A stretch of DNA of 43,181 bases from a bacterium (GTDB lineage: Bacteria > Armatimonadota > Zipacnadia > Zipacnadales > UBA11051), in contig JAJFUB010000054.1 in NCBI GenBank assembly GCA_021372615.1, positions 1-43,181 of the forward strand. Direction: 5' to 3'. This document shows, one piece after another, positions 1 to 43,181 of the stretch. The notes beneath the pieces were generated by a model that was not told the origin of the DNA, made no database searches, and saw only the letters and a program-made list of their open reading frames with translations. Both the position numbers and the translations under genes were made by a program. Each line of letters starts with the position of its first letter. Position 1 is the first letter of the stretch.

Positions 1-19
1 GCGAGGCCGCCCGCGCTAC
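1..19 (-). repeat. Half of a GTAG-headed palindromic repeat (family C) at the window edge
   Basis: Read on the minus strand this segment starts with GTAG and continues into a GGGCG-GCCT-CGC hairpin. It matches the two family C copies at 35205-35273. The other end lies outside the window. It sits just upstream of the first gene, so it suggests that the DNA before position 20 is probably not part of that gene even though the frame is open there. Confidence 0.55.
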
Positions 20-62
20 GGGTGACCTGGCGCGGCACGCGAGCTGCGCGCGCCGCGGCCCC

Positions 63-1631
63 GTGCGGTGCGCTCTGGCCGCGCTCCTGCTGGCGGGGGC
101 GGTCAGCGGGTGGTGGGGCCTGGGCCGGCAGGGCCTGATGACCTGGGATGAGGGGGTGTACTTCGACGAGGCGCGCTTTGTCATCCAGGCCGCCGGGGCC
201 GTCCGACGCCACACCAGCGTCGCCGACGCCACCACGGGCTTCGCCCCGCGCATGGGCCGGCCCGGCAACACCGCGCTGAACGTCATCGCCATGGCCGTGC
301 TGGGCTGTCACCCGTGGGTGCCGGCGGCCCTCGCCGCGCTGTTCGGCCTGGCCTGTATCTACTGCACCTACTGTCTTGGCCGCCGTGTGTTGGACGAGGG
401 CACAGGGCTGTTGGCGGCGGCGCTCCTCGCGCTCTCCCCGTACTTCCTGCAGTACCGCCGCCTGGGCCTGCCCGAGGCCGCTGCCACGCTCGCGGGCCTG
501 CTGGTGCTGCTGTGGCTGGTCGCGCTCAGGGACCGCGAGGAACGCCGCTCGTGGCTGAACTCGCTGGGGTTGGGGCTGCTGATGGGAGTGGGGCTGACCC
601 TCAATATGCGCGTGGGGGGAGTGCTGCTGGTGGCGGGGCTGTTCCGCCTGGGGTGGCTGGCGCGAGGACGCCGCCCGGCGCAGCTCACCGGCGAGGCGGC
701 CGCGATGCTGGTCGGGCTGGCGCTGCCCCTGCTGCTATGCGAGCTGCCCTATCGCCTGCTGCCGCTGGTTGCGCCCGGCGCGCCGCCGGTCGAGAGCTAC
801 TTCCAGCAACTGGCGCGCTTCGCCCGGACGCAGCAACACATGGGCCACCCGCCGCTGCTGCTGGCGTATCTCGCCCCGGCGGTATTCCTGGCGTACTTCG
901 ATCTGCCCGCGCTGGTGTTGGCGGTCGTCGGCATCCTCTGCGGCCGCGCCTGGCGGGAGGCGAAGCCCGCGTTGCTGCTGACCTGTGTGCTGGTGCAGGT
1001 GCTATCGCTGGGGCTGGTAGCGCCCTTCGCCCGCTACCTGTCGTGCGTCCTGCCGCTGCTGATGATCTTTACGGCGTACGGCTTCCTGCGCCTGTGCGTG
1101 GCCTTGCGGCCGCGCCTGGGGGTGGTCCCCGTGGTCGTGCTCGGCCTGCTGGTGCTGGCCCATGCGGCCTGGCGCGGGGCGCCGATCCTGGGCGCCCGGG
1201 GGCAGATGTCGGCAGCGGCGGCCTGGCTCAAGGCCCAGCCCGCGTCCGCCGTCGCCACCAGCGATGCCAGCCTGCTGCTGGCCTACTTCGGCGCCACCGA
1301 CCAGCTCCCCACCGACGTGGCGCAGGCCCGTGCCATGCTGGCGCGCCTGCGCGGCCAGGGGCCATGCTACGTGCTGCTGGACCGCCAGCAGTTCATGGCC
1401 GGGCCGCTGCTCATGCCGCCGGAGCAGTACGAGCGCTCCAGCGGCGCGATGATCTCGCGGGCCGCTCGCCCCGTGTGGCACGCGCGCCAGTTCACCGGCC
1501 TGTTCCTACCCTTCGCCTTCGAGCACAACTGGGATGTGCGGGCCGCGCTGCGCACCGTGCGCGGCCGCAGCCCGGGAGAGGACACCGCGATCTACACCGC
1601 CGACGAGGCCCTGCGGGCGCTGGCGCGGTGA
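63..1631 (+). CDS. Polytopic membrane glycosyltransferase, ArnT/GT39-like (GT-C fold)
   Basis: The 522-residue product is almost entirely hydrophobic, with about ten predicted membrane segments. An N-terminal acidic motif, TWDEGVYFDEA, near residues 27-37 follows the first membrane segment. This is the position of the catalytic Asp/Glu loop in GT-C enzymes such as ArnT and protein mannosyltransferases, which move a sugar from a polyprenyl-phosphate carrier onto lipid or protein outside the membrane. The C-terminal 120 residues are more polar and could form the periplasmic domain. Acceptor and sugar cannot be told. The GTG at 63 has no good ribosome binding site and the frame stays open to the window edge, so the start is uncertain. 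The gene is convergent with the HD-domain gene. Confidence 0.72.
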   Translation: MRCALAALLLAGAVSGWWGLGRQGLMTWDEGVYFDEARFVIQAAGAVRRHTSVADATTGFAPRMGRPGNTALNVIAMAVLGCHPWVPAALAALFGLACIYCTYCLGRRVLDEGTGLLAAALLALSPYFLQYRRLGLPEAAATLAGLLVLLWLVALRDREERRSWLNSLGLGLLMGVGLTLNMRVGGVLLVAGLFRLGWLARGRRPAQLTGEAAAMLVGLALPLLLCELPYRLLPLVAPGAPPVESYFQQLARFARTQQHMGHPPLLLAYLAPAVFLAYFDLPALVLAVVGILCGRAWREAKPALLLTCVLVQVLSLGLVAPFARYLSCVLPLLMIFTAYGFLRLCVALRPRLGVVPVVVLGLLVLAHAAWRGAPILGARGQMSAAAAWLKAQPASAVATSDASLLLAYFGATDQLPTDVAQARAMLARLRGQGPCYVLLDRQQFMAGPLLMPPEQYERSSGAMISRAARPVWHARQFTGLFLPFAFEHNWDVRAALRTVRGRSPGEDTAIYTADEALRALAR

Positions 1632-1634
1632 ACC

Positions 1635-1671
1635 GTAGGCGGGTTCGTCCCCGCACCCGCCCACGCGCTAC
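1635..1671. repeat. GTAG-headed palindrome between convergent genes
   Basis: GTAG at 1635 runs into the stem GGCGGGT (1638-1644) and ACCCGCC (1655-1661). The minus strand also reads GTAG at 1671-1668. It fills the 40-bp gap between two convergent stop codons, so it may also fold in both transcripts. There is no T tract on either side, so it is not a classic intrinsic terminator. Confidence 0.5.
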
Positions 1672-2223
1672 TCATAGCCCCAGCGTCTCCGCCACGGGCT
1701 TCATGCCCGCCAGCACGGTCGCGATGTGCTCATCCAGCGTGACGCCCATCTCGTCGGCGCCCTGCTGAATGTCCTCGCGACTGACCGCCGCCGCGAACGC
1801 CTTGTCCTTCATCTTCTTGCGGACGGACTTCACCTCGACATCGGCCAACTGCTTGCTCGGGCGCACCAGCGCCACGGCGATGATGAAGCCCGCCAACTCA
1901 TCCACGGCGAGGATCGCCCGGCGCAGCGGCGTGTCGCGCGGCACGCCTGTCGGTGGGTAGTGCGCCAGGCAGGCGAGCACGATCTCCTCGGACACGCCGC
2001 GCTCACGCAGGATCTCCGCGCCCTTGAGGGGGTGGTCGCCCAGCGTGGGATAGCGCTCATAGTCGAAGTCGTGCAGCAGCCCGACCACGCCCCACAGCTC
2101 CTCATCCTCCCCCAGCTTCCGCGCATAGGCCCGCATCGCCGCTTCGACGGCATACGCGTGCTTGCGCAGGCTCTCGCTCTGTGTGAACTCGTGGAGCAGC
2201 TCCAGGGCTTCCGAACGGGTCAT
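1672..2223 (-). CDS. HD-domain phosphohydrolase family protein
   Basis: The 183-residue protein has the HD-superfamily metal-site pattern: His22, then the LLHDFD motif with His51-Asp52, then Asp108 in AVDELAG. HD proteins of this size hydrolyse nucleotide or other phosphate esters with a bound metal in the cytoplasm; the substrate here is unknown. GGAGG lies nine bases before the ATG. It is divergent from the dehydrogenase gene across a 130-bp gap (2224-2353) in which I see no convincing promoter hexamers. The 3' end faces the glycosyltransferase gene. Confidence 0.8.
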   Translation of the reverse strand: MTRSEALELLHEFTQSESLRKHAYAVEAAMRAYARKLGEDEELWGVVGLLHDFDYERYPTLGDHPLKGAEILRERGVSEEIVLACLAHYPPTGVPRDTPLRRAILAVDELAGFIIAVALVRPSKQLADVEVKSVRKKMKDKAFAAAVSREDIQQGADEMGVTLDEHIATVLAGMKPVAETLGL

Positions 2224-2353
2224 GGGCTCATTCCTCCGACAGTGGCATCACACGCACGCCTTCGCTCGCCGGTAGCGGCGTTCCTCCCCGCGCGCAGAGG
2301 ACATCGCCCCTGCCGCAGGGAACTGGCTGCCATCATCTTGGAGGGGAAGGGCC

Positions 2354-3400
2354 ATGCCTGAGGCACAACTGCGTGCGGCAATTGTCGGCTGTGGGCGCAT
2401 GGGCAGCACCATCGACGACGAGTTGCCGCGCTGGGCTCCTAGCACCAAGCCCTACGCCCACGCCGCACGCTATGCCGCCGTCGCCGACACCGTGGTCGTC
2501 GCCGCCTGCGACGCCGAGGCCGCGAAGCTGCGGACCTTCGGCGAGCGTTGGGGCGTCCAGGCGCTCTACTCCGATGTCGAGGAGATGATGCGCCAGGAGC
2601 GTCCCGACCTCGTCAGCGTCTGCACCCATACAGCCATCCGCCACGAGGTCGCCCTGCAGGTCATCGCCCACAGCCCGAAGGCCATCTTCCTGGAGAAGCC
2701 CATGGCCGAGACGCTCCGGCAGTGTGATGACATCATTGCCGGCTGCCGGGAGCGCGGCATCGCCGGGGCGGTCAACTGCTCGCGGCGCTGGGAGCCGGGC
2801 TGGACGCGCGCGAAGGAACTGGTCGGGGAGGGCGTGATCCAGAACCTGCTGTGCGTCATGGCCTTCTGCGGCGGCGGGCTGTCACACATGGGCAGCCACC
2901 TGCTGGACCTTGTGCGCTATCTCGTGGACGACGCGCCCGCCGAGTGGGTCAGCGGCCACGTGCCCGGCCTGGAGCCCGGGGACGAGCGCGACCTGGGCGG
3001 CCTGGGCCTGATCCAGTTCGCCGGCCCGATCCATGCCTACATCAACATGCTCGACGCGCGGGCAGTGGGTGTGGAGGTGGCCCTGCTGGGCGCCGAGGGT
3101 CGCCTCCAGATCGGGGACAACGGGAACCAACGCAAGCTGTGGGTCAACAATGAGGCGGGCCTCGGCCGCCGCTATCTGGGCGAAGTGCCCTTCCCCGATC
3201 CCTACGACATGCCGGACATGGGCACGATGTCGGTGCTGGACCTGGTACGGTGCGTGCGGGAGGGCGGCCAGCCGCGTTGCTCCATCGAGGACGGCCGCGC
3301 GGCCCTGGAGCTGGCGCTGGCCCTGCGGCATTCCGAGCGCACCGGCGCCCGCGTCCCGCTGCCGTATGACGGTCTCGACGAGGCGATCAAGTCGGCGTGA
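2354..3400 (+). CDS. Gfo/Idh/MocA family NAD(P)-dependent oxidoreductase
   Basis: The 348-residue protein starts with a Rossmann nucleotide-binding motif, GCGRMG at residues 13-18. It then has EKPMAE, whose Lys is the catalytic/cofactor-contact residue of the family, and a C-terminal substrate half with HMGSHLLDLVRY. Family members oxidise or reduce hydroxyls on sugars, inositols and related polyols in the cytoplasm. The substrate is not evident, but the setting of glycan-degrading genes fits a sugar. A purine-rich GGAGGGGAAGG lies just before the ATG and supports this start. Downstream is a repeat-filled 196-bp gap, so co-transcription with the next gene is uncertain. Confidence 0.88.
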   Translation: MPEAQLRAAIVGCGRMGSTIDDELPRWAPSTKPYAHAARYAAVADTVVVAACDAEAAKLRTFGERWGVQALYSDVEEMMRQERPDLVSVCTHTAIRHEVALQVIAHSPKAIFLEKPMAETLRQCDDIIAGCRERGIAGAVNCSRRWEPGWTRAKELVGEGVIQNLLCVMAFCGGGLSHMGSHLLDLVRYLVDDAPAEWVSGHVPGLEPGDERDLGGLGLIQFAGPIHAYINMLDARAVGVEVALLGAEGRLQIGDNGNQRKLWVNNEAGLGRRYLGEVPFPDPYDMPDMGTMSVLDLVRCVREGGQPRCSIEDGRAALELALALRHSERTGARVPLPYDGLDEAIKSA

Positions 3401-3418
3401 CCGCCGCCAGCGAGTCGC

Positions 3419-3525
3419 GTGGGAGCGGTCACCGACCGCGACCGGTTCAGCGCACAGCTTCGGCGTGGGAGCGGTCACCGACCGCGACCGGTTCAGCGCC
3501 AGTCGCGGTCGGTGACCGCTCCCAC
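3419..3525. repeat. Cluster of three family A palindromic repeats (two direct, one inverted)
   Basis: Two direct copies (3419-3453 and 3465-3499) match over 35 bases with an 11-base spacer. An inverted copy (3501-3525) follows. Each has a GTGG head, then a stem GCGGTC / GACCGC around the loop ACC. The second and third copies can pair perfectly over 24 bases (3465-3488 with 3502-3525), leaving a 13-base loop. This is the REP/BIME layout. The cluster occupies most of the 196-bp gap before the URO-D gene. Further copies are at 8418 and 43117-43181, with a collapsed one at 28233. Confidence 0.85.
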
Positions 3526-3596
3526 AGGCTGTCGTTGTGCTACTGCCTTCATCCTGTCCGTCCTGTGAATGACTCACTCCTTACCAGGAGGCCACC

Positions 3597-4637
3597 ATGA
3601 CCCCACGCGAACGCTGGCTGGCGGTGCTGAACCGCGAGAAGTTTGACCACATCCCGCTCGACTACCGCGCCACAGGTGAGTTGACCAACAAGCTCGTCGC
3701 ATACATGGGCGTGCGGCATCTGGGCGAGGTCTTCGAGCGCCTGCACATTGACCCCATCATAGAGGTGGGCCCCCGTTACGTGGGGCCGCCGCTGGAGCCC
3801 GACAAGGATGTCTTTGGTGTCGGCTATGCCGACACGCAGTACGACGGCGGCGTCTATCGCGACGCCGTCTTCCATCCCCTGGCGTGCTTCAACTCGGTCG
3901 AGGAGATCGAGGCCAACTACTCGTGGCCCTCGCCGGACTGGTGGGACTACTCGGGCATCCAGGCCCAGTACGCGGGCCATGAGGACCAAGTCGTTCGTGG
4001 CGGCCACTGCGAAGAGTTCGCCATGTACAAGTGGCTGCGCGGTGTGGAGCAGGGCTACCTGGACCTCTACGACCAGCCGGACATGGTGGACTACGTGCTG
4101 GGCAAGCTCTACGACCTCAAGTACGAGCAGATGCGCCGCACCTACGAGCAGCTTCCACACGGCGCGATCATCTGGAGCTGGGTCGCCGAGGATGTCTCCA
4201 GCCAGCGGGGTCTGATGATCTCCCTCGACCACATCAAGCGCTACTTCGCCCCTCAGTACAAGCGCATGATAGACCTCGTCCACGAGGGCGGCGGCTACGT
4301 CTTCCACCACAGCGACGGCGGCTGCCGGGACGTAGTGCCGCTGATGATCGAGCTGGGCATTGATGTGCTGGACCCGGTCCAGTGGCGCTGTGAGGGCATG
4401 GACCGCGCCGGCCTCAAGCGCGACTTCGGCGACCAGATCATCTTCCATGGCGCAATGGACAACCAGCACACGTTGCCCTTCGGCACGGTGGCCGACTGCC
4501 GCCGTGAGGCGGAGGATAATGTGCGCCTGCTCGGGCCAGGGCTGCTGCACGGCCCGTGCCACAATCTGCAAGTCGTCAGCCCGCCTGAGAACGTGATCGC
4601 CTATTACGAGGCGGCGTACGAGGCGGGGTGGCAGTAA
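3597..4637 (+). CDS. Uroporphyrinogen decarboxylase-family (URO-D/MtaA-like) protein
   Basis: The 346-residue protein begins MTPRERWLAVLNREKFDHIP, the usual opening of URO-D superfamily proteins that are not true heme enzymes. Relatives such as MtaA, CmuA and MtbA move methyl groups from corrinoid proteins to a thiol, using zinc held by an H-x-C motif and a later Cys. Here the candidate ligands are His238, Asp240 (in HHSDGG, replacing the usual Cys) and Cys321 (in HGPCHN), so the metal site looks altered. AGGAGG is five bases before the ATG, a strong start. The PPC-domain gene follows nine bases later. Acting as a methyltransferase or as an unrelated lyase are both possible. Confidence 0.8.
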   Translation: MTPRERWLAVLNREKFDHIPLDYRATGELTNKLVAYMGVRHLGEVFERLHIDPIIEVGPRYVGPPLEPDKDVFGVGYADTQYDGGVYRDAVFHPLACFNSVEEIEANYSWPSPDWWDYSGIQAQYAGHEDQVVRGGHCEEFAMYKWLRGVEQGYLDLYDQPDMVDYVLGKLYDLKYEQMRRTYEQLPHGAIIWSWVAEDVSSQRGLMISLDHIKRYFAPQYKRMIDLVHEGGGYVFHHSDGGCRDVVPLMIELGIDVLDPVQWRCEGMDRAGLKRDFGDQIIFHGAMDNQHTLPFGTVADCRREAEDNVRLLGPGLLHGPCHNLQVVSPPENVIAYYEAAYEAGWQ

Positions 4638-4646
4638 GGGACCATC

Positions 4647-5105
4647 ATGCAATACTCCCAGGGCCAACTCGGCCGCATCTTCGCCCTCCGTCTCGAAGAC
4701 GGGGAACCCATGCCGCAGACACTCGAGGACTTCCTGACCGACCAGGGCATCAGCCACGGGCTGGCCTTCATGGTCGGCGGGGCTGACACCGGCAGCCGGC
4801 TGGTGGTCGGGCCCGAGGACGGCCGCGCGCGGCCCGTCAACCCGATGGTCACGGCACTCATCGGCGCCCACGAAATCCTCGGCGTCGGTACCATCTTCCC
4901 CAATGAGACCGGGAAGCCGGTGCTGCACATGCACGGCGCCTGCGGCCGCGAGGACAGCACGATCACCGGCTGCGTCCGCGCCGGCATCAAGACCTGGCAG
5001 ATTCTGGAGATCGTGGTGCTGGAGATCACGGGTCTGTCGGCGGCGCGCCTGCCCGACGCCGCCACCGGCTTCCACCTGCTGCAGTGCAACGTGCCGAGCG
5101 CGTAG
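4647..5105 (+). CDS. PPC/DUF296 domain protein
   Basis: The 152-residue protein is a single PPC (DUF296) domain, the fold also found beside AT-hooks in plant proteins. It has the conserved GVGTIF stretch and the HMHGACGRED metal-site-like motif (His94, His96), then ITGCVRAG. Bacterial stand-alone versions form trimers and their function is poorly known; DNA binding has been suggested but not shown generally. It lies nine bases after the URO-D gene and 50 bases before the histidine kinase, so the three are probably one transcript. I would not assign a reaction. Confidence 0.8.
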   Translation: MQYSQGQLGRIFALRLEDGEPMPQTLEDFLTDQGISHGLAFMVGGADTGSRLVVGPEDGRARPVNPMVTALIGAHEILGVGTIFPNETGKPVLHMHGACGREDSTITGCVRAGIKTWQILEIVVLEITGLSAARLPDAATGFHLLQCNVPSA

Positions 5106-5155
5106 GGACCGCTCACGCGGCCCCAGCTTCGCCCAGGACGACCGGACAGCCACCC

Positions 5156-6430
5156 ATGCCCAAGCAACCACTTCGACTTGCCGAGCTGGTGCCCGTGGAG
5201 CAACTCAACCAGTTGCGCCGCCTGTTCGAGCACATCAGCGGCGTTCCGCTGGTCTTCACGGACGCCGAGGGGCAACTGCTCACCGACATGGAGCAGCCAC
5301 TGTGCTACTGCGGCGCTGTCGTGTCCGACAAGGGCACCGGCACGCTGTGTCTGCGCCGCCGCCAGTGGGATGTGCCCGAGGCCGAGATCGAGTCCGCCAT
5401 CCGCGCCGAGCGGCAGACGGGCCACGCCGTGCCCCATCGCTGCCGGGGTGGCTTCCAGGACGCAGCGGCGCCCATTGAGGTGGAGGGCCAGACGATCGGC
5501 TACGCGGTCTTTGCGCGGACGCTGACCCAGCCGCCGGACATGGAGCACTTCCGCAGGCTCGCGGTGGAGGGCGGCATGGCGGCGGAGGTGGGTGAGCAGG
5601 TTGCGCGAGCGGCCATCGTCATGGCGCCGGAGCGCCTCCGGGCTATCGGGGAGTTCCTGCGCATCATCACCGGCTTGTTGGCCAGCGCTGCCCTCGAGGA
5701 GTTGCGGGCCGAGCGTGTGCTGGAGCTGGAGAAGCTGCGGGACGATCTGATCCACATGGTCGTTCACGACCTGCGTACTCCGCTGACCAGCATCATCGGC
5801 AGTCTCCAGACGGTGATGGACGCTGACTACGACGTCGAGTTGGCGCGCGAGTTCCTGCCCATGGCTGTCTCGTCGGCCCACACGCTGGTGGACATGGTCA
5901 GCACGCTGCTGGACATCCACCGCATGGAAGAGGATCACATGCCCCTGGACCTGGGGCCGACGAACCTGCACGATGTCGTGGCCTTGGCCGTGGCGCAGGT
6001 GGAGGGGGCGGCGCGGGAGCGCAAGCACACGCTGAAGACGAGCCTGTGCGACCGCTGCCTGACGCTCGTGGCCGATGGCGAGAAGCTGCGGCGGGTGCTC
6101 ATCAACCTGCTGGGCAATGCCATCAAGTTCACGCCCGATGGCGGCGCCATCGCCATCGGCAGCCGCTGCGAGCCCGAGGGCCTGACCTTCTGGGTCTCCG
6201 ACACCGGCCCGGGCATCCCGCCCGACCAGCGCGAGCACATCTTCGAGAAGTACGGCCAGGTGCGCGGGCGACAGCCGGTGCGGCACTCCACGGGGTTGGG
6301 GCTCACGTTCTGCAAGCTCGTGGTCGAGGCGCACGGGGGGCGGATATGGGTGGAGAGTGAACTGGGCCACGGCAGCACGTTCCGTGTCTACCTTCCCTAT
6401 GACCATCCTGCGGCGGAGGAACCAGGCTAG
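5156..6430 (+). CDS. Soluble sensor histidine kinase with N-terminal PocR domain
   Basis: The 424-residue protein has no membrane segment. Residues about 10-165 resemble the PocR sensory domain, with Cys50, Cys52, Cys65 and Cys96, known from the propanediol/cobalamin regulator PocR and from regulators near corrinoid methyltransferases. Then come a HisKA helix pair with phospho-acceptor His204 in VHDLRTPLTS and a HATPase domain with N-box NLLGNAIKF, G1 box DTGPGIP and G2 box STGLGLTF. It should phosphorylate a response regulator when a small cytoplasmic ligand binds. No regulator gene is adjacent. An in-frame GTG at 5084 would overlap the upstream gene; the ATG at 5156 starts where similarity begins. 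The stop overlaps the next start by one base. Confidence 0.85.
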   Translation: MPKQPLRLAELVPVEQLNQLRRLFEHISGVPLVFTDAEGQLLTDMEQPLCYCGAVVSDKGTGTLCLRRRQWDVPEAEIESAIRAERQTGHAVPHRCRGGFQDAAAPIEVEGQTIGYAVFARTLTQPPDMEHFRRLAVEGGMAAEVGEQVARAAIVMAPERLRAIGEFLRIITGLLASAALEELRAERVLELEKLRDDLIHMVVHDLRTPLTSIIGSLQTVMDADYDVELAREFLPMAVSSAHTLVDMVSTLLDIHRMEEDHMPLDLGPTNLHDVVALAVAQVEGAARERKHTLKTSLCDRCLTLVADGEKLRRVLINLLGNAIKFTPDGGAIAIGSRCEPEGLTFWVSDTGPGIPPDQREHIFEKYGQVRGRQPVRHSTGLGLTFCKLVVEAHGGRIWVESELGHGSTFRVYLPYDHPAAEEPG

Positions 6431-8400
6431 TGGCTGAAGCCCTCGCATCATCCCCCCAGAGCGACGTGGCGCCGTCGGCGGCGCCGCTGCACCTGCCGCG
6501 TGCCTTCATCTGGGGCAGCCTCATGGCCCTGGCCATCGCCTTCGGCGTGCCGTACGGGACGCTGATCCTCCGCGGCTCATACATGGACCTGGACTTCTCC
6601 ACCCCCGGGGCCATCTTCGTGCTGTTCGCGGTGTCGGCGCTGCTGAACCCCGCGGTGCGCGCGCTGTCCCGGCGCCTGGCGCTCACCCGCCACGAGATGC
6701 TGATCGCCTACACGATGGCGCTGCTGGCCTGCTCCATCCCGACCATGGGGATGACCTGCCAGGTGCTGCCGATCATCACCGGCTTCCGCTACTACGCTTC
6801 CCCCGAGAACCACTGGGAAGACACCATCCTCCCCCACCTCCCCCAGTGGCTGTACCCGCAGAGCGAGAGCGCCATCAAGTACTTCTACGAGACGCTGCCG
6901 CCGGGCCAACTGCTTCCGTGGCTGGTGTGGGTCAAGCCGCTGGTCCTGTGGCTGCTGTTCCTGTTCGCCTTCCAGATGGTCTCGATCTGCCTGATGGTGA
7001 TCTACCGCCGGCAGTGGGTGGAGAACGAGCGCCTGGTGTACCCGCTGGCGCAGTTGCCGCTGGAGATGGCCCAGGGGGGCGGCGCCCAGCGCCAGGCCTT
7101 CTACCGCAGCCCCGCCCTGTGGGTCGGCTTCGCCATTCCCTTCATCATGGGCGCCTTCATCGGGCTGCACAACTACATCCCCGCCATCCCGGCGCCGACG
7201 CTGGCCAAGAGCCTCTCGGTCTTCCGCAAGACCCAGACGCTCTCATTCCGGCTGAGCTTCCCGATGATCGGGTTCTTCTACCTCGTCGAGCAGCAGACCA
7301 CGTTCTCGCTCTGGTTCTTCAACCGCCTCTTCTTCGTCGTGCATGGCCTGATGAACATCATGCACATCGGGCTATCGGAGAACCTGGGCATCTACGGAGC
7401 GCGCTCGCCGATCTTCGCCCACCTGGGCGTGGGGGCGTTCGTCTCCATGATCGCCATGGGGGTCAAGGTCGGCAAGCTGCACTTCGCCGCAGTGGTCCGC
7501 AAGGCGCTGCGCGGCGACTCGGAGGTGGACGATACTGATGAGGTGATGTCGTATCGCCAGGCGGTGGTGGGGCTGCTCATCGGCCTGGGCATCATGCTGG
7601 TCTGGCTCACGGCCTCGGGCCTGCCGCTGCTGCTGGCGATCCCCTTCCTGCTGATCGCCCTGTTGCTGTTCGTAGGCCTGACGCGCGTGGTGGCCGAGAG
7701 TGGCATGGCCGAGGCGGTCGCCCCCAGCATCGCCCCCGGCGTGATGGTGTCGGCGCTGGGCTCGCGCCTCTTCGGCCCCTCCGGCCTGGCCGCGATGGGC
7801 ATGAGCTACGTATGGCTCAGTGACATGCGCATCTTCGTCATGGCCACCGCGGCGCACGGGCTGAAGCTGGGGCAGGAGCTGCCGACCGGGCAGCGGCGCC
7901 CACTGCTATGGGCCATGGTCGGCGGCATTCTCATCGCTGTCGCGGTCAGCATCCCCCTCACGCTGCATTGGGCCTACCAGCAGGGCGGGCCGAACCTCAA
8001 TAGCTGGTTCTGGGACGGTTCGCCGATGGCGGCGGCGCGCTGGAGTGTGGACAAGATCACCAAACCGGTCGAGCCCAACCTGCCCGGTTGGATCATCACC
8101 GGCGTGGGCGCGGCTCTCATGCTCTGGCTGTCGGTCATGCGCCAGCAGTTCATGTGGTGGCCCTTCCACCCCATCGGCTTCGCGCTCGGCGGCGTGTGGA
8201 TGATGGATGAGCTGTGGGCCACGATCCTGGGGACCTGGCTCATCAAGTCGGCCATCATGCGGTACGGCGGGGTGAAGGTCTTCCAGAAGGCGCGGCCGTT
8301 CTTCCTGGGCCTCATCCTGGGGCAGTTCGCCACGAACGGCTTCTGGCTGGTACTCGATGCCCTCACCGGCCACACGGGGAACCAGATCTTCTGGATCTAG
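6430..8400 (+). CDS. Polytopic membrane protein, DUF6785/DUF6784-like, possible transporter
   Basis: The 656-residue protein has about twelve to fourteen hydrophobic segments spread along its length and a soluble loop with VENERLVYPLAQLPLEM near residues 196-212. I recognise it as the DUF6785/DUF6784 type found in Armatimonadota-like and other environmental genomes, whose layout recalls oligopeptide-type transporters. Substrate and mechanism are unknown. The GTG start shares one base with the kinase stop (TAGTG), so translation is very likely coupled to the PocR kinase. This makes uptake of the signal sensed by that kinase, or of a related compound, a reasonable guess. Confidence 0.7.
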   Translation: MAEALASSPQSDVAPSAAPLHLPRAFIWGSLMALAIAFGVPYGTLILRGSYMDLDFSTPGAIFVLFAVSALLNPAVRALSRRLALTRHEMLIAYTMALLACSIPTMGMTCQVLPIITGFRYYASPENHWEDTILPHLPQWLYPQSESAIKYFYETLPPGQLLPWLVWVKPLVLWLLFLFAFQMVSICLMVIYRRQWVENERLVYPLAQLPLEMAQGGGAQRQAFYRSPALWVGFAIPFIMGAFIGLHNYIPAIPAPTLAKSLSVFRKTQTLSFRLSFPMIGFFYLVEQQTTFSLWFFNRLFFVVHGLMNIMHIGLSENLGIYGARSPIFAHLGVGAFVSMIAMGVKVGKLHFAAVVRKALRGDSEVDDTDEVMSYRQAVVGLLIGLGIMLVWLTASGLPLLLAIPFLLIALLLFVGLTRVVAESGMAEAVAPSIAPGVMVSALGSRLFGPSGLAAMGMSYVWLSDMRIFVMATAAHGLKLGQELPTGQRRPLLWAMVGGILIAVAVSIPLTLHWAYQQGGPNLNSWFWDGSPMAAARWSVDKITKPVEPNLPGWIITGVGAALMLWLSVMRQQFMWWPFHPIGFALGGVWMMDELWATILGTWLIKSAIMRYGGVKVFQKARPFFLGLILGQFATNGFWLVLDALTGHTGNQIFWI

Positions 8401-8417
8401 CGCCGGGAGCGGGACGC

Positions 8418-8442
8418 GTGGGAGCGGTCACCGACCGCGACC
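8418..8442 (+). repeat. Single family A palindromic repeat
   Basis: A 25-base copy with GTGG head and GCGGTC / GACCGC stem lies 17 bases after the membrane-protein stop. It matches the copies at 3419, 3465 and 43117. No inverted partner of the same family follows; the nearest palindrome is the different one at 8484-8504. Confidence 0.8.
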
Positions 8443-8483
8443 GGGGATCGCGTCTGGCAACCGCTCGTCGCACTCATGCGCGA

Positions 8484-8504
8484 TGGTGGCTCGCGCACCA
8501 CTAC
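8484..8504 (-). repeat. GTAG-headed palindrome overlapping a stop codon
   Basis: Read on the minus strand it starts with GTAG and forms the stem TGGTG / CACCA (8500-8496 with 8488-8484) around a 7-base loop. The TAG of its head is the stop codon of the GH32-type gene. The rest of the 100-bp gap 8401-8500 shows only the family A copy. Confidence 0.45.
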
Positions 8505-9859
8505 GTCAGCCGCCACATCCGCAGCGCCTCCACCTGCACCCCGCCATCCTGCGCGAACGCCGACACCGTCTCCCCCCGCAGCTCCGGCAGCCGCGCCACC
8601 AGGCACCGCCGGCCGTTGACGCAGACGTCAACGATGTCCTCCTGGCAGACAACGTCGAGCGTCACCGGCTGGTCCAGCCCCTCGACGCCCAGCAGCGCGT
8701 GCCGCGACCCCTCCAGTGACGGCCCGGCGTTCGTGCGGCAGAGGTCCACGCGCCGCCACTGCGGCGACAGGCGGACCTGGTAACCGTTGGTGAAGCCCTC
8801 CTCGCCGCGCACGGCGACACCGTACGCGGCTGTGCCCGGTGACGGGGCGAGGCGGACGGAGAGCCGCAAGTCCGGTCCCACCTCCGACAGAGCGGCGACC
8901 GCAAGGCCTGCGTCACTCCGCACCCCGACGCCGCCCTCGGTGAAGGCAACCTCGCCATCGGGCAGCATCTCCGGCACGAACCCACTCCACAGCGTCCCGT
9001 CGGCCTCCTGGATGATCTCGCGGAACACCACGTTGCCGGCATACAGACGCGCGCCGTCGTCGCGGTCGTTCTCCAGCGACGGCAGGAACGCCGCGCCGAT
9101 GCGCCGCCGCTCCCCGTACGCCGCCGTCTTCATCACGGCGGCCATCGGTCCGTCGAAGGTGTCCACGGGCGGCGTCTGCCACGGCCCGAGCGGCGACCGC
9201 GACATGCGGTAGCGCGCCACGCCCCAGTTGCTGAAGATCAGGTAGTACCAGCCGTTCCACGCGAAGAAGTCGGGGCACTCCGGCACACCCGCGTAGCCGG
9301 GGATGAGGAAGGGCTCCTGCAGTTCCCACTGCTGCAGGTCCGGTGACACCAGGTGCGCCAGGCACCCGCCGCGTTCACGAAGGGCGTGGTCGGTCAGCGA
9401 GGCGCTGGCGAGCAGGTGGAACAGCCCGGTGCCCGGGTCCTGGAACACGACGGGGTCGCGGTAATCCTCGGGCGAGTAGCCCTCCTGGGGCGAGGCGAAC
9501 GGGTTGGCCGGGCTCTTGTGGTAGGTGACTCCGTCGCTGCTGGTCGCCACGCAGAGCCGCTGGTCATAGTCCGGGTAGCGGGTAGCGTAGAAGGCGTGGT
9601 ACGTGCCGTCATGCCAGAAGACGGAGCCGGTGCAGATCGAGCCTTCCCAGTCGTGCTCGACGGGCAGGGCCAGCGGGTGGTGCTCCCAGTGGATCAGGTC
9701 GGTGGTCGAGGCATGGGCCCACTGGTGGCACCCCAGGCCGCCACGGGCGCGGTGGTGCTCCTCATCCAGCAGGTAGTACAGGTGGAAGACGCCGTCATGC
9801 CAGAAGGGCATGCAGTCGCCGACGAACTGGTTGCCGCCCGGCCGCCAGTACTGGTGCAT
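8501..9859 (-). CDS. GH32-type glycosidase (fructosidase-like five-bladed propeller)
   Basis: The 452-residue protein has no signal peptide, so it should act in the cytoplasm. It keeps the three catalytic positions of clan GH-J: the nucleophile Asp15 near the N-terminus, Asp135 in the YRDP transition-state motif and acid/base Glu194 in ECPDFF. The classical WMNDPNG nucleophile motif is replaced by QFVGDCMPFWHDG, so substrate choice may differ from sucrose, levan or inulin. Residues beyond about 300 form the C-terminal beta-sandwich. It lies 114 bp after the sialidase-like gene on the same strand and may be co-transcribed. Start: first ATG of the frame, weak GAGG eleven bases upstream. Confidence 0.78.
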   Translation of the reverse strand: MHQYWRPGGNQFVGDCMPFWHDGVFHLYYLLDEEHHRARGGLGCHQWAHASTTDLIHWEHHPLALPVEHDWEGSICTGSVFWHDGTYHAFYATRYPDYDQRLCVATSSDGVTYHKSPANPFASPQEGYSPEDYRDPVVFQDPGTGLFHLLASASLTDHALRERGGCLAHLVSPDLQQWELQEPFLIPGYAGVPECPDFFAWNGWYYLIFSNWGVARYRMSRSPLGPWQTPPVDTFDGPMAAVMKTAAYGERRRIGAAFLPSLENDRDDGARLYAGNVVFREIIQEADGTLWSGFVPEMLPDGEVAFTEGGVGVRSDAGLAVAALSEVGPDLRLSVRLAPSPGTAAYGVAVRGEEGFTNGYQVRLSPQWRRVDLCRTNAGPSLEGSRHALLGVEGLDQPVTLDVVCQEDIVDVCVNGRRCLVARLPELRGETVSAFAQDGGVQVEALRMWRLT

Positions 9860-9901
9860 GAGAAGGGGCCTCGCTCAGCCTATTGAGGTTGGAGTCCGCT
9901 T

Positions 9902-9923
9902 GCGCGCGTGAGGACACGCGCGC
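9902..9923. other. Perfect 9-bp hairpin between the two minus-strand glycosidase genes
   Basis: GCGCGCGTG and CACGCGCGC flank the tetraloop AGGA. It lies in the 114-bp spacer between the sialidase-like and GH32-type genes. No T run follows on the minus strand, so it looks more like an mRNA stability or processing structure than a terminator. Confidence 0.5.
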
Positions 9924-9973
9924 CCACGCGACCATCCCGCCGCCGCGTGCTCCCGCTTCACCGTTCCCGCCGT

Positions 9974-11032
9974 TCACTCCTCATACAACCAATCCACCGG
10001 GAACCGCGTGATCTGCGTCGTGTTCAGGCCGCCGGTGGCACGCTGCCCGGCGCAGTACGACAGCAGGACGGCGTCCTCCACGAAGTGGACGCCCGTGTAG
10101 CAATACCAGCCGCCGGGGTCGTCTTCGAGGACCTTCGGCTTGATCCACGTCTGCCCCTCATCCTGTGAGATCCGCGTGACCAGCGGGGTGCGGTTGCCGC
10201 GGCGGTCCTCGGGTATGCCGGTGTGGTCGTTGTAGACCACCAGCAGGTCGCCGGTCTGGGGCAGGCGCTTGCAGCTTGCGGGGCTGAGCGGGGATAGCAA
10301 CTCGGTGGGCTCGGCGGTGGACCAGCTCTCGCCGCTGTCATCGGACCACGAGCGGTACAGGTAGCCGGTGGCGTTGCGGATGAGCATCATCAGCCGGCCC
10401 GTGACCAGCTCCACCACGAGGGGCTCCTGGAAGCTGATCGGGCTAGCCGGGTCGGGCTGGGGGACGTAGGCGCTGTGCCGCCAGGTTGCGCCGGCGTCGT
10501 CGGACAGGAAGCAGACACAGTCGCCGATGCCTATGCCACTACCGCCGAAGAACTTATGGTCGGCCGCCGGGACCACGAGACGCCCGGACGCCAGCTGCAC
10601 CATCCGGTCGTTGTTGACGACATAGTACGAGGTGTCGCCGCTGCAGCAGATCGGCTCGCTCCAGCTTCCCCCCTCGTCCGTCGAGAACCGCAGCAGGAAC
10701 TTGAGTTCCTGGCCGCGCTCTTCGTCCGGCTGGCGCAGTAGGTACCCCAGGGCGATCCGCCGGTCCTGCAGCCGCAGGAAGGACACCGACATCGTGTTCA
10801 TGGCGGTGTTCTCGACCAGCACCCGGTCCTGGGGGCTCCAGGTGAAGCCGCCGTCGGCCGACTCGCGCGCGGCGACCCGGGAGGGGCTGTCGTCGCGGGC
10901 CCCGCCGGTGAAGTGGGAATAGGCGAACAGCAGGCGGCCGTCCTGCAGCGTCACGAAGGAGCCTTCGGAGTTGCGCGGGTTCTCCGGTCCGGGCGGCAAA
11001 AGGACGATCTTGGTGACATCGGCGTCAGGCAT
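9974..11032 (-). CDS. Sialidase-like six-bladed beta-propeller protein
   Basis: The 352-residue protein carries five Asp-box repeats (S-x-D-x-G-x-S/T-W) at residues 58-65, 117-124, 177-184, 230-237 and 289-296, the signature of sialidase/neuraminidase propellers. The FRIP arginine motif of classical bacterial sialidases is not seen (the region reads GSFVTLQDGRLL), so sialic acid as substrate is not certain; relatives cut other acidic sugars or have no known activity. No signal peptide is present. I chose the ATG at 11032 rather than the longer frame to 11323: it has GGAGG six bases upstream and the extra N-terminal residues are low-complexity and unlike the family. Confidence 0.78.
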   Translation of the reverse strand: MPDADVTKIVLLPPGPENPRNSEGSFVTLQDGRLLFAYSHFTGGARDDSPSRVAARESADGGFTWSPQDRVLVENTAMNTMSVSFLRLQDRRIALGYLLRQPDEERGQELKFLLRFSTDEGGSWSEPICCSGDTSYYVVNNDRMVQLASGRLVVPAADHKFFGGSGIGIGDCVCFLSDDAGATWRHSAYVPQPDPASPISFQEPLVVELVTGRLMMLIRNATGYLYRSWSDDSGESWSTAEPTELLSPLSPASCKRLPQTGDLLVVYNDHTGIPEDRRGNRTPLVTRISQDEGQTWIKPKVLEDDPGGWYCYTGVHFVEDAVLLSYCAGQRATGGLNTTQITRFPVDWLYEE

Positions 11033-11337
11033 GGCGGGCCTCCAGGGCGTATTGGCCGGAGCATTTCGGCGCTTGCTGCCGCACTCCTTTGTGGGGTCGG
11101 AGGGCCGACATGCGGGGGCTGGGAAGGGCTGCTGGAGCCCGGTGTGGAAAAGCGTGTTGAAAGAGCTGACCGTGTGACCATGCTTGGGGGTCTCCCGGCG
11201 CCGCACCGACCATAGACGCCCAAGTTCAGGCCGCCAGACTTGTACTACCAGGGGCTGGGCACGCTGCAGTTTTCTCCACAGCCCACCATCGGGAATCCAC
11301 ACTCCAAACGGCGCGTGGCACACGAAAGGACGAGACC
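11033..11337. other. 305-bp divergent intergenic region
   Basis: The gap separates the sialidase-like gene (minus) and the M14 peptidase gene (plus), so it should hold both promoters, but I find no convincing -35/-10 pair. At 11091-11110 there is a GTGG head followed by the small stem GTCGG-AGGG-CCGAC, possibly another dispersed palindrome. Open frames here read as shadows only. Confidence 0.5.
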
Positions 11338-12312
11338 ATGAGCAATTGGGTATCCCATCCGGACGACGTGGACAAGCTGGTCGGGCAGTGGGAGAGAGAC
11401 TACCCGGACGTGCTCGCGGTGGAGCACACCGTGCAGTATGCCGGCCGCCCGGTCTGGACCCTCACCGTGACCGACCGCAGCCTCCCCGCCGAGGGCAAGC
11501 GCAAGGCGGCCTTCTACAAGCCGCACGCCCATGAGCCCGCCCCCATCGCGGCCCAGATGAACATCCTGAGCCAGTTGCTCACCGGCCATACCCTCGCCGG
11601 CGAGCCGACCGCCCTGGAACGCGACCGCTTCCTGGCCGAGACGCTGCTGTGCTTCATGCCCGATGCCAACCCCACCGGCACCGCCGCCGCGCCCGTGGCG
11701 GCCTGGGATGGGAGTCTGTATACCAATGAGGAGTTCTGGGCCTGGATGCGCGGGGTGGACCCCGACAATGGCCTGATGTGGAAGCGCGTGGACCTGTGGG
11801 ACGACACGAAGGAAGAGAAGCTGCCACTGCGCTACGGCATCGTCTACGAGCAGATCTCCGCGCACGAGTATGTCGAGCCCAACCGCCACCCGCGCTCCTC
11901 GCTCTTCCAGGGCCTGCAGCGCCTGCGCCAGCGCTATGAGTGGGACCGCTGGCTGGACCTGCACCAGACAGAGTTCGTCGGCAGCGACCGCAACTGCATG
12001 GTCATCCTGCCGGCGGGGATGGACGAGCAGCCCGCGGCGCGCCAGGACATCGAGCGCAGCCATGCGGCGGCGATCCTGCAGGCCTGGCAGGAGATGCCGG
12101 GCGCGCGCCCGATCATGAAGGCCGAGCCCCTCAACTACACCGGCGAGCAACTCCAGTACTTCCTGAACGTCTGGGGAGAGATCCGCCAGGGCTGCAACTT
12201 CCTCACCACCGAGATCCAGAACAACAGCCTCCTCACCCCGCCCCCGCTGCAGCAGCAGCTCAACGAGGTCGCGATCGTGGCCACCATTCGGCACATGCTG
12301 GACACGCCGTAG
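11338..12312 (+). CDS. M14-family zinc carboxypeptidase
   Basis: The 324-residue protein has the metallocarboxypeptidase zinc site: H-x-x-E at His63 and Glu66 in KPHAHEP, and the third ligand His209 in LDLHQTEF. The catalytic Glu is Glu292 in LTTEIQ. Such enzymes remove C-terminal residues from peptides or deacylate amino-acid derivatives. There is no signal peptide, so it likely acts inside the cell. AAAGGA precedes the ATG. The stop codon TAG is part of the GTAG head of the family B repeat that follows, so the present C-terminus may have been set by a repeat insertion. Confidence 0.85.
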   Translation: MSNWVSHPDDVDKLVGQWERDYPDVLAVEHTVQYAGRPVWTLTVTDRSLPAEGKRKAAFYKPHAHEPAPIAAQMNILSQLLTGHTLAGEPTALERDRFLAETLLCFMPDANPTGTAAAPVAAWDGSLYTNEEFWAWMRGVDPDNGLMWKRVDLWDDTKEEKLPLRYGIVYEQISAHEYVEPNRHPRSSLFQGLQRLRQRYEWDRWLDLHQTEFVGSDRNCMVILPAGMDEQPAARQDIERSHAAAILQAWQEMPGARPIMKAEPLNYTGEQLQYFLNVWGEIRQGCNFLTTEIQNNSLLTPPPLQQQLNEVAIVATIRHMLDTP

Positions 12313-12394
12313 GAGCGCGGGCTTTCCAGCCCGCGCCTTGCGGTGCTGCACCACGAACGGCAACGTCCGCGGGCTGGAAAGCCCGCGCTCCAAC
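12309..12394. repeat. Inverted pair of family B palindromic repeats (BIME-like)
   Basis: The left copy (12309-12335) has a GTAG head and the stem GCGGGCT / AGCCCGC around TTCC. The right copy (12368-12394) is its exact reverse complement over 24 bases (12312-12335 against 12368-12391), with a 32-base centre. A degenerate third copy with a GGCTC / GAGCC core follows at about 12395-12425. The rest of the gap to 12485 holds only the ribosome binding site of the next gene. Confidence 0.85.
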
Positions 12395-12485
12395 GGCTGC
12401 GGCTCTGGAGAGCCGCGCTCCTGCGGCAGGACCCTCTCCCTCCCCCGCCGAACCATACCTCACTACGTCGCCCCGAGGTGAGACG

Positions 12486-15400
12486 ATGCGGAAGACCCTC
12501 TGCGTAGTCGTCTGTCTGCTCATCAGCGGCACACTCGCGTGGGCCGCGCCGACGGTTCCTGCGGTGCGCCTGCAGGGGCCGATGCGACCTGACGGCTCGC
12601 TCGACGAAGCCGCCTGGCAACAGGCGCAGTGGCAGACCGGGTTCGTCTCGGCCAGCGCCGCGGTCGAGGGCGCGAACCCGCCGATGCAAGTGCAGACCCG
12701 CTTCAAGGTGCTCTTCGACAACGACGCGCTCTACGTCGGCGTCGAGTGCGATGAGCCCAGCCCCGGCAAGATCGCGGCCCGCTACTCCGAGCACGACCAG
12801 GATGTCTACCAGGACGACTGCGTCGAGGTGTTCCTCGACCCCGCGGGCGAGGGGCGCTACTACCAGCACTTCGTGGTCAACACGAAGGGCGCGTGGTATG
12901 ACGACGCCGGCGCCGACTACGGCCTCGTCCACGCGAAGCTGTGGGAGTTCCCGCTTCAGGTCGGCACGCAGGTGGACGCGGCGGGCAAGGTGTGGCGCGC
13001 GGAGATGCGGTTCCCGTTCGCGGCGATGAACTTGCCACCGAGTCCGCAATCTACGTGGCTCTTCAACGTGACGCGCGAGCGCTACGCCGGCGGGAAGCTG
13101 GAGCTATCCACCTGGGCGCCGCTGAAGGGCAACTTCCACAGCCCGAAGCTGTTCGGCAAGCTCACCGGAGTGAGCGTGGACTTCTCGCCCTTCACGTGGA
13201 CCATCGGCGCGCCGCAGGTGACGATCAGCGGCGACGGGAGCGGCAACCACCTGCTGCGGATGAAGACGACCGTCACGAATGGCACGGCGCAGAGTCGAAG
13301 TACCGTGCTGACAGCGTACGTGTTCGGGAGGACAGGCGGGGTACAAGCCCCCGCCCTAGAGGTCGCCGCGGGCGGCAGCGCGGAGGTCGAGTTGCCGCCG
13401 CTGAAGCTCGCAGGGAGCCCACGCGAGGCGGTGGTGCAGTTCGGCGTGCTGGACACGGCCACGCAGAAGCCGATGAAGATCGTGGTGCAACACCTCGACA
13501 GCGAGTACAAGCCCATCGCACTGCAGATCCTCCGGCCCAGCTACCGCCAGAACATCTACGCGACCGAGAATGTGCCGGAGCTGGTGTTCCGGGTGCAGCT
13601 GGCGCCGGATGTGGCGGCGAAGACGGCGCTGGTGGCGTACAGCCTGCAGGACGCGGCGGATAGCGTCGTGCGGGCGGGGAGGGCGACGGCGAGGCAACTG
13701 GCGGACCCGCAGAAGCTGGAGATCGGTGGGCTCGCCGCGGGCGTGTACACGCTGAAGGCCCGGGCGCTGGACAAGGGCGACGGCACGGTCATCGCGACGG
13801 CCACCACCATCCGCAAGCTGGTACCCGCCACGGGCAGCGAAGTGCGCATAGACGCACAGGGCAACATCCTGGTCAACGGCAAGCCGAAGGTCTTCATCGG
13901 CTGGTACGGCGGCGTGCCGACAGAGGACCCGCGCCGCGACGCCGTGGCCCTCCAGGACATCCAGACGCCGGCGGTCCTGTCGGGCCTGGACCCCAACCCC
14001 GTGCGCGAGGCCTTCGCCAAGGGCATCTACTCCATCGTCAGCATCGAGCCGGGCCGGATGTACTACACGTTCAACTGGTGGCGCGACAGCAGGATCAAGC
14101 TGCACGAGGAACTCAAGCAGCAGGACGCCCCGAGCGAGGAGTTCGTCGGCTACCTCAAGCAGCTCGTGAACTGCGTCAAGGATGAGCCCGGTCTGGTCGG
14201 CTACTACCTGGCCGACGAGCCGGAGATCAACGATGCGCGTTCGGCGTACCTGGAGGCCATGTACCGGCTCATGCAGGAGCTGGACCCGTACCACCCGGTG
14301 ATGATCACCAACGACACGCTCGATGGCATCGTGACCCACGGCTACCGCGCCTGCGACATCATCAACCCCGATCCGTACTCGCCGGCGTGGGACTATGTTC
14401 CCAACTTCCTCAAGCGCTGCCACGAGGTCGCCGGGCCGGACAAGGCGATCATGCTGACCCTGTGGCACTCCTCGACGCAGGCCCACTTCTCCAACCCGTG
14501 GGGCACCGCCCCGGCGTATCCGTACCGGGTCATGCGCGAGCAGTACCTCGTGGGCGTGGCTCAGGGCTGCCGGGGCTACACCGCCTACACCAGTTGCTTC
14601 TTCATGCCCGAGGTGGTGCTACGCTATGGACTCCCGCCGATCTGGCGTGAGGTGCGCTTCCTGGAACCCGCGATGGCCCACCCGTTGGACAAGCCGCAGG
14701 TGACCGCCAGTGCCGAGATGAGCGCCTGGGCCGGGCAGGCTAACGGCCAGCTCTACCTGATCGTCGTCAACCATAAGCCGGGCGCCCGGCCAGCGAAGAT
14801 CAGCCACCCGGCGCTGGCGAAAGTCAAGAGCCTACTCGTCGTCTCCGAGGGTCGCACGGTCCCCGTCGCCGGTGGCGCCCTCAGCGACCAGTTCGCCGAG
14901 GGTGACGTGCATGTCTACACCGCCGATCCCGCGGGCGCGAAGCTGCCGACGGTAGCGCAGGTGGAGCAAGACCTGGCGGCCCAGGAGCAGGCGACCATCA
15001 AGCCCGGCAACCTCCTGCACGTCTCGCAGGGCATCCGCGCCCGCGCCGCCGAGGGCGCCTATGCTCCCTGGTTCTACCAGTACTACTACTATGCGATGAA
15101 TGGCATCACCGATGATCTCGGCTGGCACCTGTCGCACACGGACAAGCCCTCGTGGCTGGAGATTACGCTGCCGCAGGCCAAGAGCATCGGCCGCGTCGTG
15201 GTCTATACGCCCAACCTGAAGGACTACGACTTGCAGTTCCAGGGACCGGACGGTGCGGTGCGGGTGGCGGAGATTCGGAGCAATGACAGCGACATCGCCG
15301 AGCACACCTTCAACCCGCCGGTCGCGACGCTGAAGCTGCGGATCACGGCCCTGGCGGTGCGCGACGGCCAAGGCACGAAGGGCGCCACGGTGCGCGAGAT

Positions 15401-16352
15401 CGAGGCCTACGAACAGCCCGGCTCGGGCGCGGCGACTCCGGTCAAGACTGTCTCCGCGGGTGGCCCGGCCATCAGCTTCGTCGCGCCCAAGTCCGAGACC
15501 GAGGGGGCGCCGGTGCTCTGGCGCGAGGACTTCAGCAAGTTCGAGACCGCGCCGAAGTACAACTGGGACGGCAAGGACACCAAGTGGGTCCTGAACGCAG
15601 AGAAGCTGTCCGCTGTGCCCGTGGGCGGGGCACAGGCGCCCGCCCTGCAGGTCGCGTCCATTGCGCCCGAGGGCTATGCCGGGATGACCCACTTCTTCCC
15701 CGCCGACCCACAGTTCCGCTACTTCCAGGTGAAGATCAGCAAGATCGAGGGCGAGGGCTACAAGTGGGCCACGGCGAGCTGCGGCGAGGGCTCCGGCAAG
15801 GTGCCCTGTCGCACCGGCGTCCACACCACGAAGTCCGGGATCTACACCGTGGACACGCACTACGTGAATGAGGGCTTTGCCAACGGGACGCTCAAGCAGG
15901 CCTTCGTCAGCATCTTCGCGGCCGGCTCGGGCAAGAACCCCGATGGCACCGGCAAGCGGGGACCGCAGTTCACCTACGACTGGCTGCAGCTCGTGCGGCG
16001 TCCGGTGGATGGGCTGATCGTCACGATGGCCGATGGCTCGCCGCTACCCCCGGTGCTCAAGCAGGGCGACGAGCTACTGTATCGGGTGTTCCTCGAGAAG
16101 CCGGCACTGGATGTGTCCGTCGAGGCGCTGGGCGGGGCGAGCTACACCCCGGTGCTCATCAACAAGGAACCATACGTGCAGTTGCTGCGCGTCGGCGCGG
16201 GTGACGGGCGCGAGTGGGCCGCGCAGGTGAAGCTCGGCCCCGGCACGGGGCCCTTCGATGCGAGCAAGGGCTACCCGATCCTGTTCCGGGCCGCCATCGC
16301 CGGTGGGGCCATTCCGGATACGAGCCAGACCGTGAGCGTGAAGTTCGAGTGA
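12486..16352 (+). CDS. Secreted multidomain glycosidase-like protein with CBM9-type and discoidin-like domains
   Basis: The 1288-residue protein starts with a signal peptide (MRKTLCVVVCLLISG, cleavage near AWA-AP). A CBM9/DOMON-like sandwich spans about 24-230 (LYVGVECDEPS, CVEVFLDP). Ig-like strands span 235-450, and a TIM-barrel of the GH42/GH2-like type spans 451-780, with candidate acid/base Glu578 in YYLADEPE. A discoidin (F5/8C)-like domain spans about 842-975 and a final beta-rich domain 1000-1288. It should bind and cut glycans outside the cytoplasm; the substrate is unknown. GAGGTGAG is four bases before the ATG. A longer in-frame opening from 11940 overlaps the peptidase gene and is rejected. 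Two family E palindromes lie inside the frame. Confidence 0.8.
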   Translation: MRKTLCVVVCLLISGTLAWAAPTVPAVRLQGPMRPDGSLDEAAWQQAQWQTGFVSASAAVEGANPPMQVQTRFKVLFDNDALYVGVECDEPSPGKIAARYSEHDQDVYQDDCVEVFLDPAGEGRYYQHFVVNTKGAWYDDAGADYGLVHAKLWEFPLQVGTQVDAAGKVWRAEMRFPFAAMNLPPSPQSTWLFNVTRERYAGGKLELSTWAPLKGNFHSPKLFGKLTGVSVDFSPFTWTIGAPQVTISGDGSGNHLLRMKTTVTNGTAQSRSTVLTAYVFGRTGGVQAPALEVAAGGSAEVELPPLKLAGSPREAVVQFGVLDTATQKPMKIVVQHLDSEYKPIALQILRPSYRQNIYATENVPELVFRVQLAPDVAAKTALVAYSLQDAADSVVRAGRATARQLADPQKLEIGGLAAGVYTLKARALDKGDGTVIATATTIRKLVPATGSEVRIDAQGNILVNGKPKVFIGWYGGVPTEDPRRDAVALQDIQTPAVLSGLDPNPVREAFAKGIYSIVSIEPGRMYYTFNWWRDSRIKLHEELKQQDAPSEEFVGYLKQLVNCVKDEPGLVGYYLADEPEINDARSAYLEAMYRLMQELDPYHPVMITNDTLDGIVTHGYRACDIINPDPYSPAWDYVPNFLKRCHEVAGPDKAIMLTLWHSSTQAHFSNPWGTAPAYPYRVMREQYLVGVAQGCRGYTAYTSCFFMPEVVLRYGLPPIWREVRFLEPAMAHPLDKPQVTASAEMSAWAGQANGQLYLIVVNHKPGARPAKISHPALAKVKSLLVVSEGRTVPVAGGALSDQFAEGDVHVYTADPAGAKLPTVAQVEQDLAAQEQATIKPGNLLHVSQGIRARAAEGAYAPWFYQYYYYAMNGITDDLGWHLSHTDKPSWLEITLPQAKSIGRVVVYTPNLKDYDLQFQGPDGAVRVAEIRSNDSDIAEHTFNPPVATLKLRITALAVRDGQGTKGATVREIEAYEQPGSGAATPVKTVSAGGPAISFVAPKSETEGAPVLWREDFSKFETAPKYNWDGKDTKWVLNAEKLSAVPVGGAQAPALQVASIAPEGYAGMTHFFPADPQFRYFQVKISKIEGEGYKWATASCGEGSGKVPCRTGVHTTKSGIYTVDTHYVNEGFANGTLKQAFVSIFAAGSGKNPDGTGKRGPQFTYDWLQLVRRPVDGLIVTMADGSPLPPVLKQGDELLYRVFLEKPALDVSVEALGGASYTPVLINKEPYVQLLRVGAGDGREWAAQVKLGPGTGPFDASKGYPILFRAAIAGGAIPDTSQTVSVKFE
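13335..13355. repeat. Intragenic palindrome, family E copy 1
   Basis: Stem GGCGGGG (13335-13341) and CCCCGCC (13349-13355) around TACAAGC. It is read in frame as GGVQAPAL at about residues 284-292 of the secreted glycosidase. A second copy at 15623 encodes GGAQAPAL in the same protein. Confidence 0.6.
15623..15645. repeat. Intragenic palindrome, family E copy 2
   Basis: Stem GGGCGGG (15623-15629) and CCCGCCC (15639-15645) around a 9-base loop. It encodes GGAQAPAL at about residues 1046-1054. It matches copy 1 in sequence and reading phase although the surrounding domains are unrelated. Confidence 0.6.
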
Positions 16353-16408
16353 CGGCAGGGAATCGGGAACCGGGATCCGGAGATCGGGAGCTGGGAGGGC
16401 CACTGGAG

Positions 16409-16429
16409 GGGCCGGTTATCAACCGGCCC
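16409..16429. other. 9-bp hairpin between two secreted glycosidase genes
   Basis: GGGCCGGTT and AACCGGCCC flank ATC. It follows a purine-rich run with repeated CGGGA units (16360-16400) in the 118-bp gap after the first large glycosidase. There is no T tract, so termination is only possible, not shown. Confidence 0.5.
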
Positions 16430-16470
16430 GCCGTCACTGACGAGTGCCACTATCACACATGGGGAACGAT

Positions 16471-19400
16471 ATGAGAACCGTCTGCTTCGTTGCTTTGCTG
16501 CTGCTCGCGAGCTGTGCCGCCTTCGCCGAACCCCTCGTCCCTAACGCCGGCCTCGAGACCGGGACCGACAAGCCGGATGGCTGGTCGTGGCGCACGGGCG
16601 AAGGAGGCCTGGGGGAGTTCGAGTGGACCGCCCGGATGGCCCATACCGGCCAGAAGTCGTTCCGCATCAAGCGCGCGGGCGCCTCGGGCTACACGGCTCT
16701 CGATAGCGAGGCGATCGGCGTCACACCGGGCATGACCGTCCGCGTTGCTGCCTGGATCTACCCGGTCAAGCCGGTGCGGCGTGGCGTGTACTTCATGGTC
16801 ACCCAGCACAAGCCGGGGACGGACGCTGAGGACCTTCCCAATACCTTCGGCGTCACCACGGCCGCCTTCGTGCCGCAGGTCTGGCAGCAGGTCAGCGTCA
16901 AGCTGACCATCCGCGAGGGCATTGACCGCATCCGCCTGCACTGCATCCAGGCGTTTCTGCCCTCCGAGCTGTACTGGGATGACTTCACCGTCACCGAGGC
17001 CGGGGCCGAACCCCAGCCGCGCTACGAGCCGCCCACCAAGGAAGACGTGCCACCCCTGACGCCGGAGCTGGAGGCCACGGTAGCCAAGCGCCCCCGCGCC
17101 ACGGCCAGGGTCGAGATGCGCGGCGAGCGCCCGCGCCTCCTCGTGGACGGCAAGCCCACGCCCTTCGCCTGGTATGTCAGCGCCTTCGGCGGGCCGGGCT
17201 TCTTCAGCAACGCGCAGATCGGCGACTTCGCCAAGGTCGGCGTACACGTCTACCTCGTGCCGCTCGTCCTCGGCAACGGCCTATACGGCGCCAAGGGTCC
17301 GTGGCTGGGGAAAGACCAGTACGACTTCAGTGTCGTGGATGACCTCCTGTGGCGCGTGCTGCGCGTGGACCCGCAGGGCTACGTCATCTTCTACATGTGC
17401 TCCGACCCCTACCCGGCCTGGGGCGCCGAGAACCCCGACCATGTCACGCAGGATCAGAATGGCCAGAAGGCCATCGTGTGGATGCATCCCAAGCGCTGGG
17501 GCAACGACCCCAAGGAGGGCGAGCGCTTCGCCCCGAGCCTGGTGTCGCACAAGCTGCGCGACGATGTGTCGGCGACGCTGAAGCTCCTGGCCAAGCACGT
17601 CGAGAGCAGCGTCCCCGGCCGTGCGGTCATCGGCTACCACGTCGCCGGCTTCAACGACGGCCAGTGGTTCCAGTGGGCCAGCCTGAACCCGGCGGACCTG
17701 CACTTGGCCGACTACTGCCCCGGTGCGGAGGCAGCCTTCCGCGAGTGGCTCAGCCACCGCTACCACACCTCCCCGGAGGGTCCGATTGTGTGGAGCGAGG
17801 AGCCGTTCCGGAAGGCCTGGAACGACCCCAACGTCACGACCATGGATGCGCGGATACCGGGGGCGGACAAGCTGTGGGCGGACCGTGTCTTCGTGGACCC
17901 CGCGACCGAGCGCCAGGTCGCCGATTACCAGCGCTTCTACTCCGAGGGCGTGGCCGAGAACGTCATGGCCCTGGCGAGGGTGCTCAAGTCCGAGACCCGG
18001 CGCCCGATCATCTGCGGCACGTACTATGAGGACATCACCTGCAACTCCACCAACCACATCGCCCTCGGGCGCTTCCTGAATGACACGGCGATTGACTACC
18101 TGGCCGGCCCGGCCGCCTACTCCATCCGCATGGCCGGTTGCCAGGGCGCGGTGCGCAGTGTCTTCGCCTCGACCGAACTGCATGGCAAGATGTACCTGAC
18201 CGAACAGGACTGGCGCTCATGGCACTCGGTGCCCAACCAGCCCGAGCAGAACTTCTCGTGGGGGCGGGCCGAGACTGCCGACATCCACAATGCCATGGTG
18301 CGGCGCGAGTGCGGCATGATGCTCGCCTTCGGGCTGGGCACCTGGTGGTACGACATGTCCGGCGGATGGTTCCGCGACGACCAGATCATGGCCGGCATCG
18401 GTGAGGCTGTGCGGGCCTTCAACATGGAACTGGCCGACCGGGACCGCCCGCAAGCCGACCTGGCGGTCTTCGTCTCCGAGGAAAGCGACAGCTATATCCG
18501 CATGAGGTACGGCGGCCAGTATCGCCACGTGGGCATCGTCCAGCAGATCGAGGAGCTGAACACGGCGGGCGTACCGTACCGACTGTACCTGCAGTCGGAC
18601 CTGGGCCAGATGAAGCTCCCCAACCACAAGGCCTATCTGTTCCTGAACCCCTATGTCATTACGGACGCCCAGCGCGCAGCCATTGAGGGTCTCAAGCGCG
18701 ACGGCAAGCTCCTCGCGTTCGTCCACGCCCCGGGGATCATCGGTAGCGACGACCCCGCGAAGACGGCGGCGGAGATCACGGGGCTGAGGCTGACAGCCTT
18801 GGCCGGCGAGACGCCGGCACTGGGCGCGGAGGGGGGACAGGGCCAGGGCGGGGCGACGAACCAGGGCGGGACGCCGAACCAGGGCGGGGCGCCGAACCAG
18901 GGCGGGGTGTCGCCGCAGGCGACAGGGACCCCGCCGGCGAGCGGGACGAAGGGCCAGGGCGGGGCACAGGGCTCGGGCCCCGACTCAGGCGTAGTGCGGG
19001 CTTCCAGCCCGCAACCGGCGCCCGGGGCGGGCTCGAAGCCCGCACTACATCCCCTGCTCGCCGGCATGGAGGATGAGGTCATCATGTCCCCCGCCCCCCA
19101 GGCCAATGCCCTGCAAGTCGTGGACCCACAGGCCGTCCCGCTGACCACCTACGAGAGCAGCACGGCCGTCGGCTGCGCGGCACGGGACTTCGGCAAGTGG
19201 AAGAGCGTCTTCATCGGCAGCCCGTGGATCAGCGCGGGCTTCGCCCGCAACCTGGCGCAGTGGGCGGGTTGCTGGGTCGCCGCCGCGCCCGGCGATGCCG
19301 TCTATGCCAGCCAGCACTTCCTGACCATCCATGCGCTCTTCCCGGGCCACAAGGTGCTCCGACTCAAGCAGCCGGCGAAGGTGACGGACCTGACGACAGG

Positions 19401-19479
19401 CCGCGTTGTCGCGGCCCGCGCACAGACGGTCGAGGTGGACATGGAGCGCGGGCAGACGCGGTGGTTCCGGCTGGACTGA
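16471..19479 (+). CDS. Secreted GH42-like glycosidase with a repeat-built insert
   Basis: The 1002-residue protein has a signal peptide (MRTVCFVALLLLASC, cleavage near AFA-EP), a jelly-roll carbohydrate-binding domain at about 22-180 (PNAGLETG, LYWDDFTV) and a TIM barrel from about 205 that resembles beta-galactosidase-like clan GH-A enzymes. The candidate nucleophile is Glu578 in YLTEQDW. The acid/base position in GYHVAGFNDGQW reads Asn395-Asp396 rather than Asn-Glu, so activity is uncertain. GGGGA precedes the ATG at 16471; a GTG at 16444 would only add residues before the signal peptide. Residues about 777-860 are not domain sequence but translated repeats (18800-19048). Confidence 0.8.
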   Translation: MRTVCFVALLLLASCAAFAEPLVPNAGLETGTDKPDGWSWRTGEGGLGEFEWTARMAHTGQKSFRIKRAGASGYTALDSEAIGVTPGMTVRVAAWIYPVKPVRRGVYFMVTQHKPGTDAEDLPNTFGVTTAAFVPQVWQQVSVKLTIREGIDRIRLHCIQAFLPSELYWDDFTVTEAGAEPQPRYEPPTKEDVPPLTPELEATVAKRPRATARVEMRGERPRLLVDGKPTPFAWYVSAFGGPGFFSNAQIGDFAKVGVHVYLVPLVLGNGLYGAKGPWLGKDQYDFSVVDDLLWRVLRVDPQGYVIFYMCSDPYPAWGAENPDHVTQDQNGQKAIVWMHPKRWGNDPKEGERFAPSLVSHKLRDDVSATLKLLAKHVESSVPGRAVIGYHVAGFNDGQWFQWASLNPADLHLADYCPGAEAAFREWLSHRYHTSPEGPIVWSEEPFRKAWNDPNVTTMDARIPGADKLWADRVFVDPATERQVADYQRFYSEGVAENVMALARVLKSETRRPIICGTYYEDITCNSTNHIALGRFLNDTAIDYLAGPAAYSIRMAGCQGAVRSVFASTELHGKMYLTEQDWRSWHSVPNQPEQNFSWGRAETADIHNAMVRRECGMMLAFGLGTWWYDMSGGWFRDDQIMAGIGEAVRAFNMELADRDRPQADLAVFVSEESDSYIRMRYGGQYRHVGIVQQIEELNTAGVPYRLYLQSDLGQMKLPNHKAYLFLNPYVITDAQRAAIEGLKRDGKLLAFVHAPGIIGSDDPAKTAAEITGLRLTALAGETPALGAEGGQGQGGATNQGGTPNQGGAPNQGGVSPQATGTPPASGTKGQGGAQGSGPDSGVVRASSPQPAPGAGSKPALHPLLAGMEDEVIMSPAPQANALQVVDPQAVPLTTYESSTAVGCAARDFGKWKSVFIGSPWISAGFARNLAQWAGCWVAAAPGDAVYASQHFLTIHALFPGHKVLRLKQPAKVTDLTTGRVVAARAQTVEVDMERGQTRWFRLD
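18800..18823. repeat. Intragenic palindrome, family D copy 1
   Basis: Core GCCGGCG-AGA-CGCCGGC (18802-18818), read in frame as LAGETPAL near residues 777-784. The 24-base segment matches 37906-37929, inside an unrelated gene on the other strand, at 23 of 24 bases. Confidence 0.75.
18841..18912 (+). repeat. 18-bp tandem repeat, four units, in frame
   Basis: Units start at 18841, 18859, 18877 and 18895 and encode GQGGAT, NQGGTP, NQGGAP and NQGGVS. Degenerate GQGG sequence continues to about 18980. It is part of the insert in the GH42-like protein and would form a flexible Gly/Gln/Pro linker. Confidence 0.85.
18991..19048. repeat. Intragenic inverted pair of family B repeats (BIME-like)
   Basis: The left copy (18991-19013) has a GTAG head and stem GCGGGCT / AGCCCGC. 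The right copy (19027-19048) is inverted and ends CACTAC. They are read in frame (GTA GTG CGG ...) through residues 841-860 without a stop. The same family lies between genes at 12309-12394. Confidence 0.85.
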
Positions 19480-19499
19480 CCTCAAGGGAGTTGGTAGCG

Positions 19500-22400
19500 A
19501 TGACTGTCAGGCGGCTGTGTGTGTGCCTGGCGCTGCTCACGCCGGTGCTGGCGGGGGCGCAGGCCGAGCGCGTTCTGCAAGCCCCGGTCAACCCCGGCTT
19601 CGAGGACTGGGCCAACAACGCCCCGGTCGGCTGGACGCTCAACGACCACCCCGACCTTGCCGGCGCCTGGGTGCGCTCCGCCAGCCCTCGCTCCGGCGCT
19701 GCCGCGGTGACGCTTCGCGCCGGGGCCAAGCGCACTTGCCACGCCTACCAGCGCTGGTTCCCGGTCAACGCCCAGACCTTCCTGACCGTGTCGGTGTGGG
19801 TCAAGGGCCACGGGTCCGGCGGGCTGCAGCTCTACACCTATGACGCCAAGTGCATCTTCAACGGCGGCTGGGCGGGCCGGAGCGTCGCGCTCACGGACCA
19901 GTACCGGCAGGTCACGATCACCTATCTGCCCGACAAGCCCGAGGTGGGCCACGTCGCCGTGGTACTCGCCTGCGAGGGCGAGGGGGCCGAGGCGACGTTC
20001 GACGACCTGACGCTGAGCTTCACACCCCTGTCCGACCTTGCCCGCTACGCCTACCACCCCGACCTCGCGGCCGACGTGAAGGCTGGGCGCTGGACAGCCC
20101 CGCCGGGAGCGACCGTGGAGGTCGCTGACGGCCCGTACGACACGCCGGGTTTGCTGGGCAGGCCGGCGGCCGTGGCGGCGGAGGGGAAGCCCTACGACGC
20201 CGCCAACTGGTGGAAGCAGAGCGCCGGCGGCGGCGCCTCAGGGGCGGTGTGGCGCGAGTTCGACAGCCCGCTCTTCCCGTTGCGCGGCGGCTTCCCGTAT
20301 GAGATCCGCTTCCGGCATCGCGCCCAAAGCGGCGCCAGCGTCCACTTCAAGCTGCGCTACTACGACGACGCCGGCGCCGAGGTCAAGTGGCTGCAGAACA
20401 CCTGGGCCTATCATGCCGTTGGCGGCCCGCGCAGCGGCTCACATGCCTGGCGCGAGAACGTCGCCACGGTCCTGCCGGTGCCGGAGGTGCGGCAGGCCCG
20501 ACTGGAGATCTGGTACGCCGAAGGCAGTGGTCCGCTCGGGCTCGCCGACCTCGACGTCCGCCCGGTGGCCGCGCTCGTAGCGCCCACGGAGGGCCTGGGC
20601 GCCCCCCTCAAGGAGTCGGCCCTCAAGGACGCCCGCCCTGTGCCGCTGCCGCCCATACCCACGCGCGAGGCTGTGGCGGTCACGGTTCCGGCGGGGGCGA
20701 AGACACGGATCGTCACGGCCACACCGACCGAGCTGTCCCTGGAGCTGGGCAGTGGCGTGACGCTGCGCGGCCTGTTCGACGGCGGCAGCTTCCTGGGGAT
20801 CGGCGAGGTGCGGCTGGGGAGCCTGGTGCTCCATGCCGCCGACGCCCCGCCCTGGGCGCCCCTGCCGCAGGCCGACCCGCCGGCCGACTACGTGCGGTGC
20901 GCTCTCGCGGGCGCGACGGTCGGCTGCCCCGGCCATGCCGACGGAGTGACGCTCAAGCTCCAACTCGTGCCGGCTGAAGGCCAGCCGGACGAGGTGCTGT
21001 GGTACTTGTGGCCCGAGAGGACGCAGCTCATGGACATGGACGCCACGGGCTTCGGGTACAGCTATGCCGCCCGGTCGGCGGCGCGGACCTTCCGCGGCCT
21101 GACGGATCGCACCGTCTGGGGCCTGGCCGGCACCAGCACGGGCCTCACCGCCCAGACGCAGCAGACCTACAGCCTCGACAACGTCTTCCCCCTCGGCGGT
21201 GAGCAGACGAACGCCGGGGGCGGCGGACTGCGGTTCGTGCACGCCGACCCCTTCGACTTCCAGACCGGGCCGGAGGGCTCCCTCATCACAGGCTTCGAGC
21301 AGCCCGGCTTCGTGGACAAGAGCGCCTACGCCAGCCGCTTCGGCGTCCACGTCAACGACTTCTTCCGGCTGCCGTGGGGGACGCAGATCGCGACCGGCCC
21401 CAAGCACGTCCTGTTCACCCGGGGGCGCGGGGCCGACGCCTTCGCGGCCGCGCGGGACGCGACCTACGCCACCTGCCGCCAGGCCTATGACCTCAAGCGC
21501 GATACGCCGTTGCCGATGGTGAACGTCTCGCGGCTGCAGTACGCCCCGTGCCCGGAGTCCAAGACCGAGCTGCCCCGCATCGCCCGCGAGTGGGTGCCGG
21601 AGTTTGGGAAGCTGGGCTTCAAGCGCGTCTACCTGGGGCCGCTGTGGGAGGGCGTGGTGTGCGGGCCGAGCCGCCTGGAGATCGCCGAGCGCTTCGGCGG
21701 GGAGCCGGCGCTGAAGACGCTGTGCGACGCCGCCCATGCCTACGGCCTGCAGGTCATCGAGTGGCTCTGCCCGGCGCACCTGTGGTGCCAGGCCGACATC
21801 TTCAAGCAGCACCCCGAGCGCGAGCTGAAGGGCGCCAACGGGCAGCCGCCGACCTCGTACTGCTGGCCGACGCTGCGCGGGGTGGACCTCACGGGTGACC
21901 ACTGGCAGTACTTCGTGGACAGCGTCCGGGGCCTCCACGAGCGCACCGGCCTCGATGGCCTGTGGCTCGACTCGTACTGCTCCTTCACCCACTTCATCGC
22001 CACCGAGGACCCCCAGTTCCGGCTGCGGCAGGGCGACGCGCTCTTCCGTCTGCACCGCGAACTGCACCGGATGGGCCTGGTCACGTACGTCGAGGGCTGC
22101 GCGTGCTTCGGCATCAAGTCCAACGGTCTCCCGTGCCGCCAGGACGACGACGGCCCGGCCTTCCCGGCGCCGGACACGTTCTATGACAGCTCCCCGTACT
22201 ACGGCCCGGCCTCGGCCCAGGATGAGGCGGTCTACGCCCGCTATCTGGGCGGCGAGGACCACTACTATCGCTACCTGGCGAACAAGTGCTGCCCGTTCAT
22301 CTACTACGAGGGCGTCAAGGAGGTCCCCGGCGCGCTGGAACGCGTGGCCCGGGCCAACCGCGACTACAATGCGGTCGTGCGCTACATGGAGCGGCGGGTG

Positions 22401-22592
22401 CTGCTGCCGGACGACCAGGGGGTGCTGTGGCATTTCGCAGGCCGGCCCAAGGTCCTGTTCGCCTTCCGGGAGGGGGAACTGAGCCTGCCGGGGGTGGCGG
22501 TGGCTACCGAGGTCGGCACCGGCCGGAAGCTACCGGCGTCAGGCAAGCTGAAGGTGTCGGCGACGACGACATATCTGCTGCAGGGGCGGTAG
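19500..22592 (+). CDS. Secreted alpha-galactosidase-like (GH27/31/36-type barrel) glycosidase with carbohydrate-binding domains
   Basis: The 1030-residue protein has a signal peptide (MTVRRLCVCLALLTPVLAG, then AQA). A jelly-roll carbohydrate-binding domain lies at about 25-175 (NPGFEDWANNAPVGW, TFDDLTLSF), a second beta-sandwich to about 330, a further beta-rich region, and a TIM barrel from about 660. GLDGLWLDSYCSF, with Asp824, is the usual place for the nucleophile of retaining alpha-glycosidases, and Glu865 (YVEGC) or a nearby Asp may be the second acid. Family assignment is by motif style only. AAGGGAG lies before the ATG at 19500; the longer frame from 19197 overlaps the upstream gene. 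The 20-bp gap suggests co-transcription with the GH42-like gene. Confidence 0.75.
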   Translation: MTVRRLCVCLALLTPVLAGAQAERVLQAPVNPGFEDWANNAPVGWTLNDHPDLAGAWVRSASPRSGAAAVTLRAGAKRTCHAYQRWFPVNAQTFLTVSVWVKGHGSGGLQLYTYDAKCIFNGGWAGRSVALTDQYRQVTITYLPDKPEVGHVAVVLACEGEGAEATFDDLTLSFTPLSDLARYAYHPDLAADVKAGRWTAPPGATVEVADGPYDTPGLLGRPAAVAAEGKPYDAANWWKQSAGGGASGAVWREFDSPLFPLRGGFPYEIRFRHRAQSGASVHFKLRYYDDAGAEVKWLQNTWAYHAVGGPRSGSHAWRENVATVLPVPEVRQARLEIWYAEGSGPLGLADLDVRPVAALVAPTEGLGAPLKESALKDARPVPLPPIPTREAVAVTVPAGAKTRIVTATPTELSLELGSGVTLRGLFDGGSFLGIGEVRLGSLVLHAADAPPWAPLPQADPPADYVRCALAGATVGCPGHADGVTLKLQLVPAEGQPDEVLWYLWPERTQLMDMDATGFGYSYAARSAARTFRGLTDRTVWGLAGTSTGLTAQTQQTYSLDNVFPLGGEQTNAGGGGLRFVHADPFDFQTGPEGSLITGFEQPGFVDKSAYASRFGVHVNDFFRLPWGTQIATGPKHVLFTRGRGADAFAAARDATYATCRQAYDLKRDTPLPMVNVSRLQYAPCPESKTELPRIAREWVPEFGKLGFKRVYLGPLWEGVVCGPSRLEIAERFGGEPALKTLCDAAHAYGLQVIEWLCPAHLWCQADIFKQHPERELKGANGQPPTSYCWPTLRGVDLTGDHWQYFVDSVRGLHERTGLDGLWLDSYCSFTHFIATEDPQFRLRQGDALFRLHRELHRMGLVTYVEGCACFGIKSNGLPCRQDDDGPAFPAPDTFYDSSPYYGPASAQDEAVYARYLGGEDHYYRYLANKCCPFIYYEGVKEVPGALERVARANRDYNAVVRYMERRVLLPDDQGVLWHFAGRPKVLFAFREGELSLPGVAVATEVGTGRKLPASGKLKVSATTTYLLQGR

Positions 22593-22608
22593 GGCCGACC
22601 GACGGAGC

Positions 22609-22637
22609 TTGACATGGGCCGGTCACAGGAGTAGCCT
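22609..22637 (+). promoter_or_regulatory. Sigma70-type promoter for the nucleotidyltransferase/HEPN pair
   Basis: TTGACA at 22609-22614 is a perfect -35 box. Seventeen bases later TAGCCT (22632-22637) is the best -10. Transcription would start about 22644, inside the operator that follows. Confidence 0.65.
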
Positions 22638-22639
22638 AT

Positions 22640-22675
22640 GATGCACATAAGCACCATATGATGCTTATGTGCATC
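22640..22675. promoter_or_regulatory. Perfect 14-bp inverted-repeat operator
   Basis: Arms GATGCACATAAGCA (22640-22653) and TGCTTATGTGCATC (22662-22675) are exact reverse complements separated by 8 bases. It overlaps the expected transcription start and is distinctly AT-rich for this DNA. Its place before a gene with an N-terminal HTH points to autoregulation by that protein. Confidence 0.75.
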
Positions 22676-22696
22676 ACTTGGTGAGATGAGGCTCCC

Positions 22697-23362
22697 ATGC
22701 TGCTTGCCCGTCCTCTTGATGATGTCCTCTCCTCGCAGGCCAAGGTCCGGGTCCTGCGGGTGCTGGCCCAATCGCCCGTGGCCCTCACGGGGCGTGAGAT
22801 TGCGCGCCGCGCCGGCACCGCGACCGGCCACATCTCGCGGGTCCTGCGGGAGCTGAGCGCGGCGGAGATCATCGGCGAGGCCGGTGGCGGGCGCGCCAAG
22901 CTCTACACCTACCAGGACGACACGGCCCTCGCGCGCCAGCTCAAGGAACTCTTCGTGCAGGAGGGGCGTCGTCTTCGTGGTGTCGTCCGCGCGCTGGCCA
23001 AGAGCACATTCGGCCTTCAGGCCATCATCCTTTTCGGGAGCGAGGCGCGCGGCGAGGCTGCTGCCCACAGCGACACAGACCTGCTCTTGGTCGTGCAGCG
23101 CCTGACGCGGAGCACGGAGGCGGAGGCCCGCCGGCAGTGCCTGAGCCTGGCGGAGGCCGAGCACCTGCATCTGTCGTGGCATGTGGTGGATATGGCCCGG
23201 CTCTACCGCTGGCATGAGGCGAGCGATCCCTTCTGGGTGAACGTTGTGCAGGACGGACTGCTACTTTGGGGGACAGACCCGGGGGCACTGATCCATGGCC
23301 ACATGGAAGGACTACTGGCGCCAGGCGACGCTGTTTTGGGAGGTGGCCGAGAGCGTCCATGA
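22697..23362 (+). CDS. HTH-fused minimal nucleotidyltransferase (MNT), probable antitoxin
   Basis: The 221-residue protein joins a winged HTH (about 12-72, with LTGREIARRAGTATGHISRV) to a Pol-beta-type nucleotidyltransferase domain. The catalytic GS-x10-DxD signature is intact: Gly114-Ser115, Asp126 and Asp128 in GSEARGEAAAHSDTD. MNT proteins paired with HEPN partners form MntA/HepT-type toxin-antitoxin systems, in which the MNT adds AMP to the HEPN protein and silences it. Here the HTH should also repress the pair through the inverted repeat just upstream. The 3' end overlaps the HEPN gene by 68 bases in another frame, an unusually long overlap. Confidence 0.82.
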   Translation: MLLARPLDDVLSSQAKVRVLRVLAQSPVALTGREIARRAGTATGHISRVLRELSAAEIIGEAGGGRAKLYTYQDDTALARQLKELFVQEGRRLRGVVRALAKSTFGLQAIILFGSEARGEAAAHSDTDLLLVVQRLTRSTEAEARRQCLSLAEAEHLHLSWHVVDMARLYRWHEASDPFWVNVVQDGLLLWGTDPGALIHGHMEGLLAPGDAVLGGGRERP

Positions 23363-23693
23363 CGCGCCTCATGCCAACCAGGCCGCCAGCAATGCGATTC
23401 TCGCCGCCATCGCGGCCAACGATGCCCTGTGCCTGTACCTCGGCGGGCGCCGAGCCAGAGCGGATGACCACGCCTCCGCAGTCGCCCTGCTGCGCCAGAT
23501 CACAAGCAAGACTGAGCACAGTCGGGCAGCCGCGGGACACGCTGAGAAGCTGGCGGCCATTCTGCAGATGAAGAACGAGGTGCAGTACTACGGCGCCCCC
23601 ATCACCCCGGCGCAGGCCGGCCGTGTCATGAAGCAAGTTCGTCGCCTGCTCGACTGGGTGCAGAGCGTCCTGCCGCCCGCTCCGATCGCGTAG
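23295..23693 (+). CDS. HEPN-domain protein, probable partner/toxin of the MNT protein
   Basis: The 132-residue all-helical protein starts MATWKDYWRQATLFWEVAE, like HEPN proteins encoded beside MNT nucleotidyltransferases, and has the late motif KNEVQYYG at residues 93-100. Active HEPN ribonucleases carry R-x4-6-H in this place. Here the Arg position is Lys93 and the His position Tyr98, so RNase activity is doubtful, or a variant group is used. Tyr98 or Tyr99 could be the AMP acceptor, by analogy with HepT. The gene overlaps the MNT gene by 68 bases and ends 172 bp before ftsE. Confidence 0.7.
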   Translation: MATWKDYWRQATLFWEVAESVHDAPHANQAASNAILAAIAANDALCLYLGGRRARADDHASAVALLRQITSKTEHSRAAAGHAEKLAAILQMKNEVQYYGAPITPAQAGRVMKQVRRLLDWVQSVLPPAPIA

Positions 23694-23777
23694 GCGTGCG
23701 GCAGGCAGCCGTCCGACACTCCAGCCAGCATGGACCGACAAAGACATACCATCTTGCCGTTACTGCGGAGCGGCGAA

Positions 23778-23807
23778 TTGCCACGGCGTTGCTTGCAGTG
23801 CTATAAT
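23778..23807 (+). promoter_or_regulatory. Sigma70-type promoter of the ftsEX operon
   Basis: TTGCCA (23778-23783) and a perfect TATAAT (23802-23807) are 18 bases apart. They lie 58 bases before the ftsE start, in the 172-bp gap after the HEPN gene. No other structure is clear in that gap. Confidence 0.75.
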
Positions 23808-23865
23808 CCGGCCATCGCAGACAGCGTCGCGGCACACTACACAGCTTCCATCGGAGACGTCTCAG

Positions 23866-24552
23866 ATGATCCATATGCAGGGGGTAGGCCTGGTCTACCC
23901 CGATGGGACCCGCGCCCTGCGGGGCATTGACCTGCACATCGGGCGCGGGGAGTTTGCTTTCATCGTCGGCGCTTCGGGCAGCGGGAAGTCCAGCCTGGCG
24001 GGCCTGATCTACCGGGAGCACGTGGCTTCCGAGGGCCGAGTCATCGTGGGCGGCCAGGATGTGGCACAGTTGCCGCCCTCGCGGGTGCCGGCCCTGCGCC
24101 GCAAGGTGGGCGTCATCTTCCAGGACTACCGGCTGCTGCCGGATCGGACGGCCTGGGAGAATATCGGCTTTGCCCTGGACGTGATGGGCGTCTCGCGCGC
24201 GGATAAGCACCGCCGGGTGCCCATTGCGCTGGAGTTGGTCGGCCTGGGCGACAAGGCGTCCTCGTTCCCCCACCAGCTCAGTGGCGGCGAGCAGCAGCGC
24301 ATCTGCATCGCGCGGGCGCTGGTGAACACGCCACCCGTCCTGGTGGCCGACGAGCCGACCGGGAATCTCGACCCCGATACATCGTGGGAGATCGTGCAAC
24401 TGCTGGCGCAGATCGCCGACAGCGGTACGACTGTCGTGATCGCCACCCATGATAAGTACATCGTGGACCGGCTGAACCGGCGCGTCATCAGCCTGGTGCA
24501 GGGGACCATCGTGCGGGACGCCCGCGAAGGGGGCACGTACGATGGAAGCTAA
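23866..24552 (+). CDS. ftsE: Cell division ATP-binding protein FtsE
   Basis: The 228-residue ABC ATPase has Walker A GASGSGKSS near residue 37, signature LSGGEQQR, Walker B VLVADEPTGNLD and the switch His in IATHDKY, in the order and length usual for FtsE. It binds FtsX at the inner face of the membrane and uses ATP to drive peptidoglycan hydrolase activation outside, at division or during elongation. GGAGA lies eight bases before the ATG. It overlaps ftsX by 11 bases, which confirms the pairing. A strong promoter precedes it. Confidence 0.93.
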   Translation: MIHMQGVGLVYPDGTRALRGIDLHIGRGEFAFIVGASGSGKSSLAGLIYREHVASEGRVIVGGQDVAQLPPSRVPALRRKVGVIFQDYRLLPDRTAWENIGFALDVMGVSRADKHRRVPIALELVGLGDKASSFPHQLSGGEQQRICIARALVNTPPVLVADEPTGNLDPDTSWEIVQLLAQIADSGTTVVIATHDKYIVDRLNRRVISLVQGTIVRDAREGGTYDGS

Positions 24553-25420
24553 CCACACCGAGTTGGTGCTCACCCAGGCCTGGACGGCGTTGCGCCGGCA
24601 CAGCCTGGTGGCGCTGGGCGCCGTCGCCAACATCGCCGTGTCGCTCGCCATCCTGGGCGCGTTCCTGCTCATGGCGGCCAACATCGAGCACATGGCCGGC
24701 AACCTGGCCCGTCAGGCCACCATCTCGGTGGAGTTGATGGACAAAGCCGATGGTGAGGCCATCACGGACCAGTTCACTGCGGACCCACGGGTCAAGCAGG
24801 CGACCTTCGTATCCAAGGAACAGTCTCTTGAGGAGTATGCCAAGCGGGTCAACATCCCGTACAGGGACCTCAAGAGCGCCATCGCCAACCCGCTGCCGGA
24901 CATGGTCCGGGTGACGGTGAACGAGCCGGATGATCTCCGGGCGGTCGTGCAGAGCGCCAAGGGCATCAAGGGCGTCGCCAAGGTCCGCTATCAGCGCGAC
25001 GTGGCCGAGAAGCTGTTCCGACTGGCGAACGGGGTCAAGATGCTTGGGCTGGTGCTCGGCGCGGTGATGGCGCTCGCGGCGCTCATGCTGGTGAGCACGA
25101 CCATCCAGTTGGGCGTGCACTCGCGCCGCCGCGAGATCCGCATCATGCAGCTCGTGGGCGCGACGAACAACTTCATCCGCGCCCCCTTCATCATCGAGGG
25201 AGCTGTCGAGGGCCTGTTGGGCGGGGTTCTGGCGGCCGTCCTGCTGCTGCTCGGCTACTCGTACCTGGTCCAGCAGATCACGGCCAGCCTGACCTTCATT
25301 GACATGATCTATGGCGCGCGATTCCTGACGCTTTCGGCCCTCGGGCTCGTGCTGTGCGGCATGCTGTTCGGCGTCATCGGCAGCCTGCTGGGCACCCGGC
25401 ATTACCTGAGACTCATCTAG
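24542..25420 (+). CDS. ftsX: Cell division permease-like protein FtsX
   Basis: The 292-residue protein has the FtsX plan: one N-terminal membrane helix (about 20-45), a large extracytoplasmic domain (about 50-165) with the VSKEQSLEEYAKRV segment, then three helices in the C-terminal half. FtsX passes conformational change from FtsE to a hydrolase outside the membrane. The partner here is very probably the LytM protein encoded 48 bp downstream. The start lies inside ftsE. Confidence 0.92.
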   Translation: MEANHTELVLTQAWTALRRHSLVALGAVANIAVSLAILGAFLLMAANIEHMAGNLARQATISVELMDKADGEAITDQFTADPRVKQATFVSKEQSLEEYAKRVNIPYRDLKSAIANPLPDMVRVTVNEPDDLRAVVQSAKGIKGVAKVRYQRDVAEKLFRLANGVKMLGLVLGAVMALAALMLVSTTIQLGVHSRRREIRIMQLVGATNNFIRAPFIIEGAVEGLLGGVLAAVLLLLGYSYLVQQITASLTFIDMIYGARFLTLSALGLVLCGMLFGVIGSLLGTRHYLRLI

Positions 25421-25468
25421 ACTGGTCCTGGCGCCTGCAAACGCCCCACCAGAGGAGGTCAGCGGCAC

Positions 25469-26611
25469 TTGAACAACACCGTCCGGTTTGCCGGTTTACT
25501 CGTCGTCCTCAGCCTGCTGACAACAGCCGCGTTGGACGCGCCCTATGCGGCTCCACGCCGCTCGCTGCGCAGCCGCAAGGCCGCCGCCGACCGCGGCGCC
25601 GCCGCGGCGCGGGCGAAGATCCACACCCTCAAGAAGCGCGCCGTGGCCCAGCGGGGCCAGCTCTCGGCCGCGCAGCAGGCGCTGCAGGAGGCCCAGGGCG
25701 ACCTGCGCCAGGCGACGGCCCAGTTGCGTCACACCCAGGCGGCGCTGGCCGTCGTGCGCCGGGAGCACCAGGAGGCGTCGGAGCGCCACCTGACCCAGAA
25801 GAAGCGCATGGAGGCGCGGGTCCTCGCGCAGTCTGAGGCGGGCAACCCGTCCTACCTCGAGGTCGTGCTCAACGCCACCGACTTTGCCGACTTCACCGAC
25901 CGCGCCCAGATGACGCAGGTCATCGTCGAGCGCGACCAGGGCCTGTTGCAGCAACTGCTGGCCACCCGCCGCGCCCTGGCACGCCAGAAGGCGGCGTTGC
26001 AGGAGAAGCGGCGTCAGGAAGCCGCGCAACGCGACGAAGTCGCCCGGCAGCGCAATGAGGTCGCCATCAAGACCGAGATCGCGCTGGACAAGCTCAAGGA
26101 CACGAATGCCGCGCGCGCACGGGCTGAGAGGGAGCTGGCAGCCTTCGAGCAGGCGTCCTCGGAGATCGCCGCGATGCTCAGCCGGGTCCAGCACTCCGGC
26201 GCCAGCGGCGGCGCCTATTCCGGCTCCTGGGGCGGCAGCTTCCTGCGCCCGGTGCCCGGCTACATTTCCAGCGCCTTCGGCTGGCGCATCCACCCGATCA
26301 CCCACACCCGTCGCTTCCATGACGGGGTGGACCTGGCCTGTGGCGGGGGCACGCCGATCCGGGCCGCGGACAAGGGCCGCGTCATCCACGCCGGCTGGTG
26401 GGGCGCTTACGGCATCGCCGTCGTCATTGACCACGGCAGCGGCATGTCCACCCTGTATGGCCACTGCATGAGAGGCAGTCTGCGCGTGTCGTCCGGAGAC
26501 GTCGTCTCGCGCGGCCAGGTCGTCGCCAGCGTGGACAGCACCGGCTGGTCCACGGGCGACCACCTGCATTTCAGCGTCCGCCGCTACGGCTCGCCGGTGG
26601 CGCCGTTCTAG
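25469..26611 (+). CDS. Exported coiled-coil LytM (M23) peptidoglycan endopeptidase, EnvC-like layout
   Basis: The 380-residue protein has a signal sequence, a long Ala/Arg/Gln-rich coiled coil (about 35-235) and a C-terminal LytM domain. Zinc ligands His284, Asp288 and His367 and catalytic His332 and His365 are all present (FHDGVDL, YGHC, HLHF), so unlike E. coli EnvC it should itself cut peptidoglycan cross-links. Placed directly after ftsEX, it is the likely target of FtsX. The start is a TTG, chosen because AGGAGG lies ten bases upstream and the signal sequence begins there. Confidence 0.9.
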   Translation: MNNTVRFAGLLVVLSLLTTAALDAPYAAPRRSLRSRKAAADRGAAAARAKIHTLKKRAVAQRGQLSAAQQALQEAQGDLRQATAQLRHTQAALAVVRREHQEASERHLTQKKRMEARVLAQSEAGNPSYLEVVLNATDFADFTDRAQMTQVIVERDQGLLQQLLATRRALARQKAALQEKRRQEAAQRDEVARQRNEVAIKTEIALDKLKDTNAARARAERELAAFEQASSEIAAMLSRVQHSGASGGAYSGSWGGSFLRPVPGYISSAFGWRIHPITHTRRFHDGVDLACGGGTPIRAADKGRVIHAGWWGAYGIAVVIDHGSGMSTLYGHCMRGSLRVSSGDVVSRGQVVASVDSTGWSTGDHLHFSVRRYGSPVAPF

Positions 26612-26741
26612 CGGCCCAGGAGCAGGGAACCCTGGCCGGGCCCGCAGGGTTAGAACACTTGAACTCATCCGCACATCACCCCCTGTCAGCGCGCGTCGGG
26701 AGTCCGGCGCGCGGTGCGTCCTGGCAGGCTGGAGGCACGAC

Positions 26742-28085
26742 GTGAAGCTCAAGCAGCAATATGTGCTCATTGCCCTGGCGGTGGTCCTGACCCTGGCGGC
26801 CTTCAGCGCCGGCACGTTCGCCGGCCTGGCGGCGGGGCGTGGCCGCCTCCTGGAGACGATCGCCCGGGTGGCCCAGGTTACTTCCGGCGCCTTTGAGCAC
26901 CGCCAGGACCTCGATGTCCCGGGCGTGACCAACCTCAACGCCCTCGAAGTCATCTGGGAAGTGCGCGAGAAGGTCAAGCAGCAGTTTGTCTACCCGGTCA
27001 AGGATGACAACAAGCTGACTTACGGCGCCATCCGCGGCATGCTCTCCTCGCTCGACGACCCCTATACCCGCTTCCTGGACCCCGAGGAGTTCAAGGAGTT
27101 CCGCACCGACACTTCCGGGCATTTCGACGGCATCGGCGCGGTCCTGGAGTCCAAGGCCGACGATAAGGGCCACGAACAGGTCGTCATCTCGAGCATTCTC
27201 GAGGAGGGGCCGGCCGCCAAGACAAACCTGCGGCCCAAGGACATCATCGTCAAGGTCGACAAGACCATCGTGAACGGCATGACGCTGACCGCGGTGGTCA
27301 AGCTCATCCGCGGTCCGCGCGGTACCCCGGTGACGATCACGGTCATCCGCGAGGGCGCCGACAAGCCCATCGAGGTCACGGTCATCCGCGCCAATATCGA
27401 GGTCAAGGTCGTCAAGCCGGCCCAGGAGCCGAAGCCTGGCGAGAAGATCCAGTGGATGATGGACCCCGGGAAGAAGATCGGCTACGTCTGGCTGACCTCC
27501 TTCAACCAGAACGCCACGCGCGAGATGCAGATTGCCCTCGATGACCTCACCAGGCAGGGCATGAAGGGCCTCATCCTGGACCTGTCGTCCGATCCCGGCG
27601 GCATCCTCGATGTCGCCGTCGAGGTGGCCAGCTTCTTCATCTCCGACGGCCCCATCGTCTGGACCCGCGAGCGGGGCCAGGAGGCCCAGTCGCTCAACGC
27701 CATCCCGGGCAAGGCCATCCCCAAGAACGTCAAGATGGTCACCATCGTTGACGGTGGCAGCGCCAGCGCCTCCGAGATCGTCTCCGGCGCGCTGCAGGAC
27801 ACGAAGCGCTCGCTGATCGTCGGCCAGCACAGCTTCGGCAAGTCCAAGGTGCAGACCATCTGCGAGTTGCAGGACCAGTCGGCTCTTTTCCTGTCCACGG
27901 CTGTCTACCTGACGCCCAAGATGCGGGACATCGGCGAGCGGGACGCCGATGGCAAGCGCGGCGTCAAGCCGGACGTGCTCTTCGCCGAGCCCGACCCGAA
28001 CACTCCGGACTTCAATGCCAAGGCCTGGCATGAGAAGCAAGTCGGCCTGGCGAAGGCCGAACTGCTCAAGCTGATGGGGCAGTAG
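26742..28085 (+). CDS. C-terminal processing protease, S41 family, with PDZ domain
   Basis: The 447-residue protein has one N-terminal membrane anchor, a PDZ domain at about 120-205 and an S41 domain with the Ser-Lys dyad Ser342 (GGSASASE) and Lys367 (FGKSKVQ). These tail-specific proteases act outside the cytoplasmic membrane and trim or degrade proteins, among them peptidoglycan hydrolases. Placement after ftsEX and the LytM gene fits control of that hydrolase; ftsEX-ctp order is also known in Firmicutes. The GTG start has GGAGG just upstream. The 130-bp gap before it holds a GC-rich hairpin (26689-26712), and an intrinsic terminator follows the gene. Confidence 0.92.
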   Translation: MKLKQQYVLIALAVVLTLAAFSAGTFAGLAAGRGRLLETIARVAQVTSGAFEHRQDLDVPGVTNLNALEVIWEVREKVKQQFVYPVKDDNKLTYGAIRGMLSSLDDPYTRFLDPEEFKEFRTDTSGHFDGIGAVLESKADDKGHEQVVISSILEEGPAAKTNLRPKDIIVKVDKTIVNGMTLTAVVKLIRGPRGTPVTITVIREGADKPIEVTVIRANIEVKVVKPAQEPKPGEKIQWMMDPGKKIGYVWLTSFNQNATREMQIALDDLTRQGMKGLILDLSSDPGGILDVAVEVASFFISDGPIVWTRERGQEAQSLNAIPGKAIPKNVKMVTIVDGGSASASEIVSGALQDTKRSLIVGQHSFGKSKVQTICELQDQSALFLSTAVYLTPKMRDIGERDADGKRGVKPDVLFAEPDPNTPDFNAKAWHEKQVGLAKAELLKLMGQ

Positions 28086-28133
28086 CCCGCGGCGCCGGAC
28101 GAACGCCGGCGTAGATAGTGACGCGGATCTGAG

Positions 28134-28172
28134 ACGGCCCGGGCCTGCAACTTGCCCGGGCCGTTTTGTCTT
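28134..28172 (+). terminator. Rho-independent terminator after the S41 protease gene
   Basis: An 11-bp perfect stem, ACGGCCCGGGC (28134-28144) with GCCCGGGCCGT (28154-28164), has a 9-base loop and is followed by TTTGTCTT. It is the clearest intrinsic terminator in the window and closes the ftsEX operon. Confidence 0.85.
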
Positions 28173-28232
28173 GCAGGCATTGGCGCCTCGGGCGGGGAAC
28201 CACAGGGGGCCTGGTGTGCAGGGAGCAGCACT

Positions 28233-28248
28233 GTGGGAGCGCTCCCAC
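28233..28248. repeat. Collapsed family A repeat (two heads fused)
   Basis: A perfect 16-base palindrome made of GTGGGAGC and its reverse complement. These are exactly the outer ends of an inverted family A pair with the whole interior missing. It lies 15 bases before the LysM-G5 gene. Confidence 0.55.
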
Positions 28249-28262
28249 CGTCAACGAGCATC

Positions 28263-29285
28263 ATGGCCCAAGAGCACGCCTCTGACGTCCGAAGCGAGGA
28301 CATCCGCCTGCTGGAGCGGCGCAACTTGCGCTTGCTGGGCCTCTTGCGCGTCTACCGCTGGTGCCTGGTGGCCTCTCTCCTGCTGATCGCGGTGCTCATG
28401 GTGCTGCTGTTCTACGCCAAGGCGCCACCGCTGGGACGCGCGATCCTGATTGACGGGAAGCCGGTGGCCCTCGTCCGCAGTGAGCGGGCCGCAGCGGCGG
28501 TGCGCCAGCGCCTGCTCGTCGCCGATAGCGGCCCCGGGGGACGCGCCACGTTCCGCGAGACCTGGGGGGACGAGACGCGGCGGACCGACGGCGAGCGCAT
28601 CCTGAGTGTCAGTGAAGCGGTGCGCCTGCTGAAGGGCAAGGTGACGGTGCTCCGCGAGGCCTTCGCCATCGAGGAGTCCGGCCATCAACTGGTGATCCTG
28701 CCCAGTCGCGAGATGGCCCTGACGGTGCTCGATCGGCTCAAAGCGAAGTACGCTTCACCCAGTGACGCGGTGGTGCGCAAGACCCGGCTCCGGCCGGAGC
28801 CGGCGATCCGCCCCTGCACGGTGCTCCCCGCCGAGATCGTCACCGACGAGGCGCAGGCCGCCGACCTGCTCACCAACGCCCGCCGGCAGGAGACCTACAC
28901 CGTGCTGGCCGGCGACTTCCCTGAGCGCATCGCCAGCGCCTACGGCATGACGGTATCCGAGCTATGGGACCTCAACCCGGGGCTGCGGGGCCAGTCCCTG
29001 CACCCCGGCCAGCAGGTCCGCGTGCTCAGCCGGCACAGCGGGCTGACGGTCGTGACCATCAAGGAGACCGTGACCACGGTGGCCATCCCGGCGGGGGTGC
29101 GCCGCCAGACGACCTCCGAACTCCCGCGCGGACAGAAGCGGGTCGCTCAGCCCGGCCGGGCCGGCAGCAAGCGCGTGCGCTGGGAGGTGACGATGAATGA
29201 CGCCCGCGAGGTCTCGCGCCGTCCGCTGGGCGAGGAGGTCATCGCCGAACCGCAGCCCCAGCTTGTCCTCATCGGGACGAAGTGA
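28263..29285 (+). CDS. Membrane-anchored LysM-G5 domain protein
   Basis: The 340-residue protein has a short cytoplasmic N-terminus, one membrane helix (about 31-52), a region of unknown fold (55-205), a LysM domain at about 210-258 (YTVLAGDFPERIA, LWDLNP, PGQQVRVL) and a G5 domain to the C-terminus. LysM binds peptidoglycan glycans, and G5 is often found in wall-bound proteins and next to hydrolase domains. No catalytic domain is present, so it is probably a wall-binding or scaffold protein, perhaps for the LytM enzyme encoded upstream. The ATG at 28263 is chosen over the open frame to 28152, which runs through the terminator. The stop overlaps the next start by four bases. Confidence 0.82.
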   Translation: MAQEHASDVRSEDIRLLERRNLRLLGLLRVYRWCLVASLLLIAVLMVLLFYAKAPPLGRAILIDGKPVALVRSERAAAAVRQRLLVADSGPGGRATFRETWGDETRRTDGERILSVSEAVRLLKGKVTVLREAFAIEESGHQLVILPSREMALTVLDRLKAKYASPSDAVVRKTRLRPEPAIRPCTVLPAEIVTDEAQAADLLTNARRQETYTVLAGDFPERIASAYGMTVSELWDLNPGLRGQSLHPGQQVRVLSRHSGLTVVTIKETVTTVAIPAGVRRQTTSELPRGQKRVAQPGRAGSKRVRWEVTMNDAREVSRRPLGEEVIAEPQPQLVLIGTK

Positions 29286-30187
29286 CCTGGCAGGTGGTTG
29301 ACTTGGACATTCCCCGGGCCCTGGCCCATACACAGCAGTGGGTGGCGGCCGCTCTGGCGGATCTGCTGCCCGTGCCGGGGCAGACCCCCACCGCCCTCCC
29401 GGCGGCCATGCGCCACGCCGTGGACGGCGGCAAGCGGCTGCGCCCTTTCCTGGTGATCCAGGCCGCTGCGTCGTGCGGTCTGGAGCCCCATGTGGTGCTG
29501 CCCACCGCCTGTGGCTTTGAGATGATGCACTGCGCCACTCTCGTACATGACGACCTGCCCTGCATTGACAACGCGGACCTGCGCCACGGCCGCACGGCGT
29601 TGCACCTGGCCTTCGACGAGGCCACGGCGCTCTTGGCCGCCGACGCGCTCATCATCCAGAGCTTCGAGTGCCTCGCCCGCCAGGCGGAGCGGCCCGAGAC
29701 GCCGCCCGACCGCGTCCTGCAGTGCGTGCGCGAGCTGGCTGAGTATACGGGACCCCGCGGCCTGATCGTCGGCGAGGCCCTCGACATCGAGGCCGAGCAC
29801 CGTCCGTACACGGAAGCCGATCTCGAGTTCATCCACATCAACAAGACCGCCAAGCTGATCGTGTGCGCCACCCGCGCCGGAGCGATCCTGGCCGGAGCCG
29901 AGGCCGCGACGCTGGCCCGCTTCACCGACTACGCCGAGGCGCTGGGACTGCTGTTCCAGATCACCGATGACCTGCTGGACGCGACCGGCACGGAGGCGGA
30001 GCTGGGCAAGCCCGTCGGCGCCGATGCCGCCGCCGGCAAGGCCACCTACCCGGGGTTGCTGGGGGTGGAGGCGGCGCGGCAGCGCGCCGAGCAGGTGGCA
30101 GCCCGAGCCCTGGCCGCTGCCCGCGGCCTGCCCGACACGGACCCGTGGCTCTCCCTGGCCGAGTTCGTGGTGGCGCGCCGGCACTGA
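29282..30187 (+). CDS. Short-chain polyprenyl diphosphate synthase (FPP/GGPP synthase type)
   Basis: The 301-residue protein has the first aspartate-rich motif HDDLPCID (Asp90, Asp91, Asp96, bacterial DDx4D form) and the second, QITDDLLD (Asp229, Asp230, Asp233), plus GGKRLRP. It condenses DMAPP/IPP to farnesyl or geranylgeranyl diphosphate in the cytoplasm. The fifth residue before the first motif, aromatic in bacterial FPP synthases, is Ala85 here, which favours a longer product such as GGPP. The GTG start overlaps the LysM-G5 stop (GTGA), so the two are translationally coupled. IspH is encoded nearby. Confidence 0.9.
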   Translation: MTWQVVDLDIPRALAHTQQWVAAALADLLPVPGQTPTALPAAMRHAVDGGKRLRPFLVIQAAASCGLEPHVVLPTACGFEMMHCATLVHDDLPCIDNADLRHGRTALHLAFDEATALLAADALIIQSFECLARQAERPETPPDRVLQCVRELAEYTGPRGLIVGEALDIEAEHRPYTEADLEFIHINKTAKLIVCATRAGAILAGAEAATLARFTDYAEALGLLFQITDDLLDATGTEAELGKPVGADAAAGKATYPGLLGVEAARQRAEQVAARALAAARGLPDTDPWLSLAEFVVARRH

Positions 30188-30237
30188 GGGGTCTGTCCCC
30201 GCGCGACCGCTGTGCGGTCGCAGAGGGGGCTGACCCC
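30188..30237. repeat. Nested palindromic repeat abutting a stop codon (family F)
   Basis: A perfect inner hairpin GCGACCGC-TGT-GCGGTCGC (30203-30221) lies between two imperfectly inverted outer blocks, 30188-30200 and 30225-30237 (10 of 13 pairing). It begins at the first base after the synthase TGA and fills most of the 77-bp gap before the GH5-like gene. Confidence 0.7.
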
Positions 30238-30264
30238 GTCATCACCTCCCCAGGAGGGACGCTC

Positions 30265-33200
30265 ATGCGACTCGCAGCCGCTCTCGCCCTGCTCGTCATG
30301 ACGGCCGGCGTGCTTAACGCCGGCGAGCTGCAGGTGGTGGACGACTTCGAGCGCGGTGTGTCCGGCTGGTACCCCGTGGACGGCCGCCCCGACCGAGCCC
30401 AACCGCCCTACTGCCGCATGGACGCCGTGGGCGAGGCGAAGCAGGGCGTGGCTGCCGCCCGGCTGCGCATCGCCGCTTGCCCCGGCAAGTGGGGCCACAT
30501 GCAGACGGCCGTCCGCCCGGTCGAGTGGATCGGGGCGGATTGCGACCGCCTCGCCCTGTGGGTCAAGGGCGACGGCTCCGGCGAGACGCTCAACCTCATG
30601 CTCGGCAACTACGAGCGCAAGCCGGCGCTGTGCTATGTCACCGCCATCAAGCTCGACTTCACCGACTGGAAGCACCTCATTGTGCCCTTCGCTGACTTCA
30701 AGCCGGCCGGTCTCCCCGCCAGTCTCGCGGACATCGTCCTGATCCAGCTCAACGTCAGCAACACCCAGAAGCCCCTGGACGTGCTGGTGGATGACATCGT
30801 GGCCTTGCCGGCCGAGCGCGGTGGGCGGCCCGGGCGCTTCTGCGATCTCGATGTGTTCACTACCCCCGGCTGGGACCTCCCCGCCCCGAAGGAGCCGGTG
30901 GCGGTGGACCCGCTCCTGGGCGTGCCGGCTACCGTGCCAATCCCCCGGATGCTCCACGGCGTCCGCAACCACCGCGACCTGCACAACCCGGTCACCTTCG
31001 CCGTGGAGTACGTGGAGCCGGGCACCTTTGCCGTGCGCGTCGCCAAGACGTCCGGCTATGGCGGCTCGAGCCTGATCGTGACCCTCGACGGCCAGGAAGC
31101 GCTCCGCCAGGCCTTCCCCGGAGAGACGGAGACGGAGCTGACGCAGTACCAGGGCTACTATGCCATCCCCGTCCCGGCGGGGCAGCACACCATCAAGGTG
31201 GATAACGACGGCGCGGACTGGGTACAGGTCGAGGCCTACCGCTTCGGCAACGTCGGGCGCGGGCGCGTCAGCGTAGACCGCGCCGACTCCGCCATCACCG
31301 TGGCCGTCTTCGGCAGCGATGCACAGCCCCTGCCGGGCGTCACGGCGACCATCACGATCGCCGGCCAGTCCGTGCCGACTCGCCCGCAGCCCGATGGCGC
31401 CTTGCGCACCGCCCCCCTGCGCGAGGCCTTTCCCACCGGCCGGTACCCGGTGGCGGTCGAGGCGCGGCGCGAGGGTAAGCTCATCTTCACCTCCCGCACG
31501 ACGATTCAGACTGCCCGCCCGCTGGTCATGCCCGAGCGCCTCGCCTTCCCCGAGGGTGAGGCCGTCGCGTTCGCCTTCCGCTATATGAATGCCGCGGGCG
31601 TGCCCGTCGAAGCCAGGGGCCTGCAGGCCAAGCTGGGGCCCGTGGGCCAGGAGCCGAAGAGCGTGCCCCTGCGGGCCGAAGCCGAGGGCCGCACCGTCCT
31701 CGCCGCCGGGAAGCTCGCCGCGGGCAGCTATGAGGTGACGCTGGCGACGGGCAGCGAGACCCACCGGTTGCGCCTGCTCGTCTACCCGCCCGAGCCCACG
31801 GCCATCACCAGGGGCGGGATCATCAAGCTCGCCCCCAACGGCTGGTTTCTGACGCAGGACGGGCGGGACTTCACGCCCTGGGGCTTCGCCACCATCGGCA
31901 TGTTCGCGCCCACGACCGAGGTCACGCGGGGGGCCGGCGACTGGGCCTACGCTTCCGACCAGGCCGTGCGCGACTGGATCGCCCTGCTGCATGCCTATGG
32001 GGTCAACGTCGTCCGCTTCGGCGTGAACGTCGGCGGGATGCGCGCCGATCAGGGCGGCCATCTGCAGCCGGACATGGCGGCGCGGGTGAAGCACTTCCTC
32101 GATCTCATCGGCCCCCTCGGCGTCCGCGCCCTGCCGGTCATGTGGTGGGGCCACTACCGCAACTTCGACTTCAAGGGGATTGCGGCCTATGACGCGCTCA
32201 TCAAGGCCCAGGCCGACTGGTTCACCAGCCCCGAGGCCCTGGCGCTGCAGCAGCAGTACGTGCGCGAGGTCGTCGCCCCCTATGCCACCGACCCGCGCAT
32301 CTTCGCCTGGGAAGTGATGAACGAGACGTACACCGCCGGCGGCGACCGCGGCGCGGCGATCCGCTGGACCAATGCGATCGTCCAGGCGATCCACGAGGTG
32401 GACCGCAACCACCTCACCACCACCAGCGCCTGCGAGGCCACCCCCCGCGAGGAGATCGAGTGGATCGAGGGCGCGCAGGTGGACTTCTTCAACTGGCACG
32501 CCTACCCGACGTACATGGACTACGGCACCTACCGCAAGCAGGCGGGGAACGACGCCATTCGCGAGATGGGCAACTACGCCGCCATGATGGCCCTCGCCGA
32601 CGCCGGCCACGGCCGGGTCGTGATCCTCGGCGAGACCGGCAACGACCGCGGTCGCGAGGTGGACTACCCGGAGTTCAAGACGCTCATCACGCGCGACTGC
32701 CTGTGGCTGGCGTTCCTGTGCGGCTCGCCGGGCGGCATCTCGTGGGACGCCATCGCCGACCCGCGCGAGTTCGATGTCGTCTCGCGGATCGCCGCGGGAG
32801 TGGACTGGCGCCAGTTCCGCCCCGCTACGCCTCCGCTCACCGTCGGGGTCGCCGACACTGCCCGCGATCTGGGCAACCTGGCGCGCTATAGCTGGTGGGC
32901 GCTGGAGCACGGCGTGCCGCTGGTCTTCGGCAAGCCCGGGGCGGGGACGCTGCCTTCCGACAGCTTCGCGCCGCCACAGCCCCCCGGCGTCCGCGTGAGG
33001 TGCTCGGCCGGGTACCAGAGCCGCACCCTGGCGTCGGCCGACGGCAAGCTGCTGATCGCGTACGTGCGCAACGTCGGCGGCCTGCTGCCTCAGAACGTCC
33101 GCACCCGCACCGCCTGCCCGCTACGGGTGACGCTGGCCCAGAGCACCGGCGCCTGGCAGGTGTGGGACCTGGACGACCGCCGGGTCGTCCGGACGGTGAG

Positions 33201-33273
33201 GACGGCGGGCGCCCAGACGCTGGACCTGGGCGTGACCGACCACGATTTGGCGCTCGTGTTCCGCGGGCGCTGA
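30265..33273 (+). CDS. Secreted GH5-like (clan GH-A) glycosidase with N-terminal carbohydrate-binding domain
   Basis: The 1002-residue protein has a signal peptide (MRLAAALALLVMTAG, cleavage near LNA-GE), a CBM11/CBM4-like jelly roll at about 22-190 (VDDFERGVSGWYPVDG, VLVDDIV), a second beta-sandwich at about 225-325, Ig-like strands, and a TIM barrel from about 520. Acid/base Glu687 (WEVMNET) and nucleophile Glu790 (ILGETG) are 103 residues apart, as expected for GH5-type beta-glycanases. It should cut a beta-linked polysaccharide outside the cell. AGGAGGG lies six bases before the ATG at 30265. It stands between two isoprenoid genes, with a repeat at its upstream junction. Confidence 0.82.
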   Translation: MRLAAALALLVMTAGVLNAGELQVVDDFERGVSGWYPVDGRPDRAQPPYCRMDAVGEAKQGVAAARLRIAACPGKWGHMQTAVRPVEWIGADCDRLALWVKGDGSGETLNLMLGNYERKPALCYVTAIKLDFTDWKHLIVPFADFKPAGLPASLADIVLIQLNVSNTQKPLDVLVDDIVALPAERGGRPGRFCDLDVFTTPGWDLPAPKEPVAVDPLLGVPATVPIPRMLHGVRNHRDLHNPVTFAVEYVEPGTFAVRVAKTSGYGGSSLIVTLDGQEALRQAFPGETETELTQYQGYYAIPVPAGQHTIKVDNDGADWVQVEAYRFGNVGRGRVSVDRADSAITVAVFGSDAQPLPGVTATITIAGQSVPTRPQPDGALRTAPLREAFPTGRYPVAVEARREGKLIFTSRTTIQTARPLVMPERLAFPEGEAVAFAFRYMNAAGVPVEARGLQAKLGPVGQEPKSVPLRAEAEGRTVLAAGKLAAGSYEVTLATGSETHRLRLLVYPPEPTAITRGGIIKLAPNGWFLTQDGRDFTPWGFATIGMFAPTTEVTRGAGDWAYASDQAVRDWIALLHAYGVNVVRFGVNVGGMRADQGGHLQPDMAARVKHFLDLIGPLGVRALPVMWWGHYRNFDFKGIAAYDALIKAQADWFTSPEALALQQQYVREVVAPYATDPRIFAWEVMNETYTAGGDRGAAIRWTNAIVQAIHEVDRNHLTTTSACEATPREEIEWIEGAQVDFFNWHAYPTYMDYGTYRKQAGNDAIREMGNYAAMMALADAGHGRVVILGETGNDRGREVDYPEFKTLITRDCLWLAFLCGSPGGISWDAIADPREFDVVSRIAAGVDWRQFRPATPPLTVGVADTARDLGNLARYSWWALEHGVPLVFGKPGAGTLPSDSFAPPQPPGVRVRCSAGYQSRTLASADGKLLIAYVRNVGGLLPQNVRTRTACPLRVTLAQSTGAWQVWDLDDRRVVRTVRTAGAQTLDLGVTDHDLALVFRGR

Positions 33274-33292
33274 CGGCTGCGGTGAGGTAAGC

Positions 33293-34132
33293 ATGGAGAC
33301 CATCGTCGTGACGGAGGGCGGGTTCTGTTTCGGGGTGCGCCGGGCCATGAAGATGGCCGAGGAGATGCTGGCGTGCCACGGCAGCGGCGTGACGCTGGGG
33401 CCGCTCATCCACAACCTCGAGGCCGTGGCGCGACTGGAGGAGCAGGGGCTGCGCGTCGCTGAGAGCGTGGATGACGTGCGGCCGGGGGCAGTCGTGATGC
33501 TCCGCACCCACGGCACCGGCCCGGACACGATCGCCCGGCTGCAGGAGCGCGGCGTCACCCTCGTGGACGCTACCTGCCCGTTCGTCGCCCGTGCCCAGCG
33601 CGAGGCGGCGCAGTTCCAGGCCGCCGGCTACCAGGTGCTCGTGCTGGGCGACCCTGACCACCCCGAGGCCCTCGGCATCTCCGAGCACACCGGCGGAGCC
33701 GCGACGATCGTGGAGTCACCGGCCGACCTGGCCCGCCTCAAGCTGCGCAAGCAGGTCGCCGTTGTCTGCCAGACCACTCAGCGGCTGGACAATCTGCAGG
33801 CCCTCGCGCACGATCTACTGCCGTTGGTCAACGAGTTGCGGGTGGCCAACACCATCTGCGACGCCACGACCAAGCGTCAGGAGGCGTCGCTGCAGGTCGC
33901 GCGCGAAGTGGACGCGATGATCGTGGTCGGCGGACACCACAGCGCCAACACGACCCGGCTGGCGCAGATCTGCGCGGAGACGGGCACGCCGACCTACCAC
34001 ATCGAGACGGCGGCGGAGCTACAGGCGGAGTGGGGCCGTGGTGCGGCCAGGGTCGGCGTAACGGCGGGGGCGTCCACACCGGACTGGGTCATCGAGGAAG
34101 TCGCGGCGCGCCTGAGACAGTTGGCCGGCTAG
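33293..34132 (+). CDS. ispH: 4-hydroxy-3-methylbut-2-enyl diphosphate reductase IspH (LytB)
   Basis: The 279-residue protein keeps the three Fe-S ligands Cys12 (GGFCFGV), Cys95 (DATCPFV) and Cys189 (ICDATTKRQ), and the active-site residues His40, His73, His123 and Glu125. It makes IPP and DMAPP in the last step of the methylerythritol phosphate pathway. This is the minimal bacterial length. It starts 19 bases after the GH5-like gene and ends 20 bases before ptb, so the three are probably co-transcribed. Its products feed the polyprenyl synthase upstream. Confidence 0.95.
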   Translation: METIVVTEGGFCFGVRRAMKMAEEMLACHGSGVTLGPLIHNLEAVARLEEQGLRVAESVDDVRPGAVVMLRTHGTGPDTIARLQERGVTLVDATCPFVARAQREAAQFQAAGYQVLVLGDPDHPEALGISEHTGGAATIVESPADLARLKLRKQVAVVCQTTQRLDNLQALAHDLLPLVNELRVANTICDATTKRQEASLQVAREVDAMIVVGGHHSANTTRLAQICAETGTPTYHIETAAELQAEWGRGAARVGVTAGASTPDWVIEEVAARLRQLAG

Positions 34133-34152
34133 CGCCCAGCAAGGAGGAGACT

Positions 34153-35094
34153 GTGATCACGTCACTGCAGCAGGTGGTCGAAAAGGCCCGCGAGTTCCCG
34201 ACCCGTACCGTTGCCGTGGTCGTGGCCGAGCAGGAGAGCGCCCTGGAGTCGGTGCGCGACGCGATGCAGGCCGGACTGGTGCGGCCGCTGCTCTTCGGCG
34301 CCGCCGAGGCCATACGGGAGAAGGCCGACAAGGTGGGCCTGACGCTGGCGTCCGAGCAGATCATGGACATGCCCGACGACTTGACCGCCGCCGAGCAGGC
34401 CGTGCTGGCCGTCCGCTCGGGTGAGGCCGACATCCTGATGAAGGGGCAGATCCACACCGACGACTTCCTGCGCGCTGTGCTGCATAAAGAGAAGGGCCTG
34501 CGCTCCGGCAACATCATGAGCCATGTCTTCATCCTCGACACGACCTACCGGGGCAAGCTGACCTTCGTGACCGATGCCGCCATGAACATCGCGCCCGACC
34601 TGCCCACCAAGGCCGCCATCATCATGAACGCGGTCTTCCTGACCAACTGCTTCGGCCTGGAATGCCCCAAGGTCGGCGTCCTCGCGGCGGCGGAGCTGGT
34701 GAACCCCGACATGCCGGCCACGGTCGAGGCGGCAGCGCTGGCAGGCATGGAGCACCGCGGCCAGTTCCCCAACTGCACCGTGGACGGCCCCTTCGCGCTC
34801 GACAACGCCATCAACGCCGAGGCGGCGCGGGTGAAGGGCATCGGGGGCGAGGTGGCCGGTGACTGCGACATCCTGCTGTGCCCCAACATCGAGGCCGGCA
34901 ACATCCTGGCCAAGGCGTACGCCTTCATGTGCGGGGGGCAGAGCGCGGGGGTGCTGGTGGGGGCGGCGGCGCCGGTGGTGCTGACCTCACGGGCGGACTC
35001 GGCGGCCGCGAAGCTCTACTCCATCGCTACCGCCATGCTCACCTCGAACATGGCCCGTACCGGCCGGCTCAAGGTAGGCCGGGTGCATTTCTGA
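34153..35094 (+). CDS. ptb: Phosphate butyryltransferase/acetyltransferase family enzyme
   Basis: The 313-residue protein matches phosphate butyryltransferases along its length (ILMKGQIHTDDFLRAVL, GVLVGAAAPVVLTSRADS). These enzymes exchange CoA for phosphate on butyryl-, propionyl- or related acyl groups, normally followed by a kinase that makes ATP and free acid. No butyrate or acetate kinase gene is in the window. AAGGAGGAG lies six bases before the GTG at 34153; the frame is open further upstream but that part lies within ispH. It ends in a repeat-rich convergent junction. Confidence 0.85.
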   Translation: MITSLQQVVEKAREFPTRTVAVVVAEQESALESVRDAMQAGLVRPLLFGAAEAIREKADKVGLTLASEQIMDMPDDLTAAEQAVLAVRSGEADILMKGQIHTDDFLRAVLHKEKGLRSGNIMSHVFILDTTYRGKLTFVTDAAMNIAPDLPTKAAIIMNAVFLTNCFGLECPKVGVLAAAELVNPDMPATVEAAALAGMEHRGQFPNCTVDGPFALDNAINAEAARVKGIGGEVAGDCDILLCPNIEAGNILAKAYAFMCGGQSAGVLVGAAAPVVLTSRADSAAAKLYSIATAMLTSNMARTGRLKVGRVHF

Positions 35095-35114
35095 TCGCCC
35101 GGACCTACCGGGTA

Positions 35115-35171
35115 GGGCGGGGTGTCGGCGTCAGACTGCGCAGCAGTCTGGGCCGACGGGGGCCCCGCCGG
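35115..35171. repeat. Long imperfect hairpin between convergent genes (family G)
   Basis: The core CAGACTGC-GCA-GCAGTCTG (35132-35150) is perfect. It is nested inside GTCGGC (35124-35129) and GCCGAC (35152-35157), and inside GGCGGGG and CCCCGCC blocks at the ends. The 57-base structure could act as a transcription barrier for both strands; there is no T tract. Confidence 0.65.
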
Positions 35172-35204
35172 GGCACGTCGTGGCGAGTGTGCCCACCCAC
35201 ACCA

Positions 35205-35273
35205 GTAGTGTGGGCGGCCTCGCCCGCACACGAACCACTGCCGTCCGTGGGCAGGCGAGGCCGCCTGCACTAC
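35205..35273. repeat. Inverted pair of family C GTAG-headed repeats (BIME-like)
   Basis: The left copy (35205-35230) has GTAG and the stem GGGCG-GCCT-CGCCC. The right copy (35251-35273, inverted) reads GTAG and CAGGCG-GCCT-CGCCTG on the minus strand. The stems carry compensating differences, so pairing is kept within each copy. A third copy lies at the window start. With family G it fills the 201-bp gap between ptb and the acetyltransferase gene. Confidence 0.85.
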
Positions 35274-35295
35274 GCCATGCCGCCGCGATACCACA

Positions 35296-36477
35296 CTACA
35301 CGTAGTCCATGTGCAGGTAGACCCACGGTGTGTAGGGGAAGGCCGCGCTGAGCCGCCGCACCGTGGCCTCATCGCCCTGGTGCACCGACACTACGTCCAT
35401 CTCCACCGCCCGAAGCAGGTCTAGCCGCCGACACAGCAGCCGCGTCAGGAAGTCGTCCTTCGCCTCGATCGTCACTTCCCGCCGCACCGGCTCGTCCTCC
35501 CACAGCACGCCATCCCATGTCGGCGTCCACGCCTTGACGCGCAGACCGGACAGCAGGTCCAGGTCCGTGCAGGTCTGCTGCACCAACTCCTGCGGCCGAA
35601 CGGGCTGGCCCATGATCATCAGCCCGCGCAGACCCTCGACGAACCCCAGGGACTGGCACAGCTCCCGCCACGGGTGCTCGTGAGACAGGTGGATCGCCAC
35701 CTTGCGGTCCTGGCCGGCGGCCATGTGACCGAGGGTATCGAAGCACTGCCGCACCGCGGCCGCTTCGCCGGCGGCATCCTGTACCGTCCACGTGTCGCTG
35801 GCGTAGCGCCCCGAGGTGAACCCGGCCAGCAGGTAGCCCTGCAGCTCCCCTACGGCCGGATAGCGCACATAGACCGTCTCCTGGGGGATGACCTCGTAGA
35901 TCATCGCCGTCATGGCCTCGCGCCAGTAGCCCGGGCGGCGCGGCGGGAAGCCGCCGTAGCCGCCGTAGGTAGCCAGGTGGGCCGCGTAGACAGCCTCTTC
36001 CTCAGCGTACAGGTCGTCGAGACCCAGTACGGCCGCCTCACCGGAGCCCGCGTCGGGCTGCCAGACAGCCTGGCGGATGTAGATCAGGTCACGGTGGCCG
36101 CTCTTGAGGTAGAAGTTGTAGCCATTGCTCCGCTCGGCGCCGCGGTAGACCATGAGCATGTCCACCCGGTCCGCCAGGAACTCCCTGGCCGCCGCGATCA
36201 TGGCGCTGCCGATGCCCTTGGAGCGCATGTCCTCGCGGGTGCCCACGGCGTTCTCGAAGACGGTGCGGATGACCGCGCCGGGAGCGGCCTGGAAGGGCCG
36301 CTGATCCAGCGGGATGGCCCCGACCGGCTCGCCGTCCAGATACGCCAGCGAGGCCGTCATCGCCGGCTCTCGTGAGCGCCACTGCTCGGCCGTCAGCGGC
36401 GGGAAGATGGCGTTGCGGATGCCCAGGAGATCGTGCACGTCCTCGGGGCGGTATTCGCGGCAGACGAGGTTGTCCAT
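35296..36477 (-). CDS. GNAT-family N-acetyltransferase, two-lobed
   Basis: The 393-residue protein has a GNAT acetyl-CoA-binding signature, RSKGIGS (residues 85-91), in the N-terminal half. The C-terminal half looks like a degenerate second GNAT lobe without the motif. The acceptor is unknown. AGGAGG, eight bases before the ATG, overlaps the stop of the heparinase-like gene ten bases upstream, so the two are in one operon. The stop TAG follows a G and so lies within a GTAG near the family C repeats. Confidence 0.8.
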   Translation of the reverse strand: MDNLVCREYRPEDVHDLLGIRNAIFPPLTAEQWRSREPAMTASLAYLDGEPVGAIPLDQRPFQAAPGAVIRTVFENAVGTREDMRSKGIGSAMIAAAREFLADRVDMLMVYRGAERSNGYNFYLKSGHRDLIYIRQAVWQPDAGSGEAAVLGLDDLYAEEEAVYAAHLATYGGYGGFPPRRPGYWREAMTAMIYEVIPQETVYVRYPAVGELQGYLLAGFTSGRYASDTWTVQDAAGEAAAVRQCFDTLGHMAAGQDRKVAIHLSHEHPWRELCQSLGFVEGLRGLMIMGQPVRPQELVQQTCTDLDLLSGLRVKAWTPTWDGVLWEDEPVRREVTIEAKDDFLTRLLCRRLDLLRAVEMDVVSVHQGDEATVRRLSAAFPYTPWVYLHMDYV

Positions 36478-36487
36478 CGTGTTCCTC

Positions 36488-39400
36488 CTACTTCTGGCGC
36501 GGCAGTTCGACGACCTGTCCGGCCTTCACCTGCAACGTGAGGGGCTGGCGTCCCGTGAACTGCAGCGTCACCTTGCCCCCACCGTCGTGGCCCACAATGA
36601 GCCAGCCACGATCCCAGTACCCGTACACGCACAGACTCAGCGGCCGGTCGGCCCACAGCTTGAGCAACTTGTCGGTATGCTGTGTGCACTTCACGAGCGA
36701 CACGAACCCGCCCTCGTCATGCTCGCCCTTGTAGGCCATCGCGCCGGTGAAAGTGCCGCCGGGGAAGCGGCAGGGCTTCGTCGGGTCGGGCGAGAGTTTG
36801 AGAGAGCCCAGACTCGTCTCCACCGAGACTCCGGTTGCGTCCGTCACCCACTGGGCCGATCCGCCGTAGGGCTGCGCCGGCGCCAGGATCGTGCCGAAGA
36901 TCGTGTCGGTGGCCTCGCGCCGCAGAATCTGCATCGGCATGAGCCTATCCAGGGCCGTGGTGATGCTCCGGCCGACGATGAGTTCCGTCGGCTCACCACC
37001 CAGGCTCGTGATCGTCAGGCCGCTTCTCTCGTCGCCCCACGTCGTGCTGCTCTGCTGGGCCGTGGCCGCCGCCCCCTGCGCCTGGTGGATGTGCTGATAG
37101 CCGCAGTTCTTGCCGAGAGGATCCGCCAGCGGCGTCAGCGGTGCCGAGGCCGACTTGAAGGGCGCGTCAATGTGTAGGGCGTAGTCGTAGACGTGCTTGT
37201 CGCGGCTCCGCACACGGTAGAAGTCCACGATCCGCCCGTCCACCAGTGCCACCGTCCGCGTCAGCTGGACGCCCTCGAAGACGGCGTCGCAGCTCGCCTG
37301 CGCGACCCGCAGAAACGGGTCGGCATGGAAGAACCCGAGCTTGCCCATGGCTCGCTTCTGGAAGCTGTCGCACGGCCACGTCTTGTCCGTATCGAGGCCG
37401 GGGTACTGGCTCCTGCCATCTACGGTGAGCGTGTTGTGGCTGATCGTGTGGGCAGTCCACTGGCCCTTCTCGGCGCTGTCATAGCCGCAGGAGCCGAAGT
37501 CCGGGAGGAGCTGCTTGCCGTTGTTCCAGACCGCGAGGCTGAGCTTGTCGGGGTGGTTGTGCCCACCGCCGTAGGGGCCGAAGGTCATGTTGACGGCCAA
37601 CCCCTCGGTGCTCGGGAGCTTGCCCGCGTAGTCGCCCTGGCGCAGCAGCGCCAAGCCGCTGGAGGGGAACAGGCTGCTGCCGTACTCGAGCACGCCATTG
37701 TTACAGAATCTGGCCCCGCTGTAGTCGAACTTGCCCGGGTTGGGCGGGCGCTCGTAGAGCAGGTCATCCAGATTCGGCCCGGCAGAGGAGGCGTCGGTCA
37801 TCACGACCGACTTCGGGCCGATGACGGCGGTGGGGGGGCGGGCGACCCAGTCGGTGAGCTTGCCGTCCACAGTGAGGCCCGAAGCGCGAGGGGCCACGAT
37901 CGCCCTGGCCGGCGGGACGCCGGCACTGGACAGCAGCAGCGTGCCACCCTCGGCCGAGTCGTAGCGGTCGTTCTGACAGGACCAGCAGACCATCTTCTCC
38001 TTGGTCGTGTTGCCACCGGTGCTGTCGCAGTCATACAGCACGAAGTCCGCAGTCAGCTTGCCGCCCTCGCGGGGCACGAAGGCCGTCCCCTGCTCGTCGC
38101 CCTGCGGGGCGAGTTCACTCAGCGGGATGGCCAACTCGAGCGCATAGCCCTCCGGCGTCTTCGTGACGACGTACTTGCCCGCGCTCACGCCCGCGTTGGC
38201 GAGACCGAAGCGGTTGAAGAGCGCGGCCACCGGGGGGACCTTGTCGAAGTCGCCGGGGCTGAGGCCATAGATGAAGTCATACGGCCCGCCCTGACCGTCG
38301 CGCCACTTGAGGCCCACCCACAGCGCATCCCCCTGCCACACGTCGCCGGGCTTGGTCCAACTGTTGCGCACGACCTGGTCGGTGATGTCGGCGGCGACAT
38401 ACAGGCGTTGGTCGTCCCAGGCCAGCCAGACCTTCGCTGCGGCATCCTTGGCCCCGAGCTTGGGGATGGTCGTCTGCCGACCCCGGTTGATGAGCCAGGC
38501 ATACTTGGGGTCGCGAGTGTGCTCCCAGGCCGCGCGGTAGGCGGCGTTGACCGAGAGCGGCCCGCGTCCGCTGTCGGCCACCACCGGCCACGTGAGGTCC
38601 GGGAACGTGTAGTAGAACGGGCCGTCGAACATGAGCTTCATGCTCTTGGGTCCGTTGTCGCCGTCGCCGACGCAGTAGTTGATGATGGGCTCGCGGTCGG
38701 TGTTGTAGTCATCCGGCACCGACAGCTTGTACAGGTCGAGGTTGCAGCGGGCGGCCGCCTGCAGCAGCGGGAACAGGGCGCTGATGACGAAGCTGTGGTA
38801 GCCCGCCGAGCGCTCCCAGAACAGGCCGTCATCCTGCACGTCGTGAGCCAGCAGGTGCTTGAGGCCATACGGGCCGTCGATCGCGTGCTCGACCATGTCA
38901 GCGTCTTGCAGCAACAGCCCCGTCAGTCCCACCGCCGAGTCGAACCACGCCTGGAAGTTGTAGCACTTGTAGTGCAAGTCGCCAGGGCGGTTGTCCTGCG
39001 GGTCGTGGTAGTCGCGTACCCAGAACAGCTCGGCGCCGGGTCGGAGCAGGTCGCGCTCGATCTGCGCGCGCTCCGCGGCGGTGAAGCATGGGCTCTCATA
39101 GGCGAGGTCATACGCGCACACGAGCGGCACGAACCACACGGCCTCATAGAGGCCGGACACGGTCTTGGTGATCTTCACGCGGCCACCGCGCGCGGGCAGC
39201 GTGGGGTACAGCTTCGCGTAACCGAGCAGCGCGTCATGGACCCACTGCGCGTAGCGCTCATCGCCGAGCAACTGGTAGTACAGGCCGACCTGCTGCAGCC
39301 GCGAGGTGACGGCGGACATCTCGTCGGTCACGCCGGTGGGGATGGTCGCGGGCTTGCTGACATACCCGTCCGCCGAGCTGCGCAGGGAGGCCAGCAGCTT

Positions 39401-40546
39401 CTCGTTCTCCCGGGTCTGCAGCGCCCGGCGCGCGCGCTCCAGTTGCGCCGCGCCATAGAGCAGGTACGGGTGCTTCGCCGGCACGCCGCCGCCGGGGGCG
39501 AGGGCCGGGGCCATCGGCCGGGTCTGGCACATGCCAGTCGTCTCGGGTCCGCCGTCAGGGGACTTGACGTTGACGGCATACCAGGCGGAGGCCGGACCGG
39601 GGACGAGGAACTCCGTGGCGGATACAGGCACAGAGCCGACGCCCAGGGGCTTGCTCTGCGGGGTCATCATCTTCGTTAGGCCCAGGCCCGCGCAGCGGCT
39701 GTCCGGGTCGAGCTGCCAGCGCAGCCGCACCGACCCGTCCAGCCGCACCGTGGCGGTGACGCGCTGCGGCGCCTTCGGCGGCGGCAGCTTCCCCGTCCTC
39801 ACGGTGACGGTCGCGGGGCGGCTGGCCACACCCTCGCCGGCCAGCGCCTCGACGGTGTAAGTGTACGCCTGGTTGCTGCGCACCGTCCGATCCACGAACT
39901 CCCGCACCGCAGTCTCGCTGATCTCGTCGCCCCGGCGGACGCGGTAGCGCAGCAGGTCGGCGTAGTCGGCCGTCATCCCCCAGGTCAGGCGCACCGCTCC
40001 GCCCTTCGTGACGATGGCCTGCAGCTTCGTGGGCGGCGCCAGCGTCGTCGGGTCCAGCGGCTGCAGCTTCACGTGCTCATAGCGTACGTTGTGGTTGTAG
40101 TAGTGCAGGAAGCCGACGCGGCCCTGAGCGGGCGGCTCACCGTACACGGTGGGGCCACTGCTGATGAGTTGCCCGTCGCGATACAGCAGACTCCGTCCCC
40201 CGAGCACGAGCAGGCGGAAGTGGACCTTCTCCCCCACCTTGAGCGTGTCGAGCGGCAGGAAGAACGCCTTGCGGTTCTCGTGTTTATCCGCCTGCACGGC
40301 CCAGACGATGATCGCGCGGAGCTTCGGCCCGCCGGCCGGCCGGGCGACCATGTCGAACTCCAGGGCGAAGTCGCGGAAGTCCTGCGCGGTCAGTAGGTAC
40401 TTGTCCGGCGTGCTGCCGCCGCCGTCGCTGATCTCAATGGCGCCATCCGGCCCCACCTGGTAGGCCTCGGGTGCCCGGTCCCACTGGATCTGAGCCAGGC
40501 CCAGCGTCGCCGTCGAGAGTGCTATCGCTACGAGCAGCGTCCGCAT
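36488..40546 (-). CDS. Secreted heparinase II/III-like polysaccharide lyase with an inserted CBM9-like domain
   Basis: The 1352-residue protein has a signal peptide (1-18), a concanavalin-like/DUF1080-like sandwich (about 20-165) and two fibronectin III domains (170-255 and 258-345). An alpha/alpha-toroid of the alginate/heparin lyase type spans about 355-690 (HYKCYNFQAWF). A CBM9-like block spans 695-895 (LAWDDQRLYVAADITD), and a heparinase II/III beta-sandwich runs to the end, with GGGHNHPDKLSL and SHNTLTVDG. It should cleave acidic polysaccharide outside the cell. AAGGAGGA lies before the ATG. Within the insert the usual CBM9 opening (LTVDGKLTDW) comes last, suggesting a permuted copy. A family D palindrome sits at that linker. 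Confidence 0.8.
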   Translation of the reverse strand: MRTLLVAIALSTATLGLAQIQWDRAPEAYQVGPDGAIEISDGGGSTPDKYLLTAQDFRDFALEFDMVARPAGGPKLRAIIVWAVQADKHENRKAFFLPLDTLKVGEKVHFRLLVLGGRSLLYRDGQLISSGPTVYGEPPAQGRVGFLHYYNHNVRYEHVKLQPLDPTTLAPPTKLQAIVTKGGAVRLTWGMTADYADLLRYRVRRGDEISETAVREFVDRTVRSNQAYTYTVEALAGEGVASRPATVTVRTGKLPPPKAPQRVTATVRLDGSVRLRWQLDPDSRCAGLGLTKMMTPQSKPLGVGSVPVSATEFLVPGPASAWYAVNVKSPDGGPETTGMCQTRPMAPALAPGGGVPAKHPYLLYGAAQLERARRALQTRENEKLLASLRSSADGYVSKPATIPTGVTDEMSAVTSRLQQVGLYYQLLGDERYAQWVHDALLGYAKLYPTLPARGGRVKITKTVSGLYEAVWFVPLVCAYDLAYESPCFTAAERAQIERDLLRPGAELFWVRDYHDPQDNRPGDLHYKCYNFQAWFDSAVGLTGLLLQDADMVEHAIDGPYGLKHLLAHDVQDDGLFWERSAGYHSFVISALFPLLQAAARCNLDLYKLSVPDDYNTDREPIINYCVGDGDNGPKSMKLMFDGPFYYTFPDLTWPVVADSGRGPLSVNAAYRAAWEHTRDPKYAWLINRGRQTTIPKLGAKDAAAKVWLAWDDQRLYVAADITDQVVRNSWTKPGDVWQGDALWVGLKWRDGQGGPYDFIYGLSPGDFDKVPPVAALFNRFGLANAGVSAGKYVVTKTPEGYALELAIPLSELAPQGDEQGTAFVPREGGKLTADFVLYDCDSTGGNTTKEKMVCWSCQNDRYDSAEGGTLLLSSAGVPPARAIVAPRASGLTVDGKLTDWVARPPTAVIGPKSVVMTDASSAGPNLDDLLYERPPNPGKFDYSGARFCNNGVLEYGSSLFPSSGLALLRQGDYAGKLPSTEGLAVNMTFGPYGGGHNHPDKLSLAVWNNGKQLLPDFGSCGYDSAEKGQWTAHTISHNTLTVDGRSQYPGLDTDKTWPCDSFQKRAMGKLGFFHADPFLRVAQASCDAVFEGVQLTRTVALVDGRIVDFYRVRSRDKHVYDYALHIDAPFKSASAPLTPLADPLGKNCGYQHIHQAQGAAATAQQSSTTWGDERSGLTITSLGGEPTELIVGRSITTALDRLMPMQILRREATDTIFGTILAPAQPYGGSAQWVTDATGVSVETSLGSLKLSPDPTKPCRFPGGTFTGAMAYKGEHDEGGFVSLVKCTQHTDKLLKLWADRPLSLCVYGYWDRGWLIVGHDGGGKVTLQFTGRQPLTLQVKAGQVVELPRQK
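37906..37929. repeat. Intragenic palindrome, family D copy 2
   Basis: Core GCCGGCG-GGA-CGCCGGC (37908-37924), one base different from the copy at 18800-18823. On the coding (minus) strand it is read as SAGVPPAR near residues 873-880 of the lyase, in the linker after the CBM9-like block. Confidence 0.75.
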
Positions 40547-40571
40547 TGCGTCCTCCTTGAGGCGTCTGGCA

Positions 40572-40586
40572 GGGCCACACTGGCCC
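40572..40586. other. Small hairpin between regulator and lyase genes
   Basis: GGGCCA-CAC-TGGCCC lies in the 65-bp spacer (40547-40611) of the minus-strand operon. Without a T tract it is not an evident terminator; it may set relative expression. Confidence 0.4.
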
Positions 40587-40611
40587 CGCGGGTTGCGGCA
40601 TGGCGGGGGCC

Positions 40612-41271
40612 TTACCCCTCCGGCCGGAACACGTACCCTACCCCTCGCACGGTCACGATGGGCAGCGGCTTGAGGCCCGCCTGCCGCAGCTTGCTGCGCA
40701 GGCGGCTGATGTGATTGTCCACCAGCCGCAGGTCGCCGTAGAAGTCCTCGCCCCAGATGGCATCGGCCAGTTGCGAGCGCGACATGACCACCCGGGAGTG
40801 GCGCATCAAGCAGACCAGCAGGTCGAACTCCAGCGTCGTGAGCGCCACGGGCTGGTGACGGATCGCCACCTCGCGCTGATCGGGGAACACCCGCAGGTGC
40901 GGGCTGGCCAGCGGCGCCTTGTCGCCCAGGCCGGCCCGTTGCAGCAGCGTCTTCAGGTGCGCCACCAGCTCCATCGCGCCACAGGGCCCCGCGACGACAG
41001 CGTCGGCGTCCACGCCCTCGATGGCAGGCGCCTCCCGGTCCGTCAGCACGAGCACTGGCAGCGCGGAGGCGCCGCGCAGCTCCGCCAGGGCTTCAGGGCC
41101 GAGGAGCGCCAGGTCGAGCACGGCGGCATCCGGGCGCACGCGAGAGCAGACCTTCAGGGCTGCGGGACCGCTGTCGGCGATGGTCACGCGCCTCCCCTCG
41201 GCTTCGAGATACCAGCCGACAGCCTCGGCCAGTTCACGGTCAGCAGCGGCGATCAGGACGTGGATGGGCAT
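40612..41271 (-). CDS. OmpR/PhoB-type response regulator with degenerate receiver
   Basis: The 219-residue protein has a receiver fold (1-115) and a winged-helix DNA-binding domain (about 125-217: LTTLEFDLLVCLMRHSRVVMSRSQL, given here in part, and VRGVGYVF at the end). The phosphorylation site Asp53 is present. The two acidic residues that bind magnesium after the first strand are Ala (VLIAAADRE instead of VDDD), and the conserved Lys near the end of the domain is Gly (AGPCG instead of TKPF). Phosphorylation by a kinase is therefore doubtful, and it may work as a constitutive or ligand-controlled regulator. It starts 15 bases after the amidohydrolase stop and precedes the lyase gene, its likely target. 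Confidence 0.87.
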   Translation of the reverse strand: MPIHVLIAAADRELAEAVGWYLEAEGRRVTIADSGPAALKVCSRVRPDAAVLDLALLGPEALAELRGASALPVLVLTDREAPAIEGVDADAVVAGPCGAMELVAHLKTLLQRAGLGDKAPLASPHLRVFPDQREVAIRHQPVALTTLEFDLLVCLMRHSRVVMSRSQLADAIWGEDFYGDLRLVDNHISRLRSKLRQAGLKPLPIVTVRGVGYVFRPEG

Positions 41272-41286
41272 GGTGCAGTGTGTCCT

Positions 41287-42291
41287 TCAGAGGTGTAGCA
41301 GCCTTGCCGCGTTGCCCCAGAAGAAGTCCTCGATCTGCGCGTCGCTCAGCTTCGCCAGTCGGCACGCCGTCTTGGCCGCGCGCAGGTGCTCTATCCCCAC
41401 CAGCGGCCACTCGAACCCGTCGGCATAGACCGGGGCGGGCGGGCCGTCCGTCTCGTAGGCCCACATGAACGTGTCGCCCACCGGGTAGTTCGTGCCGCGC
41501 AGGTGCGAGACGCAGAAGTCCGAGCCGTACATCAGCCACTGCGGGCCGATGATGTCGAACGCCGCCTGCAGAGCGGCCGCGTTGCAGACTGCCGAGGTGT
41601 CCAGCCACAGGTTCGGCAGGTCCGCTAGCTGCGGCAGGCCCTCCAGCACGTGGTAGGGGTTGAAGCCCCGCGCGCAATGATCCAGGATGAGCTGCATGTC
41701 CGGGTACGCCTGGCAGTACTGGCGAATCCAGCGCTGGTTGGAGACGTCGGCGATGCCGCGCGAGCGCACCAGGTGTAGCGTGACCGACCAGCCCTCCTCG
41801 TGGCAGACCTGCACGAAGGGCTCCGGCAGGTACTCGGGCAGTTCCGCCCGGTAGTAGTCCTCGCGTGGGGCGAAGGCGGCGTAGACCTTCAGGCCGCACA
41901 TGCCCAGCCGCCGCCCCTCCTGGCGCACGAACTCCGGATCCATGTCCGGGGTGACCATCAGGTGCGCCCGCTCCAGCGGGTCGGCCGCCACCTGCTGCGC
42001 CACCCACTCATTGCCGGCCGCCACGGCCTCGGGGCTCAGCCCCCGGGCGGGGTAGGCCATGTGCAAGCCGTGGACCTCCCGCCCGGGCACGATCCAGGCC
42101 ATCTGCTCGCGGTAGACATCGAGGGTCACGTCCGGCGGTCCGGCCTGCACGTACGCCGGGGCCGGCCCGGGCCAGAAGCTCGCCCGGTACAGGTGGCAGT
42201 GAGCGTCGAAGAGGCGCGGGGGGACGAAGCCATCCAGCTCGCGCGCGAAGACCTCCCGGTCCCGCTCGCGCAGCTCCCAGGTCATTTCCAT
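41287..42291 (-). CDS. Amidohydrolase family 2 metal-dependent hydrolase
   Basis: The 334-residue TIM-barrel protein has FDAHCHL (His31, His33) after the first strand, LDHCARG in the middle and the metal-ligand Asp in YGSDF near the end, the pattern of amidohydrolase family 2. Members hydrolyse or decarboxylate lactones, amides and aromatic acids; the substrate here is unknown but could be a sugar lactone. The start is either the ATG at 42291 or the one at 42285, whose ATGA overlaps the stop of the upstream gene. Either way it is translationally coupled to the SGNH gene. Confidence 0.83.
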   Translation of the reverse strand: MEMTWELRERDREVFARELDGFVPPRLFDAHCHLYRASFWPGPAPAYVQAGPPDVTLDVYREQMAWIVPGREVHGLHMAYPARGLSPEAVAAGNEWVAQQVAADPLERAHLMVTPDMDPEFVRQEGRRLGMCGLKVYAAFAPREDYYRAELPEYLPEPFVQVCHEEGWSVTLHLVRSRGIADVSNQRWIRQYCQAYPDMQLILDHCARGFNPYHVLEGLPQLADLPNLWLDTSAVCNAAALQAAFDIIGPQWLMYGSDFCVSHLRGTNYPVGDTFMWAYETDGPPAPVYADGFEWPLVGIEHLRAAKTACRLAKLSDAQIEDFFWGNAARLLHL

Positions 42292-43064
42292 AGTTCACCC
42301 TTGCCCTCGTTGTTGAGCAGGTCGGTCAGGTAAGGCTTCATCGCGCGTGCCCATAGCCAGTAGCCATGCTCAGACGGGTGTAGCCCATCGCGCAGCGTGA
42401 CCCGCGAGATGCGGCCATCCGGCTCCAGGAGCTTGTCTCCCAGGTCGAGAACCCACACCCGCTGCCCGTCGGCCAGCGGTTTGATGAGGGCGTTGACGTC
42501 CTTGACCCACTGGCGGTGCGGATGGTCCGGATTCTCCCAGCACGGGAAGACACCCAGCAGCAGGATCCTCGTGTGCGGCAGCTTGGTCTTCAGAACACTG
42601 ATGATGGTCGTGATGCCCGCGGCCACGTCGGGCGGCGTGTTCTGTTTCTGCAGCAGGTTGTTGATGCCGATGAGCAACACCAGCACCTTCGGGTTCAGGC
42701 CGTCGAGGTCGCCGCCCTCGGTGATGCGCCACAGGATGTGCTCGGTGCGGTCACCGGAGATGCCGAAGTTGCCGGCCTGGCGGGGCGCGTAGTACTTCTC
42801 CCACACTGGCGTGCCGCCCTCATAGCCCGACTGGCTGCGCCACATCATCGTGATGGAGTCGCCGAGGAAGACGAGCTGCAGGTCAGGCTTCTTCTCACGC
42901 ACGAGCATGGCGGTGTGGTACGCCTCGGCCCAGTCGGTGCGCTTGAGGGGGATGCAGGTGGGGTTGGTGCTCGGCGGCAGGCCGTACTTGGCCCAGGGCC
43001 AGTCCTCGGCGCTGGCCAGAACGACAGCGGCGACGGCTGCGGTGATGGCGACGGCTCGTAGCAT
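42282..43064 (-). CDS. Exported SGNH/GDSL-family esterase
   Basis: The 260-residue protein has a short signal peptide (cleavage near residue 19) and all SGNH blocks: GDSIT with Ser70, GISGD (block II Gly), GIN with Asn135, and DGLHPSEHGY with Asp226 and His229. It resembles the platelet-activating-factor acetylhydrolase-like group that removes acetyl or acyl groups from carbohydrates. As first gene of the minus-strand operon with the heparinase-like lyase, deacylation of the same polysaccharide is a fair guess. GAGGAGGAAG lies before the ATG. Confidence 0.88.
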   Translation of the reverse strand: MLRAVAITAAVAAVVLASAEDWPWAKYGLPPSTNPTCIPLKRTDWAEAYHTAMLVREKKPDLQLVFLGDSITMMWRSQSGYEGGTPVWEKYYAPRQAGNFGISGDRTEHILWRITEGGDLDGLNPKVLVLLIGINNLLQKQNTPPDVAAGITTIISVLKTKLPHTRILLLGVFPCWENPDHPHRQWVKDVNALIKPLADGQRVWVLDLGDKLLEPDGRISRVTLRDGLHPSEHGYWLWARAMKPYLTDLLNNEGKGELWK

Positions 43065-43116
43065 GTCGAGTCTTCCTCCTCAGAGAACACTTTGTGTGGG
43101 AGCCACAACGCTCTGT

Positions 43117-43181
43117 GTGGGAGCGGTCACCGACCGCGACCCTTCGCGTGCTACCAGCCGGTCGCGGTCGGTGACCGCTCC
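43117..43181. repeat. Inverted pair of family A palindromic repeats at the window end
   Basis: The direct copy (43117-43141) and inverted copy (43160-43181, cut by the window edge) pair perfectly over 22 bases with an 18-base loop. A partial head, GTGGGAG, lies at 43096-43102. The element stands 52 bp upstream of the SGNH gene, so it could influence that promoter. Confidence 0.85.

Follow-up and report, generated by a model that had tools for sequence, protein, structure and literature searches.

Introduction

The closest described precedent for the locus analyzed here is a set of GTAG-tagged REPs lying inside genes, including those of tRNA synthetases, in clusters that encode 43-82 residues, which was published in 2013 (PMC3733652). 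That survey reports such repeats from Proteobacteria, Cyanobacteria, Chloroflexi, and the PVC superphylum, and its text does not mention the Armatimonadetes. Its REPs and those of the genome studied here have in common GTAG palindromes, head-to-head dimers, in-frame positions in unrelated genes, and RAYT genes flanked by REPs. The present case differs in that two REP families and a unique tandem array meet in one linker, and in that one of the tags is CCAG. REPINs (PMC3116915) are dispersed pairs of inverted REPs with a short, variable spacer, an arrangement shared by the family B pairs described below.

Two further systems share the intragenic position. The palindromic elements (RPEs) of Rickettsia lie in frame in many unrelated proteins, as do the repeats of this genome, and the comparison drawn in a first-pass annotation of the locus works well as an analogy. 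RPE-4 and RPE-6 bear a CGTC tag, and families of that type apparently have no dedicated transposase (PMC3733652). Here, by contrast, family B is tagged GTAG, family D carries CCAG at the foot of its stem, and a RAYT gene flanked by D is present. Assignment of the repeats to the RPEs was rejected on the CGTC tag, and REP/REPIN with a RAYT transposase is the better name. The enterobacterial RU repeats (PMC2759123) are likewise small mobile repeats with open frames inside annotated genes, and it has been proposed that new peptides arise from them; their units measure 103-168 bp, compared with 22 bp, or 58 bp for a pair, here.

Results

The host glycosidase and its insert

The analyzed window is a stretch of 43,181 nucleotides representing contig 54 of an incomplete 6.41-Mb assembly. 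The locus comprises the following features:

16471-19479, plus strand: GH42-like glycosidase gene with a signal peptide (translation, PF02449 match, best Foldseek hits)
18799-19050, plus strand: lineage-specific insert of about 78 residues, replacing a linker of 12-14 residues (homologue alignments)
18802-18823, minus strand: family D REP, CCAGTGCCGGCGTCTCGCCGGC, with the stem GCCGGCG/CGCCGGC (copy number)
18843-18914, plus strand: in-frame 18-bp tandem array just past the tag end of D, unit CCAGGGCGGGGCGCCGAA, reading NQGGxx (TRF)
18915-18990, plus strand: degenerate G-rich segment, partly like the 18-bp unit
18991-19048: family B REPIN, or head-to-head dimer, with its GTAG tags outward (18991-19012, plus strand; 19027-19048, minus strand)

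The reading frame of the glycosidase is open from 16441 to 19479, including across 18799-19050, and the insert is thus read through without a stop, as had been claimed. A GTG start is listed at 16444, and the ATG at 16471 is the likelier one (MRTVCFVALLLLASCAAFA). By profile, the protein belongs only weakly to the GH42 glycosidases, as its match to PF02449 (Glyco_hydro_42) scores 22.5 bits, barely above the cut-off of 21. The best Foldseek matches of the structure model are GH42 beta-galactosidases, with modest TM-scores of 0.52 or less; the quality of the model is moderate (mean pLDDT 61.9, 11 sequences), and a search by sequence found no related solved structure. Named relatives of the protein come nearly all from Armatimonadetes/Armatimonadota or Candidatus Zipacnadia, and one is labelled Victivallales, so the bacterium itself most likely belongs to the Armatimonadota. 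According to the model, the left flank of the insert closes an alpha/beta domain, rather than being part of the beta-sandwich proposed earlier, and a C-terminal beta domain follows the insert.

The D palindrome, the 18-bp units, and the inverted B pair all lie where the first-pass annotation had placed them. In the open frame, D reads AGETPAL and the B pair VVRASSP...GSKPAL. The stretch 18915-18990 is mostly degenerate and G-rich, and 18941-18978 within it is 74% identical to a 38-nt reference copy. Since D, the array, and the B pair fill 155 of the 252 bp, the earlier description of the insert as built wholly from repeats is somewhat too strong. The insert is modelled as a single coil block (pLDDT 24-30) between structured segments, and is predicted to be disordered and devoid of secondary structure. 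Its codon-model coding score is -0.01, compared with 0.37-0.39 in the flanks, and GC at the second codon position reaches 71%, compared with 47% in the rest of the gene. By composition, the insert looks like non-coding DNA placed in a coding frame.

We compared homologues from Armatimonadota relatives, which are 48-74% identical, and one further homologue at 34%, in two partly overlapping alignment sets, one of which was drawn from named GTDB contigs. In every homologue covering the region, about 12-14 residues separate the conserved "ITG" segment from "HPLL"; the present protein has about 78 there. In the closest homologue (L098/L039, 71-74%) the linker reads LKPLAQAPEIRELPRATHPLL. This alignment had been named beforehand as a possible refutation, and no homologue carries the insert; of 61 genomes compared, this one alone has B and D. 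The insert is lineage-specific and consists largely of dispersed, copied repeats that its homologues lack, in agreement with the proposal that it is copied DNA rather than a product of domain evolution. D begins right after LA, and B ends on the first base of the H codon. The ancestral 12-residue linker has left no recognizable remnant, which points to insertion combined with loss or later divergence rather than to a clean insertion. The insert occurs only here and abuts conserved sequence on both sides, which supports the view that it is very probably a scar of REP activity in the linker of the GH42-like glycosidase.

An alternative is a misjoin through repeats, since the assembly is fragmented (171 contigs, contamination 2.93%) and repeats can break or misjoin contigs. 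However, residues 9-788 (74%) and 867-971 (68%) match a single homologue, from genome G017, in one reading frame, the central array is unique in the genome, and similar composites recur in other genes, all of which makes an assembly artefact highly improbable. Alternatively, a functional linker, for instance a flexible spacer or a surface-binding stretch, may have been gained under selection, with the REP origin being incidental. Low-complexity linkers are common in secreted enzymes, and the frame has been kept; set against this, D and B belong to dispersed families that also occur between genes, the coding score is near background, second-position GC is shifted as described above, no secondary structure is predicted, and no homologue has a comparable segment. 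We regard such a selected gain as very unlikely; most likely, the inserted peptide is tolerated and has no selected function.

Repeat families B and D

Family B (GTAGTGCGGGCTTCCAGCCCGC) is conserved along 22 bp, with unrelated flanks, and each of its four tag positions carries 1.64-1.92 bits. The genome contains 110 copies at up to 2 mismatches, and the reversed pattern, used as a control, has 0. Family B, a short palindrome with a terminal GTAG that is dispersed in high copy, is a GTAG-tagged REP. The pair in the glycosidase is a REPIN, or head-to-head dimer: its 29-nt arms are 86% complementary, and a single DNA strand of the pair folds at -31.8 kcal/mol, compared with -15.1 for shuffled sequences (z -7.7). 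About two dozen other B clusters have the same plus-minus order, with tags outward and a short, variable spacer.

Family D has 38 copies genome-wide at up to 1 mismatch and likewise 0 for the reversed pattern; for both families, this excess excludes chance at the level of the genome. D alone folds modestly better than shuffles (z -2.0), and the case for it therefore rests on copy number. Most copies carry CCAG (or TCAG) in place of the GTAG tag and retain only its AG. A GTAG version of D matches 47 places in the genome, counting up to 3 mismatches. For one REP system, published work found strong enrichment on CT-carrying substrates at only the final two positions of the tag (PMC8266576). No exact copy of B, and no copy of D with up to 1 mismatch, occurs in 60 related genomes. 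D has a stop codon in none of its six frames, and B in one, where it arises from the GTAG tag. The earlier statement that the repeat families recur elsewhere in the genome holds for D and B; the 18-bp unit is restricted to this locus.

Outside the glycosidase, two D-related features are relevant here:

37908-37929, minus strand: the window's other D copy, read as SSAGVPPA within the long minus-strand ORF that ends at 36488
L108 2267-2740 (contig 146), minus strand: RAYT transposase gene (NF047646, PF01797)

The gene on contig 146 (73787-74191) scores 88.7 bits with NF047646 (REP-associated tyrosine transposase; cut-off 80) and 30 bits with PF01797 (cut-off 23). It lies between D copies at 73520, 73644, and 73731 on the plus strand and at 74280 and 74428 on the minus strand. 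D copies thus stand on both sides of the transposase gene, those on one side inverted relative to those on the other, and family D is a RAYT-associated REP. Six loci in the genome match the RAYT model, two of them above its cut-off. For family B, none of the seven Y1_Tnp genes in this incomplete assembly adjoins a copy, the nearest being about 7.7 kb away, and B is assigned to none of them.

Several other palindromes were observed. A REP of another family, GTAG-CCACGGGC, lies just beyond the RAYT/D cluster (L108 2021-2950, contig 146). Two more Y1_Tnp genes are flanked by their own palindromes, of the GTAG-CCGTGGGC type at L109 1896-2579 (contig 56) and of the GTAGGA-GCGCCAGCTTCC type at L007 1319-2029 (contig 34), which suggests that several pairs of REP and transposase coexist in this genome. 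The window itself has GTAG-led, palindrome-like sequences at 35245-35273 on the minus strand (GTAGTGCAGGCGGCCTCGCCTGC) and at 1-19, at the contig end (GTAGCGCGGGCGGCCTCGC). Each possibly represents another REP family, and the latter possibly also the cause of the contig break.

The 18-bp array and arrays near REPs

The 18-bp array is the top-scoring tandem array in the window. TRF delimits it to 18843-18907, with 3.6 copies and a 93% match, and a more degenerate unit extends to 18914. The unit was found at no other locus in the genome, so the array is local and was ruled out as a dispersed family. Its period equals six codons.

A tandem array lies no more than 60 bp away from 19 of 36 D copies and from 23 of 97 B copies, compared with 26 of 600 random pieces, although copies in one cluster are not independent. 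For singleton D copies, arrays were found on the tag side in 4 of 11 cases and on the other side in 0, compared with 3 of 600 random flanks; singleton B copies show little signal (2 and 1 of 37). Array enrichment near REPs is established only for D. A consistent 5' side for the arrays could not be established from the independent singletons (4 versus 0 for D, 2 versus 1 for B).

Array periods inside called genes are divisible by three in 8 of 8 cases, compared with 5-7 of 21 outside (p 0.0003-0.0015), in a post hoc test with small counts and with genes called partly by their open frames. This pattern fits selection for frame and provides indirect evidence that these frames are translated. It may be that REPs do more than insert passively and actively lengthen protein linkers by seeding in-frame tandem duplication, a suggestion to which we assign a low probability. 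At the tag end of a REP, nicking by the RAYT or replication stalled by the hairpin would then repeatedly make short arrays, and within genes only arrays with a period that is a multiple of three would be retained; both steps share that low probability. For the glycosidase, such seeding is tentatively favoured over landing in a repeat-rich linker because all homologues have a short linker.

REPs inside other genes

We surveyed 102 B and 36 D copies and classed each by the coding signal on both sides, for which 128 long ORFs of the genome served to train a codon model; gene calls were computational, and spurious ones may remain. Fifteen of about 69 classifiable B events lie in an open gene frame (about 22%), as do 11 of 21 D events, this insert included (about half), whereas REPINs were described from extragenic space (PMC3116915). 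Random positions fall in genes in 61.5% of cases, a value drawn from this window only; against it, B is strongly depleted in genes and D not detectably so.

About 25 genes carry in-frame REPs, and the earlier proposal that the linker is a special landing site is accordingly not supported. All five open frames of B are used, with readings VVRASSPQ, GLEARTT, SAGFQPA, AGWKPAL, and RAGSPHY; D is read as SAGVSPA, AGETPALG, and PASRRP. The hosts include an AMP-binding enzyme, a prolyl-tRNA synthetase type protein, ArgJ, a TIM-barrel enzyme, several glycosidases, and a nitroreductase with ferredoxin motifs, and several of the repeats fall within Pfam domain spans.

The outcome varies by gene, as shown by a large gain in ArgJ and a gain of only 3-4 residues in the prolyl-tRNA synthetase type protein. 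In the ArgJ-like protein (L095 867-2216, plus strand), the alignment to a solved homologue in the PDB breaks for 58 query residues, opposite 6 in the homologue. The extra stretch (residues about 161-218) is an insert of roughly 50 residues, encoded by a 27-bp in-frame array that ends in a D REP. The prolyl-tRNA synthetase type protein (L080 688-2541, plus strand) carries D at residues 272-279, in a variable linker before the editing domain; as it is just 3-4 residues longer there than its homologues, replacement or drift is possible. In the AMP-binding enzyme, a B pair occupies a variable linker with little or no added length relative to FadD5, and with a 13-residue gap relative to another homologue (PDB alignments).

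These genes bear on whether slippage may first have turned the glycosidase linker into a repeat-rich, disordered segment, with the array arising first and the REPs landing later. Another GH42-like protein (L081) carries D in a linker that is rich in Thr and Pro and belongs to a common type (ATTTPSTATTTP), and a survival bias toward disordered linkers would agree with the predicted disorder of the insert. Against this order of events, the glycosidase homologues have a short, non-repetitive linker and hence no visible repeat-rich landing pad, and the 27-bp unit of ArgJ resembles the left half of D, which suggests that this ArgJ array grew out of a REP. We consider array-first growth possible but doubtful.

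Discussion

The reading that we prefer, a scar of REP activity, would involve the following steps. A D REP and a B REPIN would have entered the short linker between the alpha/beta and C-terminal beta domains; the positions of D and B in the linker are observed, and transposition is their presumed route. The 18-bp array beside D would have grown locally, by tandem duplication or slippage, as suggested by its unique unit and its period of six codons. The enzyme would have retained both of its ends, gaining a stretch that is predicted to be disordered, because the added length kept the frame, D is free of stops, B has a stop in one frame only, and no structure is predicted for the linker. The same process would also have acted in about two dozen other genes.

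The glycosidase clearly exemplifies a route to new protein sequence that is known but has been little studied. It is a further case of a known type, since intragenic REPs encoding up to 82 residues have already been published (PMC3733652). New here are the observations that D copies often adjoin tandem arrays and that in-gene array periods are divisible by three, as well as the occurrence of a case in a phylum unmentioned in the text of that survey, with a RAYT identified for one of the two families. REPs are named "extragenic", yet called genes hold about one-fifth (B) to one-half (D) of the events surveyed here, and some of these genes are normally essential or biosynthetic. The transposase identified for one family and the insert-free homologues together make the path from mobile repeat to protein segment traceable. 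If it also holds in other genomes, the link between REPs and in-frame arrays would suggest a concrete mechanism for the growth of linkers in bacterial proteins.

Follow-up and report, generated by a model that had tools for sequence, protein, structure and literature searches.

Two palindrome copies lie in linkers of two window genes

The analysed DNA, hereafter the window, is a stretch of 43,181 nucleotides (contig JAJFUB010000054.1, positions 1 to 43,181) from a bacterium of the Armatimonadota (assembly GCA_021372615.1). It carries two copies of one palindrome, the first in a gene for a GH42-like glycoside hydrolase (GH), whose longest open reading frame starts at 16444, and the second in an oppositely oriented gene for a heparinase-like protein (Table 1). 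Judging by the appearance of their N-termini, both hosts are putatively secreted. A search of the window with GGCCGGCGRGACGCCGGCACTGG, allowing up to 3 mismatches, returned these 2 matches and none in 100 dinucleotide shuffles, and a scan of the whole window with the 25-mer used found no third site within 4 mismatches. Rfam gave no match at the gathering threshold anywhere in the window.

Table 1 Features of the two palindrome loci in the window.
Feature	Position	Strand	Remarks
REP copy 1, 30-nt unit	18797..18826	+	hairpin core 18802-18818; forward phase 0 reads LAGETPAL
REP copy 2, 30-nt unit	37903..37932	+	hairpin core 37908-37924; gene on - strand, reverse phase 0 reads SAGVPPAR
Host gene 1, GH42-like glycoside hydrolase	16459..19479	+	CBM_4_9 match under cut-off
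Host gene 2, alginate lyase / CBM9 / heparinase II-III-like	36488..40546	-	REP lies between CBM9_1 and Hepar_II_III_C
18-nt tandem array, 3.6 copies	18843..18907	+	GH insert, directly after the REP
Palindrome of another family, GCGGGCTTCCAGCCCGC	18996..19012	-	GH insert
Variant palindrome of that other family, GCGGGCTCGAAGCCCGC, ACTA tail	19027..19043	+	end of GH insert, read AGSKPAL

A sequence-only reading of this DNA had reported that 18800-18823 and 37906-37929 share 23 of 24 bases and are read as two different peptides from opposite strands. Both the identity, with a single A/G difference, and the two peptides are confirmed. The reading directions are indeed opposite, but the peptides are not unrelated, as that reading had held: both arise by phase-0 reading of a sequence that is almost its own complement and that gives AG..PA either way. 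The proposed placement in linkers at domain borders holds for both copies. In the heparinase, the palindrome covers residues ~874-881, between CBM9_1 (699-861) and Hepar_II_III_C (957-1105); in the GH, it falls at residue ~781 (counted from start 16459), between two blocks that align in homologs devoid of it.

Other palindromes are present in the window. The sequence GCGGGCTTCCAGCCCGC has 4 more exact copies among the loci of the same genome that were compared, and GCGGGCTCGAAGCCCGC, inverted relative to it, is a variant of the same family. A further palindrome, GCGGGCTTTCCAGCCCGC, forms an inverted pair with its complement at 12316-12386 and has 4 more copies in the compared loci, and palindromes at 35251-35268 and 9903-9922 likewise recur in other loci of the genome (4 and 2 more copies, respectively).

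The palindrome belongs to a genome-wide REP family

Searching the genome (6.41 Mb, 171 contigs) with the core GCCGGCGRGACGCCGGC yielded 43 exact copies, and GCCGGCGRGACGCCGGCACTG, the core followed by ACTG, matched 26+19 = 45 sites with at most 1 mismatch; the reversed control matched none. The earlier proviso that copies might be confined to the two window genes is clearly not borne out by ~45 copies. The profile of the 43 exact copies has sharp edges and defines a unit of ~30 nt, made of CC[T/G]GG, a perfect 7-bp hairpin (GCCGGCG-RGA-CGCCGGC) and ACTGG[G/A]CG, beyond which extends a loosely purine-rich tail. Folded as single-stranded DNA, the core closes a loop of 3 nt with the 7-bp stem. 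Some copies stand alone and others are arranged in tandem (at spacings of 41, 41, and 40 nt on contig C22) or as inverted pairs, with tandem or inverted, BIME-like pairs on C22, C136, C138, C42, C68, and C5. These data demonstrate a REP family; REPs, RAYTs, and intragenic REPs are already known as a kind.

A GC-rich palindrome might arise readily by chance in such a GC-rich genome, the window having a GC content of 68.7%, and when only the short core was searched with 3 mismatches the reversed control matched often too (353+321 vs 538+491). The 45 versus 0 matches obtained once the tail was included at ≤1 mismatch, the 0 matches in 100 shuffles and the non-palindromic tail common to the copies refute this origin, to which we assign a negligible probability.

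With at most 1 mismatch, the palindrome was found in none of the 45 other genomes of the class, and among 15 more distant genomes a single one holds two one-mismatch matches. The exact 23-mer retrieved 0 stretches from genome_contigs, a collection from which the source genome or a near-identical one is possibly excluded, and 0 from viral_contigs.

Most copies lie in genes and share one codon phase

Genes were called in this analysis, without an annotation, on a fragmented assembly in which clustered copies are not independent. Frames were assigned by a codon score computed on the flanks only and by a gene caller trained on the genome; the two agree in clear cases. The 45 copies divide into 27 in called genes and 18 between genes, so that the extragenic location usual for REPs is not what characterizes this family, and 24 of the intragenic copies are in one phase. 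Two intragenic copies were set apart. The one on C27 falls at residue 5 of a frame that, in our judgement, probably starts farther downstream; it represents a start miscall. The one on C26 is off-phase and lies in a pseudogene with a stop and a frameshift (contig positions 44669-45348, locus L122), called carboxylesterase-like from a reading of its translation. Within intact genes, 24 of 25 copies (13 forward, 11 reverse), in 17 of 18 genes, are in phase 0, the sole exception being a copy on C109, in a TPR protein with membrane-like segments. The phase-0 consensus is AG[E/G]TPAL forward and AGV[S/P]PA reverse, the unit being translated as WAGETPALG or LAGGTPALD in the first case and as SAGVSPAQ or SAGVPPAK in the second. 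No stop codon occurs in any of the six frames, and the four other frames carry RR or RRR.

The hosts are diverse. ProRS, NuoL, and ArgJ score over the curated NCBIfam cut-offs, and the closest named relatives of this NuoL come from Armatimonadota MAGs, at 49%; the host on C68 is nitroreductase-like, with a BluB match under the cut-off; further hosts are glycoside hydrolases, heparinase-like, prolyl-oligopeptidase-like, and beta-helix proteins. No Pfam match was obtained for the C52 protein and the C27 frame. The C5 gene (L106 602-3250) encodes a GH123-like protein with three REP copies and, near its C-terminus, SAGFQPAQ and GLEARTT, which resemble further palindrome families read in frame.

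The linker peptide could in principle have spread at the protein level, by duplication, domain shuffling, or gene conversion, and many hosts are indeed multi-domain glycoside hydrolases with copies in linkers. The copies on both strands with different peptides, the 18 intergenic copies, the inverted copies flanking a RAYT gene (see below) and the unrelated hosts speak against such a spread. We consider it refuted by the intergenic and opposite-strand copies, and hence very improbable.

How much of the phase lock could follow from where a GC-rich sequence is able to land? On this account, which shares the REP/RAYT origin, the phase would be set by target choice: runs of GCCGGC-like codons lie predominantly in phase 0 in GC-rich genes, whichever the strand, and the element would enter such pre-existing runs or patch over them. 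Across 213 called genes, 347 of 633 GCCGGC occurrences (55%) are in phase 0, and the 8-mers of the unit are mostly in phase 0 as well (404/685 forward, 287/575 reverse). The phase lock is therefore partly a matter of composition, given the 55% expected. Against this composition null, the lock remains significant, with p = 6e-6 when copies are counted and 3e-4 when genes are, or p = 4e-5 and 1.5e-3, respectively, when the C26 pseudogene is scored as a miss. Moreover, TGG before the core is found in 0 of 13 forward in-frame copies compared with 14 of the 29 copies that are intergenic or reverse in-frame (p = 0.0016), or with 7 of 18 intergenic copies alone (p = 0.025); this missing Trp codon is an effect at the peptide level, which speaks against target choice. 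The spacing between neighbouring copies is a multiple of 3 in 7/7 intragenic pairs and in 2/10 intergenic pairs, the mixed C27 pair being left out. The phase lock, the missing TGG and the spacing, together with the off-phase copy in the C26 pseudogene, point to selection on the encoded peptide as the probable cause.

As a control we used another palindrome family of the same genome, GCCGGCTGGAAGCCGGC, represented by 13 exact copies among the matches listed. An earlier count of this family (2/18 in genes, p = 0.0006), based on a TACGG tail and ≤3 mismatches, was biased, since copies with a changed tail were lost. With 5 of the 13 exact copies among the matches listed located in genes (p = 0.21), we dropped the idea that an in-gene location is special to the REP. 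The control family is in phase 0 in 2 of these 5 in-gene copies, among the matches listed, versus 24/25 for the REP (p = 0.009, on very small numbers).

Insertion in some genes, replacement in others

Seven host genes were compared with homologs to distinguish insertion from replacement. The window GH has 69 extra residues from the REP on, which all 10 homologs compared (identity up to 74%) lack; this insert contains the REP, the 18-nt array and, near its end, the inverted pair of the other palindrome family. ArgJ (L119 4339-5685) has 48 extra residues, rich in Ala, Pro, and Gly and absent in 24 of 24 homologs, which include a 27-nt array and, at the end, the REP; this insert ends ~20 residues ahead of the beta-chain start in solved ArgJ structures. 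These comparisons demonstrate an expansion at the REP in both proteins. On C42, an inverted REP pair coincides with ~12-13 extra residues relative to three homologs, a fourth aligned sequence (25% identical) being too distant for this comparison.

The remaining genes behave differently: ProRS has ~2 more residues than most of 24 homologs, and the C52 protein ~2 more than most of 11; the heparinase shows a net length difference of 0 with 2 of 3 homologs and is ~3 residues shorter than the third; and the variable loop of NuoL is shorter than in its closest homolog. Simple insertion cannot cover all copies, since length is unchanged or ~2 residues greater in the heparinase, ProRS and the C52 protein and the NuoL loop is shorter. 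As far as these alignments go, insertion is demonstrated for some copies only, and in several genes the REP stands in place of native sequence, whether through one event or through later trimming. The insertion proposed from the window is thus demonstrated for the GH copy but not for the heparinase copy.

The replacement-like lengths in the heparinase, ProRS, and the C52 protein favour target choice, but the homologous DNA at REP sites has no clear GCCGGC. Weighing this with the phase statistics, we regard target choice as an unlikely explanation of the phase lock, and selection on the peptide as the preferred one.

In four genes, the best-scoring arrays beside intragenic copies repeat every 18, 57, 27, and 45 nt, each period being divisible by 3, and the same genes contain weaker tandem rows with other periods. 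In the C56 gene, the 18-nt unit is similar to the REP tail.

A RAYT gene is flanked by inverted REP copies

The genome has 7 Y1_Tnp matches. One of these genes, on contig C146, is flanked by five REP copies, three on one side and two on the other, in inverted orientation, which demonstrates the pairing of this REP family with a RAYT. Its product scores 89 bits against REP_Tyr_transpos (NF047646; cut-off 80), thus passing, and can be aligned to 4er8, the TnpA-REP of E. coli, across the HuH motif, here PDHLH, and the tyrosine, which pairs with chain residue 115 of 4er8. We take Tyr115 of 4er8 to be the catalytic tyrosine. Upstream of the domain, the frame (L046 2267-2740) offers no in-frame ATG or GTG and one TTG; with this TTG as the only start, the gene may be damaged. 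Another frame at the locus encodes MTYAYRQPV..., so the start is uncertain or the gene shifted.

Of 150 other genomes, 71 contain relatives of this RAYT. A scan of 15 loci of RAYT relatives (L225-L239, of 24), made without a shuffle control, showed repeated palindromes, different in sequence, in 14. In the source genome, the loci of the six other Y1_Tnp genes (L034/L039-L045, L058-L063) contain other inverted or direct palindromic repeats. The genome thus seems to hold several REPtrons, as these loci suggest.

Discussion

The sequence-only reading had proposed that the palindrome spread at the DNA level. This part is well supported by ~45 copies, found in both orientations and in 18 cases between genes, and by a cognate RAYT; the picture was incomplete in that the RAYT, the codon-phase lock and the other palindrome family carried by the GH insert were all missed.

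REPs, RAYTs, and the flanking of RAYT genes by inverted copies are amply described in the portions of the literature covered here (PMC2817692, PMC8266576, PMC3116915), with copy numbers per genome given as usually >100 in the abstract of one study and from 37 upward in its table (PMC2817692). The present family resembles these REPtrons, as far as those portions describe them, in its short palindrome with a directional tag, its single, tandem, and inverted-pair arrangement and its inverted copies around the RAYT; it differs in that the hairpin bears no GTAG-type tag, most copies are intragenic and one codon phase is used on both strands. In the 43-copy profile, the unit ends in CC[T/G]GG and ACTGG (CCAGT on the other strand) rather than in GTAG or CGTC. 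According to the passages covered of PMC3733652, most REPs are intergenic, but intragenic GTAG and CGTC REPs, including dimers and groups, occur in unrelated proteins, tRNA synthetases among them, and a siting in linkers or loops was already proposed by its authors. The likeness to our family lies in the presence of REPs inside genes of unrelated proteins; codon phase goes unmentioned in those passages (PMC3733652). For a single codon phase on both strands, we found no published account, a weak negative given that Additional file 3 of PMC3733652 lay outside the search.

In the parts covered of PMC10969869 and PMC2229807, RPEs are described as palindromes of ~105-150 bp in Rickettsia genes. As those parts present them, RPEs share with our family the in-frame placement of palindromes within unrelated, often conserved genes. 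Their described size, ~100-150 bp, contrasts with a unit of ~30 nt accompanied here by a RAYT. We know of no cognate transposase for RPEs.

Taken together, we consider it likely that this is a REP mobilised by a RAYT, forming a REPtron, whose copies were sifted by selection acting on the peptide they encode. The C146 RAYT, bracketed by inverted REPs, presumably cut and spread the single-stranded hairpin in the way of E. coli TnpA-REP, and mobilisation by this enzyme is probable on the grounds of that analogy. Many copies would have landed in genes, where the 30-nt unit keeps the frame and introduces no stops. On each strand, one of the three readings yields small linker residues (AG[E/G]TPAL, SAGV[S/P]PA), and selection would then mainly have retained copies read in one of these two ways and located in linkers and loops. 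Around some copies, as in the window GH, the linker may have been widened by tandem slippage and by additional REPs.

A bolder proposal, which we advance tentatively and consider less likely than not, is that this REP population has the gene interior as its main niche: translatable on both strands as a harmless AG..PA linker and endowed with a slippage-prone tail, it would act as a generator of interdomain linkers. Where a loop is replaced rather than lengthened, single-stranded DNA made by the RAYT could have entered like a patch at replication forks.

In conclusion, a transposase-linked REP family is tied to recurrent in-frame remodelling of actual proteins, ProRS, NuoL, and ArgJ among them. 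Its codon-phase signature can tell selection on the peptide from random landing, and the REP system offers a way to follow how mobile DNA seeds low-complexity protein linkers.
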